The notes below the pieces were generated by a model. That model saw nothing but the letters and a program-made list of their open reading frames with translations. It was not told the DNA's origin and did no database searches. 64,000 bases of DNA, taken from positions 175,973 to 239,972 of the forward strand of contig JAQGBZ010000061.1 in NCBI GenBank assembly GCA_034687125.1, in the 5' to 3' direction. The translations under genes were made by a program, and so were the position numbers. Positions 1 through 64,000 of this stretch are shown piece by piece. Position 1 is the stretch's first letter; each line of letters starts with the position of its first letter. The stretch comes from Neelides folsomi. Lineage: Eukaryota; Arthropoda; Collembola; Neelipleona; Neelidae.

Positions 1-314
1 GATGGATACATTTAACATAAATCGCCCATGTTTAAAGATTTTTATCTTTAATCACATTAAAATCCCATACAACACCCTAATTAATGTTTCAAACATAATA
101 ATGTAAGTTAGAATTAAGTCAATAATGGGAAAGGTCCTTAAAAATCTCTTAATATTAGTAATAAATTAGTAACAATGCATACCAAAATCTTAAATCATTT
201 TGTGTACTGAAATGTTACTAGAAATTTAAGTAATTAATGTGACTCAAATATTACTTTTAAATCCACACTTGATAGTGACTTAATAACTACTATACTCTTT
301 TCCATTTGAGAAGA

Positions 315-450
315 TTATTGAGAATTGAACCATGTTACTTGACCGGGCAATCGAATGTCGTGTCACCCGCAAATAATTTCTACAGGAAATAAGATCGGTT
401 TATTTGAATTTCTAATGACTTGTCAAGTAACATGATTTAATTCTCAATAA
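315..450. repeat. 136-bp inverted-repeat (foldback) element
   Basis: Two 29-bp arms (315-343 and 422-450) are reverse complements with two mismatches. Each begins TTATTGAGAATT at its outer end and finishes GTTACTTGAC at its inner end. The unpaired centre is about 78 bp. This is the shape of a small non-autonomous MITE or foldback element. No clear target-site duplication flanks it. Confidence 0.6.
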
Positions 451-557
451 ATGAGTTAGATCACTCGAAAGCTACTGAATTCCGAACATTTATATTATAC
501 ACAGGACTAATCGCTTTTAAATACTCATTACATAAGAGTATTTATAACCATTTTTTA

Positions 558-920
558 TTGCTCCATGTGGCTACATTTATATTATTACCTCCTAAAGCCA
601 AAGACTTACAATGGAATAGTTTAGCTAAAAAATTAAATACAGAATTTATAAATTTATTAAGTTCATTATATTCAAAAGAATTCCTTGTTTATAATTTTCA
701 TTCTTTGATTCATATTAATGAAGATGCTTTAGTATATGAATCTCTTGACAATTGTTCTGCTTTCATTTTCGAAAACTTTATGAGAGTCGTAAAAAGATAT
801 TTAAAACCAACTGTTTACCCATTAGAACAAGTTATCAATAGAGTTATCGAGAACAATGAGTTTAAATTCCCAAATTTCCTTCATTTGGAGGATAAAAACC
901 TGAAGATTTGTGTAAATTAA
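558..920 (+). pseudogene. transposase-like fragment (probable C-terminal part)
   Basis: An open frame of about 120 codons opens with TTG at 558, not ATG, so it is a fragment or an exon and not a complete gene. Its middle reads YNFHSLIHINEDA, then LDNCSAFIFENF and YPLEQVINRVIE. From memory this resembles the segment (H-x-L-x-H, then a SAF-x-FEN block and an 'L-Q-V-x-RR/RV' block) near the C-terminus of uncharacterised DNA-transposon transposases that are common in arthropod and fish genomes. I see no catalytic triad and no upstream exons. The call rests on that remembered motif pattern alone, so family assignment is tentative. It could instead be an exon of an unrecognised host gene. Confidence 0.4.
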
Positions 921-1344
921 GTACTTAGCCAAATGATAATTATTTAATAAATGAGCAAAATGCAATAATTATAAAAAAATTATAAGATTCTTTTGTTATT
1001 TGTAAAAAATTTAAGAGTTACTCTGATATTTATACATGTCGTATTAAAAGTTCAGATTTATCAATTTTTTTCTCTAATTTATCAAGTTCTCTAATGATAC
1101 CTATTGTTGAGGATTTTGACACGAGAAAATTGACATGGCAAATTGTGCATAAAATAATTTTGCGTGTCAATTTTGCAATGAATTTTGTTAATCACACCTT
1201 TATGAATTTGCTTCTAGAAGGGTTAATATGATTAGACAAAGTTAAATAAATTGAAATTCATATTAATTTATTGTGTCATTTTTAGCATATTGCATTTAAT
1301 ATACATAAATTTGACTTTAAAAACGAGTAATAATTTAGTAATAT

Positions 1345-1530
1345 TGAGGTAGCACTGTAAACTAATATCTTACTGATATTTTACTTGAAAGTTTCAGTCA
1401 TTTATTAATCAATTATTTGAATCTATAAGTAATATTTAAGTATTTTTATTGACTAATATGTTTCAAATTTGGGTGGCCAAAATTGACTGACTCTTTAAGT
1501 TTATTGTTTTAACTAATTGTTAGTCTTTTA
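1345..1530. repeat. diverged remnant of the 37.2-38.1 kb inverted-repeat element
   Basis: Positions 1464-1481 (CAAATTTGGGTGGCCAAA) are the exact reverse complement of 37272-37289, and the match continues as TTGACT with one mismatch. A terminal-repeat-like stretch containing CACTGTAAACTAATAT occurs at about 1353. These two blocks correspond to the subterminal and terminal parts of the larger element. The remnant is degraded and its ends are uncertain. Confidence 0.4.
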
Positions 1531-4500
1531 TTATTTAGATTGTTGTTTGGGATTGTTGCCCATTAAAAAAAGATACTTATGGCCCTCCCTGTAAATGTTA
1601 AGGTTAATTGGGAAATTTAACTTGTTTACAAGTTTTAAGTTGATCTTAAAACTGCCAACGCTGATATAAGAAAAAAAATTATTTGCTGTGATAATCAGCG
1701 AATGGTTTTGCAACAATCCCAAATGTTGAAAAATGAATCAAACACTAATAAATAGTTCTTAACTCATATTGTTGTTAACAGTCAATGTAAAAGAAACTGT
1801 TATACACGTTTAAGTTCACCTTATGTGTTTTTGCATTATCAAAGTGAGCATGCTGGCTCCACATGTCCTTATCGTATTTCAATATAAGAAATCGTACATA
1901 ATAGAACTAATAAGTAAAATTCGTAATCGTGCTTCGTTTATTCATTACTTATCTCTGAGTAAATCACCTCATCTGCCACTTGGATTCACTCCGGCCTTTT
2001 TGCGCAGATTGGAGAAAAATAGGGGAGACACGTGGAGAACGATGAGAGTCACATAATAACAAGGCATAAAAAATGGTATTGTGACTTTTTTCCACTGCTG
2101 GGATAACATGACTCCCTTGGCTCATCCCCCAAGTGATGATTTAATGAATCGTTGATGTGAGGATAATGAGAACTCGAAGACATGAGGGCACCGTTTCGAA
2201 AGAACTGATGAAGCTCTCTCCAGTTGTCAACATGCAACCAAACGCCTTTGCACTTCTCTTCCCAACATCGACAATCAGTTGCAGATCTTGTGAGTTTTTG
2301 GATGTGACAATGAGAAAAGAGTAGCCAGAACGCCCAATAACTATTTTTGAACGTCCTCAATAATCTTCCTCTGTCATTCTCTCTGATTATACTTTACTGA
2401 TGAAAGATTCGTTGAGGCCAAAATCGGGAGTCAAAGGACCTTCTTTGAAACTCCTCTATCACTAAAATCCCTGTCATCTTTTAAGCAAGCAAATACAAAT
2501 AGAATATTTACGAATCCATACTTGGAATTGGGAAATAAATAATACATAAGCGTAATATTGGTTAAAAGAACGTGTAGTTTGTAAATGTACCTATGTTTGT
2601 AAAGGATAGGTAGACTGATTGCTTGGATGTATTTATTAATTTGAAAGATGTAAAAAATTGTGATTATACATTTTCATGTTAGATTAATATGATATTGTAT
2701 ACCTAAATTATAATTGTAGGTATATTAGGAGTACAGTAATCATATAATTTAAATACATGTTAAATATTTTAATTTTAACGTTGGTACTTGTATCTATTTA
2801 TTATTCAACAAGATAAAACCTTTAATCAGGAACTTAAGATCCGAGTCTGTATTGTATATGAAGGAATACTTGTATGAGAAACAAGGAAGTCTCACATAAT
2901 TTAAAAGAAATGGAAGAATATAAGTATTATAATCTTGAAAAATCTAATGAGGGTGATGCATATAAATTGATGCGAAAAGTCTAATAAATCTTATTATGAT
3001 TAGCCTTCCTTGAGCCAAAAGACTCATAAATAAAAGTGCAATAAGACTCAGATTTTTATTCATATTTGAGCTGAATTCTTAATGGAATCGTTGAGCTGAG
3101 GACCTCGAGTGAAGATTCCTTTGATTGAGAATCGGACTTATTATAGCCGCAATGGGCAAAGGAACAATTGCCACACAGACATCATCCTGAATGAAATTCA
3201 GAACTCTATTTAAAATTTATAGAAAAATTAATTGTTTCAAGTACTTCAAGTCATGAATGCACGAAGTGATGAGAGAGGAATGGACATGACTCCACAATTC
3301 ACTTGGAACAGCATGAGTCGTATCGCATCTCTTTGCATGTGCCATAAGGATGATCCTTCTCTTCGAAAGCCCATAAAAATAATCCAAGATTCACGATACA
3401 TAGAAATTTTGACCTCCCATTACTCCTTCAAATGAAGACCTTATGGGGATATGTATGAAATACAATAACATCTACAATAAAGTAGGAACAAGTATATCAA
3501 ATGTTTTGTGTTAAATGTCGAGGGCGCATTGTGGTTGAAGGTGACTTGTTTAAATGTATTTTCACAGGTCAATAAAAAATGGTGAAAATTCCCTTATACG
3601 AATGTATGAACCCAATCCAGAGGGCAATTTTTTCCTAAAATGTATTTTGCATTTATAATAAGTTTGTAAAAGAGAGTAATTAAAAATGATTGCGCTATTA
3701 AATTGGATATATTGTAAAAGGTCTCTCATCAAAAATGTCTTCGTTTTGCCATATCTCGTTCTCCTATATACGGAAAGTAATTGGTAGTTAGCTGAATGGT
3801 CTTACATCAGATGACAGTGGCAAGTTCACAACAGGCTCCTCCTTGGGCTTAAAAAACCCATTTAATTTAAGAGTAATTGAGAAATAACCCCCATATGTTT
3901 CTCATATGGCAAGGCTTGGGCCGTTTCCCTATAGTTTGCACATTAAATGACATAACGTTTGCCCAGCTATCATAGAAAATGGTGATCTTAAGACCTTATC
4001 CTCATAAATTTTGAGAAACCGACTAATAATTAGTATGCAGTCAAAAGACCAGCGATTCACCACGTTTACTCTTATAGTAATATTGAGTAAAAGCATTTTC
4101 ATGCAGCAGGGATTCAAAAAATCGTTATAATGGAGAGGAATTCAGATTTTTTTCCATCCAAACACTGATAATCTCTCACTTCTTCCTTCGATGGTGAGGG
4201 CCCATTGTTCTCCCTTTGCCAACCTTCTGTTGTTTTGTACACATCGGATTCGCACCTTCTCGTAACTCTACCTGCCAATCCATCCCTGTCGCCTACGTCA
4301 CCCACTGGGATTCCTCAAAGTCTCTATGAATGGAGATAAGATCGGGTAATAATAAAAGGGACGGTGGTAATCAAAGATCTGGAAGAAGAAACAAAAGAGT
4401 AATTAAGTCATAAAGCGGGCTCCATATATATTCATGTAGACAACTGGGTTAAATTTAAGCCACTCAATGGCATCAGCCCAACAATGATTGTGCTCATAAG

Positions 4501-6725
4501 TGGCTGTAAATCAGTATTTGCTTCATCTTCAGGCATCTCCACCTTCGTGTAGTTGAATATAGAGAGGCTCCTCTTCATTCCCACAACCGCCGTGACTCAA
4601 CTTACTTAGCATACGTGAGGACATTACATACGGAAATGAACATAAACAAGTTTTTAATTTGACTCTCAATTGCAAGAGCAATCATAATTCATTCCATGTT
4701 GCTGGTGAGAAAAATTAATTCGGAGTGTTTAAATATATTAAGTAAAGTAATGTAAGCCATTAGATGCTTAATAGCCTATATTATGATTCTAAACTGTCGA
4801 TGATTCATTTTTCGGTGATTTCCTCTTCCGATTGTCAAATAAATATTTGTAAAAAGCGTAACAAATTTTAAATTCTTGAAGAACGCTATGACCATTTATA
4901 AATATAAGTTTTAATTGCATGACTCATTTGAGAAGATGTTCCAGGAAACGGATTTGATTTATTGATAAGCAAATTAAGAATTGAGAAATCTAATTGAGCT
5001 GTATAAATACATTGGATGATGAGTTAAACCTCAAGATTGTATAATTATTTCTTATAATAATAAAAGTACATGGATATAGCAAAGGAGGGTGAAATAAAAT
5101 AATTGAAATGTAATAAGGCGAATCTGCTTCAAAAACTGCTTCCTTACATCTACCTACATGGACAATTTATTATATTTAATTGAATGGAGAATCACCATCA
5201 GATTTGGAGTTTTACTCAATGGGGATCCAAGGACGAAATCACGATTTTGGATTCTTCTTCCCTCTCCCATTAACAATCCACCTTCCCTCATCAATTACCT
5301 CAGCTGTGGATTCCCCATAAAGAACCTCTCTCGTTCCAATCTAAATCGATTTTCAAAATCTCCTCACAATTCTCATTCATTATCTGTGGAAGTCTTTGAT
5401 GAGAAAAAATACTCATGTAATAAAATATCTACCATAGGGCTATGTACACGTTCATTTTGTTCATAGTTCAATTCATGTATATTATGTGCTTGTTCATTTT
5501 TATTACAAAACTTTGGCGAATTTGTAATGTCAAACATTCAGCTCGCCTAAATTGGAAGTCTTTCGAGTAATCCTCACTTTTTGGTAGAATCTTCTTTAAA
5601 AGAGAACAAGATCTCACTTGAAAGATGTCAACTCATTTTCGTTACCACTATCTTTATATGTTACAGAAACACTGATTGCAACGCAATGAATGATTACTTT
5701 TATTTCTTTTTCGAAATAAAAGAAATCTTTTATAATTTATTGTATGTTGAACGATTAGCGAATAAGAACTGGCATTCCATTCATTTGCATGCTCTTTTGA
5801 ACCATCTTCACTTTTTGCACATGTACAAAATACGTAATTGGACTCGTGCAAAATTTGAAAGAAGGAAATGCATTCAGCTTTGATGGTTCTAGGCCGACCT
5901 CTTATATTTATACATAATTTATAATAATATAAATACATACAAATTTTATTTAAATGCAATTATGTCATCTCTAGTATGGAGATCTACTGATCTAGTATAG
6001 AATCTATGTGTCTATATGTAATCTATATGTATAACTAAACTTTGTAAAAAAATAGATCCTGTACATAAGCACGATTATTGTAGAATAATAGAGAGAGATT
6101 TACAAGGTTTTAAATTTAAGGGAAAATTTTTAATATGGGAAAGTATAACTTATCAATTCAATGACAATTTATATTTTGTGCTATTCTTTAACAAAATTCA
6201 CTATTATTTCTACACCTAGACAGTGCTTATTACCTATATATAGTTATAAACGACGAGGATTGTATAAGTTTATCATTGATATGATCCGTACCTGATAGAT
6301 TATAAAAGACATACGTATATTCATTCACATGCAAATTAGAGAAACAATTTAAAAGAAAGATTTGCCAACCATCCATGTTCAATATCGATGCATTTTTAGA
6401 TAAAGAGAGGAGTAAAAGTGTACTTGACTCAATTCCTACAAATAACTACATACTAAATATCAATAAGCTTTGTGAGGATAATAATTTTATCACGAATTTC
6501 ATTTCATTTCTCATCCCTCTTGTTTTTCTGTCTTATTGTGAGGGAATTAAATAAGCGCATTACACATTTTTCTCCATTTCTTTCAATGTATTGTTTTTGA
6601 GAAAAAACGAGGCCTTCTTTACAATTGCTTACACCTTAAGCATTTACATGAAGCTCAATGAATTTAAAGCCTATCATTATCGCACCACAAGTTGTATGGG
6701 GCTCTATTCACGAAATTATACATTT

Positions 6726-6854
6726 GGGAGCTTGAAATCAAAAACACCCAGCTAGAAAAATGAGTACTCAATAGCTTTAATTTTCGAAATTCTCTAGAAA
6801 CTCAAAATATTAATTCTCATTTTTCTAGCTGGGTGTTTTTGATTTCAAACTCCC
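6726..6854. repeat. 129-bp MITE-like hairpin with ATTT flanks
   Basis: Two 38-bp arms (6726-6763 and 6817-6854) are near-perfect reverse complements, starting GGGAG and containing AACACCCAGCTAG. The single arm difference I see is C/T next to the terminus. The spacer is 53 bp. ATTT sits directly outside both ends (6722-6725 and 6855-6858), consistent with a 4-bp target-site duplication. The high arm identity suggests a recent insertion or conserved hairpin function. No coding capacity. Confidence 0.7.
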
Positions 6855-9800
6855 ATTTGTATTATTAACCAGTAATTAGCAATTTTACTTATGCTGAGGA
6901 TGTATTTGGATATGTGACAAGTTTATTCAAAGAGATTACCTCTACTATCTTCAAATTGTGCAAAAAGAAGAAAATGCTCATATTCATTTCAAGGTATGTT
7001 TCATTTCGAGGTTGAAGGAGAACGTTTGGGAGAGTAAAACAAAAAGAATTGAGAAAAGTAAGAAATGACTTCTTCATCCAAAAAGACATATTTGGAAGGG
7101 AGCCATCGAATTTGCAAATGGGATTTAGGGATCTAATTGTGGTAGTAGGTGTTTAGTTAATTAATACTATCAACCTCGCTCCTTCAAGAGTGACATAATA
7201 TGGCATGTTCATTAATACATAAGTACACTTCCATGTAATAAATATTACATATCCTTCTGCATGCATAAATAATACTTGGTTAGAGATGTCCAACATGCAA
7301 GATCTGCATTGAAATATAATACAAGACTTCACTAGAATTCTTTGTAAGATTTGCCAGTCTCCATCTAACAAAAAAATGAATGTATGTATTTATCCAATAT
7401 GCGTAAGTAACGGTGTTCAAATGTGCAAACCTTTCGCTGCCATATGCAAATTGATCAATTATCGTGTTAGAGACTTTTAAACGCTAATACGCTAATCAAG
7501 CTAATCATATATGAGAAGAATTCAAATTCCATTTATACACACAATTCCAAAGATTAGACAGACAGTTCTTCAATGCAATATTATGTTTATTACTACCAAC
7601 TAATCGTAAATACAAAGAATTGAGAAATGAGCTCCTTTTGGTAGACACAATCTAATTAGATATTAAGGAAGGTTTGCATATACAACTTTTGTAATCAGTT
7701 GGTATAAATGTAGCTTTTATTCCCTATTTTATACTATGAATATTCATTTGAAACTTACGAGCATTTTTTAACCTTATTCAAATGTAATTTACATTAGTAT
7801 AATATATCAATATAACTAACAGATTATATTTTTTTATAATAACCACGAATCTAAATCTTGATTAGCACATGGATGTAAATGTTTTTATAGAGTTTGTAAA
7901 GATGAATTTCATTGGCGGATTTCAATAATGATAATGATAGTTATAATTTGTAATGACCTAATGAAGAATAGTAGTGGAATTTTAGATAATTTTAACACGT
8001 CTTGCTAAAATATTTATTTTTATAATAACTTGCAATGGGTTTTTGTAATAAGATGGTAAGAATAACAATATGCATTGAAATCAACATGACACAACTTTAA
8101 AAATACTTGATTTATTTAATGCAATGAAATATGCCAATAATCTGCTTGAATGAAAACAATTTTTTATGATTGCATTTAGCGAGTATCAATGAACCTGAGT
8201 TCTAATGACACTCGCTCAAATGTCGGTTTAAAGTGTAAATTGAAGACTAACCAGCTTATCATAATAAAAGCAATTAAATTCATGAAAGTCAGATATGTTG
8301 CATTAAGTTTATATATCATTACAAATACTTGCGATTAGTTATGTTATATTATTCTTTTAATGCGTAATATGAACAGTGAAATGGGAATGAGTTTGAGAAA
8401 AAGGGTATGTACCTGACATGACAAACTTACAATTAATTCACATAATGTATCTCCCTTTGCATTACAATATTAAAAGGTAATTGAATGTAAGTGCTACGAT
8501 GTAGTAATTTTGAAACTTACAGTAATTTATATTTGTTCAATAAAATCGCCCTTTCATCTTGGCCAAATCTCTCTCCCGTTTTATGTGATTCAATGAGCTA
8601 AGACTGCTAGTCGAGGAGTTATTAACACTTTTAGAGAAAATTAATCGTCATATGTGAAAAGAAATTTCATTTCCTTCCGTCTTTCTATAATTTTTTATCT
8701 TTGTTCTTCTTGACAAGTTCAGCACACTTAATTTTAAGAAAATTTTCATTATGCTCAACTTAGAGAAAATAATGATCAAATTGCTGCTAATAAGTAAAGA
8801 AAAAGAGAATGGGAATACTTATAATTTTTAAGATGAAAGTAAACACTTTTGTGTACATAAATTCCCAATACTTCATGTCTTTTATTCTCACACTTAATTC
8901 TATCATTTCAAAGTGGGCCGTCATAAACATGTGTGATGTGTGGAGCTACAATCTTCTCAAGGAATATATTGCAAATCAAATACGAGTTAAAAATTCAAAT
9001 TGCTTATAGAATTTAAATGAACTACAATATATATTTTTACTTGTTTTACATTAGCAATGAGCAATTAAATATTAGTTATATAATAAAGAGAATCATTCAA
9101 TAATGTATGGCATATAAAAAAGAAAACAATCATAAGTATTTAATTAACGTTATACAAACATATAACAATGTAAGAGATATTTACTATGGGTTATATAATG
9201 TATCTGTGTTTAAATGTATTCTCATAATGCTCTTTTTGTTTTATGTAACATGTTTTATCTTTCAACGCCTTTTGTGCCAACATCGTAAGAATTATATCAT
9301 TTGGCACAAACAAGAGGTGTGTGGTTTTAACAATGTTTAATTCTTCCTATTCCTGGTCAAAGGGAGGTATTTGAAATTGTTGAAAATTACTATTCATAAA
9401 GGACTACGTAATAGTGGTCCTATAAAATATGAATATTCGTAAAGAAAACAATTAAGAGTGGAATGATTAACAAAGAAGATCGTGAGCTACGGTCCTCTGA
9501 GGCATGATGATGCTATTTCCTTATTTATGGTTATATAATGGCTGGCTCATCACAGGTATATTTACTCGACTGCTTACATGGAAAGATTGACAATTTTAGC
9601 TGTGAGGGTATAATAAATGAAAGTAATTTGGATCCAAAGCACTACTTGAGTAAGCAGCCACTCTGAATTACATCCATCATTATTAAATCGATTGACACGG
9701 AGACTTTGATTAGATGAGAGTGGAAATGAGATCCAAGGCGTGAAAAACCATGTACAGGAAATGTAATCGAGCTATCAAATCACTATGTAAAGCACATTGA

Positions 9801-12456
9801 AGTGTTCAGAAATGCAGTTTACTTCATTTCCAAATTAGTAATGCATGCATTGGGCTCAAGTCCCTTCATAAAAAATGAGCTCCGACGAGATTGACACACA
9901 TCCATTGAGAATGAAATTAGATTTCATTTATTTCACGTCATCGAGCTGTATGGTAGTCATTTATTCCGTTCACACTAGTGGAAGATCATTTCGTGAATGG
10001 GGTAAATCTTGCTCATATAATGACACAAATCGAAAGGATTCTCAAAACAAAAAGGCTCATGAATATTTTCTTCTTTTACGAGGCGTCTGAGGTCTCTGGT
10101 TCGTAGGCCATAGCATGATAAAGGGATATTTGCGCTGACGGTGAACTAGAAATAAATTGATTTATATGACAATATGGACGTAATTCCACAGATGAGGTCC
10201 TTCAATTTACAACACGGGAAAGATGAATTTCAATGCGAGAAGATATCCGTTTGTTCTGTCAATAAAGCGTTTAGCAGTAATTGGCACCCTCCGTCAGAAT
10301 AAACTCCTTTGGATCAGTTCGTCTCAGCTTCGTCGCCCCATGAAGTGGCAGAGGACTTGACATTCTTTATGGCCCCGTGTCTCCCTTTTCTTTATTGCCC
10401 ACTCCCCAGCTCACCAATCAAACGGAGGAGGAAGAGTGCAAGACTCTCCCACATGCACAAACCTAATTAATTCCCATCTACAGAGTGAGAGGGAAAGGCG
10501 GCTCAATAACATCATCGTATGTAAATCCGACAGGATTCAAAGATCTGCTCTTGAGGATGACTCTGATGAGAAAGGAAGAACATCCTTGAGCATGTCCATG
10601 AGATCACGGATTAAGTTTATTTAACGTTTTTACTCCAAATAAGACGGGATAGATGCGTAAACCCCACGTTCACAATGCATTACAAATGACTCTAAATAAT
10701 ATTAGTAAAAGATGAGGAATGCATAACCCTCAATTTTTCAAACAAAATAACTTATTAACTCATCAGGATGTTCTCAACTCGTGGTGGCAAGAACCAAAAT
10801 AAGAAGCTTTTTATCTCTTAAACAAAGGGAACTCAAGCAAAAAGATTATTTTTCCAGATTCCACTCTTACTTTTCTTCAATGAAGAACTGAAAAGATTTT
10901 TTTAATTCTTTAATAGCTCGCACTTGAGAAAAGGGAAATGTTTTTTGACGCGAGTGAGGCTGCAGGAGTCATTATAATTGAATTATTTCGCATACGGGGA
11001 ACTGCCCTAGGAGGATTATCTGATTCAGCCAGTGAGAGGAAGTACGTAAGAACAAGGTGTAGATTCACAATTACGTTCCTTCACATTATGCATTCCTTCA
11101 CTCGCCCTGCTCATCGGCTGTAAGAAGTTTAAGGTCTTTGGGAATAACGACTCTTCGAAATTGGGTCAGTCTGAACACATTCAAAGGTACGAGGGAGGAA
11201 ATTGGGTTCAATTATGATTTTACCATCCCACAACTGATTCATCACGATGTTCACATTTAATGAGTGTTATGGTTCACATCTCCTCTCAGATTGGCTTAAA
11301 GACGAAAACAATTGGCAAATTATAAGCAATTTTAAAATCTTATCTTCTTGTATTTAAATCCAATCTTTATAACATTCGATTTATGCCTAGTTTAGATCAG
11401 AATGATATGACAAGTACCTGCATCAATCATCATTACTTATGTATGTAATATATTAATTGTATGTATGTATATACAAAACATTCATTGGAAATATATCAGA
11501 TCTCTCAAAACCTGTCGATTGTCAGGAACTCTCGATTAAATTAAAAAATAAATGATAAACCTTTAGATTCTTAGATTACAAATGTGATGCATTAATTTTT
11601 ATAATACAATTGTGATTTAATTGAGTTTCAGAATTTTTATAGCTAAATGACAAATGGATGATATTAATTATGTTCACTTAATTCAGCCTGAGCATAAATA
11701 AACATTTCAACGCCAGTGTAGGTAAGAAGTTCAGAATTTCTAATAAATTATACTAATTGCAATGTAACAATTTGCATTTATTACATTGTTAAGACTGAAA
11801 TATTTATTATATAACTTACAACATTATCAATTAAAAGTTCTTTGCTCTTGAATGTACCAGTATTATATTTCAGGTTAATTAAGTACGACATACTATAGCA
11901 TGTATACTCTAAATTAGCATAAATCTGTATCTTGTACTCACTTTAAATCTACATAATATGAAGATGCAAGTTAATAATTTAAAGTGCAGAAAATTAGCTA
12001 CTGAATTATGAATACAAGTGAAATATGTAAATTATAATAAAAAAAAGTCCACGAGCGTTATGAGAAGTGTTAAATGGGTTTAAATACCGAGCTGAGCCTT
12101 GGCCCCAAGTAGGTTTAGAAATTGCAATCCCTTGTTTACCTATTACCTACTGCATCATTATTCTGCTGATGAGGATCTCAATGGAATAAAAGTGGGATTT
12201 TGAAGAGGAATTGGGAGTTTTGAGATGTATGTCAAGAAGGGTGTGGATTACATCAGGAACGAAGGAGTGATTGGGAGAGAATCCCCGAATCCCCAGACCA
12301 CAATCCTTTCACCCATTCCAGTCTCGCCTTCCCTGAGGTCCCTCCATGGGATCGTCTTCAGGAGGGCCGTCGAAGGGGATCCATCACCCCATGCTTTTGT
12401 CTCCCTTCCAGATGATGACCAATGCTAAGACTTTTTTACTCAATTAGCCGACCCTA

Positions 12457-12490
12457 TATAAAAGAGGAGGGAAGAGGGTTCGTAATCAGT
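12457..12490 (+). promoter_or_regulatory. TATA box and initiator of cuticle gene 1
   Basis: TATAAAAG at 12457-12464 is followed by the arthropod-type initiator TCAGT at 12486-12490. With A12488 as +1, the TATA box starts at -31, which is canonical spacing. This gives a 52-nt 5' UTR ahead of the ATG at 12540. Confidence 0.7.
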
Positions 12491-12539
12491 TGCATCTCGC
12501 GCTCGGATCTATTCAGTGTCTCTACCTCAACACACGAAA

Positions 12540-15500
12540 ATGAACATCTTTTACAAGGTTTGACCAACATTATTATCCACTCCTTAGATCAGCCACATTA
12601 TTACACGCATTATCGCACCCACCAACACGTTTCCTCTCATTTGGAAAATTAATAGTTTTGTGAAGTTCAGCATTTTTAATATTTTAATTACAAGTTTACG
12701 CCTACTACCTAAATAGAGTTTCAAAAATTCGTCACTTTAACAAGTGAAAGTGAATTTATAAAGTTTTATCATGTATAAACATTTTGAACATGATTTTACA
12801 TGATTCCTCATTTTCATAATTTTTTAATAAAAAATTGATTTTCAACGATAGCAAATACAGAATTTTAATATTGCAAATAGGATTAATAGATATTACATTT
12901 TAGTAGTAGATGCTTTAATTTTTAATAAACGATGCATCCTGAATACATTTTACATATACTATAACAGATTATAATATATATTATAATATTTTATAAGAAT
13001 ATATTAAAATGATGAAATAAAGTTGCATTACATAAGCCGATAAAATCAACTTTTTAATCGTTTGAGATTGATAGTTTTTATCAAATAATCGAACCTACAT
13101 AGCAAATTTTTATCTAATATAGTTTAAAGTTAACCAAATTAACGACTCAAGCTAATAAATCTATTAATTTAATTAGACATTAGCCTCAGCCATCCTCTTG
13201 GCCGCTGTGGCTTCAGCCCAATACAATTATCCAAAACCGGATCCCCCACGTGGAAGCTACCTTCCTCCCGATGATGCTCCAGCACCAACCACAAGAGCTC
13301 CACCAGCATACAGACCACCAGAGCAAGACACCAAAATCGACTCAGAAGCCATTAACCCACCTTCATCGGGTGGTCAAAATTCGGGTGATGTGAGTCATTT
13401 TCATGTCTCGTCTATCTAATCCTATCAGCATTATTCAATGCCTATTACACTTGAAAGATCTGTTAAAAGATCTCTTTGCTACTCACTCGTAAACAAGTAT
13501 CGTAAAACCTGTTACATAACCCATTTTCATCGATTTACATAAATGCATGCCAAACTCGTAATATTTTATTCATATGTGCATAAAAGGCTTAGGAGTAAAA
13601 GGTTCTTAGGTTTGGAATGCCGTAATGTATTTGCACTTTGATTGGCACTCGATTCACAATTAGCAAAGATGATACTGGGGCTTAGAGAGAAAGTACCCCC
13701 GCCCACTTTCCCTTTCAATATTAATAGTAAACTGGTTAAGGAAGACCAGGAGCAGCCAAATCCCTGATTAGCCGATCAAAAGTCACATCTTTTATCTTTA
13801 GTTCATCTGGGTGTGAGGAGCCAGCCGCTAAAGAGAAATGTTCATAAAAGGAATAAGCAAATCTTGATCAATAAGCAATTGATAGCTTGAGGATGAAAAC
13901 ATTATTCGCGGATTATATCATCAGCACACGTGAGCGGAATGCATCTTCTTCATTTCATCCGACAATTTGTCATCATCAACAGGGAGGCTCGGATCAATGG
14001 TTTGGAGCGATGAATGATGAGTGACTCTTTATTTAATAGTTGGCTCATCTATGAAAGAAATTCATGTCCGTGTGACACGTGTGTAAACGCCTTCGTCATC
14101 ATTTAACACGCGAAAAGCCGATCAATCTGAGGAAATGAATATCATCAAACTTGTTGAAATTTGATAATCCACTATTAAATCCTACCTTTTTGTATTCTGC
14201 CAATGCATCTGAGCAGATTAATAGATATTAGGGCAATCCCATTTATCAATTTGTCATTTAATACATCTAAATTAAGTCAATTGCGAAACTGTTTGTATTT
14301 ACCTAACTGTCCTTACAAGGGCATATTATTATCCATACATCACACAAGCAAAACAATTAAATATTCTTTGCTTGTACCCCCACTTACTATTAAGCTTTGT
14401 AATGGAAGTCGAAATTGAGTCTAAAGTCTCATTTTACTTTCGTAAACTTGGGTGAAAATGAGTAGGAGAGGATTAAAAGGAATTAAATGACTCTGGTTTT
14501 GCTCAACCCCAACCTCATCCTACTAATAATGACAAGTGGGGACAAAGGGCTAATGGAGCCGGAATTCTTCTTGGCACCCTTTCAGCCATTACCCAATTTT
14601 TTTAATCTTTATGCATGATGATCAAGGTGGCATTTAACAATGAGGACCTAATGGTATTTTGACGCCATTCTTGAGGAATTACCACTTTCATTCTCTTGAG
14701 TAGTGTTGTAATCCCGTTTCCCTAGAATAGAGGAATCGCCGACGACGGAGAACAATAAACTAACATTATGAACATTGTTCAATCACCGGCGGCTGAGGAG
14801 CCAATTGGGGAATCATCACTAGGACGTTGAATGTGCGAGGGGATGAGTGATGGTGGTGGTGAGGTGAGCAGAAGAAGAAGAAAGGAAGGCTCCCAATGCT
14901 AATGATAATGACCAAATTTACATCAGCGATGTCCATGCGGATGAGGCTAATTTGTTGGGAGAAACAACGGTGGCTCCTTATCTCCATCATTATTTATTAT
15001 GTCTTCTTTTGACAATATATTGAAGATGATGCGGAGCGGTGACCTTTCTTTTCCCGAAGGTCTCTTTCTCTCGAGTGAATCAACATAATTAATTGAACTC
15101 ATTGTCAGGCCGTGAGGAGAAGGCGGCTCATCTTCTTTGCATATAAAGACATCATTCCTTCCACGTTTGTCATGTATTAGTCATTGAGACTCTTATATAA
15201 CTCCAAAGATTTTGATGAGTTTTGAGTTAGAGAGGAACTCACGAGATTCATCTTCATTGCACATCTTGAGTCTCTCGGTTCGTCTCGCCAGCTTCCTAAA
15301 ATCAATTTCAGGATGCAACTTTCTACTTATTGCTCGCCAATTACCACTCGTAATAAATTAAACATGACACTTTGAATGCATTTCGAACAATGGCAATCTC
15401 ATATTACTGATAGAGATATGAATACCATTTCTAATGGGATTTTAATTATATTTTTCATTTTAAAAGGCTTTAAATTTGAATAGGGAAGGAGCAATTTTGA

Positions 15501-17906
15501 TTTATCTAATTTGTAAAATATTCAACGACAAGTATATCCGCATTTAAGTATGTAATTAAAAGAATATTTCACATCCTTTCAATCCTCCACTTGATTTATT
15601 TAGAGTGGTAAAAGTTGCCAAATATTCCCGCCTACTCAAATAACTTCGTTTAATGAAGAGTTTCACACTTGAGTGAAAGCGAAGAGCATTTAACTACAAT
15701 TCCTTCCAAGAAGTTATAAAGTGCATTTTAATTAAAGAGCTTCTCTCTTAGACGACTCTCATAATTTGCCATCCAGAAGCTTCTTGAATGCGCTCGTGAG
15801 TTCCCTCATACATTTTGAAGGAGCGCAATGTTTGGGAAATCTAATTTGCCATCTTTAAAGACCACCCCTGCCCCATTCATCTCTTCCGATTACATTATTG
15901 AATGGAGGAATTGAAAGAAGAACATAATTACGAGGAAGCAGTCCACATAATCATACACATTGCAAAATGACTGGTGACTAGGTAGTGATTTATCTTTTAA
16001 TTCTAATCTTTTGACCATTATTTCCCATGGCGGAAAGATAAAAATTATATCAAATGATCGGCATCAATTAATTATATGGACGTTAAATAATAATTATTGG
16101 CACCAAAGAGTAACCTGAAATTTAACTAATTCCTCGCACATCCAATAGCTCACGTAATAGGAGCCGACAGTTCATGAGAGATGATTTGAATTACGAATTC
16201 GCGAGTCTGTTCACACACGAAGAGGTTCGCGAGTCGGGAGATTGGGATCATTTACCTAACACGATGAGCCTTTACAGGTTCATTTCAAAAGGTGTGGAGA
16301 ATGATGGAATTGGGAAGACGGCGATCTAATGGTCTTCCACTCGGAGGGGATCCGTCGTGACAAATGAGTTTTAGTGGAAAGGGATGAAATTGAAAGGGTG
16401 TCAGTGACTGATTCACTTGTTCAGTACGACAAGCATGAGGGTTAATGGGGATCCATGTGGGTGCAATAATTGAGCAAATCTTGGTGGCTAAGAGAGGTAG
16501 GGAGGAGGGCGTAACGTGATGAGGCTGATGAGCACCTCTTTCCACATCTCATATTTACCCATTATGTGGCGTAGACATAGGGCCGGAAAGGAGTATTTGA
16601 GAGGGCCATTTTAATTAAAATTCACCCATTAACTTTATTTGTCAATCTCTGCATATTTGAGTACTCTCGCCTCAAGGAGGCTTCTTCTTCTTTCAGCCTC
16701 GATTGCACGAGAACTCGCCTTTATGAATTATTAAAAAAATTGAGCAGCTCGAGCCGATCCCTACTTTCTATCACTTTGATGTGCAAAGGCGTTGTTTGTG
16801 AAAATGGGCCTCGGTATGGAGGAACGAGGAAGAAGACGATCGGAGATGGGGGTTGCAAACGGCCTCCGAGAACACACCGGAGAAGAACAAACTCAATGGG
16901 GTAGGTGTGGGTTATGAGCCACACCGACTCCCTGACAAGTCACGATCTCACAAGGCCTTAATTGGCATATGAAAGAGACGATGAGGAATTTGGGATCGCA
17001 AATTCTACCAGCATCATCAACACACTGGTTTTCAAACAAGCTAAATACAGTTGAATTGAGAAGAAGAACAATGGGCCCGTGTGTGCATTATGCAACACTT
17101 TATATAAACTCATTTTATGAATTATTTTCATATTGTTAGCTTGCGTGCTAAAGATATTTGCATTCATCACCGATTGCATATATCCACTTCATTGACCATT
17201 TACGTATTTACATATAAATGTTATACGATCTTATAAGATAATTAATAAAAATACTTGCTGACTTTTTATGAAATGGCAAATTACTGATAGTAATATAAGT
17301 ATTTTTTATTAAATTGAAAGATTTTTTATACCTTATTATCTTATTATGTTCACTAATGTTTCTTCATTCATTAATTTCTTTTAGTCCGGCCACCACGACA
17401 GTGACCACCACGAGCCAGGTATGCCATACGACTTCTCCTATGCCGTTAAGGACGACAATGGAAACGACTTCTCCCATATGGCTGAGAGCGACGGAGATGT
17501 TGTGAAGGGAGAATACAGAACTCTCCTTCCCGATGGCCGTCTCCAAATCGTCAAGTACACCGCCGATTGGAAGAACGGATACAATGCCGAAGTGACTTAT
17601 GAAGGAGAAGCTAAATACCCAGAGCCAGAAGAGAAGCCAGCCGCTGCTCCAGCCCCAGCCAGAACCCCAGCCCCATCCAGACAACCACAACCAACCCAAC
17701 GACCATCCAACAACTTCCGACCAGAATCCGAGACCGACATCGACTCCCAAGGATTGTCCCCATCTCGCCCACAACAACCACCCAGACAACAACGACCACA
17801 ACAACAACCAACTCAACGACCCCAAGCACCAGGAGGTCTCTACGGAGCCCCAGAAGTTCCCTTTGGAGTGAGGATGAACCCGAAGTTCGGCTACACAAGG
17901 AAATAA
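12540..17906 (+). CDS. RR-family (pro-resilin-like) cuticle protein, gene 1
   Basis: Secreted chitin-binding exoskeleton protein. Three phase-0 exons join to 250 aa: 12540-12557 (MNIFYK), 13177-13389 and 17385-17906 (stop TAA). The start follows a good TATA/Inr, and a six-codon first exon is typical of cuticle genes. The joined N-terminus has a hydrophobic core (TLASAILLAAVASA) with likely cleavage after residue 20. A Pro-rich linker precedes a His/Asp patch at about 78-89. The chitin_bind_4 domain covers about 91-151, with GNDFSHMAE, DGDVVKGEYR, LLPDGRLQIVKY and NGYNAEVTYEG. The tail (152-250) is Pro/Gln-rich. Unlike genes 2 and 3, its whole RR domain lies in one exon. The 'DGD..GEY..LLPDGR' form resembles pro-resilin-type RR domains. 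Splice sites were placed by eye but all are GT-AG and close in frame. Family certain, exact subtype less so. Confidence 0.9.
13390..17384 (+). other. 3995-nt second intron of cuticle gene 1
   Basis: The intron starts GTGAGT and ends TTTCTTTTAG. It is much larger than any other intron in the window. Its interior (roughly 13.6-17.1 kb) appears less AT-rich than the intergenic DNA. It contains several short open frames without recognisable domains, such as 16285-16545 on minus. Enhancers are plausible here but unproven. Confidence 0.75.
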
Positions 17907-18226
17907 GCTGAAGACCGCAAAGGCCTTGGCTCAACGAGCGGAAGTGTCATGAAGAATGAAAAGTCAAGCCCCTAATGAGTTTCTAATGATGGTTGTTGAG
18001 TTGGATTTCAATTTATACATAAGTTAGCCTTATTAGTTCATCCTTCCTTTGTGACCTTAAATCTTCCCTTTCAAATGTTCGATCTTCTCTCCTTTTATGA
18101 GTCTACTATGTAACTTTATCATATTACTCTTACGCATTAATATACATAAAGGTTTAATGTTTCGCTCTATGGTCGTCGTTGCATAACTCTTCTCTTCACA
18201 GGGGTCACGTTCCATCATCAAATATT

Positions 18227-18232
18227 ATTAAA
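18227..18232 (+). terminator. candidate polyadenylation signal, cuticle gene 1
   Basis: ATTAAA lies 321 nt after the stop codon of gene 1 and is followed by a T-rich stretch. AATATA near 18138 is a weaker alternative. No transcript evidence is available. Confidence 0.35.
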
Positions 18233-18264
18233 GTCCAATTACAGTGAACATATTTTTTACAATT

Positions 18265-18660
18265 TCCGACCTTCTCTTTCGCTCATTTTCATTTCTTTAT
18301 ACCTGTTTTATCTGTTCTTCCTTTTTATTTTTGCTCATATCCTTTTTCCTCTTCCAGTCTCTTTTTTCTGCTCTTCTGCTCTTTATCTCTTCCTTCTTGT
18401 TTTAATTTTTAAGTCAATCGTACAACGGTAATGTTTAGTTAATTATATATAAAAGTAGGTAAGTCTATTTCTTTCTCAGACTTTATCATTTCATTAAATA
18501 TATTTTTATATCTGAAAAGCCATCAAAGCGTGTCAGTATTCTTCTTTCATCTTTAAATCCTCTCTATTTTCTCCTCTATTGGGATTTGTATGGACATTAC
18601 TTGACTCTTCATTCATCTCCTCTTTCTTTTTATTCAATTTATCATTTGACTCTTTTATAA
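18265..18660 (+). repeat. polypyrimidine-rich tract downstream of gene 1
   Basis: For almost 400 nt the plus strand is dominated by C and T, with runs such as CTTTTTCCTCTTCC and CTCTTTATCTCTTCC. Purine interruptions are few, and the tract becomes ordinary AT-rich DNA after about 18660. It is not a simple tandem repeat. Confidence 0.55.
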
Positions 18661-21600
18661 AATTGAAAAAGCGTTCCAATTAAAAATGAATAAAAATGTA
18701 AATAATACTCGCGTAAATAATTATTCAATATTCTTAATAAAAATAATGATAAGTACCTTAAATCAAATTAAATACCCAGACTTATTTGTGTGCTTGAATG
18801 AAGGTAAATATTATAAATATATTTTAGATCATTATTTGATAAACTTTATTGCTGATTCAAATCTTCGTAATCGAATCTTAAAAACATCAACGAAACAAAT
18901 GAGTAATTTCATTTATTATTATACTTATTAGTAGTTTGTATTTAATCTTTGTACAATAATAAAACTACCTTCTGTTTCTACACACCTTTAATTTTCTCAA
19001 TATTCATTCTTTGGAAAATGCAATTACTCAATTACCATTGGGCCGTTAATTGTTGAGAGTCTGTGAGCATCAATTTGTAAATTGTTATTGTTAAAATGTA
19101 TCTCGACAGATTTTCCATTCAGGTTCGCTCATTTGGATAATTACAATTATGAATGGCAAATCTAGTTTTTCATCAAGATTTAATTAATTTCTCACGGCGT
19201 TCCCAGATCCGACATCAACCTTCATGCACCACGTCTCCTGACCAACGCAAGAACAAAGAGGCTCCTTCTCGCCAAGTGTTTCAGCATTGAAGCAGTTGGA
19301 CTGAGTAATTAGACTTTTCATTTCTTTTAATGGTCATCATTCTTAATACAAAGACCTATCCGAACCAAGGAAGCAATAATAGATTATAAAAAGACCTCAA
19401 CATCTCCATCTCATTATAACCACTATGCCATTTATATTTATTGTTTTTACTAAATGCCAGACAGTGTGTCTCTGCCAAAACAAATATTTTAATAGTTTCT
19501 AACATTAAGCATAAGTGTTTGTAAAATGGTGAGCTGATAGTGTACGTGAGATACCGTTTTTTAACACATGAGTTGATATCAAATGGACGTCATCACTAAT
19601 TTATATGTATTATTGCCACACTACCTTTTAAAAGGAATTGGCTTTTTGTGTTTAGTCTTATTAATTGTCCTTCTCGCTAATATCTTCGTTTATGGTCTTC
19701 AAGACGCCAGTGAATCATCTCTCTATAATTCCAACTTCAAACCATAACATCGTGCTCAAATATGCAGATTAATCTAGAATTTTATACAATGTACCTTTAG
19801 AAGGATTTTATTTGCAAAATGAGTGTTACATAGAGATTTATATCTGCGAAAATTGTTAATTTATACTCGACCGCCATTGGAATGAGACTTTAATTGAAGA
19901 TCTGTTTAAGGTAGAAATTCCTCATCGTTCAACTCGTTTCATTACTTTGTATTTACCAACAACAGGCGTACATAGCGATCAAATTGAAAGGAAAAGGAAA
20001 GATGGGACAACGTATTGAGTCGAAATTGACGATCTCTTTTCTTAATATGCAAATGTCCCAGTAATCTGATGAAGATGAATTCAAAAAGCCTAGTTAAGAG
20101 TTTAAGGTGGCAATGAAATTGCATTCTTCTAGCTTCCTGCCACAAATAGTCCAAATGCGGAGATGATGGGATCAGCAGGATTGTCTTCAGCCCCCGGCGA
20201 ACCAGTGGATTCAATGTCAGTTAACAAAGGAACTCCGTAATGCCTCATTCTTTACCCTCTCACTCGACAGGGAAACATTTTTGGCTTACACGAGACAAAC
20301 TGCACCTTGAGTTATGACCGTAGCTCCTTAACTTTAACGCACACACTGTTCCTCACCCATTGAATCAAAGACTTATTCATTTAGGATGATCTCCATTACT
20401 AGAAGTAAATAAACATGTGCTTTATTTTACCAATGCAATTTTGCAATAATAAAGATAGGTAGATTTATGCACATTCAATTCAGTCAATTAGCTTTTATAC
20501 TACTGTATCAAAGTTAGCATAATATTTACTTTTATTTCAACCTTAGGATAGTATTCGCACATCCTTAAAAATCTAGCAATTTGCAGAATAGGAGTCTCAA
20601 GACACCATAAATACCTTCCTTACCTACCAAAAATGCTCATGAAGGAAGATGTAGTCAAGTCAACTTTTAATGGATAGGGTAGGGCTGCATAGCTGCATTG
20701 AACCCAGAAGGTTGAATCTCTAATCATAATTAATAATGAAGAAATAATAATATAATGGGAAGGCGGACGTGTGTAATTTCTTCAATTTAAGTTATGTGGT
20801 ATTGGCGAGGTTTGATTAGCCCAGCGGATTTGAATACTTTTTAGATTTTAAGTTATTAGCTATATTTCTTATATTTCTTCCCACTTTCATTTTCTTTTTT
20901 TATAATGCATCCGTCATCTTCCTTTTACTTCATTCGATTGCCTTTGCTAATACAGAGATACATACTATACTTTCCCATTCCCCATGTATTTGCAAAGTCG
21001 TATTATAAATGTACACACTTCAAAGTTTATTTATGAAAATTGAGACATAGTACTTACTTATTACTTAGTAAGAACGGACTAATAACAATAAGCGTTATAA
21101 CCTAGAGTTGTAAGTTGTAACAAGTCTTATATGAAAGTGTGAGCCCTTGCAATTTGCAATTGTACAGTAGAAATTGAGAATTGCGTTATTCAGTCTAGTG
21201 AATGACAATAAACTTTTTTTGCAAAAATTGGGATGTCTGGTTTTAAGGTTTTACGATAGTTCATTGATGGGAACATACGATATTAAAATATGGAAAATTC
21301 GTGAATGATTTTAATAATCATTATTATAGGATCAGGAATGAAATTTGAGTGTGAGTCCTTTCCCCTTCTCAACCTTGACATCCTTCAACCTTTAACTCTA
21401 TTGGAATCTTTGAATCATCTTCTCCCATTAGAGATCGACAATGAGTATAATAAATGCTTTAGTAGGAATTTATTATACATCTTATCTAATCTGTTCTATG
21501 AGGAATCACATGTATCTGGTTAAGTAATTTCCCATGCTGCTATGCCCTTATATTGAATTGAGTGTACAATTGAATGTAGTTTGTCCCAAACGTCCACTTA

Positions 21601-24600
21601 CTCTCACTCTTCAATTACAACCAATTAAAGTCTCTGAGTAAATTTTATGGATCGAGTACTCGAAACAGTAAACTTGAAAATAATTGATTTATTTTCCTCA
21701 GAGCGACTTCCATTAATTGACCCAAAACCGTTGTTTGAATTAGTTAAAGAAACAACTTTTCCATCTAAAACGTGTACTTTGAGAGGTGTTGTCAGAAGAA
21801 GATCTATTTATTTATTTAATTTGACACCTCAAATTTCATTTGAATTTTTGCGAATCATTTTAATTCTTATTGGACCTTGAAGGTATCGTAAATCGCCTCT
21901 CCTTTGTCCATAAGGTCGAATGTTAGAGATTCGAGTGGGAATTGAGTTATGACGCTCCAACCTTCTTGTCTAATCCCAAAAAAGAATTTTACGGCTGATA
22001 TTAATATTTCTATCTAAATACAGGTACTTGTACCTGTACGTGGTCGTTCTAGAAGGTTTACATGGACCATCATAAGATGATTATACCTATGCTAAATTCC
22101 TATGTAAATGATGAGGATGCGTTCGTGTGCATCAACCCTTCAGCCCTCATCTTGTCCCAAATTCCATCTATTGAATAGAAGTCGAGAATAAAGATTTTCC
22201 AAGTTATGAAATATGTATGAAGTTGATATGCGAAATTCAATTGAAATTCAATTGGGCGCTAACACCTTCCTCAGGCTCACAAGGCATTTTAGTCATATTA
22301 CAATTTTTTGGCCTTCTCAATTACATTATTTTGGCGTAGATTTTCCCTCATCATTTCTTATGAATCGAGGGCTCGTCTCTGGGTCACGGAATCTTCCTCG
22401 TCATCCTCACTTTTCCTCTCAAAATCAACATGTTTAATAAGGAGGTCCGAGGAGGTGATGCGTTAAAGTGTTGCCTTACAGTAAATAATGGGCTCAAGCT
22501 CCAATCTCAATAAGGATCAAAGTCAGATTACACTGACAACTTTAATATGTCATTACATGCACGCTTCTTAACGTGCGTCTTGCGTAAATAATCTTAAAGT
22601 TTTGGCATGTATTATCGCTTATACCCTAACCCTACGTCATATCTAGGCAAATGAAAGGGACTGAATTTGGTATTTAATGAAATTAATGATGACTGTAAAG
22701 TATCTATTGTATTAGTAAAGCATGTGCGTCTTTGTACATATTAGTATAGTATTGGTATACCTATAGTTTATTTAATACGCATGCAAATTTAAACTGACTG
22801 GTAGGAATCATAAGAGTTGTAACTGGATTATACCTCGCTCAAGTCATGGCCCAGACCTCATAAGGAGGTCCAGTTGTTCGGCCTTGATGGCCCAATTACA
22901 ACGAGCCTGACAGGACAAGAAGAATTTTGCTTAATATGGCAAAAATCAAGATTTCGTTATCTAGATTAAAACCTTTATTTCTACACAACCAAATGACATG
23001 AATGATTAAATTGTAATGTTTTACTTGAAAATGAGCTTTAATGTCTTCTTGATTCCACGTGTTCTCAAGAACCTTCGTTCTGAATATCTCGATTCATCTC
23101 TCACACAGTTATAATGAAGCGTTGGCACTTGCACAGATGAGTTAAAAGAAATATCAGTAATTGGAAATTGATTAAATTACTTCATTTTTCATTTGTTTTG
23201 ACTTACCCTAATGGCTTTCCCTCTTAAACGCCTATTCCTCAGATTTAATCAAATTTGAGAATTTGAATTGCAAATTAGCCAAGCGAAGGACCCACCCATT
23301 CGTCTTGAAGTAAACATTGGAATTACAGCTTATTACGGTGAATATACGCATTTGCTCATTCATTTAAGATTATATTATAAAATCTTTATTCTCAATGTGG
23401 TATGTTTTTAAATTTTAACAGTTCGTTTACCCAAATGGATCCCTAATTGATGTAAAATGATTTAAAAATATGTAAAGCAACAAGATTTTACGTTATTACT
23501 TTCATCAAAATGATTGCAAATATGCGTTTGAGATATTACACTTTTTATTCAAACCCTTACTCGTGTCCTTAAATTTTAACATCTTAAGTACAGTGAGGTG
23601 ATGTGAATAATAAGCAAGCGATATTATTAAAAAAATGATTTTGATAAATTAATGTATACAAATTGCGTCAAGAAATATTTATATGCATAATGAAATTAAT
23701 TAAGCGAACAAAAGTGTATAAAATCTGAAGAAATGTAAAGAGGTTAGAAATGTGAGCTGACTCGCGATGACCTAATAGTGTAAAGCATTTCTTGCCAGAT
23801 TAATCAATTTTTTCCTAATTGATTTACCCTCTCATGTATTCCAATAAACTTATATTAGTAGGTAAACATAAAGTAAATGCTTCAAATTTAGTTAATTCTA
23901 CACTTTAAGAGCAAGTTTTCCCTAAGTGTAAGGGAGATATATATTATCTCCCATTATTGTAATGTCATTTTAATCATAATTTTTAAGTTGAGATTACACA
24001 AATACTTTTTCCTTGGTTCAAATGCACATCATGGGCCATGGGACAAAAGATTTTGGATAAATATCCAAAACTTTATAGTGGAGTGTAACAATTGTAAGGG
24101 AGTGTACATAAAGCGCGTCACGCCAGGTTGGACGACGTCTCAGTGCTCCAAGTAGGGCAGCTCTTTGAGCATTCCTTGTGGGATTGCCCTTAAGATGCTC
24201 TTCGCTATTCTTGGTTCACTAATATTTTCATTGTCCTTTATGCTCTTTTAAATCGTTTAATGTTAAATCAGCATAGAGAATCTGTAAATAAAGTGATCAA
24301 ACAGAATACTTTTAGGATTAAATAAGCGTCTTAAAATTATGAATTTCATCTGGTCAAAATCTCCTTGAACTTGAACATGTGTTTTTAGAAACTTTGATCA
24401 ACTTCTCATAGGGGCAGACATTTTAGTTATGGTTAGGACATTTGCCTTTAATCTGGGCACATAAGGACAAAAGATTTCTCTTTTCAGTACTCAGTACTAA
24501 CAAAATGACAAAGTGTGATTATTGGAGGTTGAAGAAGTGTGAAACGCTTGATAAATTGTAATACTTAGGTATAGTATTTACAATATTAATAATTCATATT

Positions 24601-27600
24601 AAAAATTAATGCAGTTTGATTATGTGTACCTATATTGTATATTATTATCCTGTGAAATATTCAATATTGTATATTAGGAGATTTTCCCCGAAAGTACCTA
24701 TTTAAATGGGCAATCCATGAGAGAATGCCGACCCCACCAATCTGGTCGAACCCTGCTAACGTATTTAAGAGCATTGTATTTTAGCTTTTACTGAGCATTT
24801 CTACTTTTCGGTTTCTGATATAACCTCGTATTTGTCGCAGATGGTGAATTAAACTAACTTGTTCAAACGAGATAATATATTTTAATAGTTATAAAATCAT
24901 ATTCGCTTTATACGCATTTACCACGTAATGAAAATATAGAGAAATATACTAAAATGGTCACTTCGTGTTTCGCCTCATGAAACTGAAGAAATGAGCGAAT
25001 TGATTATTTACACTATTTACTGTATTTACACAATAACACAATACAACATGCCATATATGATATATGTACATAGGTAAGTAAGAATAACATTTTCCTCTTG
25101 GTATTTTAATGGCCATTGAGACGATTATTCCTTTTTCTCCCACGAGGAAGAAGGGAGGAACTGGAAATAGGTCGCGGAAGTCAGCACTCGCTTTACACAA
25201 TAAAAAAGGAAAGGCTGATGAGTTTTATATTAGGTATCATCGTGGGCTTTCATGGGATGAATAAAGTAAACGAGCGATATCAAAATGTTTAAGGCATGTT
25301 TCAATTCGACTGCATGACCATTATTTACCTTCATGTTTTGTGGTAGTAGGTAATATCTTAAGTAAGAATTGATTTGGAGAGTTTCAAGTCACGAGATTTC
25401 ACCAGTTAGATGCAAATATTTAAAGTATCATTCACAGAGTAATCATATTTAGAATTTCCCTCTCTACATATTCGGACTACATAGGAAGATTCAGTTGTTG
25501 GCATCAGTACTTTACTGTCGGGCACGACAAAATTGAACTGATACAAATGTTTAGATGAAGCAGTTCAAAAACTGATTTACATTTATCAAACTCAAGATTG
25601 ATAGAATCGTGCTTTAACAACTGTTGCAATGCAATACATACATTCTTGGTAAATGTTATAATTACCTGCTAAGATATAAATTAAAAATGGTTTTATTAAT
25701 AATACATACAATATATAAAAGTTTGACAAACATTTAATTAAATTCATGCAGAGCTTTAATCGGTATTTTTTATATCATTCCGATTTTTTTATAAATCGAC
25801 GAAACTTTAAGGAAAATGAACTTTTGCTGATAATTAAAAGCCAAAAACACATTCTTCATATGGACTTATGAAATCCATGTAATGAAGAGATTTTATATAT
25901 AAAGATCAGATAGCTTGACGAAAATAAATATTGTTATTTCTTTTATGTAGTCGCAAAATTAACTGTAAAAATAGCAATATTAAACAATCTCTAAGAATCT
26001 GAGCATTATTATCCGTGATGAATCTGATTTTAATTTGGAGTCAAATGTCAAATTGCTCTGAAATTTTTATATTCATATCATATCGTCAGACTTACAAAAT
26101 ATTTTACGTAGGATTATCGGATTTCTTATGAAATCAAAGGACCAAGAGGTTACAACTCAAATTGCTCCTTATTACAGGTTTACTTTCCAAAATTGCCCTT
26201 TCAGACAATCATGCTTAGATTGTTACGTTACTCCTATGTTCAATTCATGTGACTTTCAAGTGACCGAATTTCAATATATCGATCAAGTCTATTAAAACAA
26301 TGAACTAGAGTTTTTGAAGATCACGTTTTAACATAAATGAGAATAATAATATTATAATTTGTTATGAATTTATATATTATGCAGCGCGGGTTAGACTTTG
26401 CTTAAAGGGCTTAACAATTTGTAAATACACATTATTACATAGGGATACGATATACCCTATTGCAAATATTGTGAAAGATTTAATATAAATAATTGTTTTA
26501 CATTATAATGTAGTTATACTGTAATTATTCTAGTAAATACAATATTTGTTATCACAGATAATCACAAACAAATATAGTGCTCATATTCATAGAGCACAAA
26601 CACATTTAAAATATTATAGGACTTAATTCTGTACTTAATTTGAATACTTAATTCTATCTACCTGTCTATTTTACCTATGCACATGTTAGATTTGCATAGA
26701 GTAAAATATAGATTTATTTAAAAAATGATTTGATTTGAAATGAGAAATGAGAGCTGATGAACGTGTTATTATACCCAAAATGTACAACAATACATTACAC
26801 ACCTACCGACATAATACATCAGAAATGGAGCAGGTAATAACATCATCAAAGCTCATAAGAAAATATTTAAATGCGAAGACAATCGACGCAATAAAATTAA
26901 ATTGTGAAAAGGTTCAAATGTCAAGAATAGATTGCTATCTTAAATTAACTGAAGTTTCTCTTACCATGCGCCTTCCAATTACCATGTACGGTGGGAATCA
27001 TCGTGTAATTAAATGAGAAAAGTCCAATAGTATAATGACCTCCTTTATTTCAATTTAATGAAAAATAATTCTGTTTGAAAATTGTAAACAATAATAATCA
27101 TTTAATTCTTTTATCAAATGAAGGGAAACTTCACCGAAATGCATCGTTATGCAATCATCCATAATCTATAGTATTTATGTATATTTAAGTATTTGTAATA
27201 AACTTTCTGAGAACTATATTAACTGTACTTATAATAATGGTTAGTGTTAAGTTATTATAACAATTATAAAGTAGAGTTATTATTGTTGTATAACATCATA
27301 ACATCAGTAATTCTTCAATCAAGCTATGGCTTGTGGCTAAAGGCCTATAATACTAAAATCATCTTATAAGTTTTTCAGTAATCATTAATCATGAAGTTTG
27401 AGCTTACAATAATTATATTATTTTATAAACATACATGAATTTCTATTTCAAAGAAAGTTTCAAATATGAATAAACCCTTTGATTAATGAAATTCTAACTT
27501 TGAACTCACACAATCAGTCAGTCAAGTAAAACAGAAAGCGTGGACTTTGTCTCAAAATCTCGCATTGAATTGATTACATTGTAATGAACCTCATATCGAA

Positions 27601-29928
27601 GATTCTAAGATTCACCTCAGACATTGGAAAACAGTGAACTTTGGCGTTTCACTAATGTAATACACGTCACTAGTAAATTGAAAGTCATCTCCCTCACATC
27701 TCAAGATCTTTTATCAATGAACGAAAGACTGAAAGCTTGTCCCAGAAGATTAAAATGTATATAAAGGTTGCAAAAAGTTCTCAATATTATTTATTACCTC
27801 TTCAATTACTCTCGAATTCTCAGCCTCCAATCTTGAGACATCTTTTCCACGCTATTAAAACTTAAGCGGCACAATTTATTCTTGCCCTGTTTATTAAACC
27901 TTTATTTTCTATATTAATTAAATGGGAAACGCCATGCTTGTATTCATAATACTGTAGTAATGGCATTTAATGTCCGACTTACGATTATAATATTGCTGTA
28001 TTTGATTGTGGTGAATGAAATGAACTTGAATTTCCGCCGGAAATTATGTGATAAAAATCCCTAGGCATTACTTCAAGAGTAGTTTACAAACAGACAAGTT
28101 GGAACACGCTGAGAAAAATTCTCAGTTCAAAAAACTCTTTTTCATTAGAGAGCAATTAGCTAATGTTGTCTTAATGTAAATAATAACGGTGTATTATATT
28201 TAACCGCAGTTAATTATAATTCAATCATTACATAAACTCTTCCCCAATGTGGCAGCAATATTTGTTAATGGATTGCGAGCTTCATTGAACACGTTACTCA
28301 GAAGCTTTCAAAATTTATTATATTTTACATAATATGTAAAGGACGAGTTGTAAGCCGAAGACCTTTCAAGGTGTTTGCCAGCAAAATATTTCTTGATCCG
28401 TCAGAACTCGAGATTTTTAGATAAACAATGACACGATTTTCTAATTTGTTTCATTTCTCATTCCTCGATCTATCATAGAGGAAAACAAATATAATACGTA
28501 TACTAATATAAATGAAAAAATATTATTTGTAAAAAACAAGTCAACCTGTTTCAAATTCGTCCTTTAAAAATGAAATGACAATGAGTACTATGTATACTAT
28601 ACATGATACAGTATACCTGTATATTAGATACTAATCGTAAGTGTAAATATTATATGTATTTCGTACACATACTAATATCCCTGCAAAGTTGAAAGTAAAA
28701 CTACAAAACTAAGCAATATTTAATGGACATTTTCCTCAAAAGTTACATTTTAATTCTCTAAAGAAGCAATGAGTGAAATTCTCATCAAGAATCCTCTGAA
28801 TCCTTCATTAAAAAGATTTTGTCAAAAAAGGAAATACTTTGAGTCTTTCTTGTAATAACAAATAATATATTAAAGGGGAGTAATTGTAGTAAAAGCTTCT
28901 CATTCTCATTGTTTCTCTTTTCGGAATCATTCGGCGCATTTTAATTGTAATAAATTCCCTTTGTGCTCATCAAAATAGAGGAAGTGTCTTCTGCACAATT
29001 CTACTTAATTCGTAATTATAAGGCGTCACAATGCAGTCTCTTCCTATTCTCCCTCCTTTATTGCAATACAAAAGTTATTTAATTCAACATATAATTATCC
29101 ATTAAATGTAAGAAGCAGGCTTTGACATGAGAAAATATAAATAATAATTAAGTATAAGGGATATAAACATCTAATCTATAAAGATTATGTTTTATGGCTC
29201 TTATGCTATTTCCAAGATTCAAAGGGAAAAGCCATTGAGAGAGTAAAAGGTAAGAGTAGAAAAATAATGGATTTCACTATTCATCAATGACTTCTTGCCA
29301 CTGTGGGAACTTTGAGGGAAAAAGTCATAAGTTGTCGAGGAGGACATTAAACGAGAGTGAGCTCCCTTCCATAAAAATGAGTCTTATCAAACACAACAAT
29401 GGTATTTGAATCATGTGCAAGTACCTCAAAGCACATTTTTAATATCTCGTTCCATTACAAACTAATATTATTATACGGTTCAATGTAGATTTACGTGTGT
29501 TGGACGTGTAATAAATAATATGATAAATTAATTCTGTGAGTAAAAGTTTCCTTTTCCTTTCTGCCTCTCTTCAGTCGGGTAAAGGGGAGTATTAAAGTGG
29601 TCGACGGGTTAGGAAAGAGGATCAGACCCAATTCGTCTTCCTCAGAGTCAGCACAAATCCTCAGTGTTAGTTCAGAGCAAGGTTTACCTATAAAGAGATC
29701 GAAACCAGCATCTTTGGTGAATCTCAACTTCACAAATCTCAACCCAGTACCTCAAATCTCTTCATCAAGAGCGTGAGGGAGAGAAAGGAAAAGAGACGAA
29801 TTAAGTTTTTGAGAAGTGATCCTCTTCGGTCATATATTATAGCAATAAAGGTGAACTCTTCGTATCCTTATTGATAAGGAGCGATAGTGTTGGTTTAAGT
29901 GAATTTCCTCCTTTTGGATGCGGATCCA
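18661..29928. other. AT-rich intergenic region between cuticle genes 1 and 2
   Basis: I see no gene I can support. Open frames at 18686-18931, 21647-21880, 22213-22437 and 26747-27016 start with ATG but are short, AT-driven in composition and lack recognisable domains or flanking splice partners. A short inverted repeat CAGGTACTTGTACCTG is at 22021-22036. A more GC-rich patch at about 24110-24190 has no interpretable coding or RNA structure. Confidence 0.6.
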
Positions 29929-29955
29929 ATGAGAAGATATAGAATACGGACCGCC

Positions 29956-32900
29956 ATGGTAGAAAGGGTGAGTGGGCCAAATTCACTTCACTCTTCCTTT
30001 TACCCAATTATTCTTTCCATCTTCTTTTCGAATGACCGGATGAAATAAACACTGGTTGCGGAAAGATGCCTGATTCTTTAACTTATTACTGCCCTTTATG
30101 GATTGAGAGTTTACTGGGTTAACCTCAACCCTTCTTCATATTCAATCCCACCTTTTGCCTTAATTACCCTACAGACTTGAAAGTTTCCAACCTCGTCAAG
30201 ATTCAATTCCCTTTGTTATCTCAATTCTCTCTAAATTTGTTGATTCATGCACGTTTTGACCGTTTTGTTCGATGCACAACACGTCCATTAACCCATCTTT
30301 AATCAGTTAATCTTGGCTGTTTTCTCTGTTCTGTCCGCTTCGATAACTTTTCCTTAGTTATTAAATAAATATTTTTATTTCCTTTTTCTTTAAAGAAGTA
30401 AAACCTCTCTTGGTCTTTTTGTCATTTTAAACACTGACTTTGTATTGTTTGTACCTGTATTAGTAAAAAAGTGAAGAAATTAGTTAATTATTCTTAAAAT
30501 TTTCTTTGTTATACTTTGTTAGAATTTTGAAAGATACCTATAGAGTAATAGAGTATGTAAGCATTTATAGATTAATGTATGTATAGGTTAAGTTAGGGAG
30601 CATCAATCTAGGTATATTGTACTGTTGAATTCAAATATTTACAGACATTTTAAATGTTTCCAATTCAGGTTCTTGCCCTTATCTTCCTTGGTGCTTGTGC
30701 GTTGGAGTCTAGTCATTTTGCAGAAGCAAAAGCACCAGTTCAAAGGCTTCTGCTCAGATCCGGGAGTTTACGAGGAGATGAAATTTACGCTCCAGGGGGG
30801 AACATTTACATCAATGGGAAAGGACAAATCGTAACTCCGATTTACAAAGAATCTCAACCGAGGCATTACGAAAATCACCAAAACTCTGGACATGACCATC
30901 AGAGTTCTTCTTCACATTTTGCGCCGTCGAATGAAGCCACTGCTGATTACCCGCAACCGGTAATTTTATCATTCAATTTTCTATTTCAGTTTATCAACAT
31001 GATTTAATTACCAAAAGTGTTAAGATTTAAATTTATTTTTAATTATTTATAACCCATGATTTTGTTTAGGATCCGAAAAACTATGCGTTTGCTTATGCTG
31101 TTAGAGATGGACAAAGAGAAGGAGGAGATGACTTTTCTCATAAAGAAAGCAGAGATGGAAAAGTAACAATGGGAGAATACAAAGTAAGGAATTGGAAATT
31201 AGGGAATTATTTACATGAATACTTAACATACATGAGACGCTACACCCTACAGATCTAAATTTTTATGAAACATTATTGTTAACAATATAAAATAAATTAT
31301 TTTTATTATTCAGGTTCTGCTTCCTGATGGAAGAACTCAAGTACGGAAAAATTTTGCCTAATTAATTTTTGAAACAAATGCGCTCACAACATATATTTTA
31401 CACCTTTATTTCTTCATTTGTAATATTTATCATAGACAAAATACTAATAAATACAAAATCAATAGGTGGTGAGATACACAGCAGATTCCAAAGCTGGATT
31501 TAAAGCCGACGTGACTTACGAAGGAGATCCAAACGACAATTCGCATCTGGCCAAATTGGATAGCCAGAACATTCCCAAGAACCATGCGTCCCCCAAATAC
31601 CCACCTCTGTACAGAACAGAATCAACGTCTTCTGTATTTAAGAAATTTGCAGCTCCACCGAATCCTTCATCTCATCCTGAAATTTATCAAGTTTCGCCCA
31701 CTCCATCACAAAGTGGCAGGAAACCATCAACTATTTACTTGTCTCATCCTCTCAAGTCACATCCAAGCATCTCTCCATCACTCTACTACAAAGAAGATAT
31801 CGAGCACCACCACCATCATCGTCATCCCCATCACCGGTACAATGAAGTTCTGGCTTCGCCATCTCCCACATTCCTCTACAAAGTGAGTCCGAGTCAGGAA
31901 ACTCCAAGACATTCGCCTTCTCCTCGAGGAAGACTGATAAGAGTTCAAAAAATCGGTTCCATTTCTCCCTCGCGGATTCCAATCGGTTACCGGACTGTTC
32001 CATCACCATCTCCAACAACAGCAATCTACTCGCCCTCTCCTTCACCAAACTCAATTTACAGAATAGGCGTTTCTCCCACGCCGACTTACGACTCCTCTCC
32101 GGCTTACTCTTCAAATCAAAAGCCAGCCCGACCGCATAGAATTGTATTCCAACATATTTCTCCATCTCATCCGGCCCATCCGGCTCCAGACGTCGGGAGA
32201 TATCCAGGAAATGCCATTGAGCAACAGGACCCATTCAAACCAGGAACTAAAAGTCGATTGGTCCCTATCGAGTTTTTTAAAGCGGGCCCGGCCACAAAGA
32301 GCACAGGAGATTACAAAGCGTCTGCTTCCGCCTCTCCGGCTCCAAACTATGAGACACTTGAGGGAGACTATCATGTTGAAATTCCTCGTCGTGGAACTCC
32401 TATCAAATCATCTGTTGCAACTTACACCTCATCGGTTCTTTATCCAAGCCCATCGTCCAAACCAACAATTTATATTAAATCAAATCCTCATCACCACCAT
32501 CATCATCATTCACATCACCATCATGAAAATCAGCGTCAGAATCCTTCTCAACAACAAGATCATTATCAAAATCCTCCTCCGCAAAATCATTATCAAAATC
32601 ATCCTCAGCAAGATCATTATCAAAATTCTCTTCAACAGAATGTTTATCAAAATGCTCCTTCTCAACAAATTTATCAAAATGCTCCACCTCAACAAAACCA
32701 TTATCAAAATCCACCACACCACCACCACCACCACCACAATAATCCAATTCCGCATCATTCTCACGGTAGGAGACGTCCATCAGGACAATCAGGAGGACTT
32801 GTCTATTTGGAAACTCCTGCCAAAGGACCCAGACCATCCGAACTCGGGGTGCAGGAAATCCTCTCAAGACTCCCAACAAACGTCAATGTTCCCCCACCCA

Positions 32901-33199
32901 AGACAACAACTCATCCTTATGAAGTTGGAGCTTCTGATTATGGAAAAAGCGTTTCTTATTCTACAGATGATAAGAAAAGGAGTTTTAACAACAATGGACA
33001 GGGAATTCCTCCTGAATTCGTTTCTGCTCATGTTGAAGGTGGCCCGAGATTCGCGCGCCCATATAGCAGAGGTTATCTCATAGATGACTCGGAAGACGCT
33101 ATTGTGCAAGGGCCTCAAGAGAGAGCTGACTCTTCGTATCAGCACCAACAGCAACAACATGAACAAACGGGGCAGTACAACGAAGAAGGCTTTCATTAA
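29956..33199 (+). CDS. RR-family cuticle protein with His/Gln-rich tail, gene 2
   Basis: Secreted cuticle protein of about 725 aa from five phase-0 exons: 29956-29967, 30669-30959, 31070-31183, 31314-31340 and 31466-33199. Exon 1 (MVER) has a strong CCGCCATGG start context and a GTGAGT donor. An in-frame ATG at 29929 would add nine residues. A third possibility is an unspliced start at 30654 (MFPIQ), which also gives a signal peptide. After the signal (VLALIFLGACAL) and a linker, the RR domain spans about 102-170: YAFAYAVRDG, DDFSHKESRDGKV, the 27-nt exon VLLPDGRTQ, then VVRYTADSKAGFKADVTYEG. The long tail carries SPSP/SPTP-Tyr motifs, His runs (near 31807, 32490 and 32710) and six YQN-centred units at 32560-32712. 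Such tails suggest metal-binding or tyrosine cross-linking, which is inference. Exons 2-5 are firm; exon 1 is less so. Confidence 0.85.
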
Positions 33200-33339
33200 T
33201 ATCTTCATCTCTGGCACTTGTACATAATTATTTTTGATATTTTGAGTGAAATCTGTTTATTTTAATTTTGTATCATACTCTTGTTCATGGAAGTATGTCT
33301 GTATGCAATATCTTTGTCATCTCATTTCTTCTTTATTGA

Positions 33340-33345
33340 ATTAAA
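33340..33345 (+). terminator. candidate polyadenylation signal, cuticle gene 2
   Basis: ATTAAA 141 nt after the stop codon is followed at once by a T-rich stretch. It is the first reasonable signal downstream of gene 2. Confidence 0.45.
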
Positions 33346-33926
33346 TTGTTTTTATTTTTTCTCATACCATGCTTTAATACAATCTGTATCTCTTTCATAG
33401 ACATGTTCTCAAATATTTAAGATTAGTTAGATCCTGTAGTAAAACATTATTGCCCAAGTTAATTTTTAAGTTTATGTATCTGAGTTAAATAATTGCTCTA
33501 ATATTACAATAAGGCGTAAGGTCAATATCCAATTAATAAGTTGATTATTGATTACTTCATTAATGCATTATAATATTTTATCATAATATGCTACAAATAA
33601 ATTATAAAGTTAGCAAATATCTTGGTTAAATAGTATAGTAAATTCCAACTACCATATATGAGTAATAAATTGATAACGTAAGAGATAATTTATACGTATT
33701 AAAAACACACTCATAAATATGGTGTGTAATTATTTACATAATAAGTAAAAGTATAAATAATTCATTTCTTCCACAAAAAAGTCAAAAATAATCAGCGAGG
33801 TACACTATTAATTAAGTCTGTAAATATGGAAAGTATGTATTTACTTCACATAATTCATTATTTGGGTGACCTTACTTTCTCACCTTCTTGCGAATTAGTC
33901 CCGTTCTTTATTTTGATAAACACTAT

Positions 33927-35118
33927 GGGCCGAGACTATGTGGAGAGTTAGAGAGGTTTAGAGGGAGTTTGCTTAAAGCTAAACCAATTTCGGACTATGT
34001 CAAAATGGGTTCAAGCTAATGCAAGGCCACGTAGTCCAGAATTTGAGTTTAGATGAGTTTAGCTGGTTTCTGGTCTATGTGCGGTTTAAGCTTAAGCTTA
34101 AATATAAATTTTAAATTGATTTCTTATTCTCGCCCCTGAGCAGGTTTAGGGAGGTTTAAATTATTTTTCCCATATTACAACACTATTCATATTTACAAAT
34201 TGTAACTTTTAAAAGTGTTTTAACTAATTTTAACTATTATTAAACAAAAAATGATATACGTGGAAGCCCAATTCTACTTTGTGAATATACCGGTTCTCTG
34301 TGAAAACTTCAATCAAACAATAATGAATTTTAATTTCACGAATTCAATCCTTTCATACGAGTCTGCTTACCATTTTTCTCATCCGTTGTGACAATTACAA
34401 TTACTTTAATATACAATTGAAGTTAAAATTTAATCAGTCCATTCAATCCTTTAAAATATAAATACTTGGCTGACTTCTATTGGAATTCAAAAAAAAATTT
34501 CTATAAAGCCGTATGATTTTTTAAATAAGTTTTCGTATAATTTTAATGCGTAACACGTTTTCTATATGATTCCCACTTTATCGCACTGTACTTATAAATC
34601 CAACAATTTATTAAAAGGAAACATCAATCAGAGAACTCTCAAAGTCACAAGTACATTAATGTATTTTATTACTTACTTTTATCATTTACTTAAAGCCTCC
34701 ATTCAATGTCTCCCTAAAACTAAAGTTTGTTATAAGCTAAATACTTTTAATTGTGATTAACTCATATTTAGAAATAGGAAGAATTTAAACAGAATATATA
34801 ATGTAGTCGTATTGGGATACCCAAATGAAAATGAATGGCGATTGTGTATGGGAGAGGAACAGAAGAGACGGCGTGGTAGCGTGGCAAAAAACATGAGAAA
34901 ATATATGGATGCAATTTGAATTTGGGCATCGTTTATCCGCATATAAAGTAAAACCTGGTTTAAGCTAAACCAAAGTTAAACCAGATTTCTGGTTTAAGAC
35001 TAAACCACACATAGACCAGAATCTTATACTCAGCTTAAGGCGGTTTAATTTTTGCTTAAGTCGGTTTAGCTAAACTGACTTAAACCATCTTAACCCTCCA
35101 ACCACATAGTCTCCGCCC
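33927..35118. repeat. 1.19-kb terminal-inverted-repeat element
   Basis: The left end starts GGGCCGAGACTATGTGG and the right end is its reverse complement with one mismatch (CCACATAGTCTCCGCCC). TAT flanks both sides (33924-33926 and 35119-35121), consistent with a 3-bp target-site duplication. Subterminal regions on both sides are packed with GGTTTAAGC/GCTTAAACC-type motifs, a possible transposase-binding array. No transposase is recognisable inside; the open frame at 34566-34760 has no similarity I can name. GGG termini with a 3-bp AT-rich duplication suggest a PIF/Harbinger-like non-autonomous element, tentatively. Confidence 0.65.
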
Positions 35119-35121
35119 TAT

Positions 35122-37193
35122 ATGATGTTTTTGCACTTAATTCTTTAACATGTGATACACAGTGCAATAGTGCATACTTATTTATATGCACAGGTTATGC
35201 ATGAAGTTCTTATTAGCAGTAATTCCTATCCGTGCTTGATCATTAATATTGTCAATTTTTTAAAAAAAATTGCTACATTTATGAAAGTAACTACACAATA
35301 AATGCTTTAAATGTGCTATATTACATACTGTTTCTGCATGACAAAAATTTAAACTTGACAAGTCAATTGAGCAATTTCATCTCTCTCCTTAAACTCAATG
35401 AATAAGTCACAATACGCATGTAGAGGAAGTGGGAATGTAAAACATTTATTGTTAAAGCGTTAATACAGATATATCTAAGACCTCTTAAAAATTAATCCTA
35501 ATAAAACGTGACTTTATAGTTATATAATCAAAAACTTACACAATTTAATTCGTCTTGTCCTTTGAGCTATTAATCAAGGAGCTCGAGCGTGCCACTTAAT
35601 AATAAAGATTTCAATCGTGATTAAACAAACTGATTTAAGAATTTTCCTAATGACCTTTCATATCATGCCAATAAGTACAAACTAGGATTAAAGGTAAGTC
35701 TTTTTATTATCATGTTTATACACAATAGTTGCTTTTTTGTAATTATATACGAGTCCTTTACTTCATTGAGGTTTGTAGTATACCGAGTTATCTGTATCTT
35801 GACTTGTTACACATTTTAATAAAATATACGTAAATACAATATTATATTTATAACATAATTTTTATAACAAATACTTTGGCTTTATAATGCCTATGTAATC
35901 TATTGCAAGAAATAAAGGATAATGGGGATAGACATTGGTGGATATGATTATGCTCAGGTGAGTATATGAGATGCAAGAAGAAATGTTAAAGAATTTTTCT
36001 CAGCATTATGAATCTTTATTTATTCGTGGTTAACTGATTGACCGACCTTACAATTAACAGTTAACGATGGCTACATTTAACTTTATTTTCTTTATTCATA
36101 ATACTTATCGTAATAATCATAATGCATTAGTTGTTATAAATTATGCATCTTCTAACAAAGGATCCAATCAAACTAACTATAATTTCATAAATTAATTATT
36201 CATCGGAATGTACTCGTATTTATAAAAGATGGTATAACATATTGTAAGAAAATGTAAAATTACGATAATTATGAATTTAACCTACTATGTAGTAGTCCTT
36301 AAAGTTATGCAGTCTATAAAAAACCATACCCAAATCAACTTGTGCTCATGAAGTTATCTACGAGTATCTCGTACTTTATAAGTTAGTAATGAAAAGTAGT
36401 AGCTTAAAGATAAAGATGATAAAGTGAAACAAACTATTATTCACACCAATTTACAATTCAAAGCATTATATGAAATCTTACAAATGTGGGCGTGGAGAGA
36501 TGACATGATTGTTGGAAAACCTTTTTGTGTGAATATGGAAAGTATTGTCACCTTACTTCTACTTGATAATAATACGACGCTAAAGAGAAAGACCATAAAA
36601 ATACTCAACCTTAGCTTATGTAAATTTTCTTTCGTAAAGGTCTTTTCCATCTCGCGTCTCATGGCGTAAATGTAAATTTTAAATGTGTCGATTTATTTAC
36701 AGACACCCTCATCAATTTAATTCGAGGACAAAGGGACATTCAACAATGTAAAATTTCACCTTAATAGGCAAGCATAATATCTACTTAAAGTCATTTAAGT
36801 AGGTACAAACTGTTTAGAACGATATTATTTTTTGCTCATTTTATTGTTATGTCCAACAATAAATTTTACATGAAGTTTAAAAAACGATTAATTTGGAATA
36901 TTAAATTTTAACTAAAAGTAAGAGGAGTAGGTACTAAAGTATGTAGGTATTAATAATTGTCTTCATACATTTTTATTAAGTGAGATACTGGTAGGTAAAC
37001 ATAGGCTTTAATATGAATATAATATATTTATCCTATCTTGAATGTATCGTAATTGTAATACTAATATTAGGTGGGTATTCAATAAGGAATCGTGTATTAA
37101 TAATTATTATGAAAGAAAACGAATAGCATGTACTATTACTATTATTCTATTATATTAATGGTAAGATCATAATAAATAATTCTTCAATTATAA
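35122..37193. other. AT-rich intergenic DNA
   Basis: I see nothing coding or structural that I can support. The overlapping open frames at 36424-36669 (plus) and 36441-36662 (minus) are most likely chance. Confidence 0.5.
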
Positions 37194-38146
37194 GGTATAC
37201 CTCCCGAACAACACTGTAACTAATATATTATTAATATTGAGTCCACCAGAAAACTGGAAAAATTAGTCAACTTTGGCCACCCAAATTTGATAAAAAACAA
37301 GTCCACAAAAATACTTAATAATTACTTAGATCGACTAATATTCGACTGATATTTAACTAATATATTAATCATTTTTCAAAATAGATTAATAAATTAATAA
37401 TATATTAGTCATTTTTTTGAGTAATAAATGTGAAACATCAGTTCACAATGATGCTAGTTTATTATTATTATTTAATTGATCTCCCATTAATTTGAATTAA
37501 CAAGAGACCTTTAGAGCTCAACTCATCTCCCTTAGGTCTGATCGATAATAAACCATAATAAAATATATTTAAATAAGGTCCTTCCTCATCTATCCCAGTT
37601 TCCCTTTAATAGAGATGGAATCCTAACATATTTGAGTATACAACCCTAGTTAGCAATATTTAAACTAATACTGATTTTAACAATATAATAGTTATAAACC
37701 CACATTTTAATTTTTGCATGAAAAATTTAAAAAGTTAGCTGTTAGTTAATTTACAATCGACATTTAAATGTATTTAAGATAAGTACTCACGTTTACTGAA
37801 ATTTAGCTAAATGTGTTACTCAAAAGATTAAGGTTCAAGCGTACTAATGTTTGACTTACTGTTTATAAGTAAATTTGTACATGATTTGTATACTTAAATT
37901 TGCGTCTAACATTAGTCATTATTAAGTATGTATTTTCAAGTAAATATTAAGTGTTAAAAGCTACTCAAATAGGAAGTAATTTTTAAGTAGTGAAATTCAA
38001 GTAAGATATAGTATGCAAAATTAGTTAAATAATATTAACATTTAAAGATTTTTGGGGATGAATAGATTTGTTTACTTAATTATTACTTATATTACTATCA
38101 TATTGATAATATATTAGTTACAGTGTTGTTCGAGTTGGCATACACC
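37194..38146. repeat. 0.95-kb terminal-inverted-repeat element
   Basis: A perfect 26-bp inverted pair lies at 37205-37230 and 38107-38132, containing CGAACAACACTGTAAC. Weaker symmetry extends outwards to about 37194 and 38146 and inwards for about 10 bp. ATATATTA-type motifs recur inside. No transposase is seen. Part of the subterminal sequence recurs inverted at about 1464-1489, so this is a dispersed family. Confidence 0.6.
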
Positions 38147-41100
38147 AACTACTACATAATGTAAATCTTACAAGAGAGAAAGAGAGATAAATCTCATCAT
38201 GAGTATCATAGAGTCATGGTTGACTTTTGAATTCCTTTGCGGGTAAAGCGAACTTCCTTCCCCTTTCTCTTCTCTATATATTTTTACTTTAAGCTCTTTA
38301 TCTTAATTTGAGATTTATGATTTTAATGAATAATAAAAATGGTCGATCTAGTTTACAAATTTGAATAGCGAGTATTTTCACTCATTCAATTTTCTTATTT
38401 TACAGGTATATTACGAAAACGGGTTTGAACAATAGGTAAATACTTTTGTTGCTAATCCTAATTATTGAATACAATAATGAAACAAGGAATGATAAAATAT
38501 GGAAGCAAAAATGCATTTTTATTAAAATAATAAACACTTCTCAATCCGTGTTGTCATTCATAAATTCATCAAATAAATAATAGCGTGTTAATTTCACAAC
38601 TACCTTAATATCATTTTATCCTTTATAAACATTCCTCCATAATTGCACTCCTTGCATCACGTTGTTCACAGAGGCACCATATCTCAATGAATTTGGTAAG
38701 AGGTTAAAAATTTGAGTCAAAATTAAATGTCATTTTTATAATAAATACATCCTTAAGCAATGAACATCCGATGAAATTGTTCAAAGTTCAATCATTCATT
38801 GCAAAAAACATTTAAGAAACTGGCAATTCCCTCCAAGTTGATTATTTTATCAAATCAATAAAAGTTCAAAGGGAAACAACACGTAGCCGATTAAAAGGAA
38901 GCGTGTTAAATTGAAAGTAAATCTTCGAGACAAAAGAAATGTTAACCCTTCGAACTCTTTAATAAAGAATCTTTATAAGCGTCAATAAAATTTGATCAAA
39001 ATCTGATTAAACAATTCCTAACTTAATAGAAATGTCTTTTAGTGAAATTGAAATGATTGACTTGCACAAAGTAGTAATTTACAGCTTTTAAAATCATTCC
39101 CACTTCCTACAATGCTTAATTCCTACTTCATAGGATCAGAAAGGATAATAATACCAAGATCTCGCAAACGATCTCATAATGGTCTTATGAGATTGGCACC
39201 ATGCCGTTGGAATGACAAAAGCAGGAATTGGGATTGAACAAGGTAATCATAAAAATGAATAAATATGCGAGAGAAACACGAGGATATTCATGAGGTTGAA
39301 TCTATGGGTCTTTAATCTTGGAGCCACATTAATGTGAAGCAATAAGTAATAGGAGAATTCCGTCGAGGCGTGTATGAGACCAGAGGAGGTATTTGAAAGT
39401 GGACGAGAGAGCCAGTTGGTTTAATCATCCAAATTAGAGAGCCAGTTTTCTTCTCTCCATATTCGACAGCCCAGAGTTGTAGACACAGAAGATCGCGGAT
39501 CAAGAGACAATAATCTCCTAATCCTCATTCGCTCCGGTCAGCCTCTGTGGAGAATTGTATGTGATTTGAGCGTGTGAGCTGTGATGACCGGGAGCCATTT
39601 CCTCTTATACTCCTATTCACACCCTTGTAATGATGAGGGCTATAGGAAGAGGTGAGATGGAGGTGAAGTTGCGGAGATACTCTTGTTTGTTGATTCTCGA
39701 CACTTACAATGTTTACAAATTACTCCATTCTGGTAGCCGAGCACGCAAAGGACCTTCACTCCACAAGAACCCTTCAAATAAAATTATCTGGAATTTGGAT
39801 TTTTTGTTCCAGCGGTTGAGTCCAGGAGCGAGAGAGAGCCTGATTCACTCTTCACCCTTAAAATACGGACAGCATTAAAGGGGCAATTAACATACCAAAA
39901 GATACCTCTTTCTTATAAGTGGAGGAATTATTGAGCCGATCCCCATACTTAATGAACCGCTCTCCTATAAACCACTACTTTATATCCACATCATCCTCTC
40001 CCATTATATCCATAAAATGAAGTATCAATGCCCACGCTTGTTTCACCTCCTAATCGCCCCTCCAAATCCGCGTGAAAATCCACTCTTATCTTAATGAACA
40101 AAGGAGTCAATTTGACATTTAGTTCTCAATCCAAAGATCATGACTCTCATTGCACAACTTGGAATTTAGTAGAATAGGAAAAATTATTTAGCTTATTAAT
40201 ACACTCCTCACATCGCATCAATTATCTAATTGTACCAAGAGTAAGGACTGTTGCATGAAGCAATGTAAATATTGTGGAGGAATGGAGGTGTAATTAGAGG
40301 TCTTTTTGCATAATTCCTAGTACTGGTAGATTCATTCAAGAATGGAGTTGTGCTCCATCGCCCTCCCTCATCGTTGGAAAGATAAGGAGATCGTTTATCC
40401 CCATTCCTCATTATTTTCAAGTGAGGAGCCGTGAGGCGTAAGTCTCAGTCATGCCTCTCCAATGACATAACAAACGGACGGGGATGAAGTCGCGAAGGAA
40501 TATTGCTCCTTTTGAACCTCACGACTTTTCATGATTATGCGAGTTGAGTTAATTTTCCTCCGTTGACTCCTGGCCATTTCCTCACCTCGCCCATGGTTCA
40601 TTGGGGCCAGATGAGTAATGTAGCTCAGATCTCCTTCTGCAGATTGGGAACATTCTCTCCCAAACTTGCGTATTTTTACTTCATCCCTCCGAGCTCCTTC
40701 CAATACGCGTAAATAATAATGAGAATAGAAAGGAAGTGGAATAGATCACCCTGATACTCTCCACATGCCACATTATTCATTTCCAACAATGAGCGCCAAA
40801 ATACTTCGAGGACTTCAATGAGCCAAAACTAATTCTTTCTTTTGAAAATTAAAAAATAGATATTATTATGCATCTCGGAGAGAAGTGCGAGAAAAGACAC
40901 GGCGAGGGTTTTAATCTTATCTTCGACCTGAGGTAAAAACGAGAGGGTATTTGTCAAACGTTCGTTTGGAAATGAAAGGTTTTCTTATGAGTTATTGGAG
41001 AGCTTATAACTCATTTCTTCCTGTCGCCGACCTGTTGCTTTTTTTATTTTTAAGACTAACACCTACCTGACTCTTAAATCATTCAATCTGAGGTTTAATC

Positions 41101-42926
41101 TCTTTTGAAAGTATTATGAGCCGAATTTCCTAATAATAATTTTGATTCCGGCCCACCCAAATATAAATCATAATTTTAAGTGTTTTAAATGTAGGATTAT
41201 CCCGATGAAGTTTAGTTTATAAGTAATTAGTAATTTAAATGGCCATCCATGCACCGTGTCAAAGGTGTGATTACAATAAGTAACAACAGAAGATTACACC
41301 GCCTTCATCATCTGCTATTACTCGATTACGGGGTAGAATCAAGCTCTAAAATTCACGAGAATAATAATATAATAGATCCAATTTTCCGAGTATATCAACA
41401 ATGCATTATCTAAATACTCTTGTGTCTACTCGAGTGGTTTGAGTGCAATAAGGATGTAACACACTTAAAGGCATTTAAAAATACACTGTAGAATCATCTT
41501 GTGAGGCTGTTTCGGGTTGAGTGGCTGGAAGAGAAAACAAGAGAGGAACTCAAGGTCGTCGTAAATGGCAGTCGTGAATCCGCCGGTGAAGAATATTGAA
41601 AATTGAGCCACTTATACTTTAGCGAGATGAAACGATGAGTCCAGGTACTTCATATTACATCTAAGATTCACTCTTGCACGTATCACGCCGTGACCACTCA
41701 GTCGACCCACGCACTGATGGAGATCTCTGGCCATCTCATGCTCATTCTTCCGCTACAGTTCAATCCATACTTTATTTCCACAGATCTTATCCAAAATACC
41801 CAAAATCAACATCAATACTACTAATACTGTAATTCGTTGTTATTATTTTACTATTTGTTTATTATTGAATAAAACTGAAAAGTTCAATAGCTGTGTTTAA
41901 CATCGTTACTTCCTTGTCTCATTGTTCAAATATAATCTTATGGCTAAAATGATCTTGCACCATAATATTGAAAAAGTCGGGCAAGGTGAGGCTAATGTGA
42001 AGAGAGACAACATAAGGACGTGAGGGCCGGGTGCCCCGCCTCGCTCCACCTCCCTAATAAATATTACGCAGATTCTCATGTTTGGACTCATAAACTCATA
42101 TGAATGAATTAATGGAAGCCCTTAATTCTCAACCCACCTTTATAGCCCTACTTGACAACTCTCACTTTTACCGGCTTTACCCTTAACAGCTCCCATGGCC
42201 AATCGTTCCTCCAATTATGTTCGAAGCGCGGAGGAATGTCGGAGGCAAAGCGGAGTTCGTGATTTGAGATTTTCACGGCACGCGTCCCATATTCCTAATT
42301 GTCTTCTCATATGATAAAACAGGCCCAAAGGCTCCAACTCTTACGCAGGAACAACTGAAGGAAGTTTATTACCTCCAATCTGCATTCGGTCTTCGTATGT
42401 GCATTTAACAATTTATGTTATACCAGTACGAGGGCATGTACGAAGGCTCATTTCTCACGTAATTGCGGACGAGTGACGAGTCGGAATATACTAATATTTA
42501 ATATATAACTTATTTTAACATACCTGAATTATGAAGAACAAGTGTATTTAATTATTTCTTGAGAAAACATAATGTTTGGAAATTAAGACGAATCATGTTT
42601 AAACTGAAGCAGTTGAATGAGTGCAACGGATGAGGTGTGTATTAAAAAAGGAGTTTGTGGTTCCTTTCTCCTTAGACACATTGGTCCTCATTAGGTATTT
42701 CGTCTCGTTGTTTCTCATTGAGGCGAGATCTCCGTGGGCTCCTTGCTGGCCACTTGCCTCCATAATCCCTCGGTGGATCGAACCCTCCTCTTTGAGCCCG
42801 TGACCCTTGAGGGCAGCGAGGATTTGGAGAACGAGCCGCCCCCTCCGCCCCACTCACCTGCATTTGTCACTCCAGCTCATTCTCCCTCTTTACAAGACGA
42901 GGGCGAGTCGAAAAGGGAGGGGCCAA
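38147..42926. other. intergenic region upstream of cuticle gene 3
   Basis: No gene can be supported. From about 39.2 kb to the gene 3 promoter the DNA becomes less AT-rich. Many overlapping short frames on both strands result (39630-39878, 40449-40703, 42599-42853 and others). They share no recognisable domain and are best read as chance frames in GC-richer, possibly regulatory, DNA. Confidence 0.5.
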
Positions 42927-42965
42927 TATAAATACTCGCAAAGTCTTAAGGGACTTCGGTTCATT
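42927..42965 (+). promoter_or_regulatory. TATA box of cuticle gene 3
   Basis: TATAAATA at 42927-42934 lies 136 nt before the ATG-bearing exon end. An initiator-like TCATTG follows at 42961-42966, giving a start about 36 nt downstream of the TATA box, slightly longer than usual. The 5' UTR would be about 107 nt. Confidence 0.55.
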
Positions 42966-43069
42966 GTTCTCCTCGCCGTCTCACAGCTCGCTGGCTCACG
43001 TTCGTTCACCAAATATTTTTATAGTGATTTTGTGGTTTCTCCTCTTCCTCTCCCGGCCACGTTGCTGGA

Positions 43070-45519
43070 ATGGTAAGGCACGACTTCTTCGCCCCACTTG
43101 CCCCACAAATTGCTCCTCTCCACTCCTTAATAAATCCACGTAGGCATTTAAGTATATTTTTGTGGAATCTGTGCGAATCTGACCGATTCTCTCACATTCG
43201 ACAAATATTGAACGACTGCGGCGGGGTGATTGCGGGTTTGTTGTGGGAAGCTCTAGGCCTTTTAATTGTTCCTTCATCACTCTCATCAATTTTTTGTCCT
43301 TTAGGAATCTCTGCGATTTTTAACGTGGCTCTTAGTCTCCCTCTCGTCCCTTCTCGCTACAAATGCTAGAGGATACAATGGAGATTTGGAGAGTGCTGAG
43401 ACACACAATGTCATCGATTACTACGTAAGAAAATGATTTTTTCAAATTAAAGCCAACCATGTAAATGATATAAAGTTGAATGTTCATCATGATTGAGGCA
43501 ATTCATTATGCATGTTAAATCCCCTTTTTGCCTTCGATCAACTTTGACTTTCTTCACCTTTCTTCTTCTCCTCCGGTTTGGAATGTTTGGATGAAAAATT
43601 GAAAAATGTTGTTTATGAACAAGTTTCCTCCTCTTGAGTGGAAGCTATCAGGGAAGGTAGCCTTGAATCTCCTGTTATTAATTTCATTTCACATTTTCTA
43701 CGATGGGCATATATTCTGTTAATGAGAAACAAATGGAGATGGGTTTGATGGCAGCGAGGGTATTCTATCTGTATTAGAGAGTTCATAGCTCAAGAGAAAA
43801 GGGCATGAAGTGATTTAATAATTACTTTGTTCTTTATGAAAAAAGAAAGTGCTCCATCAGTCTCTTTAGAAGGGCTTAAATGAATTTTCATGATCTTTGC
43901 TAATGTAGACAACTCGCCGTCTTTTTATTTCTTAAATGAGCTCATTACTCTTAAAATACGTAAAAGTACCTTTATTCATAAGAATGCATATTACATATTA
44001 CGTATATAGTATGTACGATTAAAGTATATCTAAATACTACGAAGTACCATTACTATATTACTAATACGAGTACTCGTATATTAAGTACAATGTAAAATTT
44101 TTGTAATATAATGTAAATATTATGCATCACGAAATGAAAAGTCGACAGGATGTATTTTTATTAATTATTTTATACGGAAAATTAAAATGATCTTAAAAGT
44201 GAATCAATTAAATATTTAAATAAAATGTTTTACATATTTTTTAATTTACAGTCTTACCCGAAATATGCCTTTGGATATGAAGTGGAAGATGTACGTAAAA
44301 TATTTAACAATCAACAACATTTTTACTTTAAAAAATCATTTTGTTTTAATGGGTAAACATGACTTGTAGTATTACAATAAATTGAGCCACGGGCGCTGGG
44401 AAGTTCGGGACGGAGACGTGGTGCAAGGGCAATACCGAGGTAATTCATTTTAAAAATATCCTTTCGTTTTTTCTCTCATGTTCGTTAAATCAAGTCTCTA
44501 ATTTGGAAATGTTGTATTTAGTTCTCTTGCCTGATGGCAGAATACAAGTAAGTTTTTTTAAATCTCCCTTTGGTTAATAAGTCATAAGGTTGAAAACAAT
44601 GAGAACCGTGAGCTTCTGGAAACTCATCACCAACAAAAGTCCCTCGAGAATCTGTTAGTAATGACGTTTGAGGTAAATGAATGTTTCTAGTGAGGACTGA
44701 ACATGATGTTAACAAAAGGCTCGAGCGCCTCCCAATTTCTTTCACTAAACATTTCAACTCTTTCCCCATTATTTGCAGTAAATCTCACGGGTCTCAGGCA
44801 AAGAAAACTGACTGAGAGTAAGGAGTTCGATAAAAGCAAAAGTACCACAAACAAGCATAGAAACGATCATGTTGAACCATCGGGTGAGATAGAGACAAAA
44901 ACTAGTTTTTCAACCCTTTCTTTCACTCAATTTCCATCCTTTTCGTCCTCATCTATTGTACATTTCCTCCTCCACCTTCTCAATAGGCGGACGGAATGAG
45001 TGGAAGGAAGAATTAGGGAATGGAGTTATGCAGCGGAGCATGTAATCGAATTACTCAAAATCACTTCTTGTTGTCTACACTTTCTTTTTCATAGATCGTC
45101 TCTTACGTGGCAGACAAGCACGGTTACAGGCCGAAGGTCCAATATGTTGGCAAAGGAGCTCATCCCCCACCGCCACCAGCATATGCTCACGTAAAACCAC
45201 CAAAGTTCTTAGAACATCAGTATTTGGGCATTGGGACGCAGGCAGCTCCGGCCGTTGTAAAACAACCCGTTGTTGTACAACATCGACCCATCAGGATCAA
45301 AGTTAGGCCTTATGTTGAATCTCCACAAGAAAACTTTTACTCGTTTGACCCATCCTATGGATCTTATGGAGGATCGAGAATTGCGAAAAAACGAGCACTT
45401 CTTTATGACAGGTAATAAATGTATGAGATCATCTTTTGGTTTTTTTATTCATAGTTTTAAATTTCAGGACGTTGTTCCGGAGAGACATTCCATCCCCATC
45501 CACGACACCGCGAAAGTGA
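43070..45519 (+). CDS. RR-family (pro-resilin-like) cuticle protein, gene 3
   Basis: Secreted chitin-binding cuticle protein. Seven exons close in frame to 208 aa: 43070-43072, 43305-43424, 44252-44290, 44370-44439, 44522-44547, 45095-45411 and 45468-45519. Exon 1 contributes only the ATG, immediately followed by donor GTAAGG. Joined to exon 2 it gives a strong signal peptide (MESLRFLTWLLVSLSSLLA, cleavage near residue 22). The RR domain (about 42-106) is spread over exons 3-6: YPKYAFGYEVED, LSHGRWEVRDGDVVQGQYR, VLLPDGRIQ on a 26-nt exon, then IVSYVADKHGYRPKVQY. The tail has PPPPPAY and Val/Pro/Arg-rich stretches. The last intron is only 56 nt; if retained, the protein ends five codons earlier in the region at LLYDR. 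'HGYRP' after the RR core resembles pro-resilin-like members. Confidence 0.88.
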
Positions 45520-45907
45520 TTGAATCGTGTGTTTGAAATACACACAAACTCAGTTTTTCCAAGTCCTTCTTTAAATCCCTTTAATTGAATTATGTATACT
45601 TTTCCATTACCTTTCATTAGTATTATTTTTGGTGCCGTCCTAGTACGTTATGTCTAGTAATTTAGGATTTAATCGTTTTTGTATTATTGTATTATGAGAT
45701 TACTTATTTTTCTACTTGTGGATTTAATGCTCAGTGGAGAATTTGCTCTTGAACTGTATTGTGTACATTTAAGGAAAATACTCTCTCTTTAACATTTTCA
45801 AAGTTTAACTCACTCAAATGGTTTGATTTGTTGACACGTTTTTTTTAAATGTACTGAAGTTGACGCCTTTTGTCCGTCGTGTGTTATGAGATATGGTGCG
45901 TGGTTGA

Positions 45908-45913
45908 AATAAA
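45908..45913 (+). terminator. candidate polyadenylation signal, cuticle gene 3
   Basis: AATAAA lies 389 nt after the stop. A second AATAAA at 45979-45984 is an alternative. Confidence 0.45.
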
Positions 45914-46570
45914 ACAATTGATATGTCTTTTATTCCTCTCATTGTCTCATTTACATGCATGATATCTGCAAGGTGCTTAATAAAGTTTCATCACGTATTG
46001 GTATATTTATAACCTAGAGGAACGATCCACATATTCTTGAAGGTAGTACGCATATTTATTTCATTACAGCCGCTTAGAATAAACAATAGGTCCATAAGTC
46101 ATTTACTTTTGAAATACAAACAATCAAACAACCATCATTCTTTCCGTTTCTGGATTACGTCAAAAGTGAGCGAGAAAGTGATATACTTAAATACTCATAA
46201 TGCCTCCATCTTACAAACCCATTAATCTACATTAGATTCATAATGAGCCCTTTCATATTTGAATCTCATCATATCATACTAAATAATGTGTAAATCTTAT
46301 CTTGATAAGAATTCTTTATATAAATATAATGAAGTCTTTTTGTATTAATAGCGTAGCTTTTTAAGTACAGCAATCATAAATAATTGTATATTTAAATATA
46401 TAAATGTAGTCCTGGCCATTTTTGCGGCACCTTCTTTAGGAAATGACGACGAACTCTTGGGATTATTTAATCGTCTCTTTATGTAATTTCTCATTTGCGT
46501 GTGGGGGAAGTCTTGAGGAACCTCATTCAATGAGATTAAAACTTCTTCAAATAAGAATATCAAATGATAT

Positions 46571-46576
46571 TTTAAT
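46571..46576 (-). terminator. candidate polyadenylation signal, ATPase copy A
   Basis: TTTAAT on the plus strand reads ATTAAA on the minus strand, 167 nt beyond the stop of copy A. No closer AATAAA or ATTAAA is visible. The convergent gap between gene 3 and copy A (about 45.9-46.7 kb) holds nothing else recognisable. Confidence 0.3.
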
Positions 46577-46743
46577 AAACTAATGTACTCTACACGTCCA
46601 CTTAAGACACGGAGGTCTGAAGAGGAGAATATTTATAAAGTATACACATACGCATTTATGTAAGATAGTATGACAGAGATGAGTTTTTACAATAAGCGAA
46701 TAAAAAGGAGTAATTTTACAAAGACTTGATGAATAAATGAGGC

Positions 46744-49700
46744 TCAGTAATAAAACTCTTCTTCAAACCAACTTCCTTTGTTTTTTCGAATGATGAGCCT
46801 CCGGAGCTCATCGTAGAAGAAAATGAAGAATGAGAATGGAAGGGCAGGGAGCCACCATTCAAACCTATTCAATTTGTGGTCAAGCGGTGAGTATAATTAT
46901 ATAAAATAGTTTCCTTCTTCAGCTAATCTTTGTTTACTTACTTGAGTGGCATCATTTTTAAAGCTACGTCCATTCCTGGTGTGTAGCACAGGAAGCAAGC
47001 GAGAGCCGTTTCAAAGACCAAGGCAAAGTTCAGCACCCAATTACTAAAAGATGAAATCGCCAGATAAGACTCATTCTCTTCCAACTTATATCATTATTAA
47101 TCCCTTTTTACACCTTGCTTCCTTTTGGATTTGAGGTGTGGGGAGGGCTCATAAAATAATAAACGATTTTTATGATCCACGTGTATTTTTCCATTATGGC
47201 CATTAACTGGGGTTTGATTAAATGCGCACAATTAGGAAATACACGGGGTCCTGACAGTTCGTATAATGGGAAATCCACCTATTTACATTTTACACAATTC
47301 AACCTTATGGGTGTTTTAGACCCTCACGTGTTCCTACGTTCATTGAATGTAATGAGCAGCGTCGTCAGTGAGGCGTGAAAAAAATCATGCAGAATGCATA
47401 ACTTGAAAAACGAGTGTTCCGACCAAGAAAAAAGGATGTAGTGGAGAGAGATAAGAGTGTCAAAATGTCTCACTTCATTCCTTTTTCAAAGATCGAGACT
47501 CGGCGGGTCTTGGAGATGAGGAGGTTGGCCCACTGAGTGATCACGATGGAACAGAAGTAGGCAGTTGAACACGTATTCTCAAGCCGTTTCCTCTGCTCGT
47601 ACGTCTGAGGGTTGTCAATTAAAAGAGGGATTAACTCGAGAACGTAATTGGCCTCCACTTAATGCGAGGAGAGTGAAAAAAAACTTAAGGTGTTTGAATT
47701 CTGTAATTAGCCTCATCAGACCCACCCATTCCTGGCCGTAAGAGTCTTCGAGGTCGTTTCGAGCCTCCGAGTCCCATTCCGCCCTAAGTCCTAACAGCCG
47801 CATCGGGAGGAAGCCCTGCTCCGCCATTATGACGATCTTGAGATATTAAAAAACTTATTTAATTCCACCAGGACTTACTTAATAACCTCTATAATTTATA
47901 ATCCAACTTACATAAGTGAAAAATGCTCCAAATGACTCAATTACTCCGATCTGCCCATAAGCGTATGAAATGAGTCTGCAAGAGCCAAATGAGAATTACG
48001 AACCTCAACATGAATAATGGTGGTAATAACCTAAATATTTACCTTTGTTTCCCTCTCTCTGAATTTACGAGCCCACTTAATCTAATAACGAGGGTTTAAA
48101 AGAATATAATTTACTCTTTCGTAACTAGCTTGTCTTTAATTGGGTCCCGAGGCTTCCTTTGCATGATGTCGGATTCTCCTTTTTCGTATGCCAAAGAAAT
48201 GGCCGGCACGACGTCACTCCCCAAGTCAATACACAAAATACTGATTGTCCCCAGTGGAAGAGGAATTTTGATGAGGATGAAGAGGAGAAACGGCGTTAGC
48301 TCTGGATTTAAAAGAACCAATTTTCAAAATTAAAGGTTCTCAAATCCTAAATACAGCTCATGTGGTTCATTGATCCATTAAGAGTACATTAAATGCTTTT
48401 AACGACTCAGATTTACAACTCTCACCAGTGATGTTATCCGTGAGAGTGTAAAAAACACATTTTTTGAGATTGTCAAAAATGAGTCGTCCCTCTTCAACTC
48501 CCGTCACAATGGAAGCAAAGTTGTCATCAAGTAATATCATGTCGGCGGCTTCTTTAGACACATCGGATCCAGAGATTCCCATTGCAATCCCTGTAGGAAA
48601 CAGATGGTTAAAATGGTGTGGGAAAGACAATGGGAAAGAACCTATGTCTGCTTTTTTGAGTGCTGGAGAATCATTGACGCCATCGCCAGTCACAGCCACA
48701 ATTTGGCCCAATCTTTGACATCCTTCTACTATTATGAGTTTCTGTTGTGGAGATGTTCTGGCAAACACAATTTCGTCGTGATATCTAAATCCGAATAATA
48801 AAAAGTTATTTAATTTTAAGATCAACTATAATTAATAGAACAAATAATAGATATGCAAGGCCATGGACTTATTATTTTGTATGTACAGTTTTGTAGGTAA
48901 ACTATGATAGAGAATAGAAATTGACAAAGAATTTCATCGAGTTTTAATAGATTCATTAATTTAGATATATTTTATAATGGATGAGAAAAGGAGATATTGT
49001 GTAACTACTTAAAGGTATTACTTATTTAATCTATAGTTAATTGAAAACTTTAAATCTTACTAATTAGCCATTATTTAAGAGTACAGTACCTAACAAAGGA
49101 AATTAAAACCCGATTCATCTTTTACCTTAAAATATTATCCAATTCATAAGGTTCCATTTTTTTCAGTTCGTTCCCATGAATGACAATCGCTTTAACTTGA
49201 GAAGGCTCAACGTCAACAATGGATATATTTAGTCTTCGAGCGATTTCCTCTGAGGTTTCACACCCTTGTTCCAAATCGATAATCAGCCATTGTTTCTCAG
49301 AATATATAATAGTATTTAACTAAATGAATCAATTTTATAAATGTGTCACCTTGAGAAATAATTCCAACAGCCCTTGCGATTGCCTTTGCAGTGACAGGAT
49401 GATCACCAGTGACCATAATTACTTTGATTCCAGCAGATCTACATTTCGCGACGGCTTCAGGAACGGCGGCTCTTGGTGGATCAATCAATGACATGAGACC
49501 CACAAATCTGAGCCCTTCACCGAGAAAATCAAGATTTTCTTGATCAAATGCGTGCCCTATGGGAAATTTATCCAGTGGTAATCTTGCATCACAAAATCCC
49601 AAGACTCGTTCACCCATTTCAGCTAAATTCGTGTAGGTTCTTTCAAAAGCCTCAGCTCGGTTTGCATCAATATTTACATCACTTCCATTCAAGTACATTT

Positions 49701-52620
49701 TTGTGCAATGCTCAAACAATCTTTCAGGAGCTCCCTAATACCAAACAAAAAAGTTCGATAATAATTAACGCTACATTATTTATTAACTACAAATACTTTT
49801 AATATTCTAAAGCATTATTTCTACATAACACTGGCTTTTCATCTCAAGATTTACCTTCATAACAAGGAGGTATCGCGGATCATTTGGATCCTTCATATCA
49901 TGAATGGAAACTTGAAACTTATTAGTAGAGTTGAATGGAATTTCAAAGATCTTTTCGTGTTTGGATCTATAGCTCTCAACATTTCCCAAATGGATCTCCA
50001 TACATTTGAGTATAGCCGACTCTGACGCATCTCCTATGACTTCCCTACATTTTATTAAAGACGGAATTAAAGTATTTAAATTAAACTAATCCCGGTGTCA
50101 TTGATTAAGTCGGTTAATGAATTAAAACATGTGACCATATTATGTATGTGTCAATGTCTTCACCTTGCCATAATCTTAATATTGGACTGAAAGGGCTTAA
50201 ACTTTGCTCGGCCACACAACGCCGCGACCCTGGCGAGGGCTTGGAAGCCTGGTGATAATTCTTTCCCTACTTTCCTTCTCTGCTCCTCGTCTGTGTCAAT
50301 GGTCCAAATGTCATTGTCGTACCACATGTGAGCCACGGCCATTTTATTCTGTGTGAGGGTTCCAGTCTTGTCGGAACAAATGGTTGTGGTGGAGCCGAGG
50401 GTCTCGACAGCCTCGAGATTTTTGACGAGGCAGTTCTTCTGTGCCATCCTTTTTGCAGTCAGAGCGAGGCAAACTGTGACTGTAGCCAGCAGACCTTGAG
50501 AAAAATAATAGCTCTTCAATTATCCACACGCCGTCTCATGAGGGAGATGAAGAAGACGCGAAGATGCTAATTAATTGAGCATGTATATTACCTTCCGGTA
50601 CGTTCGCCACAATGATTCCAATGAGCTACAAGTGAATCAAAAAGCATCTTAAAAAATTATCAAATCGTTTCTTGCATAAATTAGTGAGCATTCCTTTTTA
50701 TTACATGCATGCATACATGTAAGGTAAACACTGGTTTGTTTACTCAAAGTGTTGGTATTTCAATTAACATTTTTACAGTGTCAGGAGTGAGAAGAGGAAA
50801 GTGTGTAAAACGTACAAATATTGCACTGTCAAACCACGAATACCCCATCCCGACAGATATGAGGAAGAAGACAGCTCCGAAGAAGACAGCGACAGACGAG
50901 ACGAGTTTGATAAAGTGTTCCATTTCCTTTGCAATCGGAGTCATCCCTGCTTCGAGTCCGGAAGCAAGACCGGCAATCTTTCCCATTAGAGTATTGTCTC
51001 CAATTCCGACGACGATTCCTTTCGCTGTGCCTGCCCCAACAAATCAATTTGTCACAGCGAATGGCCCTTCCTTATCCTGCTTTCAATTACCTTCAATGGC
51101 GTTGGTGGAGAAAAAAGCCAGATTTTTCGTTTCCATCGGGTTCTCGTGCGTGTATTCGACTCCCCGCGACTTGAGGACACACATGAAGAGTTAATCGTAT
51201 TTCTTAATTTATAATTTTTCTTACTTGTGGCTCAGATTCGCCTGTTAAGCACGAGTTGTCCACCTGTGAAATCAATAAATGAGATTGTTTTCTCTCTTAC
51301 TTTAATAACATGTAATACATGTTATACCAAACTAATGAGTGCGTACATTATGTGCAGCGAATAGAATAACTACTGATATTTAGTATTGATACATGCACAT
51401 GTGTATATTAAATAAAGAGGTTAGATTACCTTAAGGCCAGAGCATTCAACTATTCTGAGATCGGCGGGAATTCTATCACCAAATGTTACTTCGACCAAAT
51501 CCCCCATTACAAGATTAGATGCATTGATCGTAACTTGTCTCTGGTCCCTCCAAACTGTTGCAAAATGCGGCACAAGTCTCTTGAATGATTCCATGATCTT
51601 TGAACTTTTTGCTTCTTGGTAGTAAGAGAAATACCCTGAAATATTGTTAGCAAATACAAGGATTAGAATAATGCAGATTAGTTGTTCAAAGCTTTTCAAG
51701 TTTGGAAATTATCATTTAAAAAGTGATTGAAGCTCAATTTACCAGTTATGAGAACAACAGCAGCAAGTACAAACCCCAAATATAGCTAAAAAATATGGTA
51801 TAAATTGTATAATGAATTTTATTTTTAGTAATTTTATGTGCTCACATAATCTCCAGGTACATCGTGTGATTTTGCATGTTGAGCTCCATAAGCTATGAAG
51901 CACAAAAACGCACCGGCCCACATTAAAAGTGAAAATCCACCAAGAAGATGCTTAGCGAATTTTTTCCATTCTGGGATTTTTTTCGGAGGAGTTAGAACGT
52001 TTGATCCAAATCTCCTCAAATTAAGCATGGCTTGATAATCAGACATTCCCTATATGAAACAAGACTAAATTGTTTTATTCCCTTTTGCAAGAACGAGAGT
52101 ACAAGGATTTACAAAGATCAACTTATTTAAGAAATGCTAACTCTCATTTGTTTATCAATATTAATACATAATTAATTTAAGCTTACTGAATTGGAGTTTG
52201 TCTTCAATTTCCTGCATAATTCGTCTATAGGAATTCTATGCCAATCAATTTCGATTTCTTTCTTCAATTGAGACAAACTTCCATTGTCAAAGTCAACCTT
52301 TAAATAATAATAGGACACTTAAATGTTATTATAGTAAAAATAATGTACATTACAAACTTTAAACTTTACCCCAGAAAGCCCAGAATCAAAAGCCGGATTT
52401 TCATAGCCACTTTTATTGCTCTTGTTACTAACATAAGAACCACTTCTAGTAAACGTCCCCTGTAAAATTAAACAGTTAAATTAATAAAAATTTAAAAGTA
52501 ATTGAAACATTACTGAAAAGACTTTACATTTCTATTGTTATTGGGACATCCAGAGAAATCACCAATGCTGTGATAAGAACTGATTGTTAAACTGCTATGC
52601 AAAAGACTTTTCTTCGCCAT
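46744..52620 (-). CDS. Na+/K+-ATPase alpha-subunit paralog, copy A
   Basis: P2C P-type cation pump of the plasma membrane; 22 exons give 1060 aa. Exons (plus coordinates, 5' to 3'): 52528-52620, 52370-52459, 52187-52297, 51846-52049, 51743-51785, 51430-51635, 51225-51263, 51091-51169, 50816-51030, 50592-50625, 50164-50494, 49855-50044, 49350-49734, 49126-49264, 48642-48784, 48426-48590, 48115-48301, 47912-47975, 47726-47836, 47474-47604, 46942-47043, 46744-46864. Motifs: TGES 256-259, PEGL 370-373, DKTGT at D413, GAPER 546, TGDGVND 752-758 and a terminal FYY. The first 61 residues are Ser/Asn-rich and unlike canonical alpha. Cation-site oddities: D819 where canonical TLTSN has Ser, N970 in QWAN where canonical has QWAD, and Y166 where cardenolide-sensitive pumps have Asn. 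It is paralogous to copies B and C. The fold is intact, so an active pump is likely, but its ion stoichiometry is uncertain. Confidence 0.93.
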
Positions 52621-54319
52621 ATTTCTATATAAGAAGTTAATAAGTAATACTAAAAATTAATAAAAATATTGTCAACTATACACATAAAATATGATGGGAA
52701 AAAGAATCATATTTGTATTTGATTGATCATTGAACAAATAGTTGAAACAACAAATTAATTTGTAAGTAAAATAGAAATTATAGAAATATACACATTAGTT
52801 CGTCAAAATTAAATGAAAATAATATTTGTATACAATCTACTAACTAAGAATAAAGTAAAATTATCTTATATTGCTTTTAATCAGGAGGTCCAACAACTGT
52901 CACGAATGAACAGATATTTAAAACTAAGACTTCTGATGGCGATTGGAGTCTTTATAAGTATTGGACATTTAATCATAACCCATAAGTCAACTGAACAAAC
53001 AATAACATGTTCATACTTGTTTGTTTTATACATAATATGTATTTAATATCCTTCTTTGATAATCTCACAAGGATGAGGAAAAAGTCTGAACGCACACGTG
53101 GAATGCAATTTGACTAACTAAAGATTGTCGGATTAGATTTTTTAGCTTTGAAGGTACATATCTTGTAATGTCTGTAAATGACATGTTGCCTCAATTCACA
53201 ATATTTCAATTATTACGATATATATAATTTAATGGTTTAAAACTATATACAGTTATCAACCAAGACTTACCCTAATGGATGTAAATCCCATACAGGGTAT
53301 ACGAAAACTGTATTTTATTATGTAACAACCAATTGTATGTAGGTATTACAAATATACTTATTATATCTGTAGATCTGTGAATTTACAACCTGCTTATGAC
53401 GTGAAAATAAATTAACATGTGGACCTTGCACGCATTTAATATGTGTATGACAATATGATCTCTTAAAATAGTGTAAACCTTAGAAGGCAATCCATTTTAA
53501 AAGACTTTATCCTCATTTAACCAATTAATATCGATATTCGCGACAAATGAAAGATTAAATATTATTATTCTCCCTTGAAAATAGATTTAAAAATAATCTT
53601 ATATGCATATCAAAGGTAGCTTATAAAACTGTAACTATATTATACGCTAATTGTTATAAGTAGTGTCTATAGACAATTTTTAAGATCTGCCTTAATACAT
53701 AATTACATAAAATTCTACTGTAATTTATAAGAACATAAATGATTTTTATTATACACGAGTATAATCAACGAAACACTCCATTAAGCCAGCTTTAAGTTCG
53801 TGTCCCTCTTCACATTATTATCCAACTTATTGTTAATAAATATTAAATAGTATGTTTACTTTGATAATCATCGAACTTTGTAACTTTGAGATCTATTCTG
53901 ATTATAATTATTATTTCATAGCTATAATTTATTATTTAAGATTTCATTACTTTTTAGTAAGTACTAGTAATAAGTATCCTATTTTGAAAGATCAAGAGAC
54001 AAAGAGAGATATAGGATTGGAAACTATGTATAACTCGGGTTCATATACTAAATCCTAATTAAGATTATAATATATTTTTAGAACAGAGAAGTTAAAAGTA
54101 TGTTGATCCTACCACAAATATCGCATGGTTTCATCACTCCCTTCCAGACGATGTTTACCTGATTAATCTGGCAGCTAGAACCGCTTCCCAGCAGTTGTAA
54201 GTTCCTTCCTCTGACTTCAGCACGTCATCAGCAACTTTTAAACTCTAAGAATTTGATGTCAATATTCGGGGACTTTAATGCCAATTAAAGCTACAGTTTC
54301 TTATAAAAACAGGTAAGAC
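52621..54319. other. intergenic region between ATPase copies A and B
   Basis: This 1.7-kb AT-rich spacer lies upstream of copy A and downstream of copy B, and must hold the copy A promoter if copy A is independently transcribed. I cannot pick out a convincing TATA/Inr pair on minus. Short plus-strand frames at 52813-53046 and 53852-54058 have no recognisable content. Confidence 0.5.
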
Positions 54320-54325
54320 TTTATT
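54320..54325 (-). terminator. candidate polyadenylation signal, ATPase copy B
   Basis: TTTATT on the plus strand reads AATAAA on minus, 81 nt past the stop codon of copy B. Confidence 0.5.
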
Positions 54326-54406
54326 ATTCGAACATGCAATATTCTCAACTTTTTTGTTTTTCCTATTTGTTTTCAATATTATTAGCCTAATATTAAAATT
54401 GGAGTG

Positions 54407-57400
54407 TCAATAATAAAACTCTTCTTCAACCCATCCGCCTTTGTAATTTCTTATAATGTACCGTCGACATTCATCATAGACAAAGATGAGAATTGAAAAT
54501 GGAATTGCAGGAAACCACCAGTCCAATCTAAAACGACATTAGTGGATAATAAGCATTAAATCTTTTTTTCCTCACATGTATTGCATATAAGATTCCCAAA
54601 TTCATATAGTTAAGTATTATTTGTATTTACTGATATTATTGTAAGAGTAAATAAGGATAAGAAGGTATGACGTACTTTAACGGGAGCATTTTAAGGGCAG
54701 CTTCCATCCCAGGAGTATAAGAAAGGAACGCCGCAAGAGCAGTTTCAAAAATAATTGCAAAGTGTAATGCCCAATTGCTGTTATTTCATAAAAAATTTCT
54801 ATTTATTTAGTATGGGAGTGAATGGTTTATTTATGCTAAAATGATTGATCCTTTAATATGAAACTCTCTAAATTCACTCACTTCATTCCTTTTTGGAAAA
54901 TTGATACTCTCCGAGTTTTGCATATGATTAAGTTGGCGTATTGGACGACAACGACAGCAACGAAATAACCAGTCCAGCATGTGTATTCAAGTCTTTTACG
55001 ATTGTGATATGTCTAAAATAAAAAAATTATTGAATTTAAATTGAAGTTGCTCCAAATGTGTTAAAGTTAAAAATTGTACAATTGTTGTTTTTAAACACTT
55101 GCCCATTCTTGTCCATAGGAATCTTCAAGATCGTTAACTGCTTGTGAATCCCATTGAGGTAAAATGCCGTAAAGCCGATTTAGTAAAAACCCATTTTGAC
55201 CCATAATAACGATGTATGCGAACATCCCACCACATGCTTCCATAAATCCAATTTGTCCATATGAGTATGAAATCAATCTAAAAAATAAATATACGAGTAA
55301 ATCCAAATGAATGATTCATCTATGAGAATAAATAAACCAGAAGTGAGATCTCACTTGTTTGTGACTAAACGGTCCTTTTTAGAATTTCTTGGTACTTGTT
55401 TCATAATGTCAATTTCGGGACTTTCGTAAGCTAAAGATATGGCAGGAATTACATCCGTCCCAAGATCAATCATCTACGATTACATAGATTTCAAATTTAA
55501 AAACATTAATTTCACTCCTAACATATTAATTTATATAATTTTAAATTACAAAAACATTGTGATATTATGAATAGTTTTAAGCAATTGCACGACAGTTTTA
55601 TTACATTGTGTTAGTAAGGAAGAGCAATGCACACAATTAATTTAACTTACTTACCAGCATTGCAACTGTTCCGAGCTGTAAAAATATAATGACATTTTAC
55701 AATTTACTATTTTAGGATCATACAACAAATTAATTATTGAATATTTTTGCTAAATGTAAGAAAAATTACCGGTAAGGGTATCTTGAAAATAACGAAAATC
55801 ATAAACGGAACCAATTCTGCAATACTGTTTAATGCAAAAGTGCTTAGCATTCAATTAAATTCGTTAATCAAAAGAGTTATTACTTGTCTGTTAAGGCGTA
55901 AAATGAACATTTCTTCAAATTATCAAATATGAGCCGTCCTTCTTCCACACCTGTGACAATTGAAGCAAAATTGTCATCAAGAAGAATCATATCCGCTGTT
56001 TCCTTTGACACGTCAGACCCTGAGATTCCCATTGAAATTCCAATATCTGCCATTTTCAATGCAGGGGAATCATTTACCTTGATAAAAAAATATAAGTTAA
56101 ATAATAATTTTAGTTCTAATAAATAATTTACCAATCAAAATATTGGAAGTGATAGTATGTACTCTAAATAGGTAGTCTTGAATATATTTTATACATTTTA
56201 TAGAGATTTACTTACTCCATCACCAGTAACAGCAACCACATGTCCAATTCTTTGAAGAGCTTCAACAATAATGAGCTTTTGCTGAGGTGAAGTTCGCGCA
56301 AAAACAATTTCTGGATGACCCCTAATAAAATTCAAACCTTTAAATCCGGATTAATACAAAATGACTTCTCCCAATTTAAAAAGCTTACAACAATATTTGA
56401 TCCAAATCATCTTGATCCATAAGTTTCAAATCATTTCCAGTTATCACCGTAGCTTTAATTGTTGAAGGATCAACGTCAGATATTGAAATATTTAAACGCT
56501 TAGCCATTTCCTCTTTAGTTTCGTTTCCTAAAACATTTGTTAACGTTTATTTCTATGTACCTATACCTTAGAATGGTGTACTAATTGCATCTACTATCAT
56601 CTAACCGTATAAGGTATTCTATTTACATGTATTTCACAGGACTCTGCATAATTACCATAAGTAAACACTATAGTCATATTAATGGCTAATTACCGGCTGA
56701 GAAAATTCCCACGGATCGAGCAATAGCTTTTGCCGTGATAGGATGATCACCAGTCACCATAATTACTTTGATCCCCGCTGTACGACATTTGAGAACGGCA
56801 TCTGGAACTGCTGCTCTTGGTGGATCTATCATTGACATAAATCCGATGAATCTCAAGCCAGTTAAAGGAAAGTTTTTTGATTCTTCGTCAAATGGATATC
56901 CTGATGGGTATTTGTCAATTGGGAGAATCAAGTCGCAAAAACCTTTAATAGAAAAATTAATCTAATCCTTAATGGTTTCATTTTTGCATTTTTTCTTGTT
57001 CATTCTCATATGATTCGTATCTCTCATGTGAATTTTGGAGAATTACCAAGAACGCGCTCTCCAAGTCCAGCTAAAGATTCGGAGACACTTTCAGCAATTT
57101 CTCTCCACTCTTCATTGAGTTCATATTCAACGTCATTAATAAGGATAGTTGAGCAGCATTCTAAAATTTTCTCTGGAGCTCCCTATTTTTATTACAAATA
57201 TTAATTGATCCTTGATCCTAGAATCTATTCAGATTATAAATAATAACATGTTATGTTTATACCTTCATTACGAGCAAGTTTGAGTACTCAGATTCGTGAA
57301 TGGAAATTTGATATTTATTAGTCGAATTAAAGGGAATTTCAAACATTTTCTTGTAGCATCTCCTATACTCTTCAACATTTCCATATTGAGATTCCATGCA

Positions 57401-59912
57401 TTTGAGAATGGCAGTTTCAGAAGCGTCACCATTTACTTTTCTGTATAAGTTAAAATTAGAATTGTTTTAATTCCAGGTGTCCATATTAGTATTAATGAAT
57501 TTTGGTGTTAATGTTTTAAACCTCTTTGAGATCATAACATCTTCTTGCCCAACCATAAATGTGGCACGGTTACATAACATTCCTACTCTGGCCAGTGCGT
57601 TAAATCCAAGATCATGAAGACTAATTTTAGATCCACTTTGATTCTCTGTTGTGTCAGCTTTCACTATGCAATTACCGAACCAAAAATGCGAAATGGCCAT
57701 TTTGTTTTGAGTTAAAGTTCCAGTTTTGTCAGAACAAATTGTTGTTGTTGATCCAAGTGTTTCAACTGCCTATGTTAAAATAATCATTCAATATTCAATT
57801 GACAACATTTGAGCTAAATTAATGCTTATACTTATGATTTTGAAAAATGCTTTTATATGACTCACTTGTAAGTGTTTGACAAGACAATTCTTCGATGCCA
57901 TTCTCTTAGCTGTTAAGGCAAGAAGCACCGTCACAAAGGACAACTAACAAACAAAATATTATAAATAGAGTCGATTTTCATCGAAATTCGTTTTTACTAA
58001 TCCTTCTGGAACATTCGCCACGATGACCCCAATGAGCTAAATAAACCAAATTAAAAAGAATTTTTCAATTGGTTAATGAAAATATTTATAATGTTAACAT
58101 CTCTAATATTTGAATAACATAAAGAGTATGTTTATATTTACAAAGAAGGTCGAGTCGAACCAGGAATATCCCATTAACATTGAAACTACGAAAAAAATGA
58201 TGCCGAAGACAAGAGCACGACCTCCCAAGATTTTGACAAAATAGTTGACTTCTTTTGAAAGCGGTGTTTCCCTATCTTCGAGTCCAGATGTGAGACCGGC
58301 AATTTTCCCCATAAGAGTACTGTCGCCAACTCTTAAAACAACAGCCTTAGCCGTTCCTAATGAAGAATTAACAATTTAGATTGAATCGCACTTTAATAGA
58401 TATTTAATAGTGGTCAAACCTTCAATTGCGCTAGTTGAAAAAAATGCCAAATTCTTTGTCTCAAGCGGATTTTCATCGGTGCAGATTACAAGACGTGATT
58501 GTGGCTCCGATTCTCCAGTCAATGAGGAATTGTCGACCTTATTAAGAAGAGTGATTTGTTAATCAATCCTTATAATTTTATGGATTTACACACTGCATAT
58601 GATTGGATGAGTACTCTGCTCTTTACCTTAAATCCATTAGATTCGATAATTCGAACATCTCCACAAATTTTATCCCCGTATTTGAACTCGACGATATCAC
58701 CAACAACCACTTCTTTGACATTTACATTAACTAAATGAATAAAAATAGTCTAATTATAAGCTTTGACTATGTGCTTTTAACACCATTTTAGAGAAAATAA
58801 TTAGAGGAAAATGATGTTAATTTAAATTGAGTTTACCCTTTTCTCCATTTCGAATTATAATGGAATATTGAGGAATCATATTTTTAAAAGAATCCATAAT
58901 TCGATCACTGTTGTACTCTTGAATGAAGGTGAAAATGGCAGTGAGAAATACAACAGCGATAAGAGCAACTCCAAGGTACAACTGAAATACAAAACGGACA
59001 GTCAAAATTTGGTTTCTTGTTTGAGATTTGTGTTTGGGGTAAACATATTTTATACAGCAAAAATATTGTAAATAATTAAATTCGATAGAAGTGAACTAAC
59101 AAAATCTGATGGTGGGCCTTCCGTCTGAACCCATTGAGTGATATAAACCATAAAACATAAAATAGAAGCAATCCAAAGTAAAATGGCGAATCCTCCAACA
59201 AGTGTTCTGAGAAATTTGAGCCATTGAGGAGTCTTTTTCAAGGGAGTCAAAACATTCATTCCGAATCTTGCCAAATTGATCTTCACTTGATCGTCCGTAA
59301 GTCCCTAACAAAGAAAAACGATTTATTAGCTCCATGTTGTATCTGTAGTAAGGCTAGTGATGTCAATTATAAGATGGGGAAATCACACCAATTTCAGAAT
59401 ATAGTGAGTATAATACAAAAGGTATAATTTGAGTAAAGAGGAATTAATTCAAACCAGTGTTGGATTAGTTTTGAATCTTCTGTAAAGATCATCTAATGGG
59501 ACCTTATGATCGTCGGTTACAAGTTCATTTTTATCTTCCATTAACTCCTTCTTCTTTCGATATTTTTTTTTCTTGAGCTCGAAAACTTCATTATCGCCAA
59601 GTTCAACATTCGTCAGCTTTTTACAAGAAAAAACAAGATGGCATTTGTATTTACAAAATTACATCGATTATATTTTATTTTTAATAAAATAACGACTATA
59701 AAAACGTTCCAAACCTCATAGCCATTATTGTCGTAGCCGACCATTTCTCGTTGATTTCCATTTTGGGGCTTTCCCTAATCATACGAGGGAATATATTTAC
59801 AAACATATATCTATGTACTGTTTGTATGTATTTGTATTTACTCGAGTACATTATGTAAATATGCAGTATTTACTAAAACATATTAAATGATTTTACTCAC
59901 CTTATTCACCAT
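54407..59912 (-). CDS. Na+/K+-ATPase alpha-subunit paralog, copy B
   Basis: P2C cation pump; 24 exons give 1036 aa. Exons (5' to 3'): 59901-59912, 59715-59774, 59455-59616, 59101-59304, 58837-58981, 58627-58730, 58420-58537, 58142-58356, 57998-58036, 57866-57943, 57522-57769, 57263-57440, 57047-57182, 56694-56942, 56389-56527, 56216-56321, 55884-56077, 55770-55824, 55655-55675, 55355-55473, 55103-55277, 54882-55012, 54676-54777, 54407-54527. Start MVNK is a 12-nt exon. Motifs: TGES 236-239, PEGL 350-353, D393 in DKTGT, GAPEK 522, TGDGVND 728-734 and a terminal FYY. It shares the copy A changes (D795 for the M5 Ser, N946 for the M8 Asp) and has F146 at the Asn122-equivalent. FIQEYNSD replaces the usual SYYQESKS after M2. 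Intron 21 needs a GC donor. A and B share several intron positions, so they arose by duplication followed by divergence. Confidence 0.93.
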
Positions 59913-60361
59913 AACCAAAAGGTTGTGATGTTTATAAGAAATTTTACTATTTTCGACTAAAATGAACAATAATTAAGGTTTACTTTCACAAAATTAACTT
60001 TCAATCAATTAGACGAACTGAGAACTTGAGCTTGAAATGAATCGGAACTTATATGATCCAAAATTAGGATATATCTCCAAGAAATAATGGGAGTATTGCA
60101 TTGTAATTATTTCTCACTTATTCCTTTTATCTTGAGTTATCTCTATCTTTATCAGAAGAAATTAGTTTGCCTATGCGTGATCTGGTCTCCGGCAGATTTA
60201 ATTTCTTTTCGATCTATCCAATCTTTACTACTCTTTGAATACTCTTAATGACAATCATTAATTTCCTTCATTCCTATTAACGATTATAGATAAATCTAAA
60301 TTTACTTTTGTAGTAGACGTCATAGGTTAACTAGGTATACTGATACACAATGAAAAATGGG

Positions 60362-62259
60362 CTCAGTTTTACTTTCCCGGTACACTTTTAAAGCAAATTC
60401 CGGCAATTGCCCACTAACATAAATAATACCAATTATGGCAAAAATCAACTTTAGGCAATTGCCGCCTTGCCGTAACGGCAATTGCCACGACGACAATTTT
60501 TTAGGATTTGCCTAAATGAAAATTTGAAGGCAATTGCCGTTAGATCACTTATTTTTAACAAAATATTTTTAACATAACATGCATAATTGACATTTTATTT
60601 GAATAATACTAGTTTAAAAAAACGAGCGTTAAGTCATAGGACCTGCCCTTTCGTGTATTGATTAATTTGCCTAATTAGCTTAAGTATTTAATGGCGCAAG
60701 TATTTAATAGCTTTGAACTTTAATAACGTAAATATTTTATAGTTTAATATTAAAGAAACGTAAGATTTAAATTAACGTTATATATATTGCATCTTAAGAA
60801 GATAAATTATTTAACTTTGTCTCTTTGTATTTTATCTTATATAAATAAAATAAATATTAAACATTTAATGTATTTAAAAAAATTTAAACCAATGTTTTAT
60901 GCTTGAATACATGAATGAAACGCGATAAAGAATAAACAAAGACATTACATACCTATAATTTCCACAATATTAATTTATTATTTATATAACTGATAGTTCT
61001 TTTTACCATAACAGATGCTTCATTATTTTCATTTGCCGTTGAGAGAAATGGTTGAATTCTTTTTTCAAACATTTAATGAACAATCAGATATAGCTCTTAG
61101 GAGTTAATATAACGTAAATTAATGCATATAGCTCATTCAATTTATAAAATGGCTAGATCTAGCTATGCAAATTTTATAATTAGAAAATATTCTGCGGAGT
61201 TGATAATTATTCTTAAAATGAATAATTTAAATTTAGACTTAATCGAACAAAGAGCAGTTATTAAGTTTTTAACTTTAGAGGGCATTAGATCTGCTGAAAT
61301 CCATAGGCGTTTAATTAACGTTTATAACCAAGAAGCTTTGAGATTCCGAACAATGTCGGAATGGCCAAGAAGGTTCCGAAATTTGACTCTTTATTGGCAA
61401 CGGCATGAATATAATGAAGCATCTATTATTCCTCCTCCTATTTCACTAAAAATTAGTTCACAAAGAATATCTTTATAGTAAAGATTACAATTACAGACTC
61501 ATTGGCTATGCATTCAATCCAATTTGAATTTAAATTTTAAGCTATAAAATACGTACGCTAAATAATTCTGTATACGCTGTGAATATTTACGTTATTAAAG
61601 TTCAAAGCTATTAAATACTTACGCCATTATAATACTACGCCATTTAATACTTGAGCTATATTAATATTACGCCATATTGATATTAGTAAGCTACTAAATA
61701 CTTAAGTTATATTAACATTACGCCTTTATTTACTTAAGCCATATTAATATTACGCCAAGACAATTACGCCATTTTGTATTTACTCTATTATGTATTACGC
61801 TAACATTTTAGACTCCCAATCTTGCGCGTTTTGTCAAATCTTTTTCTAAACTTGAGAATATTATTTAAAAATGTTATTCATATGTATTTTTCAGTTATTA
61901 AAAAGAAATATGCAACATGTATTGTAATGAAACTAAATGTTTCGAGCTGGCAAAGACTAAAAAGTTTTCAATTTTTGTATACCACTACTCAAGAGGATAG
62001 GACTATTTTTTGTCAATTTAGGTTCTTTTTCTAACATGTATTTATCAAATAAAATGTCAATTTTGCATGATATTTTAAAAATATTTTGTTAAAAAACAAG
62101 TGATTTAACGGCAATTGCCTTCAAATTTTCAATTAGGCAAATCCTAAAAAATTGACGTCGGGTAAGGCAAGGCGGCAATTGACATCACGGCAGCAGACAA
62201 TCGCCGTGACGGCAATTGCCGAAATTTTCCTTAAAAGTGTACCGGGAAAGTAAAACTGA
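60362..62259. mobile_element. 1.9-kb giant inverted-repeat (foldback) transposon
   Basis: Both ends read TCAGTTTTACTTTCCCGG inward. Similarity between arms continues for about 220-250 bp (60362-60610 against 62035-62259). A second inner inverted pair lies at about 60690-60735 and 61580-61628. The palindromic decamer GGCAATTGCC occurs four times in the left arm (60402, 60454, 60477, 60529) and twice in the right (62110, 62211). The right-centre (61600-61800) has AT-rich degenerate repeats built on TATTAATATTACGCC. A short helix-turn-helix-like frame lies in the centre. I found no certain target-site duplication. Superfamily not assigned. Confidence 0.75.
61122..61478 (+). pseudogene. mariner-type N-terminal HTH fragment inside the foldback element
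   Basis: The 118-codon frame contains IEQRAVIKFLTLEGIRSAEI, then LINVYNQEALRFRTMSEWPR and FRN. This resembles the first helix-turn-helix (HTH_48-like) of mariner/Mos1-type transposases and derived proteins: '..R..IKF....G.SA.EI...L..VY...AL....V..W..RF..G'. After FRN the frame loses all resemblance and no DD(E/D) catalytic domain follows. It is therefore a truncated copy captured in, or inserted into, the foldback element. In-frame ATGs at 61149 and 61218 are alternative starts. Expression is unknown. Confidence 0.5.
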
Positions 62260-62260
62260 C

Positions 62261-62637
62261 AAGGAAAGTGTTTAGGCTTCGGGATTCCTAACGGCTTGAA
62301 ACTTTCCTATCATATGTAATTTGGTCAGGGTACTTCAGGAAAAATATAAAAAGTTAACTATTGCAAGACCTTTATTATAAAAAGTAAGTTTATTTCACAT
62401 ACTGGATTACTTGAAGGCTAGAAGATGCCAAGAAATCGTGTGTATTTTAGATGTCGCGTACTTTAGTCGGGCGCCACTATTGAGACAAATAGTTTTCCTT
62501 TCGTATGGATAATTATTATAAAATAAACTGCTTGCAATAGTTAGCTTTTTATATTTTTCCTAAATTACCCTGGCCATATTACATATGATAGGAAAGTTTC
62601 AAGCCGTTAGGAATCCCGGAGCCTAAACACTTCCCTT
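62261..62637. repeat. 377-bp MITE with ~107-bp inverted arms
   Basis: Arms at 62261-62367 and 62531-62637 match as reverse complements with few differences. They start AAGG(A/G)AAGTGTTTAGGC and end in AACTATTGCAAG at the loop side. The central 163 bp is unpaired and non-coding. The element begins within 2 bp of the end of the preceding 1.9-kb foldback element. No clear target-site duplication is visible. Confidence 0.7.
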
Positions 62638-62710
62638 TGAGTCGAAAAATGTTTAGATATATGTAATATTTTTGTGTATTTCCCAAACCTAATCCTTTCT
62701 CAACAACATT

Positions 62711-63079
62711 AGAGAGATTAAATTTTGACATAAGACAGCATAAAGCATAGCATAAGTGACGTCATATGCTATGTATCCCTCTTATGCTATGCTAAGTCAC
62801 TTCAATTAAATTAACATAAGCATAAACATAAACATTAGCAAGATTTAGATTCAGCTACAAATCCAAATGCGTGAAATACTTTAAAAGCAAGGTTTTGGAA
62901 ATAGAGCCTAATTCATCGCACGGTTTACCCTTATGCACGACATAAGGAACCTGATATAAGAAATGCATTCTTATGCCGCTAGCCCTAACATAGCGTAGGA
63001 TTTTATGTAAAAGGGGAGGGGCTGACATATGACGTCACTTATGCTTATGTCGGGCCTTATGTCAAAATTTAATCTCTCT
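62711..63079. repeat. 369-bp MITE with ATT flanks
   Basis: Ends start AGAGAGATTAAATTTTGACA on both strands. A second paired block containing CATAAGTGACGTCATATG follows, giving arms of roughly 55-60 bp with small gaps. ATT lies directly outside each end, compatible with a 3-bp target-site duplication. The left half also has a small internal hairpin of CATAGCATAAG/CTTATGCTATG. No coding capacity. Confidence 0.65.
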
Positions 63080-63301
63080 ATTATGCTACAATGCTTAACT
63101 TATAACAAGTATATGATAACATATTTTTCTCTGTAAACATAAACTCCTTTAACTTTACATGCCTATGCGCTATAATAGTTAATTGCATAGTTATTGAATT
63201 GGTTAATATAGTATTATGTTAATATATAATATAAAAACAATATAGGAAGGCATCATTATGAAAAAATGCGTAATTTCACATTCTGTGGCCGAATTAATTG
63301 A

Positions 63302-63307
63302 TTTATT
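63302..63307 (-). terminator. candidate polyadenylation signal, ATPase copy C
   Basis: TTTATT on plus reads AATAAA on minus, 103 nt beyond the copy C stop codon. Confidence 0.5.
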
Positions 63308-63410
63308 CTCATGATATAACATTTTACAGTATTATTTAAAGTTAATATGAAAATTATTTGAAGAATTTGCATTTCACGATAATTTGGATTTGATTTTTGA
63401 AAGAATGAAT

Positions 63411-63863
63411 CAATAATAGGTTTCTCTTTCAATCCAACCTTCTGGATGTCTTCGAAGTAAGAAACGTCGCCCCTCATCATATAAAAAGATCAAAAATGAA
63501 AAAGGAAGAGCACAAAACCACCAGGTAATTCTGAAAAGAACAATTGTATTAGATAGAATTTTTACGAGAATTTATACGTATAATATACGAGGTTCTTTTC
63601 TCACTTGGCCCTATTAAAGCCTTAATAATATGTATAGTACATTTAAAGATTAGTGAATCATAAATATTAAGTTGATACTATTGATTAACTAATCTGTACT
63701 TGGTAAATAAAATTAATAATTTTGATAAGATAAAATAATCGTATTTTATAGTAAAACTCACTTAAGGGGATAAAGACGGAGACCCTCATTAAGGATTGGC
63801 ACGTAACAAAGAAGGATAGCAAGAAAGGTTTCGAACGCAAGTCCAAAATTAAGAACCCAATTT
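63411..63863 (-). CDS. Na+/K+-ATPase alpha-subunit paralog, copy C (last two exons)
   Basis: Only the C-terminus lies in the window; the rest is beyond the right edge. Exons 63762-63863 and 63411-63530 join in frame. The first encodes [20 protein letters not shown] (M9 region) through to YPLK. The second encodes [19 protein letters not shown] (M10), a basic RRFLLRR segment, then the terminal ERETYY and a stop. Intron positions and phases equal those of the last two exons of copies A and B, so it is a third tandem member in the same orientation. Its TYY ending matches the canonical KETYY terminus, whereas A and B end FYY. The M5 and M8 ion-site residues are not visible here. The upstream intron starts at 63864 and nothing else is recognisable to 64000. 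Confidence 0.9.
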
Positions 63864-64000
63864 CTACAGGAATCAAATTATAAGATTGTACTTGTAATTA
63901 ATAAGGGTGAATTCCTCGGAGCGCCCAAAAGTGACGAGTGCCCATATAAATACCATTGAATACTGTACTTTGACATGGGCTTAAAAAATAAATTATCGAG

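What the first reader, a model, noticed from the sequence alone, without database searches (positions are those of the whole stretch)
46744..59912. Ion-site rewiring: M5 Ser to Asp and M8 Asp to Asn in both copies A and B
Canonical alpha has YTLTSNIPE in M5 and QWAD in M8. Copy A has YTLTDNITE (D819) and QWAN (N970); copy B has YALTDNIAE (D795) and QYAN (N946). In pig numbering these are Ser775, a K+-coordinating residue, and Asp926 of Na+ site III. The conserved M5 proline is also lost. The other ligands (Glu327, Asn776, Glu779, Asp804, Asp808, Gln923, Glu954 equivalents) are kept. An acid appears lost at site III and gained at the site I/II region, suggesting changed stoichiometry, electrogenicity or ion selectivity. 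H,K-ATPases have Lys at the Ser775 position; Asp is not a form I know.
Basis: partly seen in the sequence, partly recalled or inferred. Interest (0 to 1): 0.8.

Follow-up and report, generated by a model that had tools for sequence, protein, structure and literature searches.

The report
Sodium pumps with rearranged ion sites
Two neighbouring genes of a small-genome arthropod encode sodium-pump relatives in which the acidic residues that hold the transported ions sit in new places, so these pumps may handle sodium and potassium differently from ours; no transport has been measured.

Summary
Genes A (52620-46744, minus) and B (59912-54407, minus) are intact Na,K-ATPase alpha genes with Asp at pig position 775 and Asn at 926, without alignment shift. 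Residue 854 lies at Na+ site IIIb beside 926, so site III does not simply lose its acid: acid and amide trade places (854E/926N), and Asp775 adds an acid at the site I/III border. A, B and the unlinked gene on C38 share all three changes. The C251 gene, probably a third tandem copy and perhaps broken in M8, has 854E and Ala775. These four form a clade apart from the NAK1-like gene C501. Synonymous sites are near saturation while protein identity is held. Most likely A and B are working P2C pumps with a rebuilt Na+ site III and an altered K+ site I; whether stoichiometry changes is unknown. C501 itself carries N776K and N324W, recalling brine shrimp alpha2KK. No expression or transport data exist, no other arthropod genome could be surveyed, and the copepod label is doubtful.

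The parts
46744..52620 (-). gene A, Na,K-ATPase-type alpha subunit, 22 exons, 1060 aa (first exon inferred from an ATG and a splice donor)
   Evidence: TIGR01106 1664 bits against cut-off 946
54407..59912 (-). gene B, Na,K-ATPase-type alpha subunit, 24 exons, 1036 aa, one GC-AG intron (first 4-codon exon inferred)
   Evidence: TIGR01106 matched by all 5 aligned members (bits printed for A only)
48436..48438 (-). A codon 819, GAT, Asp at pig 775 (M5)
47936..47938 (-).
47524..47526 (-). A codon 970, AAC, Asn at pig 926 (M8)
55886..55888 (-). B codon 795, GAC, Asp at pig 775 (M5)
55238..55240 (-). B codon 874, GAA, Glu at pig 854 (M7)
54932..54934 (-). B codon 946, AAC, Asn at pig 926 (M8)
63413..63862 (-). 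last two exons of a third tandem alpha gene at the contig end (63862-63762 and 63530-63413); its 5' part is probably on contig C251
   Evidence: the link C61/C251 is inferred, no overlap found

Best explanation
A and B are two members of an old clade of Na,K-ATPase alpha paralogs whose cation pocket has been rebuilt. Shown from sequence: the catalytic motifs are intact; Asp926 (M8) is Asn; Gln854 (M7) is Glu; Ser775 (M5) is Asp; the M5 proline 778 is gone; the ligands 327, 776, 779, 804, 808, 923 and 954 are kept in A and B. Inferred: Glu854 takes over the carboxylate role of Asp926 at Na+ site III, while Asp775 adds a carboxylate between sites III and I and replaces the Ser775 hydroxyl that holds K+ at site I in E2. 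The protein should still be phosphorylated from ATP on binding Na+ and move cations by the P2C cycle. Na+ binding at site III should be kept or retuned, K+ binding at site I changed, and the proton acceptor of the C-terminal pathway moved. Whether the net stoichiometry stays 3Na:2K or falls cannot be read from sequence.
For: Intact ORFs and splice sites in both genes. TGES, CSDKTGT, KGAPE, DPPR, TGDHP and TGDGVND present in all five own-genome alphas. Purifying selection: 52-63% protein identity within the clade although fourfold third bases are near saturation, 0.29-0.42 identical against 0.26-0.30 expected. Of 443 columns invariant on the NAK1 side, 7 are uniformly switched in the clade; two of these are site III residues, 854 (Q to E) and 926 (D to N), hypergeometric P 0.007, chosen after seeing the data; at 926 the C251 gene is missing. 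A, B and C38 also share S775D. Clade split 100/100 in an 8-sequence tree; one intron position (column 422, phase 2) is shared by A, B, C251 and C38 but not C501. Site roles: PMC4914835 (section 6), PMC5026471 (passages), PMC10812997 (passages, abstract), PMC9463140 (sections 7, 8 part 1, 9 part 1).
Against: No expression, transport or structure data. Two clade relatives also lost Asp804 (C251: Cys, C38: Val), so part of the clade has lost a K+ ligand. The C251 gene has 854E without Asp775, and its reading frame runs into a stop in M8, so the three changes are not strictly linked and that copy may be broken. D926N alone cuts Na+ affinity more than 100-fold in human alpha3 (PMC9463140) and mutation at the 854 equivalent (Q858N) causes leak (PMC4914835), so the compensation is assumed, not shown; another passage calls the role of Asp926 'relatively minor' (PMC5233988). 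One intron position (column 708, phase 1) is shared by A and C501 only. The P values are post hoc.
Confidence: 0.5

Rival explanations
1. Site III is truly disabled. The pumps carry two Na+ out per cycle, either electroneutrally (2Na:2K, as in the NKA C930R mutant) or with fewer K+.
For: [quoted passage not shown] PMC10812997). P778 is Ala in the electroneutral non-gastric H,K-ATPase.
Against: Glu854 is at site IIIb in all four clade genes, and Gln923 and Glu954 are kept in A, B and C38, so the site keeps an acid; Trp924, reported as needed to form site III, is kept in A (Tyr in B, Val in C38).
Confidence: 0.22
2. The pumps move another cation set, for example H+ for K+ or with extra proton coupling, because the pocket of A and B holds seven acids instead of six.
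For: [quoted passage not shown] K794E is electrogenic to a lesser extent than K794A; PMC9463140); protonation of Asp926 by the C-terminal pathway is part of the models.
Against: H,K-ATPases use Lys at 775 and Arg at 930; A and B have Asp and Ser/Cys. No direct evidence for H+ or divalent transport.
Confidence: 0.13
3. The proteins no longer pump and act in junctions or signalling, as claimed for nematode CATP-1.
For: Fast divergence, and loss of Asp804 in two of the four clade genes. The CATP-1 precedent is known here only from a title in the reference list of PMC11631496.
Against: The phosphorylation and dephosphorylation motifs are kept under purifying selection, and A and B keep Asp804, Asp808, Glu779 and Glu327.
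Confidence: 0.12
4. Artefact: misassembly, sequencing error, alignment shift or pseudogenes.
For: The assembly looks incomplete (no locus that I could recognise as SERCA in three Pfam searches), and the neighbouring third copy is cut by a contig end.
Against: Different codons at 775 and 854 in two diverged copies (GAT/GAC; GAG/GAA), the same residues in unlinked C38, intact ORFs, gap-free alignment, near-saturated synonymous sites.
Confidence: 0.03

Closest known systems
Canonical Na,K-ATPase alpha subunit (P2C; bovine alpha1 PDB 4xe5, human alpha3 PDB 8d3u)
   Same: Whole-length homology (A 64-67% identical, B 61-64%), same catalytic motifs, C-terminal YY, ligands 327, 776, 779, 804, 808, 923, 954
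   Different: 775 Ser to Asp, 854 Gln to Glu, 926 Asp to Asn, 778 Pro to Thr/Ala
Brine shrimp Na,K-ATPase alpha2KK (PDB 8k1l)
   Same: Natural arthropod alpha paralog with altered ion ligands; 2Na:1K stoichiometry reported (PMC10812997, passage)
   Different: alpha2KK has Lys at 324 and 776 and keeps 775, 854 and 926; A and B are the reverse. The C501 gene of this genome (K776, W324) is closer to it
Non-gastric and gastric H,K-ATPase
   Same: Change at the 775 position; Ala at 778 in the non-gastric form as in B; Asp926 neutralised (there by Arg930, here replaced by Asn)
   Different: Lys not Asp at 775; no Arg at 930 (Ser in A, Cys in B)
Arthropod NAK2 alpha paralogs (barnacle Nak2 and others; PMC3793950, passages)
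   Same: Divergent, faster-evolving alpha genes beside NAK1 in arthropods
   Different: Cannot be compared: no NAK2 sequence was available; barnacle NAK2 has two exons, A and B have 22 and 24
Human ATP1A3 D923N (disease allele at pig 926; PMC9463140)
   Same: Same Asp to Asn change
   Different: Deleterious alone there; here fixed with Glu854 and Asp775 in three of the four genes of a conserved paralog clade, 926 of the fourth unread

Membership tests
Na,K/H,K-ATPase alpha subunit (P2C, TIGR01106) | Model score above the curated cut-off | tested here: met
   A 1664.2 bits against 946.1; all 5 alignment members match the model, but bits were printed for A only
Na,K/H,K-ATPase alpha subunit (P2C, TIGR01106) | Catalytic motifs TGES, CSDKTGT, KGAPE, DPPR, TGDHP, TGDGVND | tested here: met
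   Present in A, B, C251, C38 and C501
Na,K/H,K-ATPase alpha subunit (P2C, TIGR01106) | Assembly with a beta subunit | not testable with these tools
   Beta-subunit matches lie on four contigs, C31, C469, C19, C204; pairing unknown
Canonical 3Na:2K Na,K-ATPase | Ligand set including Ser775, Gln854, Asp926 | tested here: not met
   D/E/N in A, B and C38; A/E/unread in C251
Canonical 3Na:2K Na,K-ATPase | Stoichiometry and electrogenicity | not testable with these tools
   Needs expression
H,K-ATPase | Lys at the 775 position and Arg at the 930 position | tested here: not met
   A: Asp and Ser; B: Asp and Cys
Artemia alpha2KK type | Lys at 324 and 776 | tested here: not met
   A and B have Asn and Asn; C501 has Trp and Lys
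Arthropod NAK2 class | Groups with NAK2 sequences in a tree | tested here: inconclusive
   A, B, C251, C38 split from C501, Artemia and vertebrates at 100/100; no NAK2 reference sequence to place them with

The most novel reading that the evidence does not exclude
A natural reciprocal exchange of carboxylate and amide inside the Na+-specific site III (Gln854/Asp926 to Glu854/Asn926), joined by a new carboxylate at 775, defines a class of animal P2C pumps with its own cation stoichiometry or proton coupling. In this animal it works beside an alpha2KK-like N776K/N324W pump, so that none of the five alpha genes found in the assembly keeps the textbook ion site.
Probability: 0.25. Interest if true: 0.85.

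Novelty: new variant of a known kind. Interest (0 to 1): 0.6.

Why it matters
What is known here about how the Na,K pump selects three Na+ and two K+ comes largely from single mutations that damage it. A natural pump class that carries the disease change D926N together with what looks like a built-in compensation at the neighbouring site III residue would give a direct test of what site III needs and of how stoichiometry evolves. It also warns that a change at one ligand column should be read with the whole pocket.

Tried and rejected
Alignment shift: rejected. Pseudogenes, for A and B: rejected. Recent duplication or gene conversion as the cause of the shared residues of A and B: unlikely, fourfold sites are near saturation between them, 82 of 258 identical. 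H,K-ATPase membership: rejected. The idea that Asp at 312 (rat E314, where second-site mutation rescues D928 mutants; seen only as a title in the reference list of PMC6746705) is part of this clade's compensation: weakened, because C501 has Asp there too. 'No canonical alpha in this animal': not claimed. The pattern search would miss a copy with an intron inside the stretch, as B has one, and the assembly seems incomplete: no locus that I could recognise as SERCA (translations judged by eye; one weak locus, L042, not identified; that tool scores only its best candidates); the direct search TIGR01116 did not complete. Copepod orthologs could not be surveyed: no eukaryote collection is on hand, and the passages seen in PMC9644288, PMC12639140, PMC13317510 and PMC10654040 gave no residue table. 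The original papers on alpha2KK, E314 rescue and D923N are not held. The viral scan gave two distant ATPases, 31-32% identical.
Full report
What was checked. Both genes were spliced by hand from the minus strand. A runs 52620-46744, 22 exons, 1060 aa; B runs 59912-54407, 24 exons, 1036 aa. Introns are GT-AG except one GC-AG in B, and there is no internal stop; the first exon of each is inferred. The codons at pig position 775 are GAT (48438-48436, A) and GAC (55888-55886, B); at 926 they are AAC in both (47526-47524; 54934-54932). Against solved alpha1 and alpha3 chains A aligns without gaps through M5 to M8 (five alignments printed of 139 matched sequences). A scores 1664 bits with TIGR01106, cut-off 946.

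The rest of the family in this genome. The window lies at the end of contig C61 of a 75.1 Mb, 840-contig assembly. Searches with Pfam models and with 610 residues of bovine alpha1 gave these alpha loci: A and B; the last two exons of a third tandem copy at 63862-63413; contig C251; C501; and C38. The C251 model stops at the start of M8, and the roughly 318 bases left before the contig end run into a stop codon; it is probably the 5' part of the third tandem copy, though no overlap was found, and it may be broken or have another intron there. In the alignment C251 reads Ala775, Val778, Cys804 and Glu854, with 926 not read. C38 reads Asp775, Ala778, Val804, Glu854 and Asn926. C501 is the NAK1-like gene: canonical at 775, 854 and 926, but Lys at 776 (AAA) and Trp at 324 (TGG). 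A DNA pattern for the canonical YTLTSNIPE stretch, one mismatch allowed, matches once in the genome, at C501, with the Lys codon.

The missed third change. I compared A, B, C251 and C38 with C501, bovine alpha1, human alpha3 and Artemia alpha2KK. Columns with at least three sequences on each side were used (707), which leaves out most of the first 300 residues because the alpha3 and Artemia copies start near residue 300. 443 of 707 were invariant on the second side. In 7 of 443 the four genes share one other residue: T338A, R378K, D636E, V725I, N839T, Q854E and D926N (C251 missing at 926). In 19 more all are changed but not alike, among them 775 (D, D, A, D) and 778 (T, A, V, A). A review of the crystal structures lists human alpha2 Thr778, Gln858, Gln927 and Asp930 around Na+ site IIIb (PMC4914835, section 6 read). 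With its Ser779, Asn780, Pro782 and Asp808 equal to pig 775, 776, 778 and 804, the offset is 4, so Gln858 is pig 854. Two of the seven uniform switches thus fall among nine site III residues that I listed (771, 774, 775, 807, 808, 854, 923, 926, 954); hypergeometric P 0.007, and 0.012 for three of the 26 changed columns. These tests were framed after seeing the data. The DFT paper's own list of pocket residues does not contain 854 (PMC5233988, passages), so its part in Na+ binding rests on the review.

Age and constraint. A, B, C251 and C38 separate from the other four sequences with support 100/100; the order inside the clade is weak, 61.5-78. An intron at alignment column 422, phase 2, is shared by these four and absent from C501; two more are shared by A, B and C251 only; against this, one (column 708, phase 1) is shared by A and C501 only. 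Over the ten pairs of own-genome paralogs, fourfold third-base identity is 0.29-0.42, expected 0.26-0.30, while protein identity is 50-63%. The shared residues are therefore old, and the proteins have been held by selection.

How rare is Asp775. In 82 relatives (80 prokaryotic, 2 from viral contigs) the 775 column has S 34, T 22, C 21, A 4, G 1 and no acid. By their other residues these are mostly Ca2+-pump-like (my inference), they are the best 80 of at least 595 confirmed stretches, and their 926 column aligns poorly (20 of 82 unread), so nothing is claimed there. A mutagenesis study of rat Ser777 (pig 775) tested G, T, N, Q, V, L and Y, not D (PMC10812997, passages). [quoted passage not shown]

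Mechanism. Ser775 holds K+ at site I in E2 (PMC5026471, table) and is a shared ligand of Na+ sites I and III (PMC10812997). Asn for Asp926 alone costs more than 100-fold in Na+ affinity in human alpha3, and Arg at 930, which neutralises Asp926, makes the pump electroneutral (PMC9463140, section 9 part 1); one passage calls the role of Asp926 relatively minor (PMC5233988). If A and B had only D926N, loss of site III would be the natural reading. The Glu at 854 changes that: site III keeps one carboxylate, moved from M8 to M7, and Asp775 adds another at the I/III border. A and B thus carry seven acids (327, 775, 779, 804, 808, 854, 954) where the canonical pump has six (residues; the six listed). 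I commit to a working pump with a rebuilt site III and a changed K+ site I (0.5). Loss of site III with 2Na (0.22), other cations (0.13) and a non-pumping role (0.12) remain. C251 and C38 lack Asp804 and may differ from A and B.

Taxon. The 15,157-base mitochondrial contig has nad2-cox1-cox2-atp6-cox3-nad3 on one strand, nad5-nad4-nad4L and nad1 on the other, cob and nad6 with the first (genes named by eye). From memory this is the common arthropod order, and sequenced copepods are rearranged. A cuticle protein with Chitin_bind_4 fits an arthropod.

Relation to print. In the ten paper searches (open-licence PMC only; listings, and passages or sections of some papers) I saw no natural 854E/926N or 775D pump; this is weak evidence of novelty. 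Several divergent alpha genes are known in barnacles, Daphnia and insects (PMC3793950, passages), and this clade may belong to the NAK2 class described there.

Noticed in passing
L019 (contig C501:6777-12148, +, N-terminus not modelled): The only NAK1-like alpha found in the assembly has Lys at 776 and Trp at 324, recalling the two-lysine brine shrimp alpha2KK pump; it may also run at reduced stoichiometry.
   Followed up: partly
L020 (contig C38, +) and L018 (contig C251, -): Two further paralogs of the clade lack Asp804 (Val and Cys), yet keep the catalytic motifs; C251 runs into a stop in M8 near the contig end.
   Followed up: partly
63413-63862: 3' end of a third tandem alpha gene at the contig end; its M8 region is not assembled in readable form.
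   Followed up: partly
contig C742 (L022, L023): Mitochondrial contig with what I recall as the common arthropod gene order, which by memory does not fit a copepod.
   Followed up: partly
whole assembly: No locus that I could recognise as SERCA or SPCA appeared in three Pfam searches that found a PMCA-like gene and flippase-like loci (named by eye), so the assembly is probably incomplete.
   Followed up: partly
contigs C31, C469, C19, C204: Na,K-ATPase beta-subunit matches on four contigs.
   Followed up: no
17385-17906 (+): Cuticle protein with a Chitin_bind_4 domain.
   Followed up: no
31466-33199 (+): Long open frame rich in His, Pro, Ser and Gln with no Pfam match at E 0.01.
   Followed up: no
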